Assembly: GCF_000717025.1 (NCBI RefSeq)
Contig: NZ_JNXG01000002.1
Coordinates: 496,001-560,000, forward strand
Direction of reading: 5' to 3'
Length of the DNA stretch: 64,000 bases
Source of the DNA: Streptomyces atroolivaceus
GTDB taxonomy: Bacteria; Actinomycetota; Actinomycetes; Streptomycetales; Streptomycetaceae
A program made the position numbers and the translations under genes. Below are positions 1 to 64,000 of this stretch, in pieces. Every line of letters starts with the position of its first letter. Position 1 is the first letter of the stretch. The notes beneath the pieces are model-generated. The model did no database searches. It saw nothing but the letters and a program-made list of their open reading frames with translations, and was not told where the DNA came from.

Positions 1-1492
<1,492 letters not shown>

Positions 1493-1510
1493 TACGACTC
1501 CGTACGCCGC

Positions 1511-1549
1511 CGAGGCCCGGTACCCCCGTCGCGGGGGCACCGGGCCTCG
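1511..1549 (+). terminator. Intrinsic terminator after groEL1
   Basis: Two 17-nt arms (1511–1527 and 1533–1549) pair with a single mismatch around a 5-nt loop. The hairpin lies between convergent groEL1 and the SDR gene, so it can serve both strands. No T-tract follows, as is usual in Streptomyces. Confidence 0.8.
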
Positions 1550-1579
1550 GTGCTGTGGCGGGCCCCGGTCCCGGGCGGG

Positions 1580-2353
1580 CTACCTCGGGCCGTACGTGCG
1601 GCCCGCGCGCGAGGTCACCCCGCCGAGCAGGCTGCGGGGCGTCAGCTTCACGAGGCCCATCAGCGCCTTGTAGCGCGGATCCGGGATCGACACCGACCTG
1701 CCCCGTGCCAGGTCCGCCAGGGCCGCGGCCACCAGCTTGTCCGCGTCGAGCCACATCCAGTCAGGGATGTTGCCCGTCCCCATCCCGGCCCGCTCATGGA
1801 ACTCGGTCCGTACGAAACCCGGGCACAGCGCCATCAGCCGCACCCCCGAACCCGCCAGGTCCTTCGCCGCGCCCTGGGTGAACTGCACGACCCACGCCTT
1901 CGACGCGCCGTACGTCCCCCTGGGCAGGAAGGCGGCGACGGAGGCCACGTTGACCACCCCGCCGCGACCGCGTTCCCGCATCGGTCCCGCGGCGGCCGAG
2001 GTCAGCCGCAGCACCGCCTCGCAGTGGACCTTCAGCATCGTGAGTTCGTCCGCCATCGACACGTCCAGGTAGCGCCCCTTGTTGCCGAAGCCGGCGTTGT
2101 TGACCAGCAGGTCGACAGGGCTCACACGGTCCGTCAGCCGCTCTGCGACAGCCTCGATCCCGGCGTCCGTGGACAGGTCGGCCGTCAGCACCTCGGCCTC
2201 GATGCCGTGCCCGTCGTGCAGCTCCGTGGCCTGGGCCCGCAGCCGCTCCGTGTCGCGGGCCACCAGCACCAGGTTGTGCCCGTCACTCGCGAGGCGCCGT
2301 GCGAAGGCGGCCCCGATCCCCGCCGTCGCGCCCGTAATCAGTGCAGTCGTCAT
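1580..2353 (-). CDS. Short-chain dehydrogenase/reductase (SDR family)
   Basis: NAD(P)-dependent oxidoreductase of the classical SDR fold. It shows the N-terminal cofactor motif TGATAGIG, the NNAG motif, the catalytic Ser region and the YGASK form of YxxxK. Length from the chosen start is 257 aa, normal for the family. The start MTTALITGA places the Rossmann strand at the very N-terminus. An in-frame GTG at 2374 would add seven residues with no better ribosome site. A TAACGT hexamer ends 7 nt before the ATG, so the mRNA may be leaderless. Substrate cannot be told from sequence. The MOSC gene lies upstream on the same strand, 113 nt away. Confidence 0.9.
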   Translation of the reverse strand: MTTALITGATAGIGAAFARRLASDGHNLVLVARDTERLRAQATELHDGHGIEAEVLTADLSTDAGIEAVAERLTDRVSPVDLLVNNAGFGNKGRYLDVSMADELTMLKVHCEAVLRLTSAAAGPMRERGRGGVVNVASVAAFLPRGTYGASKAWVVQFTQGAAKDLAGSGVRLMALCPGFVRTEFHERAGMGTGNIPDWMWLDADKLVAAALADLARGRSVSIPDPRYKALMGLVKLTPRSLLGGVTSRAGRTYGPR

Positions 2354-2360
2354 AGGCGGC

Positions 2361-2366
2361 ACGTTA
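2361..2366 (-). promoter_or_regulatory. -10-like TAACGT, leaderless arrangement for SDR gene
   Basis: TAACGT on the minus strand is followed by 7 nt and then the ATG at 2353. This would place transcription start at or next to the start codon. No convincing -35 was seen. Confidence 0.4.
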
Positions 2367-2466
2367 GTGCCCACGTCAGCGGGTGGCCGACCCGCCTTCC
2401 GTCATGGCGCTCGCGGGCGGAGCGTGCCAGGGCACGCGAGCCCAGCATGATCCGAACGAGTGGCCC

Positions 2467-3141
2467 TCAGACCGCGGAGCTCTGTTTCGCCACGTACGCC
2501 CGCGCCGCCCGCAGCGTTTCCGTGTGCAGCGCGTCACCGGCTTCGAGCAGGCTGGGCAGCAACTCCCGCTCCGTGGTCGTCGCCCGGAACTCCAGGGCGA
2601 CGGTGATCTCGTGGCCGGGCACGTGCACCACCTCGACCGGGTCCCCCGAACGGATCGTCCCCGGCTCGATCACGCGGAGATAGGCACCCGTGACCCCCTC
2701 GCGTGTGAACCGCTTCACCCAGCCCCGCTCGCCCAGGTGGCCCGCGAACGTACGGCACGGAATGCGGCCCGACGTCACCTCCAGCACCAGTTCGTCGCCG
2801 ATCCGCCAGCGCTCCCCGATCCGGGCATGGCTCACGGGGAGCCCGAGGGTCGTCAGGTTCTCGCCGAACGCGCCGTTGGGCAGGGGACGGCCGAGCTGCT
2901 TCTCCCAGGCGTCGAGCTCCTCGCGGGCGTACGCGTACACGGCCTGGTCCGTACCGCCGTGGTGCCGGAGGTCGCACACCGCGTCGCCTGCCAGGCCGCT
3001 CCCGCCGCTGCCCCGGGGGCCGGGGTCGGCGACCCGCACGGGGGCGTCGGACGGAAGCTTGCCGATCCCGGTGAGGCCGTCGGCCCCGTCCGAGTGAGGG
3101 GAGGGTGTGGGACGGCCGAGATTCACGGTGAGCACCTTCAT
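2467..3141 (-). CDS. MOSC domain-containing protein (YiiM-like)
   Basis: MOSC proteins are sulfur-carrier domains related to molybdenum cofactor sulfurases. YiiM-type members handle Mo-cofactor-dependent reduction of N-hydroxylated compounds. The 224-aa protein has the family pattern: GDAVCDLRHHGGTDQAVYAY, then NGAFGENLTTLG, RIGDELVLEVTSGRIPC with the conserved Cys, and an RxGVTGAYLRV stretch. The start MKVLTVNLG aligns the first beta strand. An upstream in-frame start at 3171 would add ten residues lacking homology features. TAGCCT ends 8 nt before the ATG. The gene is divergent from a LysR regulator across 82 nt, so regulation by that LysR protein is plausible. Confidence 0.88.
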   Translation of the reverse strand: MKVLTVNLGRPTPSPHSDGADGLTGIGKLPSDAPVRVADPGPRGSGGSGLAGDAVCDLRHHGGTDQAVYAYAREELDAWEKQLGRPLPNGAFGENLTTLGLPVSHARIGERWRIGDELVLEVTSGRIPCRTFAGHLGERGWVKRFTREGVTGAYLRVIEPGTIRSGDPVEVVHVPGHEITVALEFRATTTERELLPSLLEAGDALHTETLRAARAYVAKQSSAV

Positions 3142-3149
3142 AACGGGAC

Positions 3150-3155
3150 AGGCTA
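3150..3155 (-). promoter_or_regulatory. -10-like TAGCCT for MOSC gene
   Basis: TAGCCT on the minus strand lies 8 nt upstream of the MOSC ATG, with no Shine-Dalgarno between. This fits a leaderless or near-leaderless transcript. Confidence 0.4.
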
Positions 3156-3211
3156 GCCGTGCTGCGCTCAAAGGTGCTCATGATTATTCGCCTACCACTG
3201 CAAGAGTCGCT

Positions 3212-3217
3212 TATGGT
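3212..3217 (+). promoter_or_regulatory. -10-like TATGGT for LysR gene
   Basis: TATGGT is followed by six bases and the GTG start at 3224. The 82-nt divergent intergenic region also holds the MOSC promoter, as expected where a LysR protein controls its neighbour. Confidence 0.4.
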
Positions 3218-3223
3218 CGAGGG

Positions 3224-4114
3224 GTGATCGAAGCCCGTCATCTCCGTGTCCTGCGCGCCGTGGCCGCCACCGGCTCGTTCTCCGCCGCCGCGCGTGAACT
3301 CGGCTGTACGCAACCGGCCGTCAGCCAGCAGATGAAGGCCCTGGAGAGCTCCGCGGGCACGCCGCTGCTCATCCGTACGGGGCGTGAGATGCGGCTGACC
3401 CAGGCGGGGGAGGCGCTGGTGCGCCATGCGTCGGGCATCCTCGCGGGGCTGACCGCCGCGGAGGAGGAGGTCGCCGCGATCGCGGGGCTGCGGGCCGGGC
3501 GGGTCCGGCTCGTGTCGTTCCCGAGCGGGAGCTCCAGCCTGGTCCCCGGGGCCCTCGCCGCGCTGCGCGCCGCGCACCCCGGCACCCAGGTCTCGCTGGT
3601 CGAGGCGGAACCGCCGCGCTCGGTGGAGATGCTGCGCGACGGCGACTGCGACATCGCGCTGGCCTTCCGCTACGGGGCGACCGGCGGCGAATGGGACGAC
3701 CTGGTGGTGCGCCCCCTGCTCAGGGACCGGCTCGTCGGCCTGGTCCCCGAGGGGCACCGGCTGGCGGGGACGGACGCGGTGACCATCGGGGAGCTGGCCG
3801 ACGAGCCGTGGATCGCCGGCTGCCCGCGCTGCAGGCGCCAGCTGGTGGAGGTGTGCGAGGAGTCGGGGTTCACCCCTCGCATCGACTTCGCCACGGATGA
3901 CTACCCGGCGGTGATCGGCCTCGTGGGAGCGGGCCTCGGCGTCGCCGTCCTGCCCGAGCTGGCCCTCGAGTCGGTACGGCCCAAGGGGGCGCGCACGGTG
4001 GCGGTGGAGCCGGCCGTGGAGCGTGAGATCGTCGCCCTCACCCTGCCCGACCTCGCCCGGGTGCCGGCGGTGGCGGCGACTCTCGACCAGCTGTCCCTGG
4101 CAGCCGCACGCTGA
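3224..4114 (+). CDS. LysR family transcriptional regulator
   Basis: The 296-aa protein has the usual LysR length. Its N-terminal winged helix-turn-helix reads HLRVLRAVAATGSFSAAARELGCT then QPAVSQQMKALE (about residues 4–60). The rest forms the periplasmic-binding-protein-like effector domain, including the C-terminal GLVGAGLGVAVLPELA motif. The GTG start places the HTH at the N-terminus; longer in-frame readings only add non-homologous sequence from the MOSC promoter. Effector and targets are unknown. Divergence from the MOSC gene suggests that gene and itself as targets (inference). Two nearby cysteines (GCPRC) in the effector domain are notable. Confidence 0.92.
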   Translation: MIEARHLRVLRAVAATGSFSAAARELGCTQPAVSQQMKALESSAGTPLLIRTGREMRLTQAGEALVRHASGILAGLTAAEEEVAAIAGLRAGRVRLVSFPSGSSSLVPGALAALRAAHPGTQVSLVEAEPPRSVEMLRDGDCDIALAFRYGATGGEWDDLVVRPLLRDRLVGLVPEGHRLAGTDAVTIGELADEPWIAGCPRCRRQLVEVCEESGFTPRIDFATDDYPAVIGLVGAGLGVAVLPELALESVRPKGARTVAVEPAVEREIVALTLPDLARVPAVAATLDQLSLAAAR

Positions 4115-4134
4115 ACGGCCGCATGCCCGGGGCG

Positions 4135-4152
4135 GTCCGGCCGCGCCCGGAC
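4135..4152 (+). terminator. Probable terminator between LysR gene and whiD
   Basis: GTCCGG and CCGGAC (4135–4140 and 4147–4152) pair around a 6-nt loop in the 132-nt gap between the convergent LysR gene and whiD. Confidence 0.45.
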
Positions 4153-4246
4153 GGCCCGGCCCGCCGCACCCGGGGGGCCGATCCTCCGGCGGCGGATGTG
4201 CCGGGTGTGAAGAAACGTTTTTGCGTTCGATGGGCCGTGCGGACCG

Positions 4247-4576
4247 TCAGGTGTGGCCGGCATCCGGGGCCGGTCCTGTGTTTGCGGAGATCAGGCGATT
4301 GCGGGCGCGCCCCATGAGCTCCTCGCGCTCGTCCTCGGTCAGGCCGCCCCATACGCCGTAGGGCTCCCGTACCGCGAGCGCGTGCGCTGCGCACTCGGCG
4401 CGTACCGGGCAGCGCATGCAGACCTCCTTCGCCGAGGTCTCACGGGCACTCCGGGCTGCTCCGCGCTCCCCTTCGGGATGGAAGAACAGCGAGCTGTCGA
4501 CCCCGCGGCAGGCGGCCAGCAGCTGCCAGTCCCACAGGTCCGCGTTGGGTCCGGGAAGGCGGGAGAAATCTGCCAT
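4247..4576 (-). CDS. whiD: WhiB-like sporulation regulator WhiD
   Basis: WhiD is a small Wbl-family protein that carries an oxygen-sensitive [4Fe-4S] cluster and is needed for proper sporulation septation and spore maturation in Streptomyces. The 109-aa product has four conserved cysteines (LLAACRG, then EVCMRCPVRAEC) as cluster ligands and the Wbl turn GVWGG, followed by a basic C-terminal stretch. The start MADFSRLPGPN is preceded by AGGGGACACGCA, a good ribosome site. The wider open frame to 4672 has no homology value. The gene is divergent from bldM. Identity with WhiD rests on remembered sequence plus this location beside bldM. Confidence 0.95.
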   Translation of the reverse strand: MADFSRLPGPNADLWDWQLLAACRGVDSSLFFHPEGERGAARSARETSAKEVCMRCPVRAECAAHALAVREPYGVWGGLTEDEREELMGRARNRLISANTGPAPDAGHT

Positions 4577-4667
4577 TGCGTGTCCCCTCGAAACCTTGCT
4601 GGTTCGGAAACGGATCCTCGACCGTTGTCGTTCGTCTGGTGCTTGTCGATGACCGGAGTCCCGACCG

Positions 4668-4692
4668 TACATCTACGGTGTTAGTAGATGTA
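4668..4692. promoter_or_regulatory. 25-bp inverted repeat upstream of whiD
   Basis: Perfect 9-bp arms TACATCTAC (4668–4676) and GTAGATGTA (4684–4692) flank a 7-nt spacer. It is AT-rich in a very GC-rich genome and sits 92–116 nt upstream of the whiD start. It has the form of a dimeric regulator operator. The binder is unknown. Confidence 0.5.
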
Positions 4693-4700
4693 AATATGAC
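4690..4700 (-). promoter_or_regulatory. GTCATATTTAC motif upstream of whiD
   Basis: On the minus strand this 11-mer reads GTCATATTTAC and continues into CTA-T matches. The same 11-mer stands upstream of the sugar dehydrogenase gene at 11662–11672 in the same orientation relative to its gene. Confidence 0.35.
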
Positions 4701-4859
4701 TGATTGCGAATCTAGCCTCAGACGCCAGCAAAAGTGAAGAAAACCCGCTAAATGGGGCAGGCCGCCGCACAGGGGGATCGGTTGACGCGTGAATGATCCC
4801 GTGTCGCACTTCTCTGTGCACGACCCCTCACTTAGAGTGCCGAACCGGGCACTACGGCC

Positions 4860-4887
4860 CGTAACTCTTTCGAGTGACCGTCGTTGA
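4860..4887 (+). promoter_or_regulatory. Sigma-BldN-type promoter of bldM
   Basis: CGTAAC (4860–4865), exactly 16 nt, then CGTTGA (4882–4887). This matches the reported sigma-BldN consensus, and bldM is the classic BldN target. Transcription would start near 4894, leaving a leader of about 115 nt. Confidence 0.85.
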
Positions 4888-4897
4888 TGAGGGGGAG

Positions 4898-4946
4898 GCG
4901 GTTGACGGAGAACGAGCTCGGGCAGATGTCCGAGGGGGTCAACCGC
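4898..4946 (+). promoter_or_regulatory. Folded 5' leader of bldM
   Basis: Outer arms GCGGTTGAC (4898–4906) and GTCAACCGC (4938–4946) pair perfectly. Inside them CTCGG (4917–4921) pairs with CCGAG (4930–4934). The element starts just after the predicted BldN-dependent start site and could stabilise the mRNA or act as a regulatory structure. Confidence 0.5.
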
Positions 4947-4981
4947 ACAGGTGACGACTTGTATCAGCCTGGAGGCTCAAG

Positions 4982-5014
4982 GTGACGCGCATCAGCTGCG
5001 GAGGACGGTCATGA
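4982..5014 (+). CDS. 10-codon upstream ORF overlapping the bldM start
   Basis: GTG at 4982 has GGAGG (4971–4975) six bases upstream, an ideal ribosome site. It opens a frame encoding VTRISCGGRS (initiator Met) that ends with TGA overlapping the bldM ATG as ATGA at 5011–5014. The bldM ribosome site (GGAGG, 5000–5004) lies inside it. This arrangement implies translational coupling. Whether the peptide matters is unknown; it lies within the whiD–bldM gap of about 430 nt. Confidence 0.5.
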   Translation: MTRISCGGRS

Positions 5015-5622
5015 CATCCGTCCTCGTCTGCGACGACTCCCCGCTTGCCCGAGAAGCGCTCCGCCGCGCGGTTGCGACCGTGCCCGGTGTCGAGCGGGTG
5101 ACGACTGCGGCCAACGGCGAGGAAGTGCTCCGCCGCTGGGGGGCCGACCGTTCGGATCTGATTCTGATGGACGTACGCATGCCCGGCCTGGGGGGTGTGG
5201 AGACGGTCCGGCGGCTGCTCTCGGCGGACCCCGGAGCACGGATCATCATGCTGACCGTCGCCGAGGACCTGGACGGCGTCGCGCTCGCGGTCGCCGCCGG
5301 CGCCCGCGGCTATCTGCACAAGGACGCGTCGCGTGCCGAACTGCGCGCGACCGTGACGCAGGCGCTCGCCGATCCGACGTGGCGGCTGGCCCCGCGCCGG
5401 CTGCGCTCCGCGGAGATGGGCGCCGCGCCGACGCTCACCGCGCGGGAGATCCAGGTGCTCGAAGGCATGAGCCACGGCCGCTCCAACGCGGAGATCGGGC
5501 GCGAGCTGTTCCTCTCCGAGGACACGGTGAAGACGCACGCGAGGCGTCTGTTCAAGAAGCTCGGAGCCTCGGACCGGGCGCACGCCGTCGCGCTCGGATT
5601 CCGCTGGGGTCTGGTCCGCTGA
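5011..5622 (+). CDS. bldM: Atypical response regulator BldM
   Basis: BldM is an orphan NarL-type regulator needed for aerial hyphae and sporulation. It acts as a homodimer early and, in the literature, as a heterodimer with WhiI later. The 203-aa protein has an N-terminal receiver with the phospho-acceptor position Asp54 (LILMDVRMPG), a Lys in YLHKD, and a C-terminal LuxR-type HTH (LTAREIQVLEGMSHGRSNAE, about residues 140–200). GGAGG lies 6 nt before the ATG. Transcription probably starts at the sigma-BldN promoter at 4860–4887. Published work found Asp54 phosphorylation dispensable, a family-level statement that the sequence cannot confirm. Confidence 0.97.
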   Translation: MTSVLVCDDSPLAREALRRAVATVPGVERVTTAANGEEVLRRWGADRSDLILMDVRMPGLGGVETVRRLLSADPGARIIMLTVAEDLDGVALAVAAGARGYLHKDASRAELRATVTQALADPTWRLAPRRLRSAEMGAAPTLTAREIQVLEGMSHGRSNAEIGRELFLSEDTVKTHARRLFKKLGASDRAHAVALGFRWGLVR

Positions 5623-5651
5623 TGTCGCGGCGCGGCCGGTAGCCGTGCGAT

Positions 5652-5675
5652 CCCGTCCGCACGCCGGCGGACGGG
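5652..5675 (+). terminator. Terminator after bldM
   Basis: CCCGTCCGC (5652–5660) and GCGGACGGG (5667–5675) form a perfect 9-bp stem with a 6-nt loop, 29 nt after the bldM stop. Confidence 0.7.
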
Positions 5676-6048
5676 GCGACGGTGGCGGCGGACCTGCGGC
5701 CGGGCCCTCCCTCACCAGCGCTATGTGACGCTTCCTGGCCGATGCCGCATCCTTGGGGTTGTGGAGTTCCTCGGGGAACATTCGGTCGAGCGGAAGGGGA
5801 GGGCGCAGGGCATGACATCCGGCGCACCCGCTCAGAACGCTGGAGCACTCGCTCGCAACACCGACGACGTACGACCCGCGCGGCCTGACGCGCCTGCCGA
5901 GCCGTGCGCCGGCGCACGTGACGCCGGCGTGCGTGCCGACCGCTCCGACGTGCCCGCCGGCGGGGCCGTGGCCCCCGCTGATAACGCTTCGGTGCACAAC
6001 TCGGGACGCGATGCGTCCGATCGGACGGCGTCAAGGCACCATGGTCCG
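5676..6048. other. Gene-free bldM–shbA interval
   Basis: About 370 nt with no supported gene. A frame open from 5812 joins shbA, but its third-position GC is near 70 percent, against more than 90 percent in neighbouring genes, so it looks non-coding. The interval includes a perfect 14-bp palindrome CGTCCGATCGGACG at 6014–6027, only 21 nt before the preferred shbA start and a candidate operator. No clear -35/-10 pair was recognised. Confidence 0.5.
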
Positions 6049-6624
6049 ATGCGCGAGGACGGGACGACGGTGATCGGTGCACTGGTGCACCGTGCCGTCG
6101 ACGGGGACGCGCAGGCCACCCACGACCTGCTCGCCCACGTGCACCCCCTCGCCCTTCGCTACTGCAGGACCCGGCTGAACCGGCTGCCCGGTGATGCCCG
6201 TCACTTCGTGGAGGACCTCGCACAGGAGGTCTGTGTCGCGGTGCTGATGGCGCTGCCGCGGTACAAGGACACCGGCAGACCCTTCGAGGCCTTCGTCTTC
6301 GCCATCGCGGGTCACAAGGTCGCCGACCTCCAGCGCGCCGCGATGCGGCACCCCGGATCGACGGCCGTGCCCTCGGACGAGATGCCGGAGCGGCCCGACG
6401 ACTCGCTCGGTCCGGAGGAGCGGGCGCTGCTCAGCAGCGACGCGGCCTGGGCCAAGAAGCTTCTCGCCAATCTGCCGGAGAACCAGCGCGAGCTGCTGGT
6501 CCTCCGGGTCGCGGTCGGGCTGACCGCCGAGGAGACCGGGCAGATGCTCGGAATGTCCCCGGGTGCCGTCCGGGTCGCCCAGCACCGTGCACTGAGCAGG
6601 CTGAGGGCCCTCGCGGGTCAGTAG
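6049..6624 (+). CDS. shbA: RNA polymerase sigma factor ShbA
   Basis: Group 4 (ECF-like) sigma factor. In S. griseus ShbA drives transcription of hrdB, the principal sigma factor gene. The 191-aa protein shows region 2 ([20 protein letters not shown] … [20 protein letters not shown] … [20 protein letters not shown]) and region 4 ([20 protein letters not shown], then [16 protein letters not shown]). Start 6049 (MREDGTT) is chosen because codon use changes there. An earlier ATG at 5812 with AGGGGAGGG upstream would add 79 low-complexity residues. Symbol rests on position beside bldM and on remembered homologues. No anti-sigma gene is adjacent. Confidence 0.85.
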
Positions 6625-6636
6625 AGGGCGGTTCCG

Positions 6637-6664
6637 GTGGCTTCCACGGTGTGGAGGAAGCCAC
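6637..6664 (+). terminator. Terminator after shbA
   Basis: GTGGCTTCC (6637–6645) pairs perfectly with GGAAGCCAC (6656–6664). An alternative inner CCAC/GTGG pairing is also possible. Confidence 0.65.
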
Positions 6665-6717
6665 ATAACCGCTAGGTGATCTTGATCGTGGAATGAGACA
6701 CCCCGCGAGGCCGTTAG

Positions 6718-8262
<1,545 letters not shown>

Positions 8263-8276
8263 CGCATCAGCGCAGG

Positions 8277-8312
8277 TGAGGGGCGGACCGGGGTTCCCGG
8301 GACCGCCCCTCA
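8277..8312 (+). terminator. Terminator after guaB
   Basis: TGAGGGGCGG (8277–8286) and CCGCCCCTCA (8303–8312) form a perfect 10-bp stem. Confidence 0.75.
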
Positions 8313-8366
8313 TGTGCGTGTCGGGGATACTGGTCAGCGCAGACGTAGAGGAAAGGCCACACCATC

Positions 8367-9491
8367 GTGACTGAGATCGAGATCGGGCGCGGCAAGCGCG
8401 GTCGGCGGGCATACGCGTTCGACGACATCGCTGTCGTGCCGAGCCGGCGCACCCGTGACCCGAAGGAGGTCTCGATCGCCTGGCAGATCGACGCCTACCG
8501 TTTCGAGCTGCCCTTCCTGGCCGCCCCCATGGACTCGGTGGTCTCCCCGCAGACCGCCATCCGCATCGGTGAGCTGGGCGGCCTCGGCGTCCTCAACCTC
8601 GAGGGGCTGTGGACCCGGCACGCCGACCCGCAGTCGCTCCTCGACGAGATCGCCGAGATGCCCGTCGAGGCCGCCACCCCGCGGCTCCAGGAGATCTACT
8701 CCGCCCCCATCCAGGAGGAGCTGATCGGGCAGCGCCTCAAGGAGGTGCGCGACTCCGGTGTCGTCACCGCCGCCGCGCTGTCCCCGCAGCGGACCGCGCA
8801 GTTCTCCAAGGCCGTCGTCGACGCGGGTGTGGACATCTTCGTCATCCGCGGTACGACGGTCTCCGCGGAGCACGTCTCCAGCGCGGCCGAGCCGCTCAAC
8901 CTGAAGCAGTTCATCTACGAGCTGGACGTCCCGGTCATCGTCGGCGGCTGCGCCACGTACACCGCCGCCCTCCACCTGATGCGCACGGGCGCGGCCGGTG
9001 TCCTCGTCGGCTTCGGCGGCGGCGCCGCGCACACCACGCGCAACGTCTTCGGCATCCAGGTCCCGATGGCGACCGCGGTCGCCGATGTGGCCGGGGCCCG
9101 CCGCGACTACATGGACGAGTCCGGCGGCCGGTACGTGCACGTCATCGCGGACGGAGGCGTCGGCTGGTCCGGCGACCTGCCCAAGGCCATCGCCTGCGGT
9201 GCGGACGCCGTGATGATGGGCTCCCCGCTGGCCCGTGCCACGGACGCGCCCGGCCGGGGCCGGCACTGGGGCATGGAGGCCGTCCACGAGGACGTGCCGC
9301 GCGGCAAGCTGGTCGACCTGGGCTCCGTCGGTACGACCGAGGAGGTCCTGACCGGCCCCTCGCACAGCCCCGACGGCTCGATGAACATCTTCGGCGCGCT
9401 GCGCCGGGCGATGGCCACCACGGGCTACAGCGACCTCAAGGAGTTCCAGCGCGTCGAGGTGACGGTGGCTGACTCGCAGCACAGCCGCTGA
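8367..9491 (+). CDS. GuaB3-family IMP dehydrogenase-related protein
   Basis: The 374-aa TIM-barrel protein is homologous to IMPDH but lacks the CBS pair. It keeps the N-terminal barrel (YAFDDIAVVPSRRT, FLAAPMDSVV) and phosphate-binding IADGGVGWSGD and GADAVMMGSPLA motifs. The catalytic loop, GPGSICTTR in GuaB, reads GFGGGAAHTTRN (about residues 214–225). The nucleophilic Cys is absent; only two other cysteines exist, in VGGCATY and IACGAD. Normal IMPDH chemistry therefore looks unlikely, and function is unknown. A paralogue beside guaB is standard in actinobacteria. GTG start is set by GAGGAAAGG at 8348–8356. Confidence 0.93.
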   Translation: MTEIEIGRGKRGRRAYAFDDIAVVPSRRTRDPKEVSIAWQIDAYRFELPFLAAPMDSVVSPQTAIRIGELGGLGVLNLEGLWTRHADPQSLLDEIAEMPVEAATPRLQEIYSAPIQEELIGQRLKEVRDSGVVTAAALSPQRTAQFSKAVVDAGVDIFVIRGTTVSAEHVSSAAEPLNLKQFIYELDVPVIVGGCATYTAALHLMRTGAAGVLVGFGGGAAHTTRNVFGIQVPMATAVADVAGARRDYMDESGGRYVHVIADGGVGWSGDLPKAIACGADAVMMGSPLARATDAPGRGRHWGMEAVHEDVPRGKLVDLGSVGTTEEVLTGPSHSPDGSMNIFGALRRAMATTGYSDLKEFQRVEVTVADSQHSR

Positions 9492-9500
9492 TCCCGCTCG

Positions 9501-9549
9501 GCACGCACGACGGCCCGGACCTTTCCCTGGTCCGGGCCGTCGTGCGTGC
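9501..9549. terminator. Strong bidirectional terminator
   Basis: Two 20-nt arms (9501–9520 and 9530–9549) are perfectly complementary around a 9-nt loop. The hairpin separates convergent genes. Confidence 0.9.
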
Positions 9550-9557
9550 GTGAGGTG

Positions 9558-10211
9558 TCAGCCGGCCCGCCTGGCGCCACCGAAGGCGGCGACCGGACCG
9601 AGGAGGAGGAAGAGGTACGTCATGAAGTCGGCCTCCTCCTTCCAGATGTCGATGACGTCGCCGAAGTGGTCGAAGAAGACCTCGGAGAAGCCGACCCCCA
9701 GGCCGTCCGCGAGGATCATCGACATGCCGACGAGCTGGCCGAGGAAGACTGCGGCCAGGGAGAACACGGCGGCGGAGCCGAGGACGGCGGGGTTGGCGCC
9801 GCCGACCTTGCTCGCGGCGAAACCGACCAGGAAGCCGACACCGATGGCCGCGTAGCCGACCTCACGCTCGATGGATCCGGCGAGGACGCCGTAGAGGATG
9901 GCGGCCACGATCGCGGCGCCCAGCCCGGCCAGCACACCGAGACCGACCTGGTTGCGGGCGGCCGGCGGGGCGGGCGGGAACGGGGATCCGCCGAATTGAC
10001 CCGGCTGCTGACCCTGCGGACCCTGCTGTCCCGCGAAGGGGTTGCCGGTCGGTGCGCCCTGCTGCTGGCCCGCGTACGGGTTGCCCGGCTGCTGCCCCTG
10101 CTGCCCCGCGTACGGGTTCCCCGCCTGCTGGTTCGCGTACGGGTTGCCGTCGGCCGGCTGGCCGCCGTAGGGCTGCTGCGGCGGGTTCGGCGGCTGCACG
10201 GGCTGGCTCAT
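9558..10211 (-). CDS. Small multi-spanning membrane protein with NPYAGQQ repeats
   Basis: The 217-aa protein has a soluble N-terminal part of about 85 residues rich in Gln, Pro and Gly, with four copies of an NPYAGQQ-like unit (NPYANQQ, NPYAGQQ twice, NPFAGQQ). Four predicted hydrophobic segments follow (VGLGVLAGLGAAIVAAILYG, VGYAAIGVGFLVGFAA, VLGSAAVFSLAAVFLGQLVG, FMTYLFLLLGPVAAFG). GGGGGAA precedes the ATG. This layout of a proline-rich cytosolic tail plus a short membrane domain is common in Streptomyces, but no function can be assigned. Confidence 0.85.
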   Translation of the reverse strand: MSQPVQPPNPPQQPYGGQPADGNPYANQQAGNPYAGQQGQQPGNPYAGQQQGAPTGNPFAGQQGPQGQQPGQFGGSPFPPAPPAARNQVGLGVLAGLGAAIVAAILYGVLAGSIEREVGYAAIGVGFLVGFAASKVGGANPAVLGSAAVFSLAAVFLGQLVGMSMILADGLGVGFSEVFFDHFGDVIDIWKEEADFMTYLFLLLGPVAAFGGARRAG

Positions 10212-10325
10212 GGTGGTGTTCCCCCTGGGACGGTGCGCACTGATGTGCGAGAAGTGACGCCGCAGGCTAGCAGCCCGCGCCGACATGGCCCACCACAATC
10301 CGTACGGATCCCGGTCAGAGGCGCG

Positions 10326-11588
10326 CTACAGCCGGTGGGCGGCCCCCGCCGGGGTGGCGCCCCGGGTGTCCAGGAGGAGCTGGGCCTTCACCGCGAGGCC
10401 TTGGAGGTCGTACGTGCGGTGGTGCTGGAGCAGCACCGTCAGGTCGGCCCCGGCCGCGGCCTCGTAGAGGGAATCGGCGCGCGGGACGGGGACGTCGCGC
10501 ACCCGCCAGTCCAGGACGTGCGGGTCGTGGTATCCGACCTGGGCGCCCATGTCCGCCAGCCGGGTCGCGATCTCGCGGGCGGGCGAGGCCTCCTGGTCGG
10601 CGAGGTCCGGTTTGTAGGTGACACCGAGCAGCAGGACCCTGGCCCCCCGGACGGACTTGCCGTGCTCGTTCAGCAGCGTCGCGCAGCGCTGGATCACATA
10701 GCTCGGCATCCGGTCGTTGATCTCCTTGGCCAGCGAGACCATGCGCAACGGGTGCCCGGGCGTGCGGCTGTTGTACGGGAAGCAGCCGGGGTCCACGGGC
10801 GCGCCGTGGCCGCCGACACCGGGTCCGGGGCGGAACGGCTCGAAGCCGAACGGTTTGGTCTCGGCACACCTGATGACGTCCCAGAGGTCGACGCCGAGAT
10901 CGTGGCAGAGCACCGCCATCTCGTTGACCAGGGCGATGTTGACGTGCCGGAAGTTGGTTTCCAGAACCTTCGTCATCTCCGCCTCACGCGGTCCGCGTGC
11001 CCGGACGACCTTGTCGGTGAGCCGCCCGTAGAAGGCGGCGGCGGATTCGGTGCAGGCGGGGGTGAGGCCGCCGATGACCTTCGGCGTGTTGCCGTACACG
11101 TGGGTGCGGTTGCCGGGGTCGAGGCGGCCGGGGGAGTGGGCGAGGTGGAAGTCCCGTCCGGCGCGCAGCCCGGAGCCCTCCTCCAGGAGGGGGCGCACGA
11201 CGTTCTCGGTGGTGCCGGGCGGCACGGCTGATTCCACCAGCACGGTGGTGTGCGGCCGCAGCCGGGCGGCGAGCGCCCGGGCCGCGTCGGTCACGGCTCC
11301 GAGGTCGAGGGTCCGGTCCGGTCCGAGCGGGGTGGGGGCACAGATCGCGGCGGTGCGCACCCGGCCCAGCTCGGCGGGGTCGGCGGTGGGCCGGAAGCCT
11401 CCCGCGACCATCCGCCGGATGTCGGAGGCGCTGAGAGATCCCTCGACCGGAGTACGGCCCGCGGAGAGTTCGGCGAAGGGGTGTGGGTCGGTGTCGTAGC
11501 CGACGGTGTGGATCCCCACACCGACGGCTGCTTGGGCGAGGGGCAGGCCGAGGTGACCGAGTCCGATGACGGCGAGGTCTGCGGGCAT
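10326..11588 (-). CDS. UDP-glucose/UDP-ManNAc dehydrogenase family protein, catalytic Cys missing
   Basis: Nucleotide-sugar dehydrogenases oxidise a sugar C6 alcohol to a carboxylate in two NAD-dependent steps for polysaccharide synthesis. The 420-aa protein has all three domains: N-terminal GLGHLGLPLA Rossmann motif, central helical EAEMTKVLETNFRHVNIALV with its conserved Lys and Asn, and C-terminal LLLGVTYKPDLADQEASPAR. The catalytic motif GxGGHCxxxDP reads GVGGHGAPVDPG, with Gly262 in place of the essential Cys; a Cys lies seven residues on (DPGCFPY). Activity may be lost or altered. The gene stands alone, divergent from glpD. Confidence 0.9.
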   Translation of the reverse strand: MPADLAVIGLGHLGLPLAQAAVGVGIHTVGYDTDPHPFAELSAGRTPVEGSLSASDIRRMVAGGFRPTADPAELGRVRTAAICAPTPLGPDRTLDLGAVTDAARALAARLRPHTTVLVESAVPPGTTENVVRPLLEEGSGLRAGRDFHLAHSPGRLDPGNRTHVYGNTPKVIGGLTPACTESAAAFYGRLTDKVVRARGPREAEMTKVLETNFRHVNIALVNEMAVLCHDLGVDLWDVIRCAETKPFGFEPFRPGPGVGGHGAPVDPGCFPYNSRTPGHPLRMVSLAKEINDRMPSYVIQRCATLLNEHGKSVRGARVLLLGVTYKPDLADQEASPAREIATRLADMGAQVGYHDPHVLDWRVRDVPVPRADSLYEAAAGADLTVLLQHHRTYDLQGLAVKAQLLLDTRGATPAGAAHRL

Positions 11589-11661
11589 GTGGGCCGTCCT
11601 TTCCCTAAGACCAAGAGACAGAAAGTGCAACTGCTGGGGACAGCGCTATGTCAGACTAGGC

Positions 11662-11672
11662 GTAAATATGAC
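11662..11672 (-). promoter_or_regulatory. GTCATATTTAC motif upstream of sugar dehydrogenase gene
   Basis: Same 11-mer and orientation as the whiD upstream motif, 74 nt before this gene's start, in the most AT-rich patch of the 254-nt divergent region (11640–11700). Confidence 0.35.
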
Positions 11673-11842
11673 CTATATGTCGCATTCTGTGACTCGTGTG
11701 GGGCGGGTGTTGTCCACAGGCGGTGGCTGAAGTCGCGGAGCGCGGACAGAATCGAGAGGTGGGCACGGGTGCCCGGCCCCCCGGCCGGTCCCCGCTCCCG
11801 TGCCGTACCACCCCGATGCACCGGGATTACCGGGAGGCAGCA

Positions 11843-13549
11843 GTGAGGACAGCGACACTGGGACCCGCGGAGCGCACCGAAGCGCTGACCGCGATGGCCG
11901 AGCGCGAACTGGACGTGCTGGTCGTGGGAGCGGGCGTGGTCGGCGCCGGGACCGTGCTGGACGCGGCCACCAGAGGACTCTCCACCGGACTGGTCGAGGC
12001 GCGCGACTGGGCGTCCGGCACGTCCAGCCGGTCGAGCAAGCTGATCCACGGAGGGCTGCGCTATCTGGAGATGCTGGACTTCGCGCTCGTACGGGAGGCG
12101 CTGAAGGAGCGCGGGCTGCTGCTCGAGCGGCTGGCACCGCACCTGGTGAAGCCCGTTCCCTTCCTCTACCCCCTGCAGCACAAGGGATGGGAGCGGCTGT
12201 ACGCCGGCTCCGGCGTCGCGCTGTACGACGCGATGTCGGTCTCCTCGGGCCACGGCCGTGGGCTGCCCACGCACCGGCACCTCTCCCGCCGTCACGCCCT
12301 GCGGATCGCCCCCGCGCTCAAGAAGGACGCCCTGGTCGGAGCCCTGCAGTACTACGACGCCTCCATGGACGACGCGCGCTACGTGGCCACCCTGGTGCGC
12401 ACCGCGGCGGGCTACGGCGCGCACGTGGCCAACCGGGCGCGGGTGACCGGCTTCCTGAGGGAGGGCGAGCGGGTCGTCGGCGCGCGGGTCCAGGACGTCG
12501 AGGGCGGCGAGGAGTACGAGATCAGGGCCAAGCAGGTGGTCAACGCGACCGGGGTGTGGACGGACGACACCCAGGCGCTGATCGGCGAGCGCGGACAGTT
12601 CCACGTCCGGGCGTCGAAGGGAATCCACCTCGTCGTGCCCAAGGACCGCATCCACTCCTCGACCGGGCTCATCCTGCGGACCGAGAAGTCCGTGCTCTTC
12701 GTGATCCCGTGGGGACGGCACTGGATCATCGGCACGACCGACACCGACTGGGACCTCGACAAGGCCCATCCCGCCGCTTCGAGCGCCGACATCGACTATC
12801 TGCTCGAACACGTGAACTCCGTGCTGAACACCCCGCTGGGCAGGGACGACGTCGAGGGCGTCTACGCCGGGCTCCGTCCCCTGCTCGCCGGCGAGTCGGA
12901 CGCCACGAGCAAGCTCTCGCGCGAGCACACGGTGGCGCACCCGGCCCCCGGGCTGGTCGTCGTGGCGGGCGGCAAGTACACGACGTACCGCGTCATGGCG
13001 AAGGACGCCGTCGACGAGGCGGTGCACGCCCTGGACCAGCGGGTGGCGGAGTGCGTCACGGAGGACATCCCGCTGCTGGGCGCCGAGGGGTACCGCGCCC
13101 TGTGGAACGCCCGCGCCAGGATGGCCGCCCGCACCGGACTGCACGTCGTCCGGGTGGAACACCTGCTCAACCGGTACGGCTCGATGACCGAGGAGCTCCT
13201 GGAGCTCGTGCGGGGCGACTCCTCGCTGGGCGAGCCGCTGGCGGGCGCCGAGGACTATCTGCGGGCCGAAGTCGTCTACGCGGCCTCGCACGAGGGCGCC
13301 CGGCACCTCGACGACGTCCTGACCCGGCGCACCCGGATCTCCATCGAGACCTTCGACCGGGGCACGCGCTGTGCGCGTGAATGCGCTGACCTGATGGCAC
13401 CGGTGCTCGGCTGGGACACGGACCAGGTCGAGCGCGAGGTGGAGCACTACCGCAAGCGGGTGGAGGCGGAACGGGAGTCGCAGCGGCAGCCGGACGACCA
13501 GACAGCGGACGCGGCTCGGCTGGGGGCGCCGGACATCGTGCCTCGCTGA
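11843..13549 (+). CDS. glpD: FAD-dependent glycerol-3-phosphate dehydrogenase
   Basis: Oxidises glycerol-3-phosphate to dihydroxyacetone phosphate and passes electrons to quinone at the membrane. The 568-aa protein shows the FAD motif DVLVVGAGVVGAGTVLDAA at about residues 29–47, the SSRSSKLIHGGLRYLE signature, VNATGVW, and C-terminal GGKYTTYRVMAKDAVD followed by the helical cap domain. The GTG at 11843 is preceded by GGGAGGCAGCA; longer in-frame readings lack a ribosome site. The leader contains GGCACGGG (11762–11769) able to pair with CCCGTGCC about 30 nt on. No glpF or glpK is adjacent. Confidence 0.95.
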   Translation: MRTATLGPAERTEALTAMAERELDVLVVGAGVVGAGTVLDAATRGLSTGLVEARDWASGTSSRSSKLIHGGLRYLEMLDFALVREALKERGLLLERLAPHLVKPVPFLYPLQHKGWERLYAGSGVALYDAMSVSSGHGRGLPTHRHLSRRHALRIAPALKKDALVGALQYYDASMDDARYVATLVRTAAGYGAHVANRARVTGFLREGERVVGARVQDVEGGEEYEIRAKQVVNATGVWTDDTQALIGERGQFHVRASKGIHLVVPKDRIHSSTGLILRTEKSVLFVIPWGRHWIIGTTDTDWDLDKAHPAASSADIDYLLEHVNSVLNTPLGRDDVEGVYAGLRPLLAGESDATSKLSREHTVAHPAPGLVVVAGGKYTTYRVMAKDAVDEAVHALDQRVAECVTEDIPLLGAEGYRALWNARARMAARTGLHVVRVEHLLNRYGSMTEELLELVRGDSSLGEPLAGAEDYLRAEVVYAASHEGARHLDDVLTRRTRISIETFDRGTRCARECADLMAPVLGWDTDQVEREVEHYRKRVEAERESQRQPDDQTADAARLGAPDIVPR

Positions 13550-13571
13550 GGTCGCACCCGGATCCGGGCCC

Positions 13572-14693
13572 TCAGGAAACCTCGGAGCGGGCCTGCGGGC
13601 AGAACTCCGCCTCCAGCAGGCCCGCTTCGAGTCCGTCGCCGGGCGGGGTGTCGGTGTTGACCCGGAAGGTGAGGACGTGACGGCCGTCGCGGGTCGCGGC
13701 GGTCCGGACGTAACTGCCGGTGATGTGGCCGCTGTGGCCCCAGACGGTGGTACCGCAGGAGAGTTCCTGCGGATAGATCCCCATGCCGTACGAACCGCCG
13801 GCGGCACGGGTGTCGAGGAGCGTGGCCAGCTGGGCGGGCGGCAGCAGCCTGCCGTCCAGCAGCGCCGCGTAGAAGCGGTCCAGGTCGGCCAGTGTGGAGA
13901 CCAGCTCTCCCGCCGCTCCCGCGATCCGCGGGTCGGCGGCCGTGACCTCACGCAGTGCGCCGTCCGCGGGAGAGCGGTGGTAGCCGCGGGAGTGCGGGGA
14001 GGGGAGGGTGGTGCGGTCGCCGGGGAGCGAGGTGCCGGTGAGCCGGAGGGGGATGAGGACGCGGTGCCGTATCTCGGCGGCGTAGGGGCGGCCGGTGACG
14101 CGCTGGACGACCATGCCGAGCAGGACGTAGTTGGTGTTGGAGTACGTGTACGAACCGATCGCCGTCACCGGAGGGCGGGCCATCGCCACCCGGACCGCGG
14201 CGGCGGGGGTGAGCGGCTGCGCGGAAGGGCCGGCGGCGCCCGTGAGCGACGGGTCGGTGGCGGGCAGGGCCGCCGCGTAGTCGTAGAGGCCGCTGGTGTG
14301 GGTCAGCAGCGCCCGCAGGGTGATGGCGGAGCCGTCGTGGCCGTGGCCGCGCACGACCCCCGGAAGGTATGCGTCGACGCCGTCCTCCAGCCGGAGCCTG
14401 CCCTCCCGGACGAGTTGGAGGACCACCGTCGCCACGAACGTCTTGGTGATGCTGCCTGCCCGGAAGTGGTCGGCGGCCCCGATACCGGAGCCCGCGGAGC
14501 CGTACGTCTCCTCGCCGCCGGGGGTGTTGCGGTGTGCCAGAAAGGCGGCCGCCGGGGCTCCGCCCTCGACGACGAACCGGGGGAGGTAGGAGGATGCGGG
14601 CGTGAGGTGTGGTTCGCTTGGCAGGCTCGCGGTTCCCACGGCGAGCAGAGTCAGCACCAGTGGGGCGGCGAACAGCGCCCTGAATATCGGCAT
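13572..14693 (-). CDS. Exported serine hydrolase (beta-lactamase / DD-peptidase family)
   Basis: The 373-aa protein has a signal peptide (about residues 1–25). It then shows the three penicillin-recognising motifs of class C-type serine hydrolases: SITK (SxxK nucleophile), YSN (YxN) and HSG near the C-terminus. Family members include D-alanyl-D-alanine carboxypeptidases, esterases and beta-lactamases; the substrate is not clear. AAGGAA lies upstream of the ATG. The 3' end lies 22 nt from convergent glpD. Confidence 0.9.
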   Translation of the reverse strand: MPIFRALFAAPLVLTLLAVGTASLPSEPHLTPASSYLPRFVVEGGAPAAAFLAHRNTPGGEETYGSAGSGIGAADHFRAGSITKTFVATVVLQLVREGRLRLEDGVDAYLPGVVRGHGHDGSAITLRALLTHTSGLYDYAAALPATDPSLTGAAGPSAQPLTPAAAVRVAMARPPVTAIGSYTYSNTNYVLLGMVVQRVTGRPYAAEIRHRVLIPLRLTGTSLPGDRTTLPSPHSRGYHRSPADGALREVTAADPRIAGAAGELVSTLADLDRFYAALLDGRLLPPAQLATLLDTRAAGGSYGMGIYPQELSCGTTVWGHSGHITGSYVRTAATRDGRHVLTFRVNTDTPPGDGLEAGLLEAEFCPQARSEVS

Positions 14694-14812
14694 GGCAGGG
14701 GGTTCCTTCCTCGGGCCACATCATGGCCGACCTCGGACCCGGCACCATGACCGGTCCCGGGGTGAGGGACAATGAACGCTCTGCCAGGGCGGGTTGATCG
14801 CAGAGGGGACGC

Positions 14813-16954
14813 ATGTCGGAGGCGGAGCAGGCACGGGAGCCCCAACGGGACAAGGACGGACGTCTCCTCGCGGGGCGGTACCGCCTCGGGGAGGTGCTCG
14901 GCCGGGGCGGCATGGGCACGGTCTGGCGTGCTGCCGACGAGACGTTGGGGCGTACGGTCGCGGTCAAGGAACTGCGGTTCCCGTCGTCCATCGACGAGGA
15001 CGAGAAGCGGCGTCTGATCACGCGGACCCTGCGTGAGGCGAAGGCCATCGCGAGGATCCGCAACACCAGCGCGGTGACGGTCTACGACGTGGTCGACGAG
15101 GACGACCGGCCGTGGATCGTCATGGAGCTGATCGAGGGCAAGTCCCTCGCCGAGGTGATCCGTGAGGACGGGACGCTGACGCCGAGGCGCGCCGCGGAGG
15201 TCGGCCTCGCCATCCTCGACGTGCTGCGCTCGGCGCACCGCGAGGGCATCCTGCACCGCGATGTGAAGCCCTCCAACGTGCTGATCTCGGAGGACGGCCG
15301 CGTCGTCCTGACCGACTTCGGCATCGCCCAGGTCGAGGGCGACCCCTCCGTCACCTCGACAGGCATGCTCGTGGGTGCCCCCTCCTACATCTCGCCCGAG
15401 CGGGCCCGTGGCCACAAGCCGGGACCACCCGCCGACATGTGGTCGCTCGGCGGACTGCTGTACGCGAGCGTCGAGGGCCGCCCCCCGTACGACAAGGGCT
15501 CGGCCATCGCCACCCTGACGGCCGTGATGACGGAGCCGGTCGAACCGCCGGCCAACGCCGGTGGGCTGGAGGAGGTCATCTACGGCCTGCTGGCCAGGGA
15601 TCCCGACCAGCGGCTGGACGACGCCGGGGCGCGTGTCCTGCTCAAGAGGGTGATCAACGCTCCGGAGAAGCCCGTCGCACCGCCGGCCGACTCCACCCAG
15701 GTCATGGCGCTGCCCACGATCGGTGACTCCGAGAGCGTCAAGAGCAACAAGAGCAACAAGAGCGACAAGGGCAGCAGAGGCGGCAGGAGCGACGCCAAGG
15801 GCGGTGCCAAGAAGGCCGCTGCCGCGGCTGCCGCCGCCGCGGCAGCCACCCCGGCCGGCAACGGCAGCGGGTCCGGAGCAGCCGTGGACGCCGGGAAGCC
15901 GGCCACCGGCGACTCCGTCGCAGCCGCTCAGGCTTCCGGCTCCTCGGCAGGGGCCTCGTCCGCCACCACTCCGGTCGGCGTGTCCGCGATCGCCGAGAGC
16001 ACCCGGGACCGGCTGCGCGGCGCGCTGCGGTCCGTACGCAACGCGAAGGCTCCGGCGGCCGCCGCTGCCGGTGCCGCGGCGTCCTCGCAGGCGCAGGGCT
16101 CCCCGGCTGCGACGGCATCGGTCTCAGGACCCGCCGTGCCGCCCGGGCGCCCGGCCGCGACCCGCGCGTCCATCACCGATGTCGTGCCGCGCCGCACGCT
16201 GGCGGTCATCGCCGGTGTGGTCGTGCTGGCCGTCCTCGGCACGGTCCTGGCACTCACCCTCGGCGACGACGGCGCGGGCAACGAAGGCGGTGGCTCGAAG
16301 GGCGACACCGCCGCGTCGGCCGGTGCCACGGCCGGGGACGACGCCGGCAGCGACTCCGGCAAGGGCAAGGACACCGGCACCGACGACGGGAACGGCAAGG
16401 ACGGCACGGACGCCCCGGGCGAGGACAAGGGCAAGGCGTCCGCCGATCCCTCGCCCACCCCGGAGACCGAGAAGCCTGCCCCCGGCCCGGACGCTCTGCC
16501 GGCCGGGTACAGGAAGGTGGCCGACGAGCGGTTCCACTTCACGATGGGGATGCCGGAGAGCTTCAAGCGCAACGCCATAGCGGGAAGCAACTCGGGCGGC
16601 ATCTACAACGACGGCGGTGGCTTCCCGCGCGTCCAGGTCGACTACAACAGCTCCCCCGGGGAAGACGCCGCCGCCGCATGGCGCGGCCTCATGGGGGCGG
16701 TCGCCGGGAGCAGTAACGGCTACAAGCACATCGGCATCAAGAAGGTCGAGTACAACGGCTACCCGACCGTCGCGGACTGGCAGTTCACCCGCACCCAGCA
16801 GGGCGTGCGGGTCCGGGTCCTCAACCGGGGCTTCAAGGTCGACGCCGGCCGCGGCTACTCGATCATGATCAGCTGCAAGGCGGACGCGTGGGACGACGCG
16901 GAGTGCAGGACGCTGCGTGAAACGGCCTTCGCCACGTTCAAGCCGACCGGCTGA
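14813..16954 (+). CDS. Membrane-anchored Ser/Thr protein kinase (active type)
   Basis: A 713-aa Hanks-type kinase. The cytosolic domain (about 22–285) has the Gly-rich loop GRGGMGTV, VAVK with Lys52, HRDVKPSN with Asp150, DFG at 168–170 and the activation-loop PSYISPERA. A linker carries KSNK repeats, a run of eleven alanines and Pro/Ala-rich sequence. One transmembrane helix (about 464–485) precedes an acidic Gly/Asp-rich stalk and a C-terminal extracytoplasmic domain (about 565–713) containing GxPESFK and VADWQFT. It is first of three neighbouring kinase genes. AGAGGGGAC precedes the ATG. No PASTA repeats are present. Confidence 0.93.
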   Translation: MSEAEQAREPQRDKDGRLLAGRYRLGEVLGRGGMGTVWRAADETLGRTVAVKELRFPSSIDEDEKRRLITRTLREAKAIARIRNTSAVTVYDVVDEDDRPWIVMELIEGKSLAEVIREDGTLTPRRAAEVGLAILDVLRSAHREGILHRDVKPSNVLISEDGRVVLTDFGIAQVEGDPSVTSTGMLVGAPSYISPERARGHKPGPPADMWSLGGLLYASVEGRPPYDKGSAIATLTAVMTEPVEPPANAGGLEEVIYGLLARDPDQRLDDAGARVLLKRVINAPEKPVAPPADSTQVMALPTIGDSESVKSNKSNKSDKGSRGGRSDAKGGAKKAAAAAAAAAAATPAGNGSGSGAAVDAGKPATGDSVAAAQASGSSAGASSATTPVGVSAIAESTRDRLRGALRSVRNAKAPAAAAAGAAASSQAQGSPAATASVSGPAVPPGRPAATRASITDVVPRRTLAVIAGVVVLAVLGTVLALTLGDDGAGNEGGGSKGDTAASAGATAGDDAGSDSGKGKDTGTDDGNGKDGTDAPGEDKGKASADPSPTPETEKPAPGPDALPAGYRKVADERFHFTMGMPESFKRNAIAGSNSGGIYNDGGGFPRVQVDYNSSPGEDAAAAWRGLMGAVAGSSNGYKHIGIKKVEYNGYPTVADWQFTRTQQGVRVRVLNRGFKVDAGRGYSIMISCKADAWDDAECRTLRETAFATFKPTG

Positions 16955-17070
16955 GCCGGCCGGGCGGCCGGGCGGCCGATGGAGCGGCCGGGTTGCCGTG
17001 ACACGGCCGCGCGGCCGCGACGTGCCACGTATGGTGAGAGGCCAAGGATCGTACGCAGCCGGAACGACGG

Positions 17071-17101
17071 GTCAATTGCACGGCAAGTGGCCGTGATTGA
17101 C
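17071..17101. terminator. Hairpin between kinase genes 1 and 2
   Basis: GTCAAT plus CACGGC (17071–17084, with a 2-nt bulge) pairs with GCCGTG plus ATTGAC (17090–17101). It lies 52 nt before the next GTG and may be a terminator or an operator. The preceding 16955–17040 is rich in CGGCCG repeats. Confidence 0.4.
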
Positions 17102-17152
17102 GGGTTGATGCGGTTTCGATGACCGGGGGACAGCGCGCTCTGGGGAGGCGTC

Positions 17153-20074
17153 GTGGACGACTATGCGGGTCGGGTGCTCGCCGACCGCTACCGCCTTCCG
17201 CTGCCCCCGTCCGATGCGTACGAACTGGTCGAGACGCGGGCATTCGACACGTACAGCGGCCAGGAAGTCCTGGTCCGGCAGGTGCCGTTGCCGGAGGTCG
17301 TGGACGCGGAGGTGCTCGACGCCGACGGCCTGCCGTCGGCCAGGCGTGCCACCGGGCGTACGGTGCGGAGGTCCACGGACCCCGCGGTCCGGCGGGCGAT
17401 CGAGGCCGCGCAGGCCGCGGCCCAGGTGCCCGACCATCCGCGCCTGGACCAGGTCTTCGACGTGTTCGCCGAGGCGGGATCGCTCTGGATAGTGAGCGAG
17501 CTGGTCGCGGCCCGGCCGCTCGCCGCGCTCCTCGCGGAGCGGCCCCTCAATCCCTACCGGGCCGCCGAGATCGGCTCCGACGTGCTCACGGCGCTGCGGG
17601 TGCTGCACGCGCACGGCTGGACGCACCGCAACATCACGGTCCGCACGGTGCTGGTCTGCGACGACGGCCGCGTCGTGCTGACCGGACTCGCGGCGGGCGC
17701 GGCCGAGGAAGCGCTGTGCGGATACGTTCCCGCGCCGCAGCCGGACCAGGAGGACACCTACGGGCCCCCGGCGGTCGAATCGGGCCCCACCGGTCCGTAC
17801 GAGCCGCCGGCCGCGGAACCGGAGCCCTTCGGGCCCCCGGCCGTGGAGGCCGGCCCGTACGAGCCGCCGGCGTCCGGGCCGTACGAGCCGCCGGCGGTCG
17901 GGTCCGGCTCGTACGAACTCCCGTCCGCCGAATCCGGCCCCCACCGCCCCTCGGCGTCGTACGCGCCGGAGGCCCCTCCGGCCGCTTCGGAATCCTTCTT
18001 CGCTCCCGAAGCTCCCGACGCTCCCGAAGCTCCCGGCGCTCCCGAATCCTTCTCCGCTCCGGAAGCGCTGCCCGCCCCCAGAGCGTCCACCGACGGAGTG
18101 CCGGCTCCCGGCTCCGGTGCCGAGATCGAGGTGGCACCCCCCGTGCCTCCCGCTCCCGCCCCGCCCGCCGAGCCCGGAGCCGGCAACGCGGCGCAGCTGC
18201 GCGCCGTCCGTGCCGGGGCCATCGCTGCCTACCGGGCGGGGGCCCGCGCCGCAGCGGCCCGCGCAGGCGAGGAGCAGAGGCGCGCGGAACACGACCGCGA
18301 GGGCGGCCCGGGCGAGGAGCGGCGCGAGGAGCCCGGTGAGGAGTCCTCCGCTCCTGACACCCCCGGGGGCCCGCGACTGACCGGTGCCTGGGGCGGAGCG
18401 CCGGGCGACCCGTACCCGTACGACGACGAGGACGACGAGGACGACGACGAGGACCCCGGCGGTCCCAGGCCGCCCGGCAGGCGCGTCCACCTCGCCGGTA
18501 CCTGGGGCGACGGCCCCGGCTCAGGCCGGCCCGTGCCCGCCGGCGGCTCCGGAGGACAGGGAGGATCCGGCGAGGACGCGCTGCGCGCCGACTCCCGGCG
18601 TCTCGGCAGCGGACCCGTGGAGCGCCGTGACCGGCTGCCGCAGCCGGTGGCCGCCCGCGCACCCGCCGGGGGGTGGGACGAGGTCGTCGCCGGCGGCGGC
18701 ACCACCCCCGCCTACCGGGGCCCGGCCACCCCCCTCGCCGCCGAGCGGGCGAGGCAGGCCCGGATCGCGGTCGTCGGAGCCGTCACCGAGCGGTGGGCGC
18801 CCGAGCAGGCGGGCCCGGTCCACGACAACTGGCAGCTCGCCCCGCCCATCGGGCCCTCCACCGACCTGTGGGCGCTCGGCGCCCTGCTCTACCGCGCTGT
18901 GCAGGGCCACGCCCCGTATCCGGAGGAGAACGCCGCCGAACTCGTCCAGATGGTCTGCGGTGAACCGCCCGCCTTCGCGGAGGAGTGCGGCCCGCTGCGT
19001 CCCGTCGTCGAGTCGCTGCTGCGCCAGGACCCCACGGAGCGCCCCGACTTCGAGGAGCTGCGCGGCTGGCTGCGCTCCCTCGTGCGGTCGGCACCCGAGC
19101 CCGAGGCCGGCACCGACATCGTCACGATGCCGCCCGCCGACGCCGCCCGCCTGCCGGTCGTACGCCGCCGGGGCGAGCTGGTCCGGCGTCGTTGGGGCCG
19201 CGGGGGCGCGGCGCACGGCCGGCACCGTCAGGGGAAGCCGCAGCGCCGCGAGAGGCAGCCGGCGTACGAGCAGGCGTACGAGAAGCCGCAGACGTACGAG
19301 AAGCCGTCGCGTGCCCCCCGCGAGCCCAAGGGGCCCAAGGTACTGCGGCAGCCGCAGCCCGGCGGCCGGGCGCCGCGGCGGCTGGGGCGGCTGCTGCTGG
19401 TGCTGATCCTGCTGGCGATGGCGGCCGCCATCGCCTACGCCCTGCTCTTCATGCCCAAGGAAGGGTCGGAGACAGGGGCAGGGGCCGAGCCCTCGGGCTC
19501 GGCCGCACCGGCCGCTCCGGAGCCCGCGGACAGCCCGTCCTCCGGTTCGTCGGATCCCTCGGCTTCGTCCGGCTCCTCCGGTTCGCAGAGGCCGCAGACC
19601 AGCCGTTCGGCCGCCGCCCTCGCACCGGGCTACGAACTGCGCAAGGACGCTGAAGGCTTCGAGATCGGCGTACCGGAGGACTGGCAGCGCAGTCCCGCCA
19701 ACGCCGACCGTCAGGTCCGTTACGGCAGCGACGGGTTCAGCGTCCTCGTCGTGCCCGGACGGGACACCGTCAAGGCCAACGGAAGTGATCCGCTGGACTA
19801 CCAGCGGACCTCGGAACCCGAGTTGCAGCCCTTCCGCGAGTCCAGCTGGGCCACCTCCACCGGCCTGCGCCGCGTCGACGTCGGACGACAGGCCATGGCG
19901 GAGGGGCAGTTCACCTGGCAGGAGAGCGGCGGTCGTGAGGTGTACGTCCGGAACCTGGTCCTGATCGTCGACGGCAGGTACCACATCGTGCAGGTCATCG
20001 GCCCGGAGAACGAGCGGGACAAGGTCTCCGAGATCTACGCCCAGGCCATCTCGTCCTACCGCGTGAGCTCCTGA
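17153..20074 (+). CDS. Split, membrane-anchored Ser/Thr pseudokinase
   Basis: A 973-aa relative of the flanking kinases that lacks catalytic residues. The Gly-rich loop is not recognisable, VAVK is replaced by VLVRQV, HRD is HRN (Asn160), the metal-binding Asn is Thr165, and DFG is GLA (178–180). A linker of more than 300 residues (about 200–540) then interrupts the fold. It has PYEPPA and APEAP repeats and an acidic DDEDDEDDDED run. The C-lobe part resumes with STDLWALGALLYRAV and RPDFEELRGWL. A transmembrane helix (about 743–766) and an extracytoplasmic domain (about 820–973, GVPEDWQ and GQFTWQ) follow. GTG start has GGGGAGG upstream. Confidence 0.9.
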   Translation: MDDYAGRVLADRYRLPLPPSDAYELVETRAFDTYSGQEVLVRQVPLPEVVDAEVLDADGLPSARRATGRTVRRSTDPAVRRAIEAAQAAAQVPDHPRLDQVFDVFAEAGSLWIVSELVAARPLAALLAERPLNPYRAAEIGSDVLTALRVLHAHGWTHRNITVRTVLVCDDGRVVLTGLAAGAAEEALCGYVPAPQPDQEDTYGPPAVESGPTGPYEPPAAEPEPFGPPAVEAGPYEPPASGPYEPPAVGSGSYELPSAESGPHRPSASYAPEAPPAASESFFAPEAPDAPEAPGAPESFSAPEALPAPRASTDGVPAPGSGAEIEVAPPVPPAPAPPAEPGAGNAAQLRAVRAGAIAAYRAGARAAAARAGEEQRRAEHDREGGPGEERREEPGEESSAPDTPGGPRLTGAWGGAPGDPYPYDDEDDEDDDEDPGGPRPPGRRVHLAGTWGDGPGSGRPVPAGGSGGQGGSGEDALRADSRRLGSGPVERRDRLPQPVAARAPAGGWDEVVAGGGTTPAYRGPATPLAAERARQARIAVVGAVTERWAPEQAGPVHDNWQLAPPIGPSTDLWALGALLYRAVQGHAPYPEENAAELVQMVCGEPPAFAEECGPLRPVVESLLRQDPTERPDFEELRGWLRSLVRSAPEPEAGTDIVTMPPADAARLPVVRRRGELVRRRWGRGGAAHGRHRQGKPQRRERQPAYEQAYEKPQTYEKPSRAPREPKGPKVLRQPQPGGRAPRRLGRLLLVLILLAMAAAIAYALLFMPKEGSETGAGAEPSGSAAPAAPEPADSPSSGSSDPSASSGSSGSQRPQTSRSAAALAPGYELRKDAEGFEIGVPEDWQRSPANADRQVRYGSDGFSVLVVPGRDTVKANGSDPLDYQRTSEPELQPFRESSWATSTGLRRVDVGRQAMAEGQFTWQESGGREVYVRNLVLIVDGRYHIVQVIGPENERDKVSEIYAQAISSYRVSS

Positions 20075-20128
20075 CGGGGCGACAGCGGGGCGCGACAAGC
20101 ATCACAGCGCGGTCTCGTGAGGGATGCG

Positions 20129-20161
20129 AGGTTACGTGGGAGCGCCCTCCCTCCGTAACCT
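20129..20161. promoter_or_regulatory. Inverted repeat upstream of kinase gene 3
   Basis: AGGTTACG (20129–20136) and CGTAACCT (20154–20161) are perfect 8-bp arms with a 17-nt spacer, ending 30 nt before the start codon. The wide spacer suits an operator or promoter overlap better than a terminator. Confidence 0.35.
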
Positions 20162-20191
20162 GTCGTCCCAAGGAACGGGGCGAGGACACAC

Positions 20192-21868
20192 GTGGAACAC
20201 GCGCAGGGAACGGACGCGGGAATCGTACTGGCCGGACGTTACCGTCTCGGTGACGTCCTGGGCCGCGGGGGCATGGGCAAGGTGTGGCGCGCCCACGACG
20301 AGGTGCTCCACCGGACCGTCGCCGTCAAGGAGTTGACCGCCGGACTGTACGTCGCCGAGGCGGACCGGGCCGTGCTGCACGCCCGCACGCAGAAGGAGGC
20401 GCGCGCGGCGGCCCGGATCACGCACCCGGGGGTCGTCACCGTCCATGACGTCATCGAGTACGACGACCGGCCCTGGATCGTCATGCAGTACGTCGACGGT
20501 CCTTCGCTCGCCGACGCGGCGAAGGAGTCCGGCGAGGTCGAGCCGCGCGAGGCGGCCAGGATCGGCCTCCATGTGCTGAGCGCCCTGCGGGCCGCCCACG
20601 ACGCCGGTGTCCTGCACCGGGACGTGAAGCCGGCCAATGTCCTGCTCGCCCGGGACGGCCAGGTCCTGCTGACCGACTTCGGGATCGCCGCCATCGAGGG
20701 CGACTCCACCATCACCAGGACCGGTGAACTGGTCGGCTCCATCGACTACCTGGCGCCCGAGCGGGTGCGCGGCGGCGACCCGGGGCCCGCGTCCGACCTC
20801 TGGTCGCTCGGTGCCACGCTCTACTCGGCGGTCGAGGGAAGCTCGCCCTTCCGCCGTACGTCCCCCATCTCCACGATGCAGGCCGTCGTCACGGAGGAAC
20901 CGCCCCCGCCGTTGCGCGGCGGCGCGCTGACACCGGTGATCACCGCGCTGCTGCGCAAGGACCCCGCGGACCGTCCGACGGCCCAGGAGACGGAGCGCAT
21001 GCTGCTGGACGCGATGGAGGGGCGGAAGCCCCGGGCCGCGCAGGCACACGTGCCGACGCAGCGGCTCTCCGAGGACGACCTGCGCCCCTTCTTCGCGCCG
21101 GACGGTTCCACCGCCCACCTCGACCGGCCCCTTCCCCCGCCGTCCGTACCCCCGTACACCTCGACTCCCACCACCCGGCGCAGCCCGGGACGGTGGCGCA
21201 CCGTCCTGCTGGTCGTGGCGGTGGCCGCCCTGATCGGCGGGGCGGCGGGCCTGGTCGCGATGAAGGCGGCGGGCGACAGCGGTGGTACGACCGGGGGTGC
21301 GACGGGGCGGAGTACCGCGGGTCCGGCTCCCGCGCCCTCGGCCTCGGCCGTCGATGACCAGGCCGGGGCCTCGGAGGGGAAGGGCGACGAGCCCGCCCCG
21401 AAGGACCTGCCCGACGGCTGGAAGCGGGTCACCGACCCCGAGGGCTTCAGCCTCGCGGTCCCCGAGGGCTGGGAACGGCAGGAGAACAACGGCCAGATCG
21501 ACTACACACCGGACAACGGAGCTCACCGCCTCCGGATCAGCCTCGATCCGCAGCCCGACTTCGGCAACTCGTACGCGCACATGCAGAGCATCGAGAAGGA
21601 CCTGGCCGCGCGCCTGCCCGCCTACGAACGTCTGACGCTGGAGGAGAACGTCTTCCGCGACCGCCCCGGTTCCCGCTGGGAGTTCACCTGGGTCGAGTCC
21701 AAGGACTTCCCGGGCCCGCGCCACGGCATCGACCAGATGTACTTCGCCGAGGCGGGCGGGCCGGAGTACGCCTTCTACATGACGGGGCCGGAGGAGGACC
21801 GGGCCGAGACCCTGAAGCGTTTCGAGACGATGCTGCGCAGCTGGGAGCCGCCGGCGCGGAGTGGCTGA
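20192..21868 (+). CDS. Membrane-anchored Ser/Thr protein kinase (active type)
   Basis: A 558-aa Hanks-type kinase with a complete catalytic set: GRGGMGKV, VAVK (Lys46), HRDVKPANVLL, DFG, and SIDYLAPERV. The kinase domain spans about 16–275. A short linker, one transmembrane helix (about 335–356) and an extracytoplasmic domain (about 405–558) follow. That domain has AVPEGWE and SRWEFTW, like those of the two kinases upstream. The GTG start has GGGGCGAGG upstream. Its stop overlaps a 61-codon frame. Ligand and targets are unknown; the shared outer domain suggests the three proteins sense related signals or pair together. Confidence 0.93.
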   Translation: MEHAQGTDAGIVLAGRYRLGDVLGRGGMGKVWRAHDEVLHRTVAVKELTAGLYVAEADRAVLHARTQKEARAAARITHPGVVTVHDVIEYDDRPWIVMQYVDGPSLADAAKESGEVEPREAARIGLHVLSALRAAHDAGVLHRDVKPANVLLARDGQVLLTDFGIAAIEGDSTITRTGELVGSIDYLAPERVRGGDPGPASDLWSLGATLYSAVEGSSPFRRTSPISTMQAVVTEEPPPPLRGGALTPVITALLRKDPADRPTAQETERMLLDAMEGRKPRAAQAHVPTQRLSEDDLRPFFAPDGSTAHLDRPLPPPSVPPYTSTPTTRRSPGRWRTVLLVVAVAALIGGAAGLVAMKAAGDSGGTTGGATGRSTAGPAPAPSASAVDDQAGASEGKGDEPAPKDLPDGWKRVTDPEGFSLAVPEGWERQENNGQIDYTPDNGAHRLRISLDPQPDFGNSYAHMQSIEKDLAARLPAYERLTLEENVFRDRPGSRWEFTWVESKDFPGPRHGIDQMYFAEAGGPEYAFYMTGPEEDRAETLKRFETMLRSWEPPARSG

Positions 21869-22046
21869 GGGGCACTCGTCCGCCTCCGAGGAGGGCGGCA
21901 AGGACGCCACGCGGACGAAGGACGCGAACGTCAGGTTCACGAAGACCGGGCCCCAGGGCAGGACCGCGTACGACATGGCGGCGGCGGAGGACGGCGAGGC
22001 AATTCACGCCGAGGTGGCCGAGCGGCTGAAGATTCACGATTCCTGA
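21861..22046 (+). CDS. Hypothetical 61-aa hydrophilic protein overlapping kinase 3
   Basis: The GTG at 21861 overlaps the kinase stop by 8 nt. Third-position GC is about 92 percent, like real genes here. The product is charged, with no membrane segment: an acidic Ser/Glu start, a basic TRTKDANVRFTKTGPQGRT centre and a helical EIHAEVAERLKIHDS-like end. No family was recognised. Overlap implies translational coupling with the kinase. It could still be chance read-through of the kinase 3' region. Confidence 0.5.
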   Translation: MAEGHSSASEEGGKDATRTKDANVRFTKTGPQGRTAYDMAAAEDGEAIHAEVAERLKIHDS

Positions 22047-22091
22047 CGTCCGGTCCCGAGAACTACGGTGGATCGCCCCTGATCAGCGGTT

Positions 22092-22117
22092 ATGTAGCCA
22101 GTGATCACTGGCTGCAT
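22092..22117. promoter_or_regulatory. 26-bp palindrome upstream of SSADH gene
   Basis: A perfect 18-bp palindrome, AGCCAGTGATCACTGGCT (22096–22113), extends to 26 bp with one mismatched pair (22092–22117). It is centred about 105 nt before the SSADH start. The lack of loop and the length point to an operator for a dimeric regulator. A second palindrome, TACCCACGGGTA, lies at 22163–22174. Confidence 0.6.
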
Positions 22118-22195
22118 GGCCGGGCGTGCCGAGGGTCTCTGGCGGGGTCTGTGAAAACCTGTTACCCACGGGTACCCAAAGTGGGCGGGTGGACA

Positions 22196-22201
22196 TACTC
22201 T
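22196..22201 (+). promoter_or_regulatory. -10-like TACTCT, leaderless arrangement for SSADH gene
   Basis: TACTCT is followed by 7 nt and the ATG at 22209, with no Shine-Dalgarno between. The TACCCACGGGTA palindrome would overlap the -35 region. Confidence 0.45.
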
Positions 22202-22208
22202 CGCCCTC

Positions 22209-23846
22209 ATGACGGACTCGCAGGCCTCCACGACCACCTCCGCCGCCTCCGGCACCCGCGTGGGCACCAATCCGGTGGCCGCCGCCCCGGTGGGCGCGCG
22301 CACCGCTGCCGACGTGGTCACCCCCGAGGTGATCGCCCAGCTGACCCGTGGTGTCGTGGGCTCCGGCCGCACGGCCAACCACAGCCCCTTCACCGGGGAG
22401 AAGCTGGCCGACCTGCCCGAGTCCGCCCCCGAGGACGTCGAGGCCGCCTTCGTGCGCGCCCGAGCCGCCCAGCCCGCGTGGGCGGCGACCCCCGTCCGGG
22501 CCAGGGCCGCCGTGCTGCTCCGCTTCCACGACCTGGTCCTGCAGCGCCAGTCCGAGGTCCTCGACCTCATCCAGCTGGAGACCGGCAAGGCCCGGCTGCA
22601 CGCCCACGAGGAGGTGCAGGCGGTCGCCGTGTCGGCCCGGCACTACGGGCGCAGGGCCGTCGCGTATCTGAAGCCGAAGCGCCACACCGGGGTCGTCCCT
22701 ACCCTGACCAAGGTCACCGAACTGCGCCAGCCGCGTGGTGTCATCGGCCAGATCGCTCCCTGGAACTATCCGCTGGAGCTCTCCGTCGGCGACGCCCTGC
22801 CCGCCTTCGTCTCCGGCAACGCGGTCGTGATGAAGCCCGACACGGAGACGGCGCTGACCGCGCTGTGGGCCCGTGACCTGCTGATCGAAGCCGGCCTTCC
22901 CGCCGAGGTGTTCCAGGTCGTCCTCGGCGTCGGGCCCGTCATCGGGCCTGAGGTCGTCCAGCGTGCCGACTACGTCTCCTTCACCGGCTCGACCACCACC
23001 GGGCGGGACGTCGCCCTGCGAGCCGCGGCGCGGCTGGTGGGCGTCTCGCTGGAGCTCGGCGGCAAGAACCCCATGCTCGTCCTCGAGGACGCCGACGTCG
23101 AGAAGGCCGCCGAGGGCGCCGTACGCGCCTGCTTCTCCTCGGCAGGGCAGCTCTGCATCTCCATCGAACGGCTGTACGTCCACGCGTCCGTCGCGGACGC
23201 CTTCGTGGAGCGTTTCGCCGCCCGCACGAAGGCGATGCGGCTCGGCAACTCCCTCGCGTACGGGGCGGACATGGGGTCGCTCGTCAGCGGGCGGCAGCTG
23301 GAGACCGTCACCCAGCACGTCGCCGAGGCCGTCGAGAAGGGCGCCGTGGTCGTCGCCGGTGGTGCCGCCCGCCCGGACATCGGGCCGTACTTCCACGAGC
23401 CGACCATCCTGGACAACGTGCAGGAGCCGATGGCCGTCTGCACCCAGGAGACCTTCGGGCCGGTCGTCTCCCTCTACCGCTTCACCGACGAGGACGAGGC
23501 GGTGACCCTCGCCAACGCCACCCCGTACGGCCTCAACGCCAGTATCTGGACCAAGGACGCCCGGCGTGGCCACCGGATCGCGGCCCGGCTCCGGGCGGGC
23601 ACGGTCAACATCAACGAGGGGTACGCCCCCGCGTACGGCAGCGTCCAGTCACCCATGGGCGGCATGAAGGACTCCGGTCTCGGGCGGCGGCACGGCTCCG
23701 AGGGCATCCTGAAGTACACCGAGGCCCAGACGGTCGCCCAGCAGCGGCTGATCCCCCTCGCTCCGGCCTTCGGGATGGACGACGAGAAGTACGCCGCCTT
23801 CATGAGCCGCAGCCTCAAGGCGATGAAGGCCTTCCGGCTGCGCTGA
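22209..23846 (+). CDS. Succinic semialdehyde dehydrogenase (GabD2 type)
   Basis: NAD(P)-dependent aldehyde dehydrogenase that converts succinic semialdehyde to succinate, feeding GABA-derived or 2-oxoglutarate-bypass carbon into the TCA cycle. The 545-aa protein has GVIGQIAPWNYPLELSVGDA for cofactor and substrate, FTGSTTTGR, the catalytic Glu in LELGGKNPMLV, and the catalytic Cys in FSSAGQLCISIERL. Length and these motifs fit the actinobacterial GabD2 group, which carries an N-terminal extension. The start has no Shine-Dalgarno and is probably leaderless. A GMC oxidoreductase follows after 58 nt, so the two may be co-transcribed. Confidence 0.93.
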   Translation: MTDSQASTTTSAASGTRVGTNPVAAAPVGARTAADVVTPEVIAQLTRGVVGSGRTANHSPFTGEKLADLPESAPEDVEAAFVRARAAQPAWAATPVRARAAVLLRFHDLVLQRQSEVLDLIQLETGKARLHAHEEVQAVAVSARHYGRRAVAYLKPKRHTGVVPTLTKVTELRQPRGVIGQIAPWNYPLELSVGDALPAFVSGNAVVMKPDTETALTALWARDLLIEAGLPAEVFQVVLGVGPVIGPEVVQRADYVSFTGSTTTGRDVALRAAARLVGVSLELGGKNPMLVLEDADVEKAAEGAVRACFSSAGQLCISIERLYVHASVADAFVERFAARTKAMRLGNSLAYGADMGSLVSGRQLETVTQHVAEAVEKGAVVVAGGAARPDIGPYFHEPTILDNVQEPMAVCTQETFGPVVSLYRFTDEDEAVTLANATPYGLNASIWTKDARRGHRIAARLRAGTVNINEGYAPAYGSVQSPMGGMKDSGLGRRHGSEGILKYTEAQTVAQQRLIPLAPAFGMDDEKYAAFMSRSLKAMKAFRLR

Positions 23847-23904
23847 GCTGCCCCCGCCCCTCCCGCAGCGTTTCCCTTCTGCCCTTTTCGTACCGAGGAG
23901 AGCC

Positions 23905-25743
23905 ATGTCCCAGGACAGCCCTGACCGGAACCAGGCCGGACCGGCCGTTCCGGCGGCGGACGACGACGCGTACGACTACGACGTGCTCGTGGTCGGATCG
24001 GGCTTCGGCGGCGCGGTCTCGGCCCTGCGGCTGAGTGAGAAGGGATACCGGGTCGGCGTCCTGGAAGCGGGCCGCCGCTTCACCCGCGAGACGCTGCCCA
24101 GGAACTCCTGGGACATCAAGAACTACCTGTGGGCCCCGGCGCTCGGTCTGTTCGGCATCCAGCGGGTGCACCTGCTGGGCAAGGTGATGGTGCTGGCCGG
24201 CGCCGGCGTCGGCGGCGGCTCGCTCAACTACGCCAACACCCTGTACGTACCACCCGCGCCGTTCTTCGAGGACCGTCAGTGGGCCGGCATCACCGACTGG
24301 AAGGCCGAACTGGCCCCGTACTACGACCAGGCGAAGCGGATGCTCGGGGTACGGCTCAATCCGACGGTGACCCCGGCGGACGTCCACCTCAAGGCCGTGG
24401 CCGAGACCATGGGCGTCGGCGACACCTTCCACCTCGCCCCGGTCGGCGTCTTCTTCGGCGACGGTCAGGACGCCGACGGGAAGACGCGCACGACGCCCGG
24501 CGGGGAGGCGGCCGACCCCTACTTCGGCGGCGCGGGCCCCGCCCGGAAGGCGTGCTCCCAGTGCGGCGAATGCATGACGGGCTGCCGTCACGGTGCGAAG
24601 AACACCCTCAACGAGAACTACCTGTACCTGGCCGAGAAGGCCGGTGCCGTCATCCACCCGATGACGTCCGTCGTCGCGGTCACGGACGGCGCGGACGGCG
24701 GCTACCGGGTGTCGACCGTGCCCACGAACCGACGCCGCAAGGCGGAACCGTCCGTGCTGCGGGCCCGGAAGGTGGTCATCGCCGCCGGTACGTACGGCAC
24801 CCAGACCCTCCTGCACACGATGAAGGACGAAGGGCTGCTGCCCCGGCTGTCGTCCCGGCTCGGTGAGCTGACCCGCACCAACTCCGAGGGCCTGGTGGGG
24901 GCGCAGACCAGCGACCGGCGCTACCGCAAGAAGCACGGCACCGCCAAGGCCGACTTCACCAGGGGAGTCGCCATCACCTCGTCGATCCATCCCGACGAGA
25001 ACACCCACATCGAGCCGGTCCGTTACGGCAAGGGCTCCAACGCGATGGGCGCGCTGACCATCCTCCAGGTTCCCTACAGCACGCACCGGGTGCTGAGCTG
25101 GTTCGGGAACGTGGCCAGGCACCCGTGGCTCCTGATGCGCTCCCTGTCCAACCGGCGCTGGTCCGAGCGGACCATCATCGGTCTCGTGATGCAGTCGCTG
25201 GACAACTCGCTGACCGCCTACCGCAAGCCCGGCGGCGTGGGCAAGGGGCTGCTCACCGCCCGGCAGGGCCACGGCTCTCCCAACCCGACCCAGATCGCCG
25301 AGGCCACCCAGGGGGCGACGCTGCTCGCCCAGGAGATCAACGGCTTCGCCGGATCGAACATCGGGGAGCTGATGGGCACCCCGCTCACCGCGCACTTCCT
25401 CGGTGGCTGCCCGATCGGGGCGAACCCGGACGAGGGCGTCATAGATCCGTACCACCGGCTGTACGGGCACCCGGGCATCTCCGTGGTCGACGGTTCCGCC
25501 GTCTCGGCCAATCTCGGCGTCAACCCGTCGCTGACCATCACGGCGCAGGCGGAGCGCGCGATGTCCTTCTGGCCCAACAAGGGTGAGGCGGACACACGTC
25601 CGGCTCAGGACGCGGCCTACGAACGCCTCGCCGCGGTCGAGCCCCGGACGCCCGCCGTGCCCGAGGAGGCGTTCGGGGCGCTGAAGCTGCCGTTCCTGGG
25701 GATGCCCGTGGTGCCGCCGAAGAAGGCTGTCACCGACGTCTGA
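23905..25743 (+). CDS. GMC-type FAD oxidoreductase (cholesterol-oxidase-like) with Cys cluster
   Basis: The 612-aa protein begins with a Rossmann FAD motif (VLVVGSGFGGAVSALRL, about residues 28–44). It has AGAGVGGGSLNYANT and the C-terminal GMC region VDGSAVSANLGVNPSLTITA. It resembles proteins annotated as cholesterol oxidases. A CSQCGECMTGCRHGAKNTL stretch (about residue 217) has spacing CX2CX2CX3C, like a ferredoxin-type iron-sulfur site. That points to electron transfer and away from simple oxygen-dependent oxidation (inference). No signal peptide is seen. GAGGAGAG precedes the ATG. It probably shares an operon with the SSADH gene. Confidence 0.88.
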   Translation: MSQDSPDRNQAGPAVPAADDDAYDYDVLVVGSGFGGAVSALRLSEKGYRVGVLEAGRRFTRETLPRNSWDIKNYLWAPALGLFGIQRVHLLGKVMVLAGAGVGGGSLNYANTLYVPPAPFFEDRQWAGITDWKAELAPYYDQAKRMLGVRLNPTVTPADVHLKAVAETMGVGDTFHLAPVGVFFGDGQDADGKTRTTPGGEAADPYFGGAGPARKACSQCGECMTGCRHGAKNTLNENYLYLAEKAGAVIHPMTSVVAVTDGADGGYRVSTVPTNRRRKAEPSVLRARKVVIAAGTYGTQTLLHTMKDEGLLPRLSSRLGELTRTNSEGLVGAQTSDRRYRKKHGTAKADFTRGVAITSSIHPDENTHIEPVRYGKGSNAMGALTILQVPYSTHRVLSWFGNVARHPWLLMRSLSNRRWSERTIIGLVMQSLDNSLTAYRKPGGVGKGLLTARQGHGSPNPTQIAEATQGATLLAQEINGFAGSNIGELMGTPLTAHFLGGCPIGANPDEGVIDPYHRLYGHPGISVVDGSAVSANLGVNPSLTITAQAERAMSFWPNKGEADTRPAQDAAYERLAAVEPRTPAVPEEAFGALKLPFLGMPVVPPKKAVTDV

Positions 25744-25757
25744 CGGCGGGAACGCCA

Positions 25758-25789
25758 AGGGGCTGCACCCCCCTCCGAGTGCAGCCCCT
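25758..25789. terminator. Bidirectional terminator
   Basis: GGGGCTGCAC and GTGCAGCCCC (25759–25768 and 25779–25788), extended by one A–T pair, with a 10-nt loop. It separates convergent genes. Confidence 0.8.
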
Positions 25790-25813
25790 CGACGTACCTG
25801 CCGGTGACGCGCC

Positions 25814-26833
25814 TTACGCGGCGGCGTCACCGTTCTTGCGACGCCGCACGACGAACATCGCGCCGGCACCCAGCACCACGGCCGCGCCGCCCGCGAGGGC
25901 GAACATCGTGGTGCTGGAGGACGAACCGGTCTCGGCGAGGCTGCCGGTCACCTTGGCGGTGTCGCCGGCCGGCTTCGTGTCGGGGACGGGGACGCTGCCG
26001 CCCTGCTGGGGCTTCGTGTCGTCCTCGTCACCGGCGTCGACGATCTGGAACTTGTAGGCGACGTCCGTGAAGCACGGCACCGACTCGAGTTCCTCGCCGA
26101 AGACGAGACCGCCACCGAGGCTGAAGCCGGCGCCCACCGGGGCGCTCGCCGCCACCTTGAGGCGCAGGTCGATGTCGACCTCGTAGCCGGGCTTGAGCTC
26201 GTCGGTCTCGCCGACGTATCCGGACGCGGTGCCGTCGCCCTCCAGGTCCTCCCACGTGCCGTCGGCCTCGTTGAGCGCCTGGATCCTGACCTGCTTGCTG
26301 GTGAAGAGGTGCTCGCCCGCCTTGTCGGCAGCGGCGGCCGCGAAGAAGACCACGTTCTTCACGGTCTTGCCCGAGTCGTTGTAGGCGTTCAGGGTGAACC
26401 GGTCCCAGCCGCTTCCCCGGGCGATCTTGCCGGACAGGCCGTTGATCGCGAGGTCCAGCGGGTGGGGCTCGCAGTTGCCGAGTTCCTCGTCCTCGCCGGG
26501 CTCCTCCTCCTCGTCGGTCTCCGAAGGGGTGGGCGTCGGCGTGGCGGACGGCGTCTCCGTCTCGGTGGCCGTCGGGGCCGGCTCCGAGGTCTCGGGCGTG
26601 GTCTCCTCGGACGACTCCGTGGCCTCCGGCGTCGCGGACGGCGATGCGGACTCGGTGTCCTCGGGAGTCGGTGACTCGGACGGGGCCTCGCTCGCCGTCT
26701 CGGTCGGCGTGGGCGACGCGGTCTCGGTCGTCGTGGTCTCGGTGTCGGCGAAGGCGGCCGGCGCCGACAGCAGGACGACCGGGCCTATGACGGCGGTGGC
26801 GGCAGCAAGTGCCAGGGTGCGGCGGAGCTTCAT
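25814..26833 (-). CDS. Sortase-anchored surface protein (LAETG)
   Basis: The 339-aa precursor starts with a signal peptide (MKLRRTLALAAATAVIG …, cleavage near AFA). A Thr/Glu/Pro/Ser-rich stalk of about 110 residues follows, then a globular domain of about 160 residues with two cysteines (NCEPH and VPCFTD). The end is a classic sorting signal: LAETG, a hydrophobic helix and RRRK. LAxTG is the motif used by class E sortases in Streptomyces. The start is at ATG 26833; longer readings precede the signal peptide. Function is unknown. It is divergent from a second surface protein across 290 nt. No sortase gene is in the window. Confidence 0.87.
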   Translation of the reverse strand: MKLRRTLALAAATAVIGPVVLLSAPAAFADTETTTTETASPTPTETASEAPSESPTPEDTESASPSATPEATESSEETTPETSEPAPTATETETPSATPTPTPSETDEEEEPGEDEELGNCEPHPLDLAINGLSGKIARGSGWDRFTLNAYNDSGKTVKNVVFFAAAAADKAGEHLFTSKQVRIQALNEADGTWEDLEGDGTASGYVGETDELKPGYEVDIDLRLKVAASAPVGAGFSLGGGLVFGEELESVPCFTDVAYKFQIVDAGDEDDTKPQQGGSVPVPDTKPAGDTAKVTGSLAETGSSSSTTMFALAGGAAVVLGAGAMFVVRRRKNGDAAA

Positions 26834-26963
26834 CTGGGCCTCAGCGGGTCCGTGGTACCGCGTGGGCTGCGGTACGCCTGAAAGGAGTGAACGGGCCTGC
26901 CGTTGTGGGGCACGGAACGAGCCGGTGTGTTCGCCAAGCATGACCGGCGGAAGGGGGGAACGG

Positions 26964-26992
26964 TTGCCCCCGCTTTCACAGAATCTTTATGT
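26964..26992 (+). promoter_or_regulatory. Possible promoter for the LASTG surface protein
   Basis: TTGCCC (26964–26969), 17 nt, TTATGT (26987–26992), in the AT-rich part of the 290-nt divergent region. The transcript would have a leader of about 125 nt. Confidence 0.3.
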
Positions 26993-27123
26993 GTCGCTCG
27001 CCACACCCTCGCGCCGTACTCAACTCGTGATCTTGTGCCGGGCAACTCTCGGCGGCGCCGCGCGGTCGAACCCGTACCGAGTCACAGCAGTCCCACAGCT
27101 CCGCCGATCCCCAGAGGTTCGCG

Positions 27124-28884
27124 ATGACACGTCTTCACCCGAGAGCAGCGCTGCGCCGGACGGCAGGCGGCCTCGCCGCCGCCGGGCTGCTCGCCGCCGG
27201 TACGCTCGCCGCCGGTGCCCCGGCGCAGGCGGACAGCCCCGCCTTCACGCTCGGCGGGCCCGCCGAGACGGCCCTGCACCCCTACCCGGCGAGCGGCTCC
27301 CCGCAGAAGACCTCGCTCGCCCTCACCGTCAGCAATCCGGACGAGGACGAGGAGAGCTACGGGTACGAGGGCGAGGTGACCTACACCGTCGACTTCAGCG
27401 GCATCGCGGGCGTCGCCGTCGTCTCCCCCGCCGAGGACACCGGTGCGGACTGCACGATCACCGGCACCACCGCCGTCTGTCACGACTACGGCGTGTACCC
27501 GGGGCTCAGCGGCATCGCGGACTTCGGCCTCGCCGCGGCGAAGGGCAGCACGGACGGCGCCTCGGGCACCATCCGGGTCACCGGTGAGGCGGAGGGAGCC
27601 ACCTTCGTCCCCTTCTCCACGAAGGTCGTCGTAGGCGGCCCCGACCTGGTCATGGAGCAGATCCCCTTCGACCGGGAGACGAAGCCGGGCGACGTGCAGC
27701 CGGCCCCGGTCACCTTCACCAACAAGGGGTCGAGGGCCGCCGACGGGGTCCTGCTGACCCTGATGCACTCGCGCGGCCTGGACATCCCCGAGCGCTACGC
27801 CAACTGCGAGTACGACAGCGAGGCGGGGGAGGAGCCGCAGGACGCCTTCGCGTGGTCCACCGCGCTGTGCTCCGTCGAGGGCTCCTACGAGCCGGGCGCC
27901 ACCTACACGCTCGCGGTTCCGCTGTCGGTCCGGGCCACCGAGCGCGCGTACTACGACACCTTCGTCTACCGCATCCACGAGGACAGCGCCGCCCAGCGCT
28001 CGGCGCAGCGCGCGGGCGCCTCCTTCGCCCGTGGCGCCGGACCGGAGCTGACCCTGAAGAAGGTGACGTCCTCCGCACGGAGCGCGGACCTCGACCCCTG
28101 GAACAACCAGCAGGAGGCCGACTTCCGCACCGAGAACACGGCCGACTTCGCGGCGTACGGAGCCAAGGCCGAGGGCGCCGAGGGCGCCACCGTGACGGCC
28201 GAGGTCGGCTACCGCAACGCGGGCCCCGCCTGGATCGGGTACATCCGCTCGGGCGAGGCCGTCGCCACGCTCGACGTCACCGTGCCCGCCGGCGCGGAGG
28301 TCACCGGGAAGCCGGAGTCCTGCCAGGGGGTGACGGCCGCCGGCCGGTACCGCGAGAAGCAGCTCGGCGCACCCCGCTACTTCTGCGACTCGTCGATGAC
28401 CGTGCGGGACGGGGCGGACATCGCTCTGCCCTTCCAGCTGAAGATCAACGAGGTGGTGCCCGGCGCCTCCGGCGCCGTCACCGTCCGTAACACCTGGCTG
28501 AGCGAGCCCGCCCTGCCCTTCGACCCCGACACGTCCGACAACACGGCGCAGCTCGTGCTGAACCCCGCGGACACGGGTTCCGAGGACACCGGCGGCACGT
28601 CGGAGGGCGCCTCCACCGGCACGGAGGGCGCGACCGGCGGTGACACCTCGGGCTCCACGTCCGGGACGTCGGGCACGACGGGCTCCTCGGGCGACGCGGC
28701 CACGTCGGGATCCACGACCGCCAGTGGTACGTCGGGCACGTCCGGCTCCGCCTCGACGGACAACGGGGGCATCCTCGCCTCCACCGGCTCGGCCGCGCTC
28801 GTGGCCACCGCCGCCGCAGTGGTCGCCCTGGCCGCGGGCGGCGTGCTGTACGCGACGAACCGGCGCCGCGCCCAGCAGATCTGA
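27124..28884 (+). CDS. Sortase-type surface protein (LASTG), Ig-like domains
   Basis: The 586-aa precursor has a signal peptide (cleavage near APAQA, about residue 36). About 430 residues of beta-rich sequence follow, with DUF11/CARDB-like phrasing (ALTVSNPDEDEES, PVTFTNKGSRAADGVLL, DVTVPAGAEVTG). A Gly/Ser/Thr-rich linker (about 490–545) leads to a sorting signal: LASTG, a hydrophobic helix and RRRAQQI. Four or more cysteines suggest disulfides in the exported domain. Function is unknown. Pairing with the divergent LAETG protein suggests a common role on the cell surface (inference). Confidence 0.85.
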   Translation: MTRLHPRAALRRTAGGLAAAGLLAAGTLAAGAPAQADSPAFTLGGPAETALHPYPASGSPQKTSLALTVSNPDEDEESYGYEGEVTYTVDFSGIAGVAVVSPAEDTGADCTITGTTAVCHDYGVYPGLSGIADFGLAAAKGSTDGASGTIRVTGEAEGATFVPFSTKVVVGGPDLVMEQIPFDRETKPGDVQPAPVTFTNKGSRAADGVLLTLMHSRGLDIPERYANCEYDSEAGEEPQDAFAWSTALCSVEGSYEPGATYTLAVPLSVRATERAYYDTFVYRIHEDSAAQRSAQRAGASFARGAGPELTLKKVTSSARSADLDPWNNQQEADFRTENTADFAAYGAKAEGAEGATVTAEVGYRNAGPAWIGYIRSGEAVATLDVTVPAGAEVTGKPESCQGVTAAGRYREKQLGAPRYFCDSSMTVRDGADIALPFQLKINEVVPGASGAVTVRNTWLSEPALPFDPDTSDNTAQLVLNPADTGSEDTGGTSEGASTGTEGATGGDTSGSTSGTSGTTGSSGDAATSGSTTASGTSGTSGSASTDNGGILASTGSAALVATAAAVVALAAGGVLYATNRRRAQQI

Positions 28885-28943
28885 GACCGTCGTCCACGAC
28901 GGTCCGAAGGCGGCCGGTCCCGGGCGTCCCCGGGGCCGGCCGC
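28885..28943 (+). terminator. Double-hairpin terminator after surface protein gene
   Basis: First stem: GACCGTCGT / ACGACGGTC (28885–28893, 28896–28904), directly after the stop. Second stem: GCGGCCGG / CCGGCCGC (28910–28917, 28936–28943). Confidence 0.7.
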
Positions 28944-29005
28944 GCATGGGTGACCGGGCTGCTGTCCCCTGCCGACCGGTCACACGCGCCGGGCCGTGGT
29001 CCCAC

Positions 29006-29024
29006 GACGTACCTGCGGTACGTC
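29006..29024. promoter_or_regulatory. 19-bp palindrome in convergent gap
   Basis: GACGTACC, 3 nt, GGTACGTC. It lies in the 235-nt stretch 28944–29178 between convergent genes, where no gene is seen. It may be a further terminator for chorismate mutase transcripts or a protein site. Confidence 0.35.
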
Positions 29025-29178
29025 ACACGTCCCGGCGGAGCCACGCGTGGATTCCTGCCGATGCCGCCCCTGGCTGGCACGGACACCCGGAACAACGAAG
29101 CGCTCCGGGCCCCGGTCACGCGCCGTACGGGTGAGACCGGGCCCGAACGCCGGTGCGGCCGTACAGCCTTCCCGCACG

Positions 29179-29481
29179 TCACACCCGGCCGCGGCACAGC
29201 TCCAGCAGCGTCATGGCGAGCGCGGTGCCAGGCTTGCCCAGGGCATTGCTGTAGTGGCTGAGGACGTCCATCTCCCGGGAGAGGTTCACCCGGCGGCCAC
29301 CGGACGTGATCCTCGCCTCCTGGATCACCGCCGAGACGGCCATCCGTTCCTGGATCAGACCGATGATCCGGTCGTCCAGCGCGTCGATGCGCGCCCGGGC
29401 GCCCCCGATCAGGGAAGCGGCCTCGTCGGTGTGCGCGCCGGTCCGCTCGGCGGCCGTCTTCGTGGGTGCGGTGCTGGTCAT
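29179..29481 (-). CDS. Chorismate mutase, AroQ class
   Basis: Converts chorismate to prephenate, the entry to phenylalanine and tyrosine. The 100-aa all-helical protein has the AroQ pattern: IGGARARIDALDDRIIGLIQ with the conserved Arg and Asp, ERMAVSAVIQEAR with the active-site Arg and Lys-equivalent region, REMDVLSHY, and a final helix ALAMTLLELCRGRV. It is monofunctional, with no prephenate dehydratase. The ATG has GGGAG about 9 nt upstream. It lies downstream of a leader peptide ORF and a strong hairpin (29530–29566), which suggests control by attenuation. Confidence 0.92.
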   Translation of the reverse strand: MTSTAPTKTAAERTGAHTDEAASLIGGARARIDALDDRIIGLIQERMAVSAVIQEARITSGGRRVNLSREMDVLSHYSNALGKPGTALAMTLLELCRGRV

Positions 29482-29529
29482 CTGTGACTCCCGAGGGGCT
29501 GAGGCCCCCGGAACGACAGGTCCGGAACG

Positions 29530-29566
29530 CCAGAACGCCCCGGGCCTGTCGGCCCGGGGCGCCTGG
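29530..29566 (-). terminator. Attenuator hairpin upstream of chorismate mutase
   Basis: An 11-bp perfect stem, CGCCCCGGGCC (29536–29546) with GGCCCGGGGCG (29551–29561), has a 4-nt loop and is extended by CCAG/CTGG. It lies between the leader peptide stop and the chorismate mutase start, where a normal gene-end terminator would have no gene to serve. Confidence 0.75.
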
Positions 29567-29585
29567 AACGTTGCTTGTCAGTTGC

Positions 29586-29657
29586 TCAAGCAGCACGACC
29601 ATGGCAGCCGGCGGGCCGGGTGCCATAGGTAAAGACGAAGGTCGTGTGCTGACGCAT
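29586..29657 (-). CDS. Leader peptide with Phe/Tyr codons (chorismate mutase attenuator)
   Basis: A 23-codon ORF starts at ATG 29657 and begins MRQHTTFVFTYGTRP; residues 7–11 are Phe-Val-Phe-Thr-Tyr. It ends 20 nt before the attenuator hairpin. CAGCAC…GACC in codons 3–6 can pair, with a 2-nt bulge, with GGTCGTGCTG in codons 20–23. CGGCCCG in codons 14–16 is complementary to CGGGCCG in the 5' arm of the hairpin. TACTGT lies 5 nt before the ATG, so it may be leaderless. Ribosome stalling when Phe or Tyr is short would allow read-through (inference by analogy with pheL/trpL). Confidence 0.7.
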   Translation of the reverse strand: MRQHTTFVFTYGTRPAGCHGRAA

Positions 29658-29662
29658 GCGGG

Positions 29663-29668
29663 ACAGTA
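29663..29668 (-). promoter_or_regulatory. -10-like TACTGT for leader peptide transcript
   Basis: TACTGT on the minus strand ends 5 nt before the leader ATG, placing transcription start at about the start codon. Confidence 0.4.
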
Positions 29669-29793
29669 TGGACCCCGTCCGGGCCGGGGTCGACTCCGGG
29701 CCCGGATGGTGAGACGGGAGCCCGGCGGGGCGATGTTCCACGGCCGGTAGAATTGGGAGGACCGACCCCTCTCCACCGCCGGAAGGCCGCCCC

Positions 29794-31380
29794 GTGCCAG
29801 CAGCACCCCCCGCCGCCCCCGACACCACGACCGACGTCGTCCTGGTTGTCGACTTCGGCGCCCAGTACGCCCAGCTCATCGCCCGTCGTGTCCGTGAGGC
29901 CCGGGTCTACAGCGAGATCGTCCCGTCCACGATGCCGGTGGCCGAGATGCTGGCCAGGAACCCCCGGGCGATCATCCTGTCCGGCGGCCCGTCCTCGGTG
30001 TACGCGGAGGGCGCGCCCAGCCTCGACCGCTCGCTGTTCGAGGCCGGGGTCCCGGTCTTCGGCATGTGCTACGGCTTCCAGATCATGGCCACGACCCTCG
30101 GCGGCACGGTCGACGACAACGGCGCCCGCGAGTACGGCCGCACCCCGCTCACCGTCTCCAAGGCCGGCTCCACCCTCTTCGAGGGCACGCCCACCGAGCA
30201 GTCGGTCTGGATGTCGCACGGCGACGCCTGCTCCGCCGCCCCCGAGGGCTTCACCGTGACCGCGTCCACGGACGTCGTCCCGGTCGCCGCCTTCGAGAAC
30301 GACGAGAAGAAGCTCTACGGCGTCCAGTACCACCCGGAGGTCATGCACTCGACCTACGGTCAGCAGGTCCTGGAGCACTTCCTCTACCGCGGCGCGGGCA
30401 TCGAGCCGACCTGGACGACGACCAACGTCGTCGAGGAGCAGGTCGCCCTCATCCGCGAGCAGGTCGGCGACAAGCGCGCCATCTGCGGTCTCTCCGGAGG
30501 CGTGGACTCCGCGGTCGCCGCCGCCCTCGTGCAGAAGGCCATCGGTTCCCAGCTCACCTGCGTGTACGTCGACCACGGTCTGATGCGCAAGGGCGAGACG
30601 GAGCAGGTCGAGAAGGACTTCGTCGCCGCGACCGGCGCGAAGCTGAAGGTCGTCGACGCGGAGAAGCGCTTCCTCGACGCCCTGGCCGGGGTCTCCGACC
30701 CCGAGCAGAAGCGGAAGATCATCGGCCGCGAGTTCATCCGGGTCTTCGAGCAGGCCCAGCTGGAGATCCTCCAGGAGGACGGCCCCGAGGTCGCCTTCCT
30801 CGTGCAGGGCACCCTCTACCCGGACGTCGTCGAGTCCGGCGGCGGCACCGGCACCGCCAACATCAAGTCCCACCACAACGTGGGCGGGCTGCCCGAGGAC
30901 ATCGAGTTCCAGCTCGTCGAGCCGCTGCGCCAGCTGTTCAAGGACGAGGTCCGGATGGTCGGCCAGGAGCTCGGCCTGCCGGAGGAGATCGTCCAGCGCC
31001 AGCCGTTCCCCGGCCCCGGCCTCGGGATCCGGATCGTCGGCGACGTCACCAAGGAGCGGCTCGACCTGCTGCGCGAGGCCGACGCCATCGCCCGCGAGGA
31101 GCTGACGGCGGCCGGCCTGGACCGTGACATCTGGCAGTGCCCCGTGGTCCTGCTCGCGGACGTCCGCAGCGTCGGCGTCCAGGGTGACGGCCGCACCTAC
31201 GGCCACCCGATCGTGCTGCGCCCGGTTTCCTCCGAGGACGCCATGACGGCCGACTGGTCGCGCCTGCCGTACGAGACGCTGGCGAAGATCTCCACCCGCA
31301 TCACGAACGAGGTCGCCGACGTCAACCGCGTGGTCCTCGACGTGACGAGCAAGCCGCCGGGGACGATCGAGTGGGAGTGA
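29794..31380 (+). CDS. guaA: GMP synthase (glutamine-hydrolysing)
   Basis: Converts XMP to GMP with glutamine and ATP, the step after GuaB. The 528-aa protein has the class I glutamine amidotransferase domain ([16 protein letters not shown], nucleophile Cys in [11 protein letters not shown], then GVQYHPEV with His and Glu). The ATP pyrophosphatase domain (P-loop [15 protein letters not shown]) and the C-terminal dimerisation domain ending KPPGTIEWE follow. The GTG start has GGAAGG upstream. TAGAAT at 29748–29753 is a likely -10 element. It is divergent from the chorismate mutase leader. Confidence 0.98.
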
Positions 31381-31404
31381 CCCCTGCTCCCTGAGGTCAA
31401 ATGC

Positions 31405-31440
31405 CGATGCCGTCGCTCATTCGTTTGGGCGGCGGCATCG
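31405..31440 (+). terminator. Terminator after guaA
   Basis: CGATGCCG (31405–31412) and CGGCATCG (31433–31440) pair perfectly around a 20-nt loop that can pair further. Confidence 0.6.
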
Positions 31441-31496
31441 TCGTATCCGCTGGGTAGGCTGACTGGAGAGACGAGACTCTGCCCATGGGAGCAATC

Positions 31497-32105
31497 ATGA
31501 GCGCCGCATCCGAGCCCCGGCTCGAAGAGCAGCGGTACCGGTGGCCCATCCCGCCCGAGGGCGGATGGACGTCGGACGACCTCGACCGGATTCCGGGCCT
31601 CCCGCCCCACACGGAGTTGCTCGACGGGAGCCTCGTCTTCATGAGTCCGCAGCGGAAGTTCCACACACGCACGATGTGGCTGCTGGAAAAGGCGCTGCTC
31701 GCGCACCTTCCGCACGACCTGGACGTCGACCGGGAGATGTCCATCAGGCTAGACGCCAGAAACCGTCCCGAACCGGACCTGCTGGTCTACCGCGCGGGGG
31801 CGGACATGGGCGCCACACAGACGTGGTTTCCTCCTGAGGACGTCGTTCTCGCCGTCGAAGTCGTGTCGCCGGACTCCCTCGAGCGTGACCGCGAGGTCAA
31901 GCCGCGCAAGTACGCCGCCGCCGGGGTGCCCCACTTCTGGCGGGTCGAGGCGAACGACGACGGCCTGCCCATCGTCTACGTCTACGAACTCGATCCGGCT
32001 CTGAGGGCGTACACGCCCACGGGCATCCATCACAACAAGCTCAGGGTGGACGCTCCGTTCCTGGTCGAGGCTGACCTCACGGAGATCTACAACCGCGGCA
32101 GATAG
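31497..32105 (+). CDS. Uma2 family (DUF820) putative endonuclease
   Basis: Uma2 proteins have a PD-(D/E)XK nuclease-like fold; most have no known role. The 202-aa product shows HTELLDGSLVFMSP, the active-site Asp in RPEPDLLVYR, the Glu in VVLAVEVVSPDS, and the Lys in DREVKPRKYAAAGVPHFW. Two starts are possible. ATG 31497 has GGGAG at 31487–31491 (spacing 5), while ATG 31485 has only a distant GGAGAG, so 31497 is preferred. TAGGCT at 31455–31460 may be its -10. Single chromosomal copies like this are common in Streptomyces. Confidence 0.88.
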   Translation: MSAASEPRLEEQRYRWPIPPEGGWTSDDLDRIPGLPPHTELLDGSLVFMSPQRKFHTRTMWLLEKALLAHLPHDLDVDREMSIRLDARNRPEPDLLVYRAGADMGATQTWFPPEDVVLAVEVVSPDSLERDREVKPRKYAAAGVPHFWRVEANDDGLPIVYVYELDPALRAYTPTGIHHNKLRVDAPFLVEADLTEIYNRGR

Positions 32106-32126
32106 AAATTCCGTGGTCCGTCGGAG

Positions 32127-32142
32127 GCCTGGCGTGCCAGGC
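32127..32142 (+). terminator. Short hairpin between Uma2 and methyltransferase genes
   Basis: GCCTGGC, 2 nt, GCCAGGC, ending 7 nt before the methyltransferase ATG. It could terminate Uma2 transcripts or restrict translation of the next gene. Confidence 0.45.
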
Positions 32143-32149
32143 TCGTGGA

Positions 32150-32905
32150 ATGTCTGCCGACGAGATCAGAGCCCTCATGTCCGCACCCGGCAACGACCGC
32201 CTCACCTGGAACACCCCGCTGTCCGAGGAGCACGCCGCCCAGCTGATCGCAGCCTGCGCCCCGGTTCCCGGGGCGCGGATCGCCGATTTCGGCAGCGGCT
32301 GGGGCGAGTTGCTGATGCGCCTGGTCGAGGCGGCGCCCGGATGCACCGGGGACGGCATCGAGACCGACCCGGAAGCCGTGGCGCGAGGGCTTCGGCTGGC
32401 AGGGGAGCGCGGGCTCACGGGCCGGGTGCGGTTCCACGAGGTACCGGCGGCGGAGTACCAGGGGGACGGCTACGACCTCGCTGTCTCCATCGGTTCCTCG
32501 CACGCCTGGCCGGGCGGCACCTCTGAGGCGCTGAAGGCACTGCGAGCAGCCGTACGCCCCGGCGGCCGGGTGCTGTTCGGGGACGGCTTCTGGGAGCGGG
32601 AGCCCTCGCCCGAGGCGCTGGAGGGGCTGGGCGCGGAGCCCGGGGACTTCGGCTCGCTCCTGGAGCTGGTCCGGCAGGCGGAGGCCGCGGGGCTCAGGCC
32701 GGTCCAGGTGACCGTCGCCGATCAGCGCGAGTGGGACCTCTTCGAGTCCGCCGCCAACATCGGGCGCGGCGAGCGCTGGGCGCTGGCCAACCCCGGACAC
32801 CCGCTGCACGCCGCTGTGACCGAGGCCGTCGACGCACGCCGCACCGGGTACTACGGGGGATACCGCGGGACACTGGGCCTCGCCTACCTCGTGCTCAGCA
32901 CCTGA
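32150..32905 (+). CDS. SAM-dependent methyltransferase (class I)
   Basis: The 251-aa protein carries the Rossmann-type SAM site: motif I RIADFGSGWGELLMRLVE (about residues 43–60), an acidic residue ending strand 2 (GDGIETDPEA), and YDLAVSIGSSHAWPG as motif IV. Family relatives act on small molecules. The substrate cannot be told. No good Shine-Dalgarno precedes the ATG, and a hairpin lies directly upstream. A membrane protein gene follows on the same strand. Confidence 0.88.
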   Translation: MSADEIRALMSAPGNDRLTWNTPLSEEHAAQLIAACAPVPGARIADFGSGWGELLMRLVEAAPGCTGDGIETDPEAVARGLRLAGERGLTGRVRFHEVPAAEYQGDGYDLAVSIGSSHAWPGGTSEALKALRAAVRPGGRVLFGDGFWEREPSPEALEGLGAEPGDFGSLLELVRQAEAAGLRPVQVTVADQREWDLFESAANIGRGERWALANPGHPLHAAVTEAVDARRTGYYGGYRGTLGLAYLVLST

Positions 32906-33012
32906 GAATCGTACATATCCACGACACGCGCCCCTGGCCCGCCCCGATGCGGGACGAGCCCGCTCCGTACGGCACAATTCGCAGAAATCGCAGGCGAGTT
33001 GGTTCTACCAGG

Positions 33013-34302
33013 GTGGAAAGGGCGGCGTTCTCCGTGGCTTTGGACGAGGCGAGGGCGAAAAGTGCGCACGGCGGTAGCTGTACGTGCGGCGACTGCCCGC
33101 ACGGAGCACGCGAAGGACACCGCCGCGCGGTAGCGGCCTTCCTCACCAAGCGGGACGAATTCGCCGCCGGGCAGGGCCTCCCCGCCGGGGTCGCCCAGTC
33201 CGTCTCCGCCTCCCGGCAGTGGGTGTCGGACGAGCTGACGGAGTCGGCCCGCACCGTCGCCGAACGCAGCCGCGAGGCCGGTGACGCCTGGCTGCACACG
33301 CTCTGGGTGCGCACCCTCGTGGTCGTCTGGGGCGGTGTCGCCCTGCTGGTCATCGGCGAGGCCGTCACCGCCATCGGCGCCGGCTGGTCGACGGCCCGCA
33401 CCGCGGGCCTGATCGCCGCACTCGTCACGGCGGGCCTGCTCACCGGCGCCGCCCGCGTCCACCGGACCCGCGGCGGCCTCCTCGCCCCGCTGATCGGCGA
33501 GGACAACCGGCTCTCCACCTCGCGCACCGTCGCCGCCTCCTGGGTACTGCTCGCCGTCTTCTCCGTGCTGGTCCTCGCGCTGCAACTGGCCGGGGCGTCC
33601 GACCCCGCCGACCGGGACGCCCTGATCGAGGGCCTGGACCTGGTCCGCTCGGCCGGCGTGCTGACCGTGCTCGCGCTGGTGTGCGCCGTCGCCGTCGTCG
33701 TGCGCCGGGTGGTGACCGTACGCGTACTGGCCCAGCGACTGCAGAAGCTGCGTGCCGACCGGCCGCGGGCAGCCGACCTGCTGACCGACGACTCCGGGCG
33801 GGGCAGCTTCACCGATGTGCAGTACGTGCTGGTCAGCGCCGTCGCCGTGCTGTTCGCGGCGGTCCGTCTGGCCCGCCGCCCCGAGCAGCTGCCGGACCTG
33901 CCGTGGGGGCTGGCGATCCTGGTGGGCGTCTCCGCGGCGACGTACTTCGCCGGGAAGTACGCGGAGGGTGGCCGCCCGGTCATCCTGTCGGTCGTCCGGA
34001 CCAGGGAGGCCGGCGATCTGGACGCCCCCATCCGTACCGGCGACGACATCGAGATCCGCGGCGCGGGATTCGTCCCGCCGGGCGCCGGCAGCCCCGACCG
34101 GCTGGCACGGGTGGTCGTCAGGATCGGGCGGGTGCATGTGCACGTCCCCCTGATCCCGGTCACCGGAGGCTTCGCCAACCCGGCGGACACCGTGCTCACC
34201 GTGCCCGTGCCCGTCGAGGTCGAACCCGGCGCGGTGGAGGTACAGGTCGTCACGGCGGCGGGCGTGGAGACCAATTCCTGCGTCGTCGACATCACGGACT
34301 GA
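33013..34302 (+). CDS. Membrane protein with N-terminal Cys cluster and C-terminal IPT-like domain
   Basis: A protein of about 429 aa. Near the N-terminus a CTCGDCPHG cluster (CxCxxC) could bind metal. Four to six hydrophobic segments follow (TLVVVWGGVALLVIGEAV, TAGLIAALVTAGLLTG, SWVLLAVFSVLVLALQLAG, GVLTVLALVCAVAVVV, VQYVLVSAVAVLFAAV, LAILVGVSAATYFAGKY). The C-terminal 90 residues (GDDIEIRGAGFVPPG … VEVQVVTAAGV) look like a beta-sandwich IPT/TIG fold. Start is uncertain among GTG 33013, GTG 33034 and ATG 32947. No family function is known to me. Confidence 0.75.
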   Translation: MERAAFSVALDEARAKSAHGGSCTCGDCPHGAREGHRRAVAAFLTKRDEFAAGQGLPAGVAQSVSASRQWVSDELTESARTVAERSREAGDAWLHTLWVRTLVVVWGGVALLVIGEAVTAIGAGWSTARTAGLIAALVTAGLLTGAARVHRTRGGLLAPLIGEDNRLSTSRTVAASWVLLAVFSVLVLALQLAGASDPADRDALIEGLDLVRSAGVLTVLALVCAVAVVVRRVVTVRVLAQRLQKLRADRPRAADLLTDDSGRGSFTDVQYVLVSAVAVLFAAVRLARRPEQLPDLPWGLAILVGVSAATYFAGKYAEGGRPVILSVVRTREAGDLDAPIRTGDDIEIRGAGFVPPGAGSPDRLARVVVRIGRVHVHVPLIPVTGGFANPADTVLTVPVPVEVEPGAVEVQVVTAAGVETNSCVVDITD

Positions 34303-34376
34303 GCCGCACACCTGGTGAGCGGCTCCGAACCGGCGTACGTATGGTCTCTTGAGGGCCAACGGAAGGCGGAGCTGTG

Positions 34377-34880
34377 ATGCACGGGTACAGGGGCGGTTCC
34401 TACGGGCTGGACGAGCCGAGAAGCCTCAGGGACCGGGCGGGGGAGTACGCGCTCCTGCCCCTGCGGATCTTCCTCGGCGTCACGTTCGTCTACGCGGGGC
34501 TCGACAAGCTGACCGACGAGGCGTTCCTGTCGGCGAGCGGGACCGGCTCCATCGGCGGGATGATGAACGCCGTACGCGACAGTTCGGCGATCCCGGGCCT
34601 CGTCGACCTGGCTCTGAAGAGCCCCGAGGGCTTCGGTTACGCCATCGCGATCGGTGAACTCCTCGTCGGCCTCGGCAACCTCGCAGGTCTGTGGGCGCGG
34701 CTCGCGGCGCTGGGCGGAGCGCTGATCTCGCTGAGCCTGTGGCTGACCGTCAGCTGGCGGACGGAGCCGTACTACTACGGGAACGACCTGGTCTACCTCA
34801 TGGCGTGGCTGCCGTTGCTGCTGGCGGGCGCGCCGTACCTGTCGCTGGACGCCCTGAGGGGTGGCCGACGCCGCCGGTGA
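34377..34880 (+). CDS. DoxX family membrane protein
   Basis: The 167-aa protein has four transmembrane segments and the DoxX pattern LLPLRIFLGVTFVYAGLDKL, IAIGELLVGLGNLAGLWARL and LVYLMAWLPLLLAGAPYLSL. DoxX proteins are linked to thiosulfate:quinone oxidoreductase or to redox stress membrane complexes; the role here is unknown. GGAG at 34368–34371 suits ATG 34377. A GTG three bases earlier is a possible alternative. Confidence 0.88.
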   Translation: MHGYRGGSYGLDEPRSLRDRAGEYALLPLRIFLGVTFVYAGLDKLTDEAFLSASGTGSIGGMMNAVRDSSAIPGLVDLALKSPEGFGYAIAIGELLVGLGNLAGLWARLAALGGALISLSLWLTVSWRTEPYYYGNDLVYLMAWLPLLLAGAPYLSLDALRGGRRRR

Positions 34881-34956
34881 AGCCGGGCGCGGCGCGGGCC
34901 GAGGGCGGCCAGGGACCGCAGCGGGACTGCGCGCCCGGGGTGAGTCCGCGTGTCTC

Positions 34957-34984
34957 GTCCGGCCGGATCCACGATCGGCCGGAC
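34957..34984. terminator. Terminator between convergent DoxX and PspC-operon genes
   Basis: GTCCGGCCG (34957–34965) and CGGCCGGAC (34976–34984) form a perfect 9-bp stem with a 10-nt loop. Nothing else is seen in 34881–35067. Confidence 0.7.
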
Positions 34985-35067
34985 GGCCCCCGTCACGGCA
35001 GGCGCCCGTGGCGCCCCGTCAGGGACGGCCGGCTATCGCGCGCCTGCCACCTGCCGTTCGGCGACGG

Positions 35068-35331
35068 TCACCTGCCGGTGGCACCACCGCAGGACGGCGC
35101 CTGCGCCGCCGAGTCCTCAGCCGGGTCCTTCCGCGCCGCACGCCGGCGCCGAAGCCGGTAGCTCACCCAGGTCACCGTGGCGGCAAGCCACAGCCCGCCG
35201 AAGAACACCGGGGCGAAGAACGTCCAGGTGGCGTTCCACGCCCTCGCCGCGTCAGCCGCGTAACCGCCTGCCAGCGCGAGCATGACGAGGCCCGCCACCG
35301 CGCGGCCGGGCCTGATCTCATGACGCAGCAC
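35068..35331 (-). CDS. Small membrane protein in PspC operon
   Basis: The 87-aa protein has two hydrophobic segments (AVAGLVMLALAGGYAADAA and FFAPVFFGGLWLAATVTWVSY) and a basic tail RLRRRRAARK. Its start lies 14 nt inside the 3' end of the PspC gene, so it is translationally coupled. No known family. Its role is likely tied to the PspC/LiaF-like protein (inference). Confidence 0.8.
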   Translation of the reverse strand: MLRHEIRPGRAVAGLVMLALAGGYAADAARAWNATWTFFAPVFFGGLWLAATVTWVSYRLRRRRAARKDPAEDSAAQAPSCGGATGR

Positions 35332-36661
35332 GGGTGACCTCCAGCTGTCCGATGCCGATTCCCATGCCCAGCTCGACGGTGCCGGCGGGCTTGCTGTCCT
35401 TCGGCGGCGCGAGGGTCCGCTCGGTCCGGCGGTCGGGGGCGATGTCCACGTCCTTGCGCAGGTCGGACGGGAACTGGATGTCGCCGAGGCCCGCCTCGGC
35501 GTCCACCTCCACCGTCACGCCCGCCGGCACGACCACGAGCGCGCGGCCCGCCCCCACCTCGATACGCGTACGCAGGGTCTGGCCCTTCGGGACGGTGACC
35601 CGGGAGAGGTCGAGCTTCGCGACCCCGGTGCCGAGCTTGTACAGGGGCTGGACCGCCGTGACGGAGGCCGGGCGCCATTCCTTGCGGATCCAGTCGGTGC
35701 CGATGTCCCTCGGTACGACGGAGGATCCCGCCAGCAGGCCCGCCGTGATCACGGCCAGCAGGATCGTGCCGAACCCGGTCCGGCCCAGCACCGAGGCGAC
35801 CAGCAGGCCGAGGCCGAAGACCCCGAGTGCGGCGGCGAGCCCGATCTGCAGGCTGGTGCCCAGCGGATGGGTCTGCCAGCTCAGTCCCGTGCCCAGCCCT
35901 CCCGCCACCAGGGCGAGCAGGAGGACGAGACCTCCGATCGACCGTGGCCCCCGGGGGCCCGGTGCCCGGTAGGGCGGGCGGTACGGGGCATCCGGCGTCG
36001 GCCTGTTCCGGCCGGCCTCCGCCGCCTCGGACGTCGCGTCCGCGGGCCCCCAGAGATAGCCGGTTCCGGCCGGGCCGGTCGTGCCGTCCTTGATGATCGG
36101 CTCCCGCCACCAGGACGGACCGCCCGGCGTGGGCGGCGCCTTCACCTCGGGCGGCGCCCCGTGGCCGGGGGCGTGAGCCGTGTACTTCGGGGTGTGCGCC
36201 GCCACGCCCGGCGTGTGGTGGGGCGGGTGGTACGGGGCCGTCCTGCGGTGCTGGGTCCAGACCGAGAAGCCGACCACGGTCAGCGACAGCATCGCGGCGA
36301 AGGAGAGCATCCCGCCGTTGTGCAGCATCGACAACAGCAGCCCGCAGCCGACCAGGGCCAGCAGCAGGGCGATGAGCGAGGCGCCCTCGACCCGGCCCGA
36401 CAGCAGTCGGCGTGCCTCGTTCTCGTCCTCGCCCTCCACGGGGAGCAGCAGCCACGCGAAGCCGTAGAAGATCAGGCCGATGCCGCCCGTCACCGCGAGG
36501 ACGCCCAGTACGATCCGGAAGATCACCGGGTCCACGTCGCAGTACCGGCCGAGCCCACCGCACACCCCGGCCACCACTTTCTGCCGGGGGCTGCGCTGCA
36601 GGCGGGGTACCTGCTCGGGGGGCGGGGTGGCGCCGGGAGAGGCGTCCTGGGGAACGGTCAT
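35318..36661 (-). CDS. PspC domain membrane protein with LiaF-like C-terminus
   Basis: The 447-aa protein opens with a PspC domain (KVVAGVCGGLGRYCDVDPVI then IFYGFAWLLLPVEGE, about residues 26–80). More membrane helices, a His/Pro-rich loop and a C-terminal beta-rich domain (about 330–440, IEVGAGRALVVVPAGVTVEV, VDAEAGLGDIQFP) follow; that domain resembles the LiaF/toastrack fold. PspC proteins help sense envelope stress. It is divergent from a PspC-type histidine kinase, which suggests the two form one stress-sensing unit, comparable to Lia or Psp systems. Confidence 0.9.
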   Translation of the reverse strand: MTVPQDASPGATPPPEQVPRLQRSPRQKVVAGVCGGLGRYCDVDPVIFRIVLGVLAVTGGIGLIFYGFAWLLLPVEGEDENEARRLLSGRVEGASLIALLLALVGCGLLLSMLHNGGMLSFAAMLSLTVVGFSVWTQHRRTAPYHPPHHTPGVAAHTPKYTAHAPGHGAPPEVKAPPTPGGPSWWREPIIKDGTTGPAGTGYLWGPADATSEAAEAGRNRPTPDAPYRPPYRAPGPRGPRSIGGLVLLLALVAGGLGTGLSWQTHPLGTSLQIGLAAALGVFGLGLLVASVLGRTGFGTILLAVITAGLLAGSSVVPRDIGTDWIRKEWRPASVTAVQPLYKLGTGVAKLDLSRVTVPKGQTLRTRIEVGAGRALVVVPAGVTVEVDAEAGLGDIQFPSDLRKDVDIAPDRRTERTLAPPKDSKPAGTVELGMGIGIGQLEVTRAAS

Positions 36662-36855
36662 GGCTCCATGGTGACGGCCCGTACGCCCTCGTGGGACCCG
36701 CGACGACCCTGGCCGATCCCTGATATTCCGTCCCGGTGGCCCCTGGGGCCCGTCCGCGGGACCTCCGGCCGCGGGACGCCCGCCCTGAGCGCATCAGGGT
36801 CGAGTCCGGGCAGACCCTGATGCCACGGCCCGCCGGAACGTGTGACGATCGGTGC

Positions 36856-38145
36856 ATGCCAGCAGCCACGACCCGAGCCCCGAGCTCCCACGCCCCGGAC
36901 CCGGAGGAGCCGGCGCCGCGCAAGCTGTACCGCAGCGCCGACGGGCGGATGCTCGGCGGGGTGGCGCGCGGGCTCGCCGGACATCTGGGACTGCCCGTCG
37001 CCTGGGTCCGGTTCGTCTTCCTCGGACTGTTCTTCGCGGACGGCATGGGCGCCCTGCTCTACGCCGTGTTCTGGATCGTCGTACCCCTCGGGGTCGGCGG
37101 GGTCGGAGGGGTGGAGAAGTCCTTCTTCGAGACGGCCCCGGACGGCCGGCGCAGACTTCGCAAGCCCGACGCGGGCCAGGTCTTCGCCCTGCTCGCGCTG
37201 CTCGTCGGGGCCGTGATCTTCGTCAGCAACGTCGACATGGGCAGCAAGGCGGACCGGTACGTGTGGCCCGCACTGCTGATCGGCGCGGGCTCCGTCCTGG
37301 TCTGGCGCCAGGCCGACAACGCGCGGCGCGCCAGCTGGATCGAGGCGGGCCGCCGCCGCCGGGTACTGCACCTCGCCCGTGCACTGGCCGGTGTCGCGCT
37401 CGTCGGCCTCGGCCTCGCCGCCTTCATGGTGGTGCGGGGCTCGGCGGCCCAGCTCGGCACGGCGCTGACCGCGGCCATCGCCGTACTCACCGGCATCGCG
37501 CTGCTCGCGGGCCCCTATCTGGTGCGGATGACGCAGGACCTCTCCGAGGAACGCCTGATGCGCATCCGGGCCCAGGAGCGCGCCGAGGTCGCCGCCCATG
37601 TCCACGACTCCGTCCTGCACACGCTCACGCTGATCCAGCGCAACGCGGACGACGGCGGCGAGGTCCGCAGGCTCGCCCGTGCCCAGGAGCGCGAGCTGCG
37701 CAACTGGCTGTACAACCCGGAGGGCACCGGCAAGGAGGAGGCCGAGGAACCCTCGACCCTCGCCGAGGCGGTCAAGCGCGCCGCCGCCGAGGTCGAGGAC
37801 AAGCACGGGGTCCCGCTGGAGGTCGTCGTCGTCGGCGACTGCCCGCTCGACGAGAAGCTCGCGGCACAGATGCAGGCCGCACGCGAGGCGATGGTCAATG
37901 CCGCCAAGTACGGTGGTGAGGGCGGCGCCGTCCAGGTCTTCGCCGAGGTCGAGGGCCGCACGGTCTTCGTCTCCGTACGGGACCGGGGGCCCGGGTTCGA
38001 CCTGGACGCCGTCCCGGACGACAGGATGGGCGTACGGGAGTCGATCATCGGCCGGATGCAGCGCAACGGCGGTACGGCGCGGCTGCGTTCGGTGCCCGGC
38101 GGGGGCACGGAAGTCGAGCTGGAGATGGAAAGGACGAGCGAGTGA
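36856..38145 (+). CDS. Histidine kinase with N-terminal PspC domain
   Basis: The 429-aa protein has a PspC domain (RSADGRMLGGVARGLAGHLG, YAVFWIVVPLG), several transmembrane helices (about 100–235), then a NarX/LiaS-type dimerisation region with the phospho-acceptor His in ERAEVAAHVHDSVLHTLTLI. The HATPase core (REAMVNAAKYGG, VRDRGPGFDLD, GMQRN-like lid, GGGTEVELEME) follows. Start MPAATTRAPS is chosen because the upstream frame has no homologue-like sequence; a clear ribosome site is lacking. It overlaps its response regulator by GTGA. The likely input is envelope stress detected together with the divergent PspC protein. Confidence 0.93.
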   Translation: MPAATTRAPSSHAPDPEEPAPRKLYRSADGRMLGGVARGLAGHLGLPVAWVRFVFLGLFFADGMGALLYAVFWIVVPLGVGGVGGVEKSFFETAPDGRRRLRKPDAGQVFALLALLVGAVIFVSNVDMGSKADRYVWPALLIGAGSVLVWRQADNARRASWIEAGRRRRVLHLARALAGVALVGLGLAAFMVVRGSAAQLGTALTAAIAVLTGIALLAGPYLVRMTQDLSEERLMRIRAQERAEVAAHVHDSVLHTLTLIQRNADDGGEVRRLARAQERELRNWLYNPEGTGKEEAEEPSTLAEAVKRAAAEVEDKHGVPLEVVVVGDCPLDEKLAAQMQAAREAMVNAAKYGGEGGAVQVFAEVEGRTVFVSVRDRGPGFDLDAVPDDRMGVRESIIGRMQRNGGTARLRSVPGGGTEVELEMERTSE

Positions 38146-38837
38146 CCGAGAACACCGAAGCGACCGGGGGTCCGGAGCGCCGGGTACGGGTCGTGCTCGT
38201 CGACGACCACCGGATGTTCCGCACCGGGGTCCAGGCCGAGATCGGCCGTACCGAGGAGACAGGGGTCGAGGTCGTCGGCGAGGCCGCCGACGTCGACCAG
38301 GCCGTCACGGTGATCACCGCGACCCGTCCCGAGGTCGTCCTCCTCGACGTCCACCTCCCGGGAGGAGGCGGGGTCGAGGTGCTGCGGCGCTGCGCCCCGA
38401 TGATGGGGGCGGTCGAGAACCCGGTGCGCTTCCTGGCGCTGTCCGTGTCGGACGCCGCCGAGGACGTCATCGGTGTGATCCGCGGCGGTGCCCGTGGCTA
38501 CGTCACCAAGACCATCACGGGCACCGACCTGGTGGACTCCGTCTTCCGGGTCCAGGACGGCGACGCGGTGTTCTCGCCGCGGCTGGCAGGGTTCGTCCTG
38601 GACGCGTTCGCCTCGACGGACGCCCCGCCGGTCGACGAGGACATGGACCGGCTGACGCAGCGTGAGCGCGAGGTGCTGCGGCTGATCGCCCGGGGATACG
38701 CGTACAAGGAGATCGCCAAGCAGCTGTTCATCTCGGTGAAGACGGTGGAGTCCCACGTCTCGGCCGTGCTGCGCAAGCTCCAGCTCTCCAACCGGCACGA
38801 GCTGACCCGGTGGGCCACGGCGCGGCGGCTGGTCTGA
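38142..38837 (+). CDS. NarL/LiaR-type response regulator
   Basis: The 231-aa protein has a receiver domain with acidic pocket VLVDDHRM, phospho-acceptor Asp in VVLLDVHLPG, and Lys in YVTKTI. The LuxR HTH is LTQREREVLRLIARGYAYKE (about 165–225). The GTG start overlaps the kinase stop, so the pair is translated together. It is the partner of the PspC-type kinase. Candidate targets are the divergent PspC operon and its own operon. Confidence 0.95.
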   Translation: MTENTEATGGPERRVRVVLVDDHRMFRTGVQAEIGRTEETGVEVVGEAADVDQAVTVITATRPEVVLLDVHLPGGGGVEVLRRCAPMMGAVENPVRFLALSVSDAAEDVIGVIRGGARGYVTKTITGTDLVDSVFRVQDGDAVFSPRLAGFVLDAFASTDAPPVDEDMDRLTQREREVLRLIARGYAYKEIAKQLFISVKTVESHVSAVLRKLQLSNRHELTRWATARRLV

Positions 38838-38861
38838 GCCCCGCACCCGCTCAGGCGGGGG
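38838..38861. terminator. Compact bidirectional terminator
   Basis: GCCCCGC (38838–38844) pairs with GCGGGG(G) from 38855. The right arm overlaps the last codons of the convergent GNAT gene; the genes are 13 nt apart. Confidence 0.5.
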
Positions 38862-39606
38862 CGAGCGAGATGTTGAGCTTCTCGCCGGTCCTGCGGTAGC
38901 CGATGCTCGCGTAGATCCGCTCGACGTCGGGGCCGCCCGGCTCCAGCCACACGGTCTCGAAGCCGCGCTCGAAGGCGGTGCGGGTCAGCCAGGCGGAGAG
39001 CGCCGCGCCGATGCCGCGGCGGCGGAAGGTTTCGGCGACGGCCAGGCCGGCCAGTTCGCCGATGCCGTCGGCCGGGACCGAGCAGCCGCCTGCGCCGGCG
39101 GGCAGGCCGGCCACGGTGGCGAGAGCTGATACACCGCCGTCCGCCGTCGCTCCGCGCAGCCAGGCGATCTCGCCGTCCTCGGGTCCGCCCTCACCACCGA
39201 ACCCGCTGTGCTGGACGGCGGCCGCGGCGGTGAACTCGTCGGCGGTGACCGGCTCGGCGATGCGGAGGCCGTCCACCGGCTTCGGCGCGAGCAGGCCGTC
39301 GGCGCCGCAGGCCATGACCGGGGCGCGGCTCTCGACCGTGAAACCGGCGTCCAGCAGGGCCGGTTCGACGGCGGGTGCCCAGGCGGGCAGGAACTCCAGC
39401 CGGGGCAGCCGGTCATGTGCGCGGAACGCCTCGACGAGATCGGTGATCTCCTGCGCGGTGGGTTCGGCACCCTGGTCGGGGATGGCGTAGTTGACGAACT
39501 TCAGTTCCCAGCCCGGGTTGTGGCGCACCGTGAACGGGCCGACCCGGTAGTGGTCCGGGGAGCGGAGGGCGAGTGAGCGGGCGTAGTTCTGGATGGCGTT
39601 GTCCAT
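38851..39606 (-). CDS. GNAT family N-acetyltransferase
   Basis: The 251-aa protein has a C-terminal GNAT domain with the acetyl-CoA motif LAVAETFRRRGIGAALSAWL (about 185–205) and the IYASIGYRRTGEKLN end. The N-terminal half is a degenerate GNAT-like domain, as in two-domain members. Acceptor substrate unknown. It begins 12 nt after the stop of the NlpC/P60 gene on the same strand, so the two form an operon. Confidence 0.88.
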   Translation of the reverse strand: MDNAIQNYARSLALRSPDHYRVGPFTVRHNPGWELKFVNYAIPDQGAEPTAQEITDLVEAFRAHDRLPRLEFLPAWAPAVEPALLDAGFTVESRAPVMACGADGLLAPKPVDGLRIAEPVTADEFTAAAAVQHSGFGGEGGPEDGEIAWLRGATADGGVSALATVAGLPAGAGGCSVPADGIGELAGLAVAETFRRRGIGAALSAWLTRTAFERGFETVWLEPGGPDVERIYASIGYRRTGEKLNISLAPA

Positions 39607-39618
39607 GGGCCCCGGAGC

Positions 39619-40689
39619 CTAGGCGACACGGGTCCCTCCCGCGAAGGGCATTTCGCTGATCGGCGCGATACGGACGGGGGCGCCCGGGCGTGGGGCGTGG
39701 ATCATCTGCCCGCCCCCGATGTAGAGCCCGACGTGGGTGACCCCGGGGTAGAAGAAGACCAGGTCCCCCGGGGCGAGTTCGGAGCGGGAGACGCGCTGAC
39801 CCGCGTTGATCTGGGTGTACGTCGTGCGGGGCAGGGAGACGCCCGCGGCCCGCCAGGCGGCCTGGGTGAGGCCGGAGCAGTCGAAGGAGGAGGGCCCGGT
39901 GGCGCCCCAGACGTACGGCTTGCCCAGTGCCCCGTACGCGAAGGCGACGGCCTGTGCCGCACGGGCGTTGGGGGCGGCCACGGAGCCGCGGGGGACGTCC
40001 CGGGCGGCACGGACGGCGCTGCCGCCGTGCGCGGCGTCGGCCGAGCGCTCGTAGGCGGCGCGCTGACCGGCGGTGAGGGTGGCCAGGAGTTTCCGGGCGT
40101 CGGCGAGCTTGGTGCGGACGGCGTCCTTGTGCTTCTTCAGGTCGGCCCGGCGGGAGGAGAGGACCTCGAGCTCGTCCTCCGCCCGCTCGCGCAGCTGGGC
40201 GAGGTCGCTGATCTGCCGGCGTACGCCGTTGACCGCACCGGCCTGGCGGTCGCCCGCCCGGTCCTCGTACGCGGCGCGCTCCAGATACTCGTCCGGGTCG
40301 GACGAGAGGGCCAGGCGGATGGCGGGGTCGACGCCGGCGCTGCGGTACTGGGCGGTGGCGAACGAGCCGAGGGCGTCCCGCGCGGTGTTGAGGCGCTCGG
40401 TCCTGCGGGCCGCCTCGTCGCGCAGTGCGTCCAGGGACTTCTCGGAGGCGGCGGTCTGCTCCTTCGCGCCGTTGTACTTCTCGGTGGCCACCTCGGCGTC
40501 GTGGTACAGCCGGTCGACCTTGGCCTTGACCTGGGCCGGGGTGAGCTGGGGGTCGGCCTGGGCGGCGCCCTCGAGGGCCGTCGCCGTCGCCGCCCCGGCG
40601 AGGGCGACGGCGGCTGCGGTGCGGGCAGCAGGCCCGGTGAACAGGCGCTGCCTGGGCTTGCGGTGAGCGGCTTCTCGATGGGCGGCCAC
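39619..40689 (-). CDS. NlpC/P60 family cell-wall hydrolase (1)
   Basis: Exported peptidoglycan endopeptidase of the DL-endopeptidase type. The 356-aa protein has a signal peptide (AARTAAAVALAGAATATALEG …), a long coiled coil (about 55–230, heptad-like with many Glu, Lys and Ala), and an NlpC/P60 domain. Catalytic Cys is in SSFDCSGLTQAAW and His in VTHVGLYIGGGQMIH. The GTG start at 40689 (VAAHREAAHRKPRQR) matches the start pattern of its neighbour. GGAAGGAC lies 11 nt upstream, a longer than usual spacing. Confidence 0.9.
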   Translation of the reverse strand: MAAHREAAHRKPRQRLFTGPAARTAAAVALAGAATATALEGAAQADPQLTPAQVKAKVDRLYHDAEVATEKYNGAKEQTAASEKSLDALRDEAARRTERLNTARDALGSFATAQYRSAGVDPAIRLALSSDPDEYLERAAYEDRAGDRQAGAVNGVRRQISDLAQLRERAEDELEVLSSRRADLKKHKDAVRTKLADARKLLATLTAGQRAAYERSADAAHGGSAVRAARDVPRGSVAAPNARAAQAVAFAYGALGKPYVWGATGPSSFDCSGLTQAAWRAAGVSLPRTTYTQINAGQRVSRSELAPGDLVFFYPGVTHVGLYIGGGQMIHAPRPGAPVRIAPISEMPFAGGTRVA

Positions 40690-41043
40690 GGGGGTGGTGC
40701 GTCCTTCCGTTCGACTGCCCGGCGGTGGGTGCCGCGGGCCCGCCGGGGTCCGGCGCCGGGCCACCACGGGGGGAGTGGCCCGCCGCCGGATTCCTGGCGG
40801 GGCGACCGGGGCACCGCCCGGTACGGGAGCGGTGGTGAAGAGCCGGTCACCTGGGAGGGACGCTAAACCCGGCGCACGGGGAGGAGGTGTAATGACAGGT
40901 ATTGCCCTCATGTGCTGTTTCGTTTCCGCCCGATGAACGGAAAAATCAACCTGAGTCCGGCAATTCGTGCAGACTCGGGCCGACTCATCGGTAAGTCGTA
41001 CCTGGCCGAAGAGTGGTGATATGGCCGCGGTTAGGCTGCGGCC
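40690..41043. other. Gene-free divergent region upstream of NlpC/P60 (1)
   Basis: 354 nt without a gene. The part nearest NlpC (40690–40880) is very GC-rich and can fold, for example CGGGCCAC / GTGGCCCG (40757–40764, 40775–40782). Its last bases (CACCGCCGGGCAGTCGAACG then GAAGGA on the minus strand) resemble the tail of the ydaO riboswitch at the neighbouring gene, but the core ydaO motifs are absent. An AT-richer stretch at 40888–40950 probably holds the NlpC promoter. Confidence 0.45.
41032..41037 (+). promoter_or_regulatory. -10-like TAGGCT, leaderless arrangement
   Basis: TAGGCT then six bases then ATG 41044, with no Shine-Dalgarno. Confidence 0.45.
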
Positions 41044-41397
41044 ATGGACGTACTCATCAATGTCTTCGTGGCCCTGCACATCATCGGTATCGCCTCCCTG
41101 CTGGGCGGCTTCCTGACCCAGATGAAGGCCATGGGGGCGGGCACGGCCCGCTTCGTCCCGGCGATGCTGCACGGCGCGCTCACCATGCTCGTCACGGGGG
41201 TCGCCCTGGTCGGGCTCAACCAGGCCGACGACCAGAGCGTGAACAACATCAAGATCGGCATCAAGCTGCTGGTCCTGATCGTGATCCTGGCGCTCGCCTA
41301 CGTGAAGCGGGACGAGGAGAAGGTGGACAAGGGCGCGTTCGCCGCGGTCGGCGGGCTGACCGTCGCCAACATCTTCATCGCCACGCTCTGGACCTGA
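41044..41397 (+). CDS. Small integral membrane protein
   Basis: The 117-aa protein has three or four transmembrane helices (INVFVALHIIGIASLLGGFL, MLHGALTMLVTGVALVGL, IGIKLLVLIVILALAYV, VGGLTVANIFIATLW). Similar short proteins are conserved in actinobacteria without known function. It probably starts from a leaderless mRNA. A 15-bp terminator follows. Confidence 0.85.
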   Translation: MDVLINVFVALHIIGIASLLGGFLTQMKAMGAGTARFVPAMLHGALTMLVTGVALVGLNQADDQSVNNIKIGIKLLVLIVILALAYVKRDEEKVDKGAFAAVGGLTVANIFIATLWT

Positions 41398-41412
41398 GCG
41401 GACGGGTACGGC

Positions 41413-41446
41413 GAGCAGGGGGCGGCCCGTCGGCCGCCCCCTGCTC
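41413..41446. terminator. Strong bidirectional terminator
   Basis: Perfect 15-bp arms (41413–41427 and 41432–41446) with a 4-nt loop, between convergent genes. Confidence 0.9.
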
Positions 41447-41457
41447 CGCGTCCTGGG

Positions 41458-42621
41458 TCAGGCCGGGCGCACGCTGCCGTAGATCGGCATGTAGTAGATC
41501 GACTCCTCGCGGACGTTCGCACCCGGCTTCGGTGCGTGGATCATCATGCCGTCGCCCTTGTAGATGCCGACGTGGCTGATGTCGTCGTAGAAGAAGACCA
41601 GGTCCCCCGGCTGCAGATCCGCCGTGGCCACGCGGGTTCCGACCTCGACCTGGTCCCAGGTGGTGCGCGGCAGATCGACGCCCGCCTCCCGCCAGGCGGC
41701 CTGGGTGAGCCCGGAGCAGTCGTACGAGGAGGGACCCGTCGCCCCCCAGACGTACGGCTTGCCGATCTGGGCGGCGGCGAAGGCCAGGACCTTCCCGGCC
41801 TTGGTGGCGTAGCCGCTGTCGGAACCCGTGCCGCCGGTCCCGGTGCCGGTGGCGGGTTCCTCCTGCGAGGCCTCCTCCTTGGCGGCCTGCTCCTTGGCGG
41901 CCTGCTCGGCCTTCTCCTTCGCGGCGGCCTGCTGGCGGGCCAGCTCCTCGGCCTTGCGCCGGGCCTCGGCCTCCTTCCTGCGCTCCAGCTCCGCGAGCCG
42001 CGCCTTCTCCTCGGCGGTCAGCTCCGACAGCAGCGTGCGGGCCTCGGCGAGCTTCGTCTGCACCTGCTGCTTGCTCGTGCGCAGCGTGGCCTGCGACTCG
42101 GTGAGCGTCTCCAGGCTCTTCGTCGCCTCGACGCGCTTCGCCGCCGCCTCCTTCTGCTGCGCGCGGAAGTCGGTGACCGCCTGCTGCTGCTGGCTGGTCA
42201 TCCGGGCCATCAGCTGGTCCTGGTCGAAGTACGACTGGGGGTCGTCAGCGAGGAAGAAGGTCGCCGTCGGGGCGATCGAGCCGCTGCGGTACTGCGCGGC
42301 GGCGTAGTTGCCCAGTTCCCGGCGCGTCTCGTTGAGCTTGTCGGCCCGCTTCGCCGCGGCCTCCAGCAGTCCGTCGACCTTGGAGCGCTGCTCCGCCGAC
42401 GCGGTCTTCGCCTTGTTGTACTGCTGCGTCGCGGTACCGGCCTGCCGGTAGAGGGCGTCGACCTTCTTCTGTACTTCCTCGATGCTGGGCCTGGGCGCGG
42501 CGGGGGCGGCCGTCGCGCTCTGCGTGGAGAGCAGGGTGACGGACGCGAGCGCCGCCGTCGTGAGACCGACGGCAGGGGTGGTGGTGCGCACCCGGGTGCG
42601 CGGCTTGCGATGCGATGCCAA
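41458..42621 (-). CDS. NlpC/P60 family cell-wall hydrolase (2)
   Basis: Exported peptidoglycan endopeptidase, 387 aa from the chosen start. Signal peptide, then a very long coiled coil (about 45–260) with an Ala/Glu/Lys-rich section (EKARLAELERRKEAEARRKA), a short Gly/Ser linker, and the NlpC/P60 domain with Cys in SSYDCSGLTQAAW and His in ISHVGIYKGDGMMIH. The ATG at 42630 touches GGAAGGAG with no spacer. TTG at 42621 (then ASHRKPRTR) lies nine bases from it and is preferred. A ydaO/c-di-AMP riboswitch precedes it. Confidence 0.92.
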   Translation of the reverse strand: MASHRKPRTRVRTTTPAVGLTTAALASVTLLSTQSATAAPAAPRPSIEEVQKKVDALYRQAGTATQQYNKAKTASAEQRSKVDGLLEAAAKRADKLNETRRELGNYAAAQYRSGSIAPTATFFLADDPQSYFDQDQLMARMTSQQQQAVTDFRAQQKEAAAKRVEATKSLETLTESQATLRTSKQQVQTKLAEARTLLSELTAEEKARLAELERRKEAEARRKAEELARQQAAAKEKAEQAAKEQAAKEEASQEEPATGTGTGGTGSDSGYATKAGKVLAFAAAQIGKPYVWGATGPSSYDCSGLTQAAWREAGVDLPRTTWDQVEVGTRVATADLQPGDLVFFYDDISHVGIYKGDGMMIHAPKPGANVREESIYYMPIYGSVRPA

Positions 42622-42633
42622 GGCCGGCATCTC

Positions 42634-42815
42634 CTTCCGTGGACCGCCTACCGGGTCGGCGATGGGTTCCCCCCAGGCCGTCCAGGCACTGGGGGAGGGG
42701 TCGGGCGGAACGGAAGGCTGCCCTGCGGCCCGGTGGAGACGGACCGATTCACCCCGGTGCTGCGCGTGGGTCCCCGGTTCCTGGCTCCCTTCGGGGGAGC
42801 ACGGATTCGGCAGGG
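42634..42815 (-). ncRNA. ydaO/yuaA c-di-AMP riboswitch
   Basis: Read on the minus strand, the leader holds the conserved ydaO pieces in order: CCGTGCTCCC…GGGAGCCAGGAACCGGG, GACCCA, GGGGTGAATC (42746–42755), then CGACCCGGTAGGCGGTC and the closing CACGGAAGGAG ribosome site. Such elements sit upstream of cell-wall hydrolase genes in Streptomyces and turn expression off when c-di-AMP is high. Boundaries are approximate. Confidence 0.85.
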
Positions 42816-43079
42816 GCGCCCGTGCGGCGTGGTTCGCCTCAAGGGGGTACGGGGCACCTGTCGGAGCACGCTAGCCAACCCGTGGTGTCCCTGTGAAGGT
42901 TGATGTTCGATATGCCCGATACGTTTTCGTGACCTTTTCGGGGCGGCCGGGCACACGGCCGGAAATCGCTCCGGAATCTCACCGACCGTGGGTGAACCGT
43001 CTCGTTACGCGCACGGCGCCCGGTCCTTGTCACCGATGCGGCCCGGGCTGTCGGTGCGGCCGCCTAGACTCGTGAGGCG
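42816..43079. other. Divergent promoter region, NlpC (2) / pcrA
   Basis: No gene seen. It contains an AT-richer stretch (42895–42935), probably the promoter of the riboswitch transcript, and TAGACT at 43065–43070, nine bases before the pcrA ATG, as a likely pcrA -10 with a very short leader. Confidence 0.45.
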
Positions 43080-45518
43080 ATGAGCAGCCTCTTTGACGAC
43101 AGTTTCCTGACCGGCCTCCAGCGAGCTGAGGACGGCCCCCCGCCGCCCCCCGAGGAGCACGCACCCGAAGCGGTGCCGGAGGGCCTCTTCGAGGACGTCT
43201 TCGACGCGCCTCCGCCGCCGCGTGACGCCTACTACCGCGACGGTGCCCCGCGCCCCGTCATCGACTCCGCAGCGCTGCTCGACGGGCTGAACACCGAGCA
43301 GCGCGCCGCCGTCGTGCACGCCGGTTCCCCGCTGCTCATCGTCGCCGGAGCCGGCTCGGGCAAGACCAGGGTGCTCACCCACCGGATCGCCCATCTCCTG
43401 GCCGAGCGCGGGGTGCACCCGGGGCAGATCCTCGCGATCACCTTCACCAACAAGGCCGCCGGCGAGATGAAGGAGCGTGTCGAGGACCTCGTCGGCCCGC
43501 GCGCCAACGCCATGTGGGTCATGACCTTCCACAGTGCCTGCGTGCGGATCCTGCGCCGCGAGTCGAAGCGCCTGGGCTTCACCTCGTCGTTCTCGATCTA
43601 CGACGCCGCCGACTCCAAGCGGCTCATGGCACTGGTCTGCCGCGATCTGGACCTCGACCCGAAGCGCTACCCGCCGAAGTCGTTCACGTCGAAGGTCTCG
43701 AACCTGAAGAACGAGCTCATCGACGAGGAGACGTTCGCGGGCCAGGCCGCCGACGGCTTCGAGAAGACGCTGGCCCAGGCCTACGCGCTCTACCAGGCGC
43801 GGCTCCGCGAGGCCAACGCGCTGGACTTCGACGACATCATCATGACGACGGTCCACCTGCTCCAGGCGTTTCCCGACGTCGCGGAGCACTACCGCCGCCG
43901 CTTCCGCCACGTCATGGTCGACGAGTACCAGGACACCAACCACGCGCAGTACACCCTCGTGCGCGAGCTGGTGGGCCCGTCCGGCGAGGCCGAGGCCCCG
44001 GGCGAGCTGTGTGTCGTCGGTGACGCCGACCAGTCGATCTACGCCTTCCGCGGCGCGACCATCCGCAACATCCTCCAGTTCGAGGAGGACTATCCGGACG
44101 CCACCACGATCATGCTGGAGCAGAACTACCGCTCCACGCAGACGATCCTCTCCGCGGCCAACGCCGTCATCGAGCGCAACGAGAGCCGTCGCCCCAAGAA
44201 CCTCTGGACGAACGCGGGCGCGGGCACCCGGATCGCGGGATACGTCGCGGACACCGAGCACGACGAGGCGCAGTTCGTCGCCGACGAGATCGACCGGCTG
44301 ACGGACGCGGGGGACGCGAAGGCCGGCGACGTCGCGGTCTTCTACCGCACGAACGCCCAGTCCCGTGTCTTCGAGGAGATCTTCATCCGCGTCGGACTGC
44401 CCTACAAGGTCGTCGGCGGGGTGCGCTTCTACGAGCGCAAGGAGGTCAGGGACGTCCTGGCCTACCTCCGGGTCCTCTCCAACCCCGAGGACACCGTCCC
44501 GCTGCGCCGCATCCTCAACGTGCCCAAGCGGGGCATCGGTGACCGGGCCGAAGCGATGATCGACGCCCTGTCGATGCGCGAGAAGATCTCCTTCCCGCAG
44601 GCGCTGCGCCGCGTGGACGAGGCGTACGGCATGGCGGCGCGCTCGGCCAATGCCGTGAAGCGCTTCAACACGCTCATGGAGGAGCTCCGCACGATCGTGG
44701 AGTCCGGTGCGGGGCCCGCCGTCGTGCTGGAGGCGGTCATGGAGCGGACCGGCTACCTCGCGGAACTCCAGGCCTCCACCGACCCGCAGGACGAGACCCG
44801 TATCGAGAACCTCCAGGAACTCGCCGCCGTCGCCCTCGAATTCGAGCAGGAGCGCGCGGAGGAGGAGGGCTCGGGGACGCTCGCCGAGTTCCTGGAGAAG
44901 GTCGCGCTCGTCGCCGACGCCGACCAGATCCCCGACGAGGACGAGGACGGCTCCGGCGTCATCACGCTGATGACCCTGCACACGGCCAAGGGCCTCGAGT
45001 TCCCGGTGGTCTTCCTGACCGGCATGGAGGACGGCGTCTTCCCGCACATGCGCGCGCTGGGACAGGTGAAGGAGCTCGAGGAGGAGCGCCGGCTCGCCTA
45101 TGTGGGCATCACCCGCGCCCGTGAGCGCCTGTATCTGACCCGGGCGGCGATGCGGAGTGCGTGGGGCCAGCCCTCGTACAACCCGCCGTCGAGGTTCCTG
45201 GAGGAGATCCCGGACCAGCACCTGGAGTGGAAGCGCAAGGGGCCGATGGCCGCTCCGGCGGGGCCGACGTCCGGCATCACGTCGTCGCTGTCCTCGTCGC
45301 GCTCGAAGTCCGGCCCCTCGGGATTCGCGACGCGCCGCAGCTCCGAGAAGCCGGTCGTCACCCTGGTGGTCGGGGACCGGGTCACGCACGACCAGTTCGG
45401 CCTGGGCACGGTGACGGCGGTCGAGGGGTTCGGCGACCAGGCGAAGGCGACGGTCGACTTCGGCGACGAGCGTCCCAAGAAGCTGCTGCTGCGCTACGCG
45501 CCGGTCGAGAAGATCTGA
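43080..45518 (+). CDS. pcrA: ATP-dependent DNA helicase PcrA/UvrD
   Basis: Superfamily 1A 3'–5' helicase for repair and removal of proteins from DNA. The 812-aa protein has Q motif LNTEQRAAVVHAGSP, Walker A VAGAGSGKTRVLTHR, DEYQDTNHAQY (motif II), GDADQSIYAFRGA (III), NYRS (IV), TLHTAKGLEFPVVFLTGMED (V), and VGITRARERLYLT (VI). A C-terminal Tudor-like end (VGDRVTHDQFGLGTVTAVEG) binds RNA polymerase in PcrA homologues. The N-terminal 60 residues are Pro/Glu-rich and disordered. Its stop lies one base from the convergent M23 gene. Confidence 0.97.
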   Translation: MSSLFDDSFLTGLQRAEDGPPPPPEEHAPEAVPEGLFEDVFDAPPPPRDAYYRDGAPRPVIDSAALLDGLNTEQRAAVVHAGSPLLIVAGAGSGKTRVLTHRIAHLLAERGVHPGQILAITFTNKAAGEMKERVEDLVGPRANAMWVMTFHSACVRILRRESKRLGFTSSFSIYDAADSKRLMALVCRDLDLDPKRYPPKSFTSKVSNLKNELIDEETFAGQAADGFEKTLAQAYALYQARLREANALDFDDIIMTTVHLLQAFPDVAEHYRRRFRHVMVDEYQDTNHAQYTLVRELVGPSGEAEAPGELCVVGDADQSIYAFRGATIRNILQFEEDYPDATTIMLEQNYRSTQTILSAANAVIERNESRRPKNLWTNAGAGTRIAGYVADTEHDEAQFVADEIDRLTDAGDAKAGDVAVFYRTNAQSRVFEEIFIRVGLPYKVVGGVRFYERKEVRDVLAYLRVLSNPEDTVPLRRILNVPKRGIGDRAEAMIDALSMREKISFPQALRRVDEAYGMAARSANAVKRFNTLMEELRTIVESGAGPAVVLEAVMERTGYLAELQASTDPQDETRIENLQELAAVALEFEQERAEEEGSGTLAEFLEKVALVADADQIPDEDEDGSGVITLMTLHTAKGLEFPVVFLTGMEDGVFPHMRALGQVKELEEERRLAYVGITRARERLYLTRAAMRSAWGQPSYNPPSRFLEEIPDQHLEWKRKGPMAAPAGPTSGITSSLSSSRSKSGPSGFATRRSSEKPVVTLVVGDRVTHDQFGLGTVTAVEGFGDQAKATVDFGDERPKKLLLRYAPVEKI

Positions 45519-45519
45519 C

Positions 45520-47118
45520 TCAGTACGGGTTGATGCCGTGGCTGCGGAACCACGGCATCGGGTCGATCGCCGAGCCGCCGCCGGGCCGTACCTCGAAGTG
45601 CAGGTGCGGGCCGGTGGAGTTGCCGGAGTCTCCCGAGTAGGCGATGACGTCACCGGCCTTCACCGGGCCGGAACGGATCTTCGCGGTGCTGAGGTGGCAG
45701 TACCACGTCTCGGTGCCGTCGGCCGCGGTGACGATCACCATGTTTCCGTAGGCGCTGTTCAGCTGCGTGCGCACGGTACCGTCGGTCGCCGCCATCACCG
45801 GGGTGCCGTAGCCCACGGGGAAGTCGATGCCCGTGTGCATGGACATCCAGTTCACCCCGGCCTGGCCGTAGATGGCGCTGAGGCCGTGCTGCTTCACGGG
45901 CAGCGCGAACTTGGGGCGCGCGGCCTCGCGGCGTGCGGCCTCCTCCTCGCGCTTCTTCTTCTCGGCGGCCTGACGCTCCTTCAGGTCGATGCGCTCCTGG
46001 GTGCGGCTGGCACGGTCGGCGAAGTTCTCGGCGTCGGCGCTGAGGTTGGCAAGCTGGGTGTCCAGCTTGTTGTTGGCCACGGCCGGCTGGACCGTGTCGG
46101 CGGCGGCCATGGACGTGGTCTCGTCCTTCGTCTCCTCGCCTCCGCCGACGCTCACCGAGGCGGCGGCGATGCCCGCGACGCTCATGACGCAGGCGGAGGG
46201 GACGGCGACGGTGAGGAGCGCGGAACGCTTCGCAGGGGTGCGGCGCCTGCCCCGGCCGCCGCCGCGCGGGGCGGCGGAACGGCTCACCGGGCGCGCGGAG
46301 GGGGTCACGGAGGCTGATTCCGCGGTCACGTCGACGAGGTCCGCCGTCGGCTCGGGTGCGTCGGCCTCGTGGATCTCGTCGTACGTGTCCGTGTACGCGT
46401 CCGTCTGCGGGGTACGGGTCTCGGTGTACTCGGCGTGGTCGTGCGCGCCGGGGGAGTCCTGCGGATCGTGGGAGGCGAACTGGACTGATTCGTAAGGCTC
46501 GTAGGACGCCGACTGGTGTTCGTACGAGGGATACGACGTCTGTTCGGGGGCGTACGCGGCGTTCTCGGGCGTGGCGCCTGTGTTCCAGGCCGTGGCGTCG
46601 TAGGCGCCGGTGTCCGCGGCTGCGTAGCTTTCGTATCCCGCGGTCTCGAAGGCGGGAGGAGCGAAGGTGCCGGTCGCGTAGGCCGTCGTGTCGAACGTGG
46701 TGGTGGGGAACGCGCCGGTGTCGCCGGACCCCCACTGATCGGCCTGGCCGGTCGTGTCCCAGCCCGTGGTGTCCCACTGGCCCGTCGCGTCCGGGGCCGG
46801 GGCGGCGGCCTGGGACGGAAGCGCGGCTTCGGGCACCCAGGTCGCGGTGGTGTCCTCGTAGCCCTGGGGCGCCTGCGGGTGGGACGGGGTGTCATACGGG
46901 TCGTACGAGGCCTGCTGATGCGCTCCGGTGTCCCACTGGCCGCTGTCGTAGCCGCTGTAGCCGCCGTCGTACGCCGGGGCGTAACCGCCGCCGTACGTCG
47001 TCTCGTGGTTGTCGTCCTGCTGACCCGGAAGGGTCCCGAAGAGCGGGTCGGTGTCGAAACCGCCGGTGGGCCGGCTGTCGTATCCGGCATACCCGGCGTG
47101 GGGGTGCTGGTCGTTCAC
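45520..47118 (-). CDS. Membrane-anchored M23 metallopeptidase with long disordered N-terminus
   Basis: The 532-aa protein has a cytosolic N-terminal tract of about 285 residues rich in Tyr, Trp, Gly, Thr, Asp and Gln. A basic segment, a transmembrane helix (SALLTVAVPSACVMSVAGIA, about 294–320), a short coiled coil and a LytM/M23 domain follow. Zinc ligands are in HTGIDFPVGYGTPV (HxxxD) and GPHLHFEVRP (HxH). It should cleave peptidoglycan peptides outside the cell. The GTG start (VNDQHPHAGYAGYD) has GAGAGAAG upstream. The 3' end contains the pcrA terminator hairpin. Confidence 0.9.
   Translation of the reverse strand: MNDQHPHAGYAGYDSRPTGGFDTDPLFGTLPGQQDDNHETTYGGGYAPAYDGGYSGYDSGQWDTGAHQQASYDPYDTPSHPQAPQGYEDTTATWVPEAALPSQAAAPAPDATGQWDTTGWDTTGQADQWGSGDTGAFPTTTFDTTAYATGTFAPPAFETAGYESYAAADTGAYDATAWNTGATPENAAYAPEQTSYPSYEHQSASYEPYESVQFASHDPQDSPGAHDHAEYTETRTPQTDAYTDTYDEIHEADAPEPTADLVDVTAESASVTPSARPVSRSAAPRGGGRGRRRTPAKRSALLTVAVPSACVMSVAGIAAASVSVGGGEETKDETTSMAAADTVQPAVANNKLDTQLANLSADAENFADRASRTQERIDLKERQAAEKKKREEEAARREAARPKFALPVKQHGLSAIYGQAGVNWMSMHTGIDFPVGYGTPVMAATDGTVRTQLNSAYGNMVIVTAADGTETWYCHLSTAKIRSGPVKAGDVIAYSGDSGNSTGPHLHFEVRPGGGSAIDPMPWFRSHGINPY
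45532..45559. terminator. Terminator embedded in the 3' end of the M23 gene
   Basis: GATGCCGTGG (45532–45541) and CCACGGCATC (45550–45559), perfect 10-bp stem with an 8-nt loop, 13 nt after the pcrA stop. The stem is also coding sequence for the M23 C-terminus. Confidence 0.75.
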
Positions 47119-47357
47119 CAACTTCTCTCTCGCCTCGGCAGCAGGACCTGTTCCGGGTTCCGGTGGGGGGATCCCAGGGTGAGCAGTGGCCGCGACTGTA
47201 CCCGGCGGTAGTGGAGGACGACAATCTTCGGCGGCTTTCATCCCCTCAGGAAACGGGCAATCGACCGCCTTTCGGCGGACCGGAGAGCCAGAGTTGGTTC
47301 TATGTTCGAAATTCGTTCTAATCGACAGGCGGTGTGCGGGGGTTCCGGGGCGGGGGA

Positions 47358-48236
47358 TCAGGCGACCGAGGCCGTCCCAGGAGTGCCGATGGCCGTCCCG
47401 TCGGACTCGAGCGCCTGACGGATCGCGGACGCGACGGCGGGGTGCACCGGGAGCGCGAGATGGCCGATGCCGGTGACGCGCACGTTCACCGCGTCGAGGT
47501 CGGGGTGATCGACGCAGGCCGTCTCGACCGGAAGTATCACCCTGTCCAGCTCGCTCCAGAAGCTGATGAACCGTGTCCTGCAGCCCGGAGCGGGGCGGCG
47601 CAGTTCCTCGATCAGCGCGGAGCCGCTGCGCATCTGGCGGACGATGGGGTGGGCGCCTGCCAGCGGCGCGGCGGCAGTGCCGCCGTGCGGTGTACCGAGG
47701 GTGACGAGCGTGCGTACCCGGCGGTCCCCGCCGAGCCGCTGTACGTAGTACCGCGCGATCAGGCCGCCGAGGCTGTGGCCGACGATGTCGATCTCACGGT
47801 GCCCGGTACGGGCGCAGATCTCCTCCACATGGCGGTCGAGCAACTCGGCAGCCGTGCGGATGTCGCAGGTCAGGGGCGAGTAGTTGAGCGACTCCAGATG
47901 GTGCCAGCCGTGCCGGGCCAGGGAGCGGCGGAGCAGGACGAAGACGGAACGGTTGTCGATGAAACCGTGCAGCAGGACGACCGGGGGCCGGTCGTCGGCC
48001 GGGATGGGCAGAGCGGTCGTGTCCGCCGGACGGGTGACCCCGCCGGTGTCGGCGCCGGTGTCCTGCGGAGGTGTGGGGGTCCGGCGCTCGGGGGTGAGGC
48101 CGGACGGGTAGATCAGCGCGTGCCCGGCGAGGATCGCCAGCTCCAGTGCCGTGGCCCTGATCAGTGCCGACGACAGCCAGGCCGGGCGCAGGCACGGCCT
48201 GCGCAGCAGTAGGGGTAGGAAGGACAGGACCTTCAT
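47358..48236 (-). CDS. Alpha/beta hydrolase, lipase-like
   Basis: The 292-aa protein has an N-terminal hydrophobic segment (signal or anchor), the oxyanion-hole HGF in VVLLHGFIDN, the nucleophile elbow GHSLGG (DIVGHSLGGLIARYYVQRL), and a C-terminal catalytic His in VTGIGHLALP. This fits secreted triacylglycerol lipases/esterases (LipA/LipB-type). GGAGG lies 6 nt before the ATG, which fixes the start. It is divergent from icmB. Confidence 0.9.
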   Translation of the reverse strand: MKVLSFLPLLLRRPCLRPAWLSSALIRATALELAILAGHALIYPSGLTPERRTPTPPQDTGADTGGVTRPADTTALPIPADDRPPVVLLHGFIDNRSVFVLLRRSLARHGWHHLESLNYSPLTCDIRTAAELLDRHVEEICARTGHREIDIVGHSLGGLIARYYVQRLGGDRRVRTLVTLGTPHGGTAAAPLAGAHPIVRQMRSGSALIEELRRPAPGCRTRFISFWSELDRVILPVETACVDHPDLDAVNVRVTGIGHLALPVHPAVASAIRQALESDGTAIGTPGTASVA

Positions 48237-48579
48237 GGCCGACCTCCTGCACGGCACGCGGGGGAGGCGGCTCCCTGACCCGTATGCCCTCACGGGGGTC
48301 GCTGCGGAGGCGGCCGGCAGCCCTGATGCGGCCGGGGGCCGTACCACCGTGCCGTGCGGCTGACGGCGCGGTGGGACGGCGACCTCGTTGCGGCTCCCCT
48401 GGCGGCGCTCCCCGCGCGGCCGTGGGCCGCCCGGTGCTGGGAACGACGCCGGCGAACATGTCCCATGTGTGATTTCCCCCTCCCGGCCCACCGCGAAACG
48501 ACGCCGTGCGGGATGCTGTGGATAACGTTCGTTCACATCACCGGCCCTCCGGGCACGGGAGACGCATGTGGAGGCATAG
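48237..48579. other. Gene-free divergent region, lipase / icmB
   Basis: 343 nt with no supported gene. Contains ACATG-TCC-CATGT (48456–48468), a small palindrome, and TGTGGATAACGTT about 60 nt before icmB; the TAACGT in it could be the icmB -10. No strong hairpin. Confidence 0.4.
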
Positions 48580-48993
48580 ATGGGTGTGACCGGTCCGATC
48601 CGTGTGGTGGTGGCCAAGCCGGGCCTCGACGGCCATGACCGCGGGGCCAAGGTCATCGCGCGGGCGCTGCGGGACGCGGGCATGGAGGTCATCTACACGG
48701 GGCTCCACCAGACGCCCGAGCAGATCGTGGACACAGCGATCCAGGAGGACGCCGACGCCATCGGTCTCTCGATTCTCTCCGGTGCCCACAACACGCTCTT
48801 CTCCAAGGTCATCGAGCTGCTGAAGGAGCGCGAGGCGGAGGACATCAAGGTGTTCGGCGGCGGCATCATCCCCGAGGCGGACATCGCTCCGCTGAAGGAG
48901 CAGGGCGTCGCGGAGATCTTCACCCCGGGTGCCACGACGGCCTCGATCGTCGACTGGGTGAACGCGCACGTCCGACAGCCGGCGGAGGCCTGA
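48580..48993 (+). CDS. icmB: Isobutyryl-CoA mutase small (B12-binding) subunit
   Basis: The 137-aa cobalamin-binding subunit carries the base-off motif DGHDRGAK (DxHxxG), [11 protein letters not shown] with the conserved Ser-x-Leu, and [11 protein letters not shown] near the C-terminus. With a large subunit (IcmA) it interconverts isobutyryl-CoA and butyryl-CoA, supplying polyketide and fatty-acid starters. No large-subunit gene is adjacent, as for the separate icmB of S. coelicolor. It could also serve another B12 mutase subunit. ATG 48580 gives the usual length. Confidence 0.9.
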
Positions 48994-49301
48994 GCGCGCC
49001 GTGGCCCGGGGTGGGACCGCGGCTCGGCGCCTTGGTGCCTCGGCCTCCGGAGCGGGGCTCGGACGGCTCCGGCCGTAGCGGGGCTCGGTCCCTCAGGGCG
49101 GGGCCACTGGGGCTCAGGCTCTGTGGGCGGATCCAGGTCCACGGCCGCTTCGGCCCATGGCGGGGCCCGGCGCGGGGCCTGCGGGGCGGATCCACAAGGC
49201 CTGGGCATCCGCAGTGCTTCGGCCGACGCTGGGCGGGGCCCTTCCTTCCGCGCGTCCGTCTCCTGACGCCTGCCCTGCCGCTGCCTTCTGCTGCCTGCCT
49301 C
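48994..49301. other. Low-complexity convergent gap after icmB
   Basis: 308 nt with no supported gene. Rich in GGGGC-type runs; GGGCGGATCCA occurs twice (near 49127 and 49184). Open frames here lack protein-like composition. It may be decayed sequence. Confidence 0.4.
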
Positions 49302-49345
49302 CTACTGCCTGCCACCTTCTGCCTCGTCGCTGCCCCTCCCCGTTG
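49269..49345. repeat. Degenerate CTGCC-type repeat across DUF5691 gene end
   Basis: Imperfect repeats of a CTGCCT/CTGCTG unit run through the stop codon of the DUF5691 gene at 49302. The encoded end of that protein is low-complexity. Confidence 0.5.
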
Positions 49346-50993
49346 CTGTTCCTGCCCCTCCCGGCCGGTCCTGGCGGTCCTGGGCCAGTTCCGCGTCCAT
49401 GGCGGCGCGCAGGCGCAGGGTGGACACCAGCCGCAGGAACGCCTCCGACCAGTAGCCGCCCGCGCCGGGTGAGGCGCCTTCCGGCTCGTCCGGCGTGGTG
49501 GTGAGCACCGCGAGCCGGTCCGCCTCGGCCGGGTTCAGGCAGCGCTCGGCGAGCCCCATCACCCCGCTGAAGCTCCAGGGGTAGCTCCCCGCGTCCCGGG
49601 CTATGTCCAGTGCGTCGACCACCGCCCTGCCGAGCGGCCCGTCCCAGGGCACGGAGCAGACGCCGAGCAGCTGGAAGGCCTCGGACAGGCCGTGCGCGGC
49701 TATGAAGCCGGCGACCCAGAGCGCACGCTCGGAGGGGGGCAGGGTGGCGAGGAGCTTCGACCGCTCGGCCAGCGACACCGTCCCCGGGCCGTTGGCCAGG
49801 GGGGTCGACGGGGCGCCGAGCAACGCCCGTGCCCAGCCGGGGTCCCGCTGCCGCACGGCGGCCCGGCACCAGGCGGCGTGGAGCTCCGCGTCCCAGCCGT
49901 CGGAGACCGGCAGCATCACCAACTCCTGCGCCGTCCGGCCGCCGAACTTCTCCCGCCAGACCCCGAGCGGGGTCGCCTCCACCAACTGGCCGAGCCACCA
50001 TGACCGTTCGCCTCGGCCCGAGGGGGGTACCGGCACCACTCCGTCGCGCTCCATGGCGGCGTCGCACTCGTGCGGCGCCTCCACGGCGATGGACACGTCA
50101 CCCCCCGTACGGTCGGGGTTCACGCAGGACGTGGCACGAGCCGCCATCCGTCGGGCGAGCGCAGAACCGGGCAGCGCGGACAGCAGCTCGGCTGCCGTGG
50201 AGCGGACGTTGCGGCTGCGGTCCGCGAGCGCCTCCTCCAGAAACGCTTCGTCGCTCCCGGAGAGCCCGGACCGGAGGGAGTCGACGAACATCAGCCGGTC
50301 CTCGGCCCGCTCCGTGGACCACGTGGCGGTGAGCAGCGACCTGGCCGCGTCGGGATCCTGCTCCCGCACCGCCCCGAGCAGCGCGACCCGCTCGGCGAAG
50401 AGCCCCTCCTCCCAGAGCCGGCGAACCGCCTCCGGATCCGATGTGTCCGGCCGGTGCGCACCGCGGTGCGAGGCCCGCAGCGCGAACCTCCACTCCGGAT
50501 TCAGCCCGGCCAGCCAGAGTCCGCGCGGTCCGGCGAACGCCAGCACGTGCGGACGCAGATCCGAGCGCGCTCGTGCCGCGTCCAGCAGGGCGGGCAGGAG
50601 CTCCGCCGGTGCCCGGTAGCCGCGTGCGTGGGCGGAGGCCAGCCACTGGGGGATGAGCTCGGTGAGATCGGGAGCCGCTCCCCGGCGCCCGCCACTGGGC
50701 GGAGCCGAGCGGTCGGCCAGCAGCTGGGCGAGCCGGCGGCGGGCGGCGGCCGGCAGCGGCGGCCGGGGATCCGCAGGCGCCGGCACGGGCAGGACGGCTC
50801 CTGTGGCCGGCCGCAGGGCCGCCCTGCGCCGCAGCGTGTGCACGGCGGCCGCGTCGAGCAGCGCCACCGGGCCGGCCGCGGTGCCGCCTGCCGCGCGGAG
50901 CGGACGCCGGTCGGTGCCGAGGAGTGCCGAGGTGACCAGGTCTTCCCATGGGGGGTTCACGGGTACGTCCGGCGTCGTGATGTCGGTGGGCAT
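49302..50993 (-). CDS. DUF5691 domain protein
   Basis: The 563-aa protein is mostly alpha-helical with HEAT-like character (WEDLVTSALLGTDRRPL at the start; EALADRSRNVRSTAAELLSALPGSALARRMA in the middle; CLNPAEADRLAVLTTT late). It matches the DUF5691 family as I recall it. No catalytic motif is visible; a scaffold or adaptor role is plausible. GGAAGGGA precedes the ATG. It is downstream of the SWIM protein gene (68-nt gap) and opposite the MoxR–DUF5682–VWA operon, with which it usually clusters. Confidence 0.82.
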   Translation of the reverse strand: MPTDITTPDVPVNPPWEDLVTSALLGTDRRPLRAAGGTAAGPVALLDAAAVHTLRRRAALRPATGAVLPVPAPADPRPPLPAAARRRLAQLLADRSAPPSGGRRGAAPDLTELIPQWLASAHARGYRAPAELLPALLDAARARSDLRPHVLAFAGPRGLWLAGLNPEWRFALRASHRGAHRPDTSDPEAVRRLWEEGLFAERVALLGAVREQDPDAARSLLTATWSTERAEDRLMFVDSLRSGLSGSDEAFLEEALADRSRNVRSTAAELLSALPGSALARRMAARATSCVNPDRTGGDVSIAVEAPHECDAAMERDGVVPVPPSGRGERSWWLGQLVEATPLGVWREKFGGRTAQELVMLPVSDGWDAELHAAWCRAAVRQRDPGWARALLGAPSTPLANGPGTVSLAERSKLLATLPPSERALWVAGFIAAHGLSEAFQLLGVCSVPWDGPLGRAVVDALDIARDAGSYPWSFSGVMGLAERCLNPAEADRLAVLTTTPDEPEGASPGAGGYWSEAFLRLVSTLRLRAAMDAELAQDRQDRPGGAGTATGRGSDEAEGGRQ

Positions 50994-51061
50994 CGGGTCC
51001 CTTCCGGTGGTCCGGGGACAGCGGGTCGCAGGCTTGCGGCGGTCGAGGAGGACGCGGTACG

Positions 51062-52456
51062 TCAGGCGAGGGCCACTGCCGCGCTCGCTCCGGCGTCGTC
51101 GGAGGTCTCGGGAGGCCAGGCCGCGAGCGGGTCGAAGCCCCGGTGCCCGCACTCGCCGAACACGGTCAGGGGGCCTCCGCCGGACAGTGCCACGAGCTTC
51201 CAGAGCCCTGGCCGGGACAGTGCGGAGGGCGCGATCGGAAGGGCGGAAGCGTCCGCCGCGCCGACCAGGCGCCAGCCGTCCCCGGACGGCGCGGGTATGA
51301 CATCGCTCAGCGTGACCGGCCACGCGTCGAGCCAGGGGTCGTCCCGAAGCGCCCGCCCGTACGCGGCGACGGCCTCGGCTGTCGTGCCGCCGGGCGGCGG
51401 TGCTGCCGTGACGACGGGCTCGCCGTACCGAGGTCCCAGCTCGGCCCGCAGCCCTCCGCCGCCCGAGAAGGGCGTCACCTCGGCGTCCACCACAGCGCCC
51501 ACCGGCAGTGCATGGGCGGGAGCTCGCCCCGGCGCACCGTAGGACAGCAGCAGGGCGGTGCGCGCCGACTCCGTGCCGTACAGCCAGATGCGGCGGGTGA
51601 CGATCCGGCCGTCAGGTACGTCGTACTGCGCGAGGACGAGCCAGCGATCGCGGACGGCCGGTCCTTCGGCCGAGGCCGTCAGTCCCACCCTCCTGCGGAC
51701 GGTCGCGGCCAGCGGGCCGGGCAGCCGGTCGCGCCCGAGCCAGCCCGAGTCCAGCAGATGCAGGAGCGCGCACTCCTCGAGCAACCGCGCCGGCCAGCCG
51801 GGTCCCGAAGCCGGAAGCGACCCCAGATCCCGCACCCGGTTGGCGAGCCCCGGCGCCTGGGCGTCGACCATGCGGGCCGCCGTTTCCTCCCACAGCCCGT
51901 ATCCCGGCCGGTCCACCTCCGCGAGTCCGCCGCGCAGCAGATCGGTGAGGCGCTGCTCCAGCTCCCGCGTGCCGCCCGTGATGCGCTCGGCCCTGCGGTC
52001 GGCGCGCCGGGCGGCCTCCCGGCTCGCGGGCCCTTCGGCCGCCGCCGGTCCTGGAGGTGCCTCGGCCGCCGCCCGGCCGCGTCGGTCCGCAGGCCGCCGC
52101 GCGGCCCAGGCGGGCGGCTCCTGGACCCGGCCGAGTACCCGCGCGTCGGAGGCGAGGAGCAGCAGGAGTCCCAGGACATGCCGGCAGGGGGATTCCTCCC
52201 GGCGGCAACTGCACCTGTAGTCAGGCACGTTCGTGTCGACCGTCGTGCGGTGCGGGGGACCGTCGCCGTCCGCGCACACCCCCCACGCGACACCCGGACC
52301 GCCGCGCCCCGCACCGGACCACACGCGCTCCGAACCGAGCGCGAGGCCCGCCGCACGTGACTTGTCGTCAGGAGCGAGCTCCAGCACCCACTCCGTCGTC
52401 TTGTGCTCCACCCGACCGGCGGAGCGCCAGGGTTCTCCCCCGTGAGACAGCACCAT
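51062..52456 (-). CDS. SWIM zinc-finger family protein
   Basis: The 464-aa protein has a SWIM zinc finger near residues 78–96 (YRCSCRREESPCRHVLGL, CxCx6CxH). SWIM modules bind DNA or proteins. The rest is uncharacterised, with a charged Ala/Arg-rich helical stretch after the finger and beta-rich C-terminal half. ATG 52456 is preceded by TACCGT seven bases upstream and no Shine-Dalgarno, so it looks leaderless; a TTG at 52486 is a weaker choice. It heads the minus-strand arm of the MoxR/VWA cluster. Confidence 0.87.
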   Translation of the reverse strand: MVLSHGGEPWRSAGRVEHKTTEWVLELAPDDKSRAAGLALGSERVWSGAGRGGPGVAWGVCADGDGPPHRTTVDTNVPDYRCSCRREESPCRHVLGLLLLLASDARVLGRVQEPPAWAARRPADRRGRAAAEAPPGPAAAEGPASREAARRADRRAERITGGTRELEQRLTDLLRGGLAEVDRPGYGLWEETAARMVDAQAPGLANRVRDLGSLPASGPGWPARLLEECALLHLLDSGWLGRDRLPGPLAATVRRRVGLTASAEGPAVRDRWLVLAQYDVPDGRIVTRRIWLYGTESARTALLLSYGAPGRAPAHALPVGAVVDAEVTPFSGGGGLRAELGPRYGEPVVTAAPPPGGTTAEAVAAYGRALRDDPWLDAWPVTLSDVIPAPSGDGWRLVGAADASALPIAPSALSRPGLWKLVALSGGGPLTVFGECGHRGFDPLAAWPPETSDDAGASAAVALA

Positions 52457-52463
52457 GGAACCG

Positions 52464-52469
52464 ACGGTA
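52464..52469 (-). promoter_or_regulatory. -10-like TACCGT, leaderless arrangement for SWIM gene
   Basis: TACCGT on the minus strand, 7 nt, then the ATG at 52456. Confidence 0.4.
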
Positions 52470-52584
52470 GGGCGTGCCACTGACAATCAGCCGCGACCTG
52501 CGATTCCGCCCGTTCCGCGCTGACTTGACCGTTTCGCTTCGGTGCGCTTCTCTGCGAAGAGGACAACGACATCGGGGGATTCGG

Positions 52585-53025
52585 ATGAACCGCACCACAC
52601 GCACCACCCGTATCGGGCGCACCACCCGTGCCGCGGTGGCGGGGCTGGCCGCCTGCGGCCTCGCGCTCGGCCTCGGCGCCTGCTCCGACGAAGCCGTCGA
52701 GGCCGTCGACAAGGTCACGGACGAGACCTACGAGGTGACCTACGAAGTCACCGGTACGAGCGCCGGCGAGATCCAGTTCCACGGTGGTGGCGGCAAGGCC
52801 CTGGAGCCCGAGACCGAGTCGGTCGAGTCGCCCGTGCTGCCGTGGAAGAAGACCGTCACGCTGCGCGGGATCATGCCGCCGGCGGTCATGCCGGTCCCAC
52901 CGGACGCGGGCGCGGCGGACCTCGCCTGCACCATCACCCACAAGGGCGAGGTCATCGCGGAGGCGAAGGGCGAGGAGCTCCTCACGAGCGGCGGATGCGT
53001 CGCGGTCTCGCCCGTCACAGGCTGA
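52585..53025 (+). CDS. MmpS-like lipoprotein
   Basis: The 146-aa precursor has a Tat/Sec-like basic start, hydrophobic core and lipobox LGAC (Cys about residue 33), so it should be a membrane-attached lipoprotein. The mature part (YEVTYEVTGTSAGEIQFHGG … LPWKKTVTLRG … LACTITHKGEVIAEAKG) resembles MmpS accessory proteins of mycobacterial MmpL transporters. No MmpL gene is nearby. GGGGGA lies upstream. It precedes the MoxR operon by 107 nt and may or may not belong to it. Confidence 0.85.
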   Translation: MNRTTRTTRIGRTTRAAVAGLAACGLALGLGACSDEAVEAVDKVTDETYEVTYEVTGTSAGEIQFHGGGGKALEPETESVESPVLPWKKTVTLRGIMPPAVMPVPPDAGAADLACTITHKGEVIAEAKGEELLTSGGCVAVSPVTG

Positions 53026-53132
53026 TCCTCCGCCTGGTCCCCGATCGGTCCCGGGCCCGTGCCGGGACCGATTGTCAGTGCCGTGGTGCACGGTGGAAAC
53101 CGCATCGGATCGACCGATCCGGAGGGGGATTC

Positions 53133-54245
53133 ATGACCGTGTCCGTACAGACCGACGCCGCTGGCGGCGAAGCCCTGAGGCCGCACGCCGAGCATGCCTT
53201 CGCCGACGAGCTCAAGGCGCTCGCCGCCGCTGACGACCGCCCCAGGCCCGCCCGTTGGAAGCTCTCGCCCTGGGCCGTCTCCACCTATCTGCTCGGCGGG
53301 ACGCTTCCGGACGGCACACTGATCACACCGAAGTACGTGGGCCCGCGCCGCCTCGTCGAGGTCGCCGTGACCACGCTCGCCACCGATCGGGCCCTGCTGC
53401 TCCTCGGCGTTCCGGGGACCGCCAAGACCTGGGTGTCCGAACACCTCGCCGCAGCCGTCAGCGGGGACTCGACCCTGCTCGTCCAGGGAACCGCGGGCAC
53501 CCCCGAGGAAGCCGTCCGCTACGGGTGGAACTACGCGCAGTTGCTGGCCCAAGGGCCCAGCCGTGAGGCGCTGGTGCCGAGCCCGGTCATGCGGGCCATG
53601 GCCGAGGGCATGACCGCACGCGTGGAGGAGCTCACCCGCATCCCCGCCGACGTGCAGGACGCGCTCATCACGATCCTTTCGGAGAAGACACTTCCCGTTC
53701 CCGAGCTGGGCCAGGAGGTCCAGGCGGTCCGGGGGTTCAATCTCGTCGCCACGGCGAACGACCGCGACCGCGGGGTCAACGAGCTCTCCAGCGCGCTGCG
53801 CCGCCGGTTCAACACCGTCGTGCTGCCGCTGCCCGCGACACCTGAGGCCGAGGTGGACATCGTCTCCCGGCGCGTCGCCCAGATCGGGCGCTCGCTCGAC
53901 CTGCCCCCGGCGCCCGACGGGATGACCGAGATCCGGCGCGTCGTCACGGTCTTCCGCGAACTGCGCGACGGCATCACCACGGACGGCCGGACCAAGCTCA
54001 AGTCGCCGTCGGGGACACTGTCCACGGCCGAGGCCATCTCCGTCGTCACCGGAGGCCTCGCGCTCGCCGCCCACTTCGGCGACGGTGTCCTGCGCCCGGG
54101 TGACGTGGCAGCGGGAATACGCGGGGCCGTCGTCCGCGATCCCACGGCCGACCGCGTGGTCTGGCAGGAGTACGTGGAGACCGTCGTCCGGGAGCGGGAC
54201 GGCTGGAAGGACTTCTACCGCGCCTGCCGCGAGGCCGCCGAATGA
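53133..54245 (+). CDS. MoxR-family AAA+ ATPase
   Basis: The 370-aa AAA+ ATPase has Walker A GVPGTAKTW (about residues 91–99), a Walker B position reading ARVEELTRIP (Glu where Asp is usual), sensor 1 LVATANDRDRG, and an Arg finger in SSALRRRFN. MoxR ATPases act as chaperones with VWA proteins to activate or insert metal into partners. GGAGGGGGAT precedes the ATG. Its stop overlaps the DUF5682 start as ATGA, making a three-gene translationally coupled set. Confidence 0.92.
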   Translation: MTVSVQTDAAGGEALRPHAEHAFADELKALAAADDRPRPARWKLSPWAVSTYLLGGTLPDGTLITPKYVGPRRLVEVAVTTLATDRALLLLGVPGTAKTWVSEHLAAAVSGDSTLLVQGTAGTPEEAVRYGWNYAQLLAQGPSREALVPSPVMRAMAEGMTARVEELTRIPADVQDALITILSEKTLPVPELGQEVQAVRGFNLVATANDRDRGVNELSSALRRRFNTVVLPLPATPEAEVDIVSRRVAQIGRSLDLPPAPDGMTEIRRVVTVFRELRDGITTDGRTKLKSPSGTLSTAEAISVVTGGLALAAHFGDGVLRPGDVAAGIRGAVVRDPTADRVVWQEYVETVVRERDGWKDFYRACREAAE

Positions 54246-56557
54246 CACCCCGCGCCGGAGGGGCCACCGCCCCAGGGGGGCCGCTGCTGCTGGGGGTTCG
54301 CCATCACGGTCCCGGCTCCGCCCGTGCGGTCCTGGCAGCCCTGGAATCCGTACGGCCGGGTGCCGTGCTCGTCGAGGGACCACCCGAGGGCGACGCGCTG
54401 CTGCCGCTCGCCGCGCACAGCCGGATGCGTCCCCCCGTCGCGCTGCTGGCGCACGCCGTGGACGACCCGGGACGTGCCGCGTTCTGGCCGATGGCGGACT
54501 TCTCGCCCGAGTGGGTGGCGATCCGCTGGGCATCGGCGCACGGGGTCCCCGTGCGTTTCGTGGACCTGCCCGCCGCGCACTCCCTGGCGCTGACGGAACA
54601 GCGGGAGGGCGGGCCGGGGGAGGGCCGGGGGATGGATCCGATCGGAATCCTCGCCGGGACCGCCGGCTACGACGACCCCGAGCGCTGGTGGGAGGACGTC
54701 GTCGAGCACCGCGCGACGGGCGGGCAGCCCGCCGACCCGTGCGCCCCGTTCGCCGCGCTCGCCGAGGCGATGACGGCGCTGCGGGAGGCCTACGGGGACG
54801 GGGGACATCCGCAGGACGCCGTCCGGGAGGCCTGCATGCGCCTTCAGCTGCGCGCCGCCCGGAAGGAGTTCGGCGACGACATCGCCGTGGTCTGCGGCGC
54901 GTGGCACGTTCCCGCCCTCACGGCGAGGACGACCGTCGCCGCCGACCGGGCGCTCCTCAAGGGGATGCCCAAGGTGAAGACGGAGCTGACCTGGGTGCCC
55001 TGGACCCATCGCAGGCTCGCCCGGTACAGCGGATACGGCGCGGGGATCGAGTCACCCGGCTGGTACGGGCACCTGTTCGCCGCCCCGGACCGGCCCGTCG
55101 AGCGCTGGATGACGAAGGTGGCCGGACTCCTGCGCGACACGGACAGGACCGTGTCCTCCGCGGACGTCATCGAGGCCGTCCGCCTGGCCGGGACCCTGGC
55201 AGCCCTGCGAGGCCGCCCGGCCGTGGGCCTGGACGAAGCCACCGACGCCGTCAGGGCCGTCATGTGCGAGGGATCCGATGTGCCACTCGCCCTCGTACGG
55301 GACCGGCTCGTCGTCGGCGAGATCCTCGGGGAGGTCCCGGACACCGCCCCGGCCGTCCCCCTCCAGCGCGACCTGGACAGGCAGCAGCGCACACTGAGGC
55401 TCAGGCCCGAGGCGGAGAAGCGCGAGCTGGAGCTCGATCTCCGCAAGGACACCGACGCGGCCCGCAGCAGACTGCTGCACCGGCTGCGGCTCATCGGGGT
55501 GCACTGGGGCGAACCCGCCGCGGGCCGGGGCAGCACGGGGACGTTCCGGGAGGCCTGGCGGCTGCACTGGGATCCCGAACTCTTCGTGCGGATCGCCGAG
55601 GCCGGGGTGTGGGGCACCACGGTGCTGGGCGCCGCGACCGCCAGGGCCGAGGCGGACGCCGTGTCGGCGTCCTCGCTCGCCGGGGTCACCGCGCTCGCAG
55701 AGCAGTGCCTCCTGGCCGGCCTGACCGAGGCTCTGCCCGTCGTGATGAGGGCCCTCGCCGACCGGGCCGCCCTCGACGCGGATGCCGGCCACCTCGCCGA
55801 CGCACTGCCCGCCCTCGCCCGCTCCCTGCGGTACGGGGACGTACGGGCCACGGACACCACGGCTCTGGGAGAGGTGGCCGTCGGCCTGGCCGAGCGCGTC
55901 TGCGTGGGCCTGCCGCCCGCCTGCACCGGCCTCGACGCGGACGCGGCCGAGGAGGCGCGGCGACGGATGGACGGCGTGCACATCGCGATCGGGCTGCTCG
56001 CCACCACCGTACGGGCGGAAGGGCTGCCCGAGCGGTGGGCGGGCGTCCTGCACAAGCTGTCCGCCAGGGACGCGGTCTCCGGTGTGATCCGGGGCCGTGC
56101 CACGCGCCTGCTCCTGGACGACGGGCGGCTGGCCGGGAGCGAGACCGCGCGCCTGATGGGGCTGGCCCTCTCGCCCGCCGCCGCACCGGCCGAAGCGGCG
56201 GCGTGGATCGAGGGGTTCGTCGGCGGAGCGTCGGGCGGCGGTCTGCTGCTCGTCCACGACGAGCGGCTCCTCGGCCTCGTCGACACCTGGCTGACGGGCG
56301 TACCGGCCGACACCTTCGCCGACGTACTGCCCCTGGTGCGCCGCACCTTCTCCGCCTACGAGCCGGGTGTGCGGCGCACGCTGGGTGAGCTCGTCCGCCG
56401 GGGGACGGGCCCCGGGAGGGCGGCGCGCGACGAGGGCGTGGCCCCCGCGCCGGGCTTCGGCGAAGGACTCGATGAGGAGCGGGCGGACGCGGTGGTGCCG
56501 GTGGTGCGGCTGCTGCTCGGCCTCGACACCCCGGCGGAGCGGGCGGTGAGGGGATGA
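54242..56557 (+). CDS. DUF5682 family protein
   Basis: A 771-aa protein of unknown function. The N-terminus has LLLGVRHHGPGSARAVLAAL and AVLVEGPPEGDALLPL, a Gly-x-x-His-His plus Glu pattern that recalls the TraB/TIKI/GumN metal-dependent family (inference from motif layout only). The middle holds ERWWEDVVEHR and VVCGAWHVPAL, with a second His. The C-terminal half is helical. It overlaps both neighbours by 4 nt (ATGA), so it should be made in fixed ratio with the MoxR ATPase and the VWA protein. Confidence 0.85.
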   Translation: MTPRAGGATAPGGPLLLGVRHHGPGSARAVLAALESVRPGAVLVEGPPEGDALLPLAAHSRMRPPVALLAHAVDDPGRAAFWPMADFSPEWVAIRWASAHGVPVRFVDLPAAHSLALTEQREGGPGEGRGMDPIGILAGTAGYDDPERWWEDVVEHRATGGQPADPCAPFAALAEAMTALREAYGDGGHPQDAVREACMRLQLRAARKEFGDDIAVVCGAWHVPALTARTTVAADRALLKGMPKVKTELTWVPWTHRRLARYSGYGAGIESPGWYGHLFAAPDRPVERWMTKVAGLLRDTDRTVSSADVIEAVRLAGTLAALRGRPAVGLDEATDAVRAVMCEGSDVPLALVRDRLVVGEILGEVPDTAPAVPLQRDLDRQQRTLRLRPEAEKRELELDLRKDTDAARSRLLHRLRLIGVHWGEPAAGRGSTGTFREAWRLHWDPELFVRIAEAGVWGTTVLGAATARAEADAVSASSLAGVTALAEQCLLAGLTEALPVVMRALADRAALDADAGHLADALPALARSLRYGDVRATDTTALGEVAVGLAERVCVGLPPACTGLDADAAEEARRRMDGVHIAIGLLATTVRAEGLPERWAGVLHKLSARDAVSGVIRGRATRLLLDDGRLAGSETARLMGLALSPAAAPAEAAAWIEGFVGGASGGGLLLVHDERLLGLVDTWLTGVPADTFADVLPLVRRTFSAYEPGVRRTLGELVRRGTGPGRAARDEGVAPAPGFGEGLDEERADAVVPVVRLLLGLDTPAERAVRG

Positions 56558-57774
56558 CCACGGACCGGGCGCGCCCGGAGGAGGAGAGGGCGATGGACAC
56601 GGCTCCCGCAGAGGACGAGCGGCTGCGGCGTTGGCGCATGGTGCTCGGCGCGGACAGCGCCGAGAGCACGGGACGCGCGCTCACCGGACGCGACGCGGCG
56701 ATGGACGGGGCCCTGACCGCTCTGTACGACGGCGGGAGGAAGCCGGGCGGCCGGGGCGGAGCCGAGCGTTCCGCGGGGCTCGGGGCATCCGCCCCGTCGG
56801 TGGCCCGCTGGCTCGGCGACATCCGCACGTACTTCCCGGCCTCCGTCGTCCAGGTCATGCAGCGCGACGCGATCGACCGCCTCGGGCTCTCCGCCCTGCT
56901 GCTGGAGCCGGAGATGCTGGAGGCCGTGGAACCCGACGTCCATCTGGTCGGCACCCTGCTCTCGCTCGGCAAGGCGATGCCGGAGACGACGAAGGAGACG
57001 GCCCGGGCCGTCGTACGCAAGGTCGTCGACGACCTGGAGCGCCGGCTGGCCACCCGCACCAGGGCGACGCTCACCGGCGCCCTCGACCGCTCGGCCAGAT
57101 CGGCCCGGCCGCGCCACCGCGACATCGACTGGGACCGCACGGTCCGGGCCAACCTCAGGAACTACGTGCCCCTTCCCGGCCGTGAAGGGGCCGGGACGGT
57201 GATACCCGAGCGTCTCGTCGGGTACGGGCGGGCGGCCCGGTCCGTGAAGAAGGACGTCATCCTCTGTGTCGACCAGTCGGGGTCCATGGCGGCCTCCGTC
57301 GTCCACGCCTCGGTCTTCGGCGCGGTGCTCGCATCGATGCGGACCCTGGCGACCCGGCTCGTGGTGTTCGACACGGCTGTCGTCGACCTCACCGACCAGC
57401 TCGACGATCCGGTCGACGTCCTGTTCGGCACGCAGCTCGGCGGCGGTACGGACATCAACCGCGCGCTCGCCTACTGCCAGTCGAGGATCACCCGCCCGGC
57501 GGACACCGTCGTCGTCCTCATCAGCGATCTCCACGAGGGAGGGATCCGCGAGGAGATGATGCGACGGGCCGCCGCGATGAAGGCGTCCGGCGTGCAGTTC
57601 GTGACGCTGCTCGCCCTCTCCGACGAGGGCACACCCTCCTACGACCGGGACCACGCAGCCGCGCTGGGGGCGCTCGGCGCCCCTGCCTTCGCCTGCACTC
57701 CGGACCTCTTCCCCGAGGTCATGGCGGCGGCGATCGAGAAACGGCCTCTGCCGGTACCGGACACGGGCCGGTGA
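56554..57774 (+). CDS. VWA domain protein
   Basis: The 406-aa protein has a helical N-terminal half and a C-terminal von Willebrand A domain. Its MIDAS is complete: DVILCVDQSGSM (DxSxS, about residue 235), GGGTDINRAL (Thr) and VVLISDLHEGG (Asp). VWA proteins of this kind partner MoxR ATPases and present clients or regulators. The ATG overlaps the DUF5682 stop. It ends the plus-strand arm of the cluster; a small CGGACC/GGTCCG hairpin follows at 57780–57793. Confidence 0.92.
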   Translation: MTTDRARPEEERAMDTAPAEDERLRRWRMVLGADSAESTGRALTGRDAAMDGALTALYDGGRKPGGRGGAERSAGLGASAPSVARWLGDIRTYFPASVVQVMQRDAIDRLGLSALLLEPEMLEAVEPDVHLVGTLLSLGKAMPETTKETARAVVRKVVDDLERRLATRTRATLTGALDRSARSARPRHRDIDWDRTVRANLRNYVPLPGREGAGTVIPERLVGYGRAARSVKKDVILCVDQSGSMAASVVHASVFGAVLASMRTLATRLVVFDTAVVDLTDQLDDPVDVLFGTQLGGGTDINRALAYCQSRITRPADTVVVLISDLHEGGIREEMMRRAAAMKASGVQFVTLLALSDEGTPSYDRDHAAALGALGAPAFACTPDLFPEVMAAAIEKRPLPVPDTGR

Positions 57775-57870
57775 CCCCACGGACCCCGGTCCGCGATCCC
57801 GGCCACGGGCCGTCCCACCCGGCCGGCGGAGAGCCGTTTTGTCCTCCGCACCCCCGTCACCAGCGCGGTC

Positions 57871-57886
57871 TGTGACCGGTATCACC
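57871..57886. promoter_or_regulatory. Crp-like site upstream of sucC
   Basis: TGTGACCGGTATCACC contains GTGA-N6-TCAC, the CRP-family consensus. It is centred about 65 bp upstream of a start site predicted from TAACCT (57932–57937), a distance suited to activation. Confidence 0.45.
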
Positions 57887-57983
57887 GCTCAGGTGTGATG
57901 TGCAATTTAGGGTCCGGCGCGGCGCGGGGGATAACCTGCCGGATGGACATGCCGCGTACCCGGTCACCGTGTGCGCCTCCCTA

Positions 57984-57999
57984 GTGACTGCGCAGTCAC
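57984..57999. promoter_or_regulatory. 16-bp perfect palindrome in sucC leader
   Basis: GTGACTGCGCAGTCAC, 65 nt before the sucC GTG and downstream of the predicted promoter. Candidate repressor operator or leader hairpin. Confidence 0.5.
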
Positions 58000-58063
58000 G
58001 TTGCCCTCGCGGCACGCCCACGCAGAAAACCAACCGCGAGACCACTAAAAGGGACGGACGCGC

Positions 58064-59245
58064 GTGGACCTGTTCGAGTACCAGGCGAGGGACCTCTTCG
58101 CCAAGCACGGTGTACCGGTGCTGGCCGGTGAAGTCATCGACACGCCTGAGGCAGCCCGCGAGGCGACCGAGCGGCTGGGCGGCAAGTCCGTCGTCAAGGC
58201 GCAGGTGAAGGTCGGCGGCCGCGGCAAGGCCGGCGGCGTGAAGCTGGCGGCAGACCCGGAGGAGGCGGTCGCTCGCGCGACCGACATCCTCGGCATGGAC
58301 ATCAAGGGCCACACGGTCCACAAGGTGATGATCGCCGAGCTGTCCCCGGAGATCGAGGCGGAGTACTACGTCTCGTACCTCCTCGACCGCACCAACCGCA
58401 CCTTCCTCGCCATGGCGTCGGTGCAGGGCGGCATGGACATCGAGGAGGTCGCGGAGAAGACCCCCGAGGCCCTCGCGAAGGTCCCGGTCAACGCCGTCGA
58501 CGGCGTGGACATCGAGAAGGCCCGCGAGATCGTGGCCCAGGCGAAGTTCCCGGCCGAGGTGGCCGAGGGTGTCGCCGAGGCCATGGTGACCCTGTGGGAC
58601 ACCTTCGTCGCCGAGGACGCGCTCCTCGTCGAGGTCAACCCGCTGGTGAAGACCAAGGACGGCCGCATCCTGGCGCTGGACGGCAAGGTGTCTCTCGACG
58701 AGAACGCCGACTTCCGCCAGCCCGACCACGAGGCGCTCGAGGACAAGGCCGCGGCCAACCCCCTCGAGGCCGCGGCCAAGGCCAAGAACCTCAACTACGT
58801 CAAGCTCGAGGGCGAGGTCGGCATCATCGGTAACGGTGCCGGTCTGGTCATGTCGACCCTGGACGTCGTCGCGTACGCCGGTGAGAAGCACGGCAACGTG
58901 AAGCCCGCCAACTTCCTCGACATCGGTGGCGGCGCCTCCGCGGAGGTCATGGCGAACGGCCTGGAGATCATCCTCGGCGACGCGGACGTCAAGTCCGTCT
59001 TCGTCAACGTCTTCGGTGGCATCACCGCCTGCGACGAGGTCGCCAACGGCATCGTCCAGGCCCTGGAGCTGCTCAAGTCCAAGGGCGAGGACGTCACCAA
59101 GCCGCTGGTCGTGCGCCTCGACGGCAACAACGCGGAACTGGGTCGCAAGATCCTCTCCGACGCCAACCACCCGCTCGTTCAGCGTGTGGACACCATGGAC
59201 GGCGCGGCCGACAAGGCCGCCGAGCTCGCCGCGGCTGCGAAGTAA
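58064..59245 (+). CDS. sucC: Succinyl-CoA synthetase beta subunit (ADP-forming)
   Basis: TCA-cycle enzyme that makes succinate and ATP from succinyl-CoA with SucD. The 393-aa protein has the ATP-grasp domain ([39 protein letters not shown]), metal-binding region [20 protein letters not shown], and the C-terminal power-helix domain ([18 protein letters not shown]). AAGGGA lies upstream of the GTG. The 289-nt upstream region has a Crp-like site and a 16-bp palindrome. sucD follows after 21 nt. Confidence 0.97.
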
Positions 59246-59266
59246 GGGACGAGGGACTCCAACACC

Positions 59267-60151
59267 ATGGCTATCTTCCTCACCAAGGACAGCAAGGTCA
59301 TCGTCCAGGGGATGACCGGCGCCACGGGCATGAAGCACACCAAGCTCATGCTGGCCGACGGCACCAACATCGTCGGTGGCGTGAACCCGCGCAAGGCGGG
59401 CACCTCCGTCGACTTCGACGGCACCGAGGTACCCGTGTTCGGCTCCGTCGCCGAGGCGATGGAGAAGACCGGCGCCGACGTGTCCGTCCTCTTCGTCCCG
59501 CCGGCCTTCGCGAAGGCCGCCGTCGTCGAGGCGATCGACGCCGAGATCCCGCTGGCCGTCGTGATCACCGAGGGCATCGCGGTCCACGACTCGGCCGCCT
59601 TCTGGGCGTACGCCGGTTCGAAGGGCAACAAGACCCGGATCATCGGGCCGAACTGCCCCGGTCTGATCACCCCCGGCCAGTCCAACGCCGGCATCATCCC
59701 GGGCGACATCACCAAGCCCGGCCGCATCGGTCTCGTGTCCAAGTCCGGCACGCTGACCTACCAGATGATGTACGAGCTCCGTGACATCGGCTTCTCGTCC
59801 GCCGTCGGTATCGGTGGCGACCCCGTCATCGGTACGACGCACATCGACGCCCTCGCGGCGTTCGAGGCGGACCCCGAGACCGACCTCATCGTGATGATCG
59901 GCGAGATCGGTGGCGACGCCGAGGAGCGTGCCGCCGACTACATCGCGAAGAACGTCACGAAGCCGGTCGTCGGCTACGTCGCGGGCTTCACCGCCCCGGA
60001 GGGCAAGACCATGGGCCACGCAGGCGCCATCGTCTCCGGCTCCTCCGGTACCGCCGCGGCCAAGAAGGACGCCCTCGAGGCGGCAGGCGTGAAGGTCGGC
60101 AAGACGCCGACCGAGACCGCCAAGCTGGCACGCGAGGTCCTCGGCGGCTGA
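59267..60151 (+). CDS. sucD: Succinyl-CoA synthetase alpha subunit
   Basis: The 294-aa partner of SucC binds CoA and carries the phospho-His. It has [38 protein letters not shown], and the active-site His in [15 protein letters not shown]. It is in one operon with sucC. A very long inverted repeat starts 10 nt after its stop. Confidence 0.97.
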
Positions 60152-60160
60152 CCGCCCACC

Positions 60161-60329
60161 CCGCTTCACCGCGGAACGGCGCGGGGCCCCCCCCCCTACA
60201 ACCAGGGGGGGGGGGCCCGCCCGTTTTTCTCCCCCCCACCCCCCCGGGGGGGGTGGGGGGACGAAAACGGCGGGGGCCGGCCCCCCTGGTCGTAGGGGGG
60301 CGGGCCCGCGCCGTTCCGCGGTGAAGCGG
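60161..60329. repeat. 169-bp near-perfect inverted repeat with G/C tracts
   Basis: The outer 25 nt (60161–60185) are an exact inverse of 60305–60329. The inner parts match with small differences in homopolymer runs (TACAACCA against TACGACCA). The centre is runs of C and G near 60245. Each arm also folds on itself. It could act as a giant bidirectional terminator, but the pattern also fits a fold-back assembly error. Confidence 0.8.
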
Positions 60330-61392
60330 TCGAGCTGATGAGGAGCACCCCGAAGCAGAGTGCCGCCCGGGTCCAGAGTTCCGCGATGCGCTCGCCGCCC
60401 GCGCGGACGGCGGGTGCGGACGGTGGCGCGGGCACGTCCTCCGCGAGGGCGAGTGCGCGGAGCCGTTCATGGAGCACCACGGACCGGCCGCCGGGCCCCG
60501 GGGACTCCACCAGGCCGGGCACCTGCTCCACGACGGCGGTCCGTGCGTTCACCAGCCTGCTTGCCGCGGCAGGCGTACTCGCCTCCGTCTCCGCGGCCGT
60601 CTCCGGCAGCCCGAGGCCCACACCGTCATGGAGCAGCAGCGTGCGGCGGTACGAGGGCGGAAGGCCGAGCAGCGCGTCGAGCAGGGCGCCCCGCGCCGGA
60701 TCCCCGGGAAGCGGGTCGGCCCGGCGGTGGGCGGGGCGCAGCCGGTGCCAGGGGGACATCGCGTACTCGTACGCCGCCGCCCGTACCCAGCCCGCCGGAT
60801 CACGGTCCCTGACCACCTCGGGCCAGCGCTGCCAGGCGATCCGGAAGGCGTGTTCGACGGCTTCCCTGGAGAGGGTCCGGCGGCCGGTCAGCAGAAAGAC
60901 CTGACGGGTGAGGCCCGGCGCCGTGCGGCTGTACAGGACGTCGAACGCCTCCTCGGACGTGAGGCTCTCCCGGGCCCGGGGGACGAGGCCCGGCCCCTTC
61001 GGCGGGGCCGGCTCCGGCTCGGGGGCGGTCCGGGTGCCGACAGCGGGGCCGGTTCCGGGGTCGGTCGCGGGTGCGGTCGGGGGCGTCGTGCTGCTCCGGG
61101 GGACGTCGACGGAGGGGGGCGGCGCGGAGGGAGGCGGCGCGGAGGGGGGCGGCGCGGAAGGGTTCGGCGCGGAGGGGTGTCCGGCGCAGCCGAGCAGCTT
61201 GGCGTAGGCGGCGCGCAGGCGGCCCCGCGGGCTGGTGCGCCCCTTCTCCCAGGAACGGACGGTGGCGGGCGTGACGCCCACGACTCTCGCCACATCTTCC
61301 TCGCTCAGCGCTCTGGCCTCGCGCAGCCTCCGGCGCTCCTTGGGAGAGGGCAACGGGGCGGCGGGAGCCGGACCGGTGATGCTCCGTGTCAT
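60196..61392 (-). CDS. XRE-type HTH fused to sigma-like region, 3' end doubtful
   Basis: The 398-aa reading has an XRE-type HTH ([20 protein letters not shown], then [17 protein letters not shown], about residues 20–60). A Pro-rich spacer with PSAPP repeats follows, then an ECF-sigma-like region ([20 protein letters not shown] … [20 protein letters not shown] … [20 protein letters not shown]). A hydrophobic segment [13 protein letters not shown] comes last. The final 40 or so residues ([14 protein letters not shown] onward) are encoded inside the inverted repeat and may not be genuine. GGAGG precedes the ATG. Targets unknown; possibly a membrane-tethered regulator. Confidence 0.75.
61111..61170. 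repeat. 15-bp tandem repeat, four copies
   Basis: Units of the form GGAGGGGGGCGGCGC at 61111, 61126, 61141 and 61156, the last diverged. They encode the PSAPP repeats of the HTH–sigma fusion. Confidence 0.85.
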
Positions 61393-61514
61393 GCCCGGCC
61401 TCCGTCCCCGGCGGCACTGCACTGGGTGAAAAAGTACATAAACGTATATTGAGCGACACAGCGGCCGTTAGCCCGTTACACGAAATAAGCGCGTGTCGTT
61501 GGCAGCATGGCCGC

Positions 61515-63284
61515 GTGACCCAATTGACCGAGAACAGCCCGATGTTGCCGGCCGAGCGGAGCCGGTCCGGCGCGCTGGCCTCTGCCTTCGTGCGCGGGGT
61601 GCTCGCGGCGGGGCTCGGGCTCGGCGCGCTGGCCGTCCTGGTCATGGGGGTGTGGATCAGCTCTCCGTACCCCGACAGCGGGCCGGTCGGGGCACTGCAC
61701 GTGGCGGCCGGGCTCTGGTTGCTCGCCCACGGTGCCGAACTCGTCAGGGCCGACACCCTGGGAGGGCACCCGGCGCCCGTGGCGACCATTCCTCTGCTGC
61801 TGGTCGTGCTGCCGGTGTGGCTGGTGCACCGGGCCGCCAGGGACTCGGTGGAAACGGGCGGAAAGGCTCCCGGCGAACACTCGGTGGCCGGGGCGCTCTG
61901 CGCGGTCAGCGCCGGATACCTGCTGGTGGTAGTGGCCGCGGCCGCTTACGGGCGGAATGGCGGGCTGCCCGCCGACCGGGTCTCGATCGCCTTCCCGGTG
62001 ACCCTCGTGGTGACCGGTACGGCCGCCGCGGGGGTGTGGGCGGCGTGCGGCCGGCCGCTGGCTCCGCTCCTGGTCTGGGCCCCGCTGCGGCTCCAGGAGG
62101 CGGCCGCCCGCTCCCGCTTCCGTTCGAGCGCCGTTGTGGCCCTGCGGTCGGCCGCCGCCGGTGTGCTCATGCTGCTCGGAGGCGGGGCGCTGCTGGTCGC
62201 GACGGCGCTGGTGTGGCACGCGGGGGCGGCGAGGGAGTCGTTCCTGGGGCTGTCGGGCGACTGGGCGGGCCGGATCTCCGTACTCCTGCTGGCGACGGCG
62301 CTCGTGCCGAACGCGGCGATGTGGGGTGCCTCCTACGGCCTCGGGCCGGGATTCGCCCTCGGCACGGCGTCCATGGCCACTCCGCTCGCGTTCACCGGTC
62401 CTCCCGCGCTGCCGGACTTCCCGCTGCTCGCCGCGGTCCCCTCCCACGGTCCGGGGACGGCGGTGAACTGGGCGTCGGCCGCGGTGCCGGCCGTGGCCGG
62501 TCTGGCCGTCGCCCGCTTCGTCGCGCGGGGCGCGGCTCCGGTGCGCGGGGCGCGCGAGGAGGCGTGGGGCCAAGGGCGGACCGCGGTGGTGGCAGGCCTG
62601 GCGGCCATGGGCTGCGGGGCCGGCGCGGCGGTCCTCGCGGCGGCGTCGGGTGGCCCGCTGGGCACCGGGGCGCTGGCGGAGTTCGGCCCCGTGTGGTGGA
62701 TGGTGGGCCCGGCCGCCCTCGCGTGGACCGGCGTCATCGGCGTACCGGCGGCGCTGCTGCTCAGGGTGTGGCGGCTGAGGGAACACCGGTGGGGGTGGCG
62801 GTGGGAGGCGGCGCGCGGGGAGCCGGGGGTGGCGGCGCCGGGGCTCGCGCCGGGGCTCGCGCCGGAGGAGGCGGCGGGGGAGTTGGCGGAGCAGGCGGCG
62901 GAGAAGGGGCCCGGGGTGGCAGGCGGGAGCGCGGAACCGTACGACTTCCTGTCGGCCGGCCCGTGGCACGAGGAGGGGGCGAGGGAAGCGCGCTGGGCCA
63001 AGCTCAAGAAGGGTTCGGGTGGGCTGATGGCGGACTTCGAGGCCGAGGGGGAGGCGGTGCAACCCACGGCGCCGCCCGTGCCGGTCCTCGCTCCCGCGCC
63101 GCCGGACTCCCCGCCCGCTTCCGTTCCCGCGCCGCCGGACTCCACACCCGCTCCCGTTCCCGCGCCGGACTCCCCGCCCGCTCCCGTTCCCGCGCCGCCG
63201 GACTCCCCGCCCGCTACGCAGCCCGGCCGGGTTCCGGATGCCCAGGGGCACCCGGAACCCGGCCGGGAAGGCGACGCTCGGTAG
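61515..63284 (+). CDS. DUF6350 / PerM-like cell division membrane protein
   Basis: The 589-aa protein has about nine or ten transmembrane helices (for example [59 protein letters not shown]). A long cytosolic tail carries [11 protein letters not shown] repeats. It matches the DUF6350 family; mycobacterial PerM in this family stabilises the divisome (family knowledge). The GTG start ([10 protein letters not shown]) has no clear ribosome site; CAGCAT lies six bases before it. The tail contains four 33-bp DNA repeats. A hairpin overlaps the stop codon. Confidence 0.87.
63093..63215. repeat. 33-bp tandem repeat in PerM-like gene
   Basis: Copies at 63093–63125, 63126–63158, 63159–63188 (3 bp shorter) and 63189–63215 (partial). 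All lengths are multiples of three and keep the frame, encoding [11 protein letters not shown] units. Confidence 0.9.
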
Positions 63285-63292
63285 CGAGCGTC
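63273..63292. terminator. Bidirectional terminator overlapping PerM-like stop codon
   Basis: GACGCTCG (63273–63280), loop GTAG, CGAGCGTC (63285–63292). It lies between convergent genes; the loop contains the stop codon. Confidence 0.65.
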
Positions 63293-63312
63293 CCGGTCTC
63301 GGTCCGGACGGG

Positions 63313-64000
63313 CTACTTCTTCACCCCGAAGAAGGGCTCCAGCGGATCGGGCAGCTTTTCGTTGCAGGCGATGGCGCCGGACTTGGTGAGTGCGTCGTTC
63401 ACACAGGTGTAGTAGTCGCGGTAGACCAGCTGGACCGTATACCCGGTGGCCACGATCGCCAGGGCCAGCAGCGCCGTCACGAGACCGCTGACAGCGGCCG
63501 TCGTCTGCTGCCTGCTGCCGGTCTGCCGGGTTCCGGGGGCGGATCCGGGTGCGGCCGCCGGGGGCGGCGGCGTGGCGGCCCGGCCCGTGCTGATCGCGCC
63601 GGGATCCGAGGCCGTTCCCGCGCCGGGCTCCTGGGGTTTCCGCGGCCCGCCGCGGAGGGCGCTGACCGACCAGTACACGGCGAGGGCACCGAGGAGCATC
63701 GCGATCTCGGGGAAGTCGAACAGGGCGAAGAAGAACGCCCACATGCCGCCCAGCACCGCATAGCGTGCGCGCCGCTGGACGGGGTCGGTCGGGTCCCAGC
63801 GCAGCCCGCCGGGACTGCCCTCGGGGCCGCCGCCCTGGCCCGCCGGTCCGCCGGTGCCGCCGGGCCGGCCGCCGAACCCGCCGCTCTGGCGTCCCGGCTG
63901 CTGGTCGCTCCACTGACTGCCCCAGGCCGGACGGTCGCCGGAGTGCCCGTCGCCGCCGTCACCGCTCCCGCCGTCGCCTCGGTCTCCCGGCGTGTGGGAA
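63313..64000 (-). CDS. Membrane protein, 5' end beyond window
   Basis: The frame is open from 63313 to the window edge with no stop, so the gene extends past 64000. The visible N-terminal part is Gly/Asp/Pro/Gln-rich and disordered. RWDPTDPVQRRARYAVLGG then leads into two hydrophobic segments (MWAFFFALFDFPEIAMLLGA and AVSGLVTALLALAIVATGYT) separated by a Pro/Ala-rich loop. The C-terminal YYTCVNDALTKSGAIACNEK has two Cys that could form a disulfide outside the cell. This architecture recurs in Streptomyces; function unknown. A GTG at 63756 is only an internal candidate start. Confidence 0.75.
   Translation of the reverse strand, partial: SHTPGDRGDGGSGDGGDGHSGDRPAWGSQWSDQQPGRQSGGFGGRPGGTGGPAGQGGGPEGSPGGLRWDPTDPVQRRARYAVLGGMWAFFFALFDFPEIAMLLGALAVYWSVSALRGGPRKPQEPGAGTASDPGAISTGRAATPPPPAAAPGSAPGTRQTGSRQQTTAAVSGLVTALLALAIVATGYTVQLVYRDYYTCVNDALTKSGAIACNEKLPDPLEPFFGVKK

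Follow-up and report, generated by a model that had tools for sequence, protein, structure and literature searches.

The closest described relative of the gene cluster analysed here is the yehL-yehM-yehP-yehQ operon of Escherichia coli K-12. A neighbourhood of YehM-like and YehP-like genes is a defining trait of the MoxR YehL subfamily. This subfamily is one of seven MoxR subfamilies, and two MoxR ATPases are known in E. coli K-12 (PMC3893208). Among the matches listed by a literature search, as far as their accessible text goes, no function of YehL was reported; DUF5682 and DUF5691 were named in no paper found, and none combined MoxR and vWA with the term 'SWIM domain' or DUF4132 with MoxR. 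A pair of MoxR and VWA proteins is also formed by RavA-ViaA. In addition, MoxR-vWA ternary conflict systems comprising MoxR, VWA and a third component have been reported (PMC7159879).

The window, a stretch of 64,000 nucleotides from Streptomyces atroolivaceus (NZ_JNXG01000002.1, positions 496,001 to 560,000), contains a cluster of five such genes in two arms. On the forward strand a YehL-type MoxR AAA+ ATPase (370 aa, 53133..54245; AAA_5/MoxR, 126.9 bits), a DUF5682 protein of the YehM family (771 aa, 54242..56557; PF18934, 960.9 bits) and a CoxE-like, YehP-like VWA protein with the MIDAS sequence DQSGSM (406 aa, 56554..57774; VWA_CoxE, 200.1 bits) are joined by four-base ATGA overlaps at 54242..54245 and 56554..56557, where the MoxR and the DUF5682 gene end, respectively. 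The reverse strand carries a SWIM zinc-finger protein (about 464 aa, 51062..52456, or starting at 52480 or 52486; Pfam SWIM, 21.8 bits against a cut-off of 19.6) and a DUF5691 protein (563 aa, 49302..50993; PF18944, 584.8 bits). The SWIM motif region CSCRREESPCRH is encoded at 52157..52240 of this strand (residues 83-110 of the ORF 51062-52486). Two starts lie inside longer mechanical ORFs and are the probable ones: the DUF5691 start at 50993, picked by its ribosome binding site, is an ATG after GGAAGG, and the MoxR start at 53133 is an ATG after GGAGGGGG. The five families and both overlaps had been proposed in a sequence-only reading of this DNA, and each family was confirmed at its place by Pfam.

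Like the window, the E. coli operon has the core trio in the same order plus a SWIM protein, and the identities to the window proteins are 39 % for YehL, 29 % over 517 columns for YehM and 37 % for YehP. Outside the short Cys/His motif, however, no similarity between YehQ and the window SWIM protein could be aligned, and DUF4132 (yehI) is found in E. coli at the place of DUF5691. Compared with RavA-ViaA, the match of the window VWA protein to ViaA is weak (28.9 bits), and there is no DUF5682 gene beside RavA-ViaA. Unlike the ternary conflict systems, the window cluster has a core and not a patchy distribution; the bpMoxR model of those systems stays below its cut-off on the window MoxR (20.9 against 27 bits), and neither VMAP nor iSTAND, families of their third component, was listed by Pfam on the five window proteins. 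In the main text of PMC7159879 the terms SWIM, Yeh and DUF5682 are all absent.

Within the YehL subfamily the window type carries SWIM-DUF5691 and not SWIM-DUF4132; the DUF4132 branch, defined by a YehQ-type SWIM protein together with DUF4132, does not include the window with its other SWIM type and DUF5691. According to HMMs built here, the two SWIM types and their partners were mixed in none of 23 loci with a SWIM match. In both trees the window type and the DUF4132 type are separate, and Fusobacterium, where SWIM is present and DUF5691 was undetected, lies beyond the window-type group of 16 rows in each. The MoxR tree requires two changes for the DUF4132 type, because the fused DUF5682-VWA type sits beside it, where long branches meet. 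The SWIM signature CxC..CxH is retained in all 17 loci with the window SWIM type. DUF5691 is suspected from its sequence to be a helical, HEAT-like repeat protein; the HEAT match is weak and was obtained for one of four relatives (E 0.046), and a sequence search of solved structures returned chance-level rows only. Profile comparison detected no relation between DUF5691 and DUF4132 and none between the two SWIM protein types beyond the short Cys/His motif.

The co-occurrence of the families is far beyond chance, as a gene-neighbourhood check suggested by the earlier reading has borne out. Every related Streptomycetaceae locus whose flanks were complete (62 of 62) had all five genes in the two-armed layout; in one of these loci about 6.5 kb separates the arms. 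The cluster occupies a conserved place between conserved neighbours in this family. Outside the Streptomycetaceae the gene set was also found in Deinococcus, Hymenobacter and Rhizobium; the detected genes point in one direction in all 13 loci with the window-type SWIM (DUF5691 of L029-L031 being placed from a phylum search of 149 genomes). In this phylum search all nine genomes with DUF5691 over the cut-off fall within the ten with DUF5682, both genes lying within about 6 kb, and one genome without DUF5682 (G049) gave a DUF5691 match below the cut-off (21.7 bits). Among 101 Streptomyces genomes DUF5682 occurs in 97 and DUF5691 in 98; for 91 of the 95 listed with both, they share a contig, their match starts lying 3.3-6.1 kb apart, and for the remaining four they are on separate contigs. 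Matches to the E. coli relative were present in 5301 of the 5426 genomes examined from that species. One paralog (C9) reached 105.4 bits in the genome search, yet hmmscan with the same Pfam model listed no family for it.

DUF5682 was modelled by AlphaFold2 in full length, and its N-terminal domain (residues 12-253, 54275..55000) was also folded alone, since the fold search with the full-length protein was dominated by helical repeats. The domain model (mean pLDDT 83.5, pTM 0.83) has the parallel beta-sheet core of ChaN, Ere and HopBA1, and in the fold search it matched ChaN, HopBA1 and EreC and also TraB, all folds of the TIKI superfamily (Tiki/TraB, Ere, ChaN, HopBA1, RRSP). The C-terminal region (residues about 373-760, 55358..56521) is helical in the model, with helical-repeat proteins as best fold matches. 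The motifs read earlier as a possible TraB/TIKI-like metal site are present, namely GVRHHGPGS (residues 18-26), VEGP (44-47) and CGAWHVP (218-224). H21, E45, R195 and H222 are invariant in all 30 loci, in relatives down to 23 % identity; by order and spacing in the sequence they correspond to the TIKI set of two His, a Glu and an Arg before the last His, in the superfamily's motif order GxxH, Glu, Arg, final GxxH. The 2His/2Glu class of Ere and RRSP has a further Glu 2-3 residues ahead of the first His; this Glu is absent from DUF5682 (G18-V19-R20-H21), and the TraB protein YbaP (GSIH) likewise lacks it. DUF5682 further differs from TIKI superfamily proteins in its fusion to an alpha-solenoid, its MoxR and VWA neighbours and the lack of a sequence match to their Pfam families; in HMMER searches with filters on and an E limit of 10, no match to PF01963 (TraB_PrgY_gumN) was listed for eight DUF5682 members. 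None of the solved structures searched by sequence matched DUF5682. The structural comparison with TraB/TIKI/ChaN came out in favour of the earlier suggestion, and the model predicts that an alpha-solenoid carries the N-terminal domain, a putative hydrolase-like domain of the TIKI superfamily.

The window MoxR aligns nearly full-length with YehL (356 columns, 224 bits), and its score against RavA (22.3 bits) does not amount to a real match; of the seven subfamilies these two were compared, YehL being the closer. YehM-like and YehP-like genes stand beside MoxR, and MoxR and VWA genes adjoin DUF5682, in 30 of 30 loci. Walker A and the sensor-1 Asn of MoxR are found in all 30, the VWA MIDAS DxSGSM in 29 and a second VWA pattern (GGGT) in 28. 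Regular expressions for Walker B and the arginine finger matched 15 and 11 of the 30 loci, which is taken as a sign of poor patterns rather than lost motifs. The earlier idea of a chaperone-like MoxR-VWA machine is partly borne out.

Gene set, linkage, co-inheritance, predicted fold and invariant residues were computed directly, and the five linked genes probably make one protein machine. The explanation we prefer, which has somewhat less than an even chance of being correct, casts the cluster as a MoxR-VWA chaperone of the YehL type, which would load and gate a hydrolase with the TIKI fold and give ATP-gated cleavage with recognition by SWIM-DUF5691. DUF5682 would be a dedicated third core subunit, which the MoxR ring and the VWA MIDAS may load, hold or switch while spending ATP. 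SWIM and DUF5691 would make up another sub-module, physically joined, which recruits or recognises the substrate. As a result, a cellular target would be cleaved or processed at a peptide or ester bond under the control of ATP, as part of a housekeeping or stress function and not of phage defence. Here we infer the complex, the hydrolysis, its gating and the substrate. More tentatively, these clusters, which would be shared by at least four phyla and carried by almost every Streptomyces and E. coli genome, may represent a class of ATP-gated hydrolase machines with a TIKI fold that has gone unrecognised. In it a MoxR-VWA motor would have a protease- or esterase-like subunit of its own as a permanent partner and exchangeable substrate-recognition modules (SWIM-DUF5691 or SWIM-DUF4132), and it would act as a regulated processing enzyme, not as an assembly chaperone. 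Should YehM/DUF5682 prove to be a TIKI-fold hydrolase controlled by MoxR-VWA, a core E. coli operon would gain a testable activity with named residues, and an example of a MoxR machine carrying its own enzyme would be at hand.

ChaN is a TIKI-fold protein that binds metal, heme or tetrapyrrole. The cluster might encode a chaperone for the insertion of cofactors or metals, in the style of CoxD-CoxE or cobaltochelatase subunits; the TIKI-fold domain would bind such a ligand, which MoxR-VWA would place in a client enzyme. We regard this as unlikely: the His-Glu-Arg-His arrangement fits a hydrolase catalytic set, and the gene tables, incomplete as they are, of the Hymenobacter, Deinococcus, Methylosinus and Rhizobium loci name no recurring client enzyme and no B12-binding gene within about 9 kb. 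The B12-binding neighbour in Streptomyces belongs to a broadly conserved Streptomycetaceae block, and a B12 link was rejected.

A still less probable alternative takes DUF5682 for a pseudoenzyme, with a TIKI-fold domain that serves as a binding module, and the machine for a pure assembly chaperone. The second catalytic Glu of EreC and RRSP is indeed missing from its usual place, and TIKI-fold proteins without the catalytic set, such as PMT, exist (PMC6254334); however, the four residues H21, E45, R195 and H222 are strictly invariant, as catalysis would give. Least probable, and close to the NTP-dependent effector system of the earlier reading, is a conflict system for defence with DUF5682 as toxic effector, for which the recorded ternary systems (PMC7159879), toxin effector domains among TIKI-fold proteins and one plasmid copy (Iodobacter) adjoining restriction-modification genes speak, and which is weakened because the distribution is core rather than patchy (the cluster in 97 of 101 Streptomyces genomes and at a conserved place in Streptomycetaceae, its relative nearly throughout E. 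coli), a viral-contig scan with one peptide pattern gave five matches and no relative among them, the single phage-collection match sits on a contig with bacterial genes, and PADLOC matches at E ≤ 0.1 were limited to IetA models on MoxR (0.025 and 0.087), next to the conflict-system MoxR model under its cut-off.

Between the arms lies a small lipoprotein-like gene (146 aa, 52585..53025, forward strand) that was absent from the earlier reading. Its PF05423 match is sub-threshold (16.9 bits against a cut-off of 21), and it occurs in 8 of 63 loci, the window plus seven; it probably stands outside the machine.

The five families belong together. When one genome per species was scanned for DUF5682 relatives, the best 80 of at least 570 confirmed were retained, all of them from Streptomycetaceae (among which we count Actinacidiphila, Streptantibioticus and Wenjunlia), and the 62 loci with full flanks were counted, leaving out 18 with shorter flanks. 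Co-occurrence of the families, the check proposed in the sequence-only reading, was found in gene neighbourhoods in 62 of 62 of these loci, with the SWIM-DUF5691 arm opposite in orientation, and recurs in Deinococcus taeanensis and Rhizobium. In a phylum sample of 149 genomes DUF5682 is present in 10 and DUF5691 above the cut-off in 9, all within the former 10 and all within ~6 kb of DUF5682. A tenth, sub-threshold DUF5691 match lies in a genome without DUF5682 (G049), and the one genome having DUF5682 without DUF5691 (G124) carries DUF4132.

In the window, Pfam confirmed all five families claimed from the sequence alone. The minus strand carries the SWIM protein gene (51062-52456), nearest the centre, and outward of it DUF5691 (49302-50993); on the plus strand MoxR (53133-54245) is followed by DUF5682 (54242-56557) and VWA (56554-57774), and these coordinates bear out the two ATGA overlaps described earlier. 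Scored by a simple rule in 63 Streptomycetaceae loci (the window and the 62), the MoxR/DUF5682 junction is ATGA in 34, GTGA in 8 and TTGA in 1 and the DUF5682/VWA junction ATGA in 32, GTGA in 5 and TTGA in 2, the remaining loci showing gaps or other overlaps. In 8 of the 63 loci the arms are separated by a small lipoprotein-like gene, probably a passenger (52585-53025 in the window, plus strand; MmpS-like match below cut-off). In Wenjunlia vitaminophila the SWIM arm lies ~6.5 kb off MoxR, the sole such gap among the 63. The window comes from a Streptomyces, the genus of the best named relatives of its DUF5682 protein (~90 % identity).

The distribution of the cluster in Streptomyces is core, not patchy: 97 of 101 genomes have DUF5682 and 98 DUF5691, and in the 98 genomes of higher quality (completeness 90 % or more, contamination 5 % or less) the counts are 96 and 95, respectively. 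Where both were listed (95 genomes), they are 3.3-6.1 kb apart in 91 and on different contigs in 4. Both flanks of the Streptomycetaceae cluster are conserved as well. Within 10 kb, a UvrD-type helicase was matched in 60 of 62 loci, a small B12-binding protein in 61, and succinyl-CoA ligase-like subunits in 60 (ATP-grasp) and 59 (CoA-ligase). In the window the B12-binding neighbour is a stand-alone domain protein (48580-48993, plus strand), which we take to resemble a mutase small subunit.

From a plasmid collection, 13 of 36 matching records were examined, together with the one matching record of a phage collection. The plasmid-collection records of D. taeanensis and Rhizobium hold the same five genes in a single direction. 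Since the detected genes are co-directional in 13 of 13 outside loci with the window SWIM type, the opposed arms of Streptomycetaceae seem to have arisen by an inversion within that lineage. In a Methylosinus plasmid copy (L116, 11145-12370) the VWA gene is split across three frames. A Hymenobacter plasmid has DUF5682 annotated as three overlapping pieces (L128, 8971-11263); the gene is whole in a closely similar plasmid.

Among 30 compared loci, the SWIM protein is of the window type in 17 and of the YehQ type, accompanied by DUF4132, in 6. Neither type is recognised by these models in the other 7, although one of them, L121, does hold DUF4132 and matches SWIM weakly. DUF5691 was found in 13 of the 17 by a profile built for this analysis and in part in 3 more by the Pfam model; none was found in the window-SWIM-type locus of Fusobacterium. 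Both arm types occur within one genus, as Streptomyces G128 has one locus of each. The DUF5682 and MoxR trees of the 30 loci divide largely by arm type, with 3 and 4 changes of the three labels, respectively (shuffled means 11.6 and 11.7); these figures are qualified by long branches, by unevenness in residue composition and by near-copies, which inflate clustering. In the DUF5682 tree a single group (100/99), spanning four phyla, unites 16 of the 17 rows of window type; the DUF4132 type takes 2 changes in the MoxR tree. The arms appear from these sequences to be largely co-inherited with DUF5682 and MoxR.

The window's own genome holds two further DUF5682 copies elsewhere. One lies in a paralogous locus (L022, C12, 7516-12591; also L024, L026 and L121) that pairs MoxR with a DUF5682-VWA fusion and is preceded in L022 by a 2013-aa ORF without Pfam match. 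The other is very divergent and accompanied by a long VWA protein (L023, C9; also L025); its DUF5682 is absent from the hmmscan listing, yet scores 105.4 bits in the genome search and retains H21, E45, R195 and H222.

Escherichia coli K-12 has the related yehL-yehM-yehP-yehQ. YehL and YehP are 39 and 37 % identical to the window MoxR and VWA, respectively, and YehM is a DUF5682 protein by Pfam (330.8 bits; 29 % identity over 517 columns). YehQ shares the SWIM motif but no alignable relation outside it, nor are DUF5691 and DUF4132 alignable. The yehL-yehQ stretch was matched in 5301 of 5426 E. coli genomes, and in 5162 of them the match covers 80 % or more of it. A genome-reduced E. coli is reported to lack the entire region (PMC10652928), which is therefore dispensable under laboratory conditions. 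Another report treats YehL as a MoxR subfamily of its own (PMC3893208).

The MoxR Walker A is retained in 30 of 30 loci and the VWA MIDAS DxSGSM in 29, missing only from the split Methylosinus gene. Single open frames hold DUF5682 with VWA, or SWIM with DUF5691 (the latter in Hymenobacter), and suggest two sub-modules; the overall mechanism proposed is put forward tentatively. No DUF5682 relative was found on viral contigs in one scan with one peptide pattern. The single phage-collection match (L122, MT835988.1, an unverified contig labelled Bacteriophage sp.) carries MoxR-DUF5682-VWA with an MgsA-type ATPase, polysaccharide deacetylase, DUF5717 and DUF5716, and looks bacterial. At E up to 0.1, PADLOC returned IetA models only (E 0.025 and 0.087).

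Structure prediction makes a TIKI fold of the DUF5682 N-domain (residues 12-253) very probable. All 30 loci retain H21, E45, E90, D108, E155, R181, R195, E196, M199, G219 and H222, whereas H22 is lost in 2; invariant columns make up 19 of 242 in this domain versus 6 of 518 elsewhere (p 5e-6). Residues discussed as catalytic in the literature are E47, H50, E78, R261 and H289 of EreC and E3900, H3902, E3930, H4030 and the basic R4001 of RRSP (PMC7979712; PMC6254334). In the DUF5682 sequence H21, E45, R195 and H222 come in matching order at similar spacing. The Glu preceding the first His is missing, as it is in the TraB protein YbaP, with which the N-domain profile aligns lengthwise, motifs in register, at a weak score. 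In the same sources RRSP is described as metal-independent and Tiki as metal-dependent (PMC6254334), and Ere enzymes as metal-independent (PMC7979712), so that the DUF5682 residues may or may not form the metal site suggested by the sequence-only reading. Catalysis by DUF5682 is predicted with somewhat more confidence than doubt.

The proteins are already annotated as DUFs and the E. coli relatives long known. The literature searched, with subscription journals largely outside it, does not contain the terms DUF5682 and DUF5691, and among the papers listed there none was found to report a YehM/DUF5682 link to the TIKI fold or the SWIM-DUF5691 version of the operon. The predicted N-domain structure is matched best by a complex IV subunit from Tetrahymena mitochondria (PDB 7w5z chain E; 8b6h and 8bqs chain DQ).
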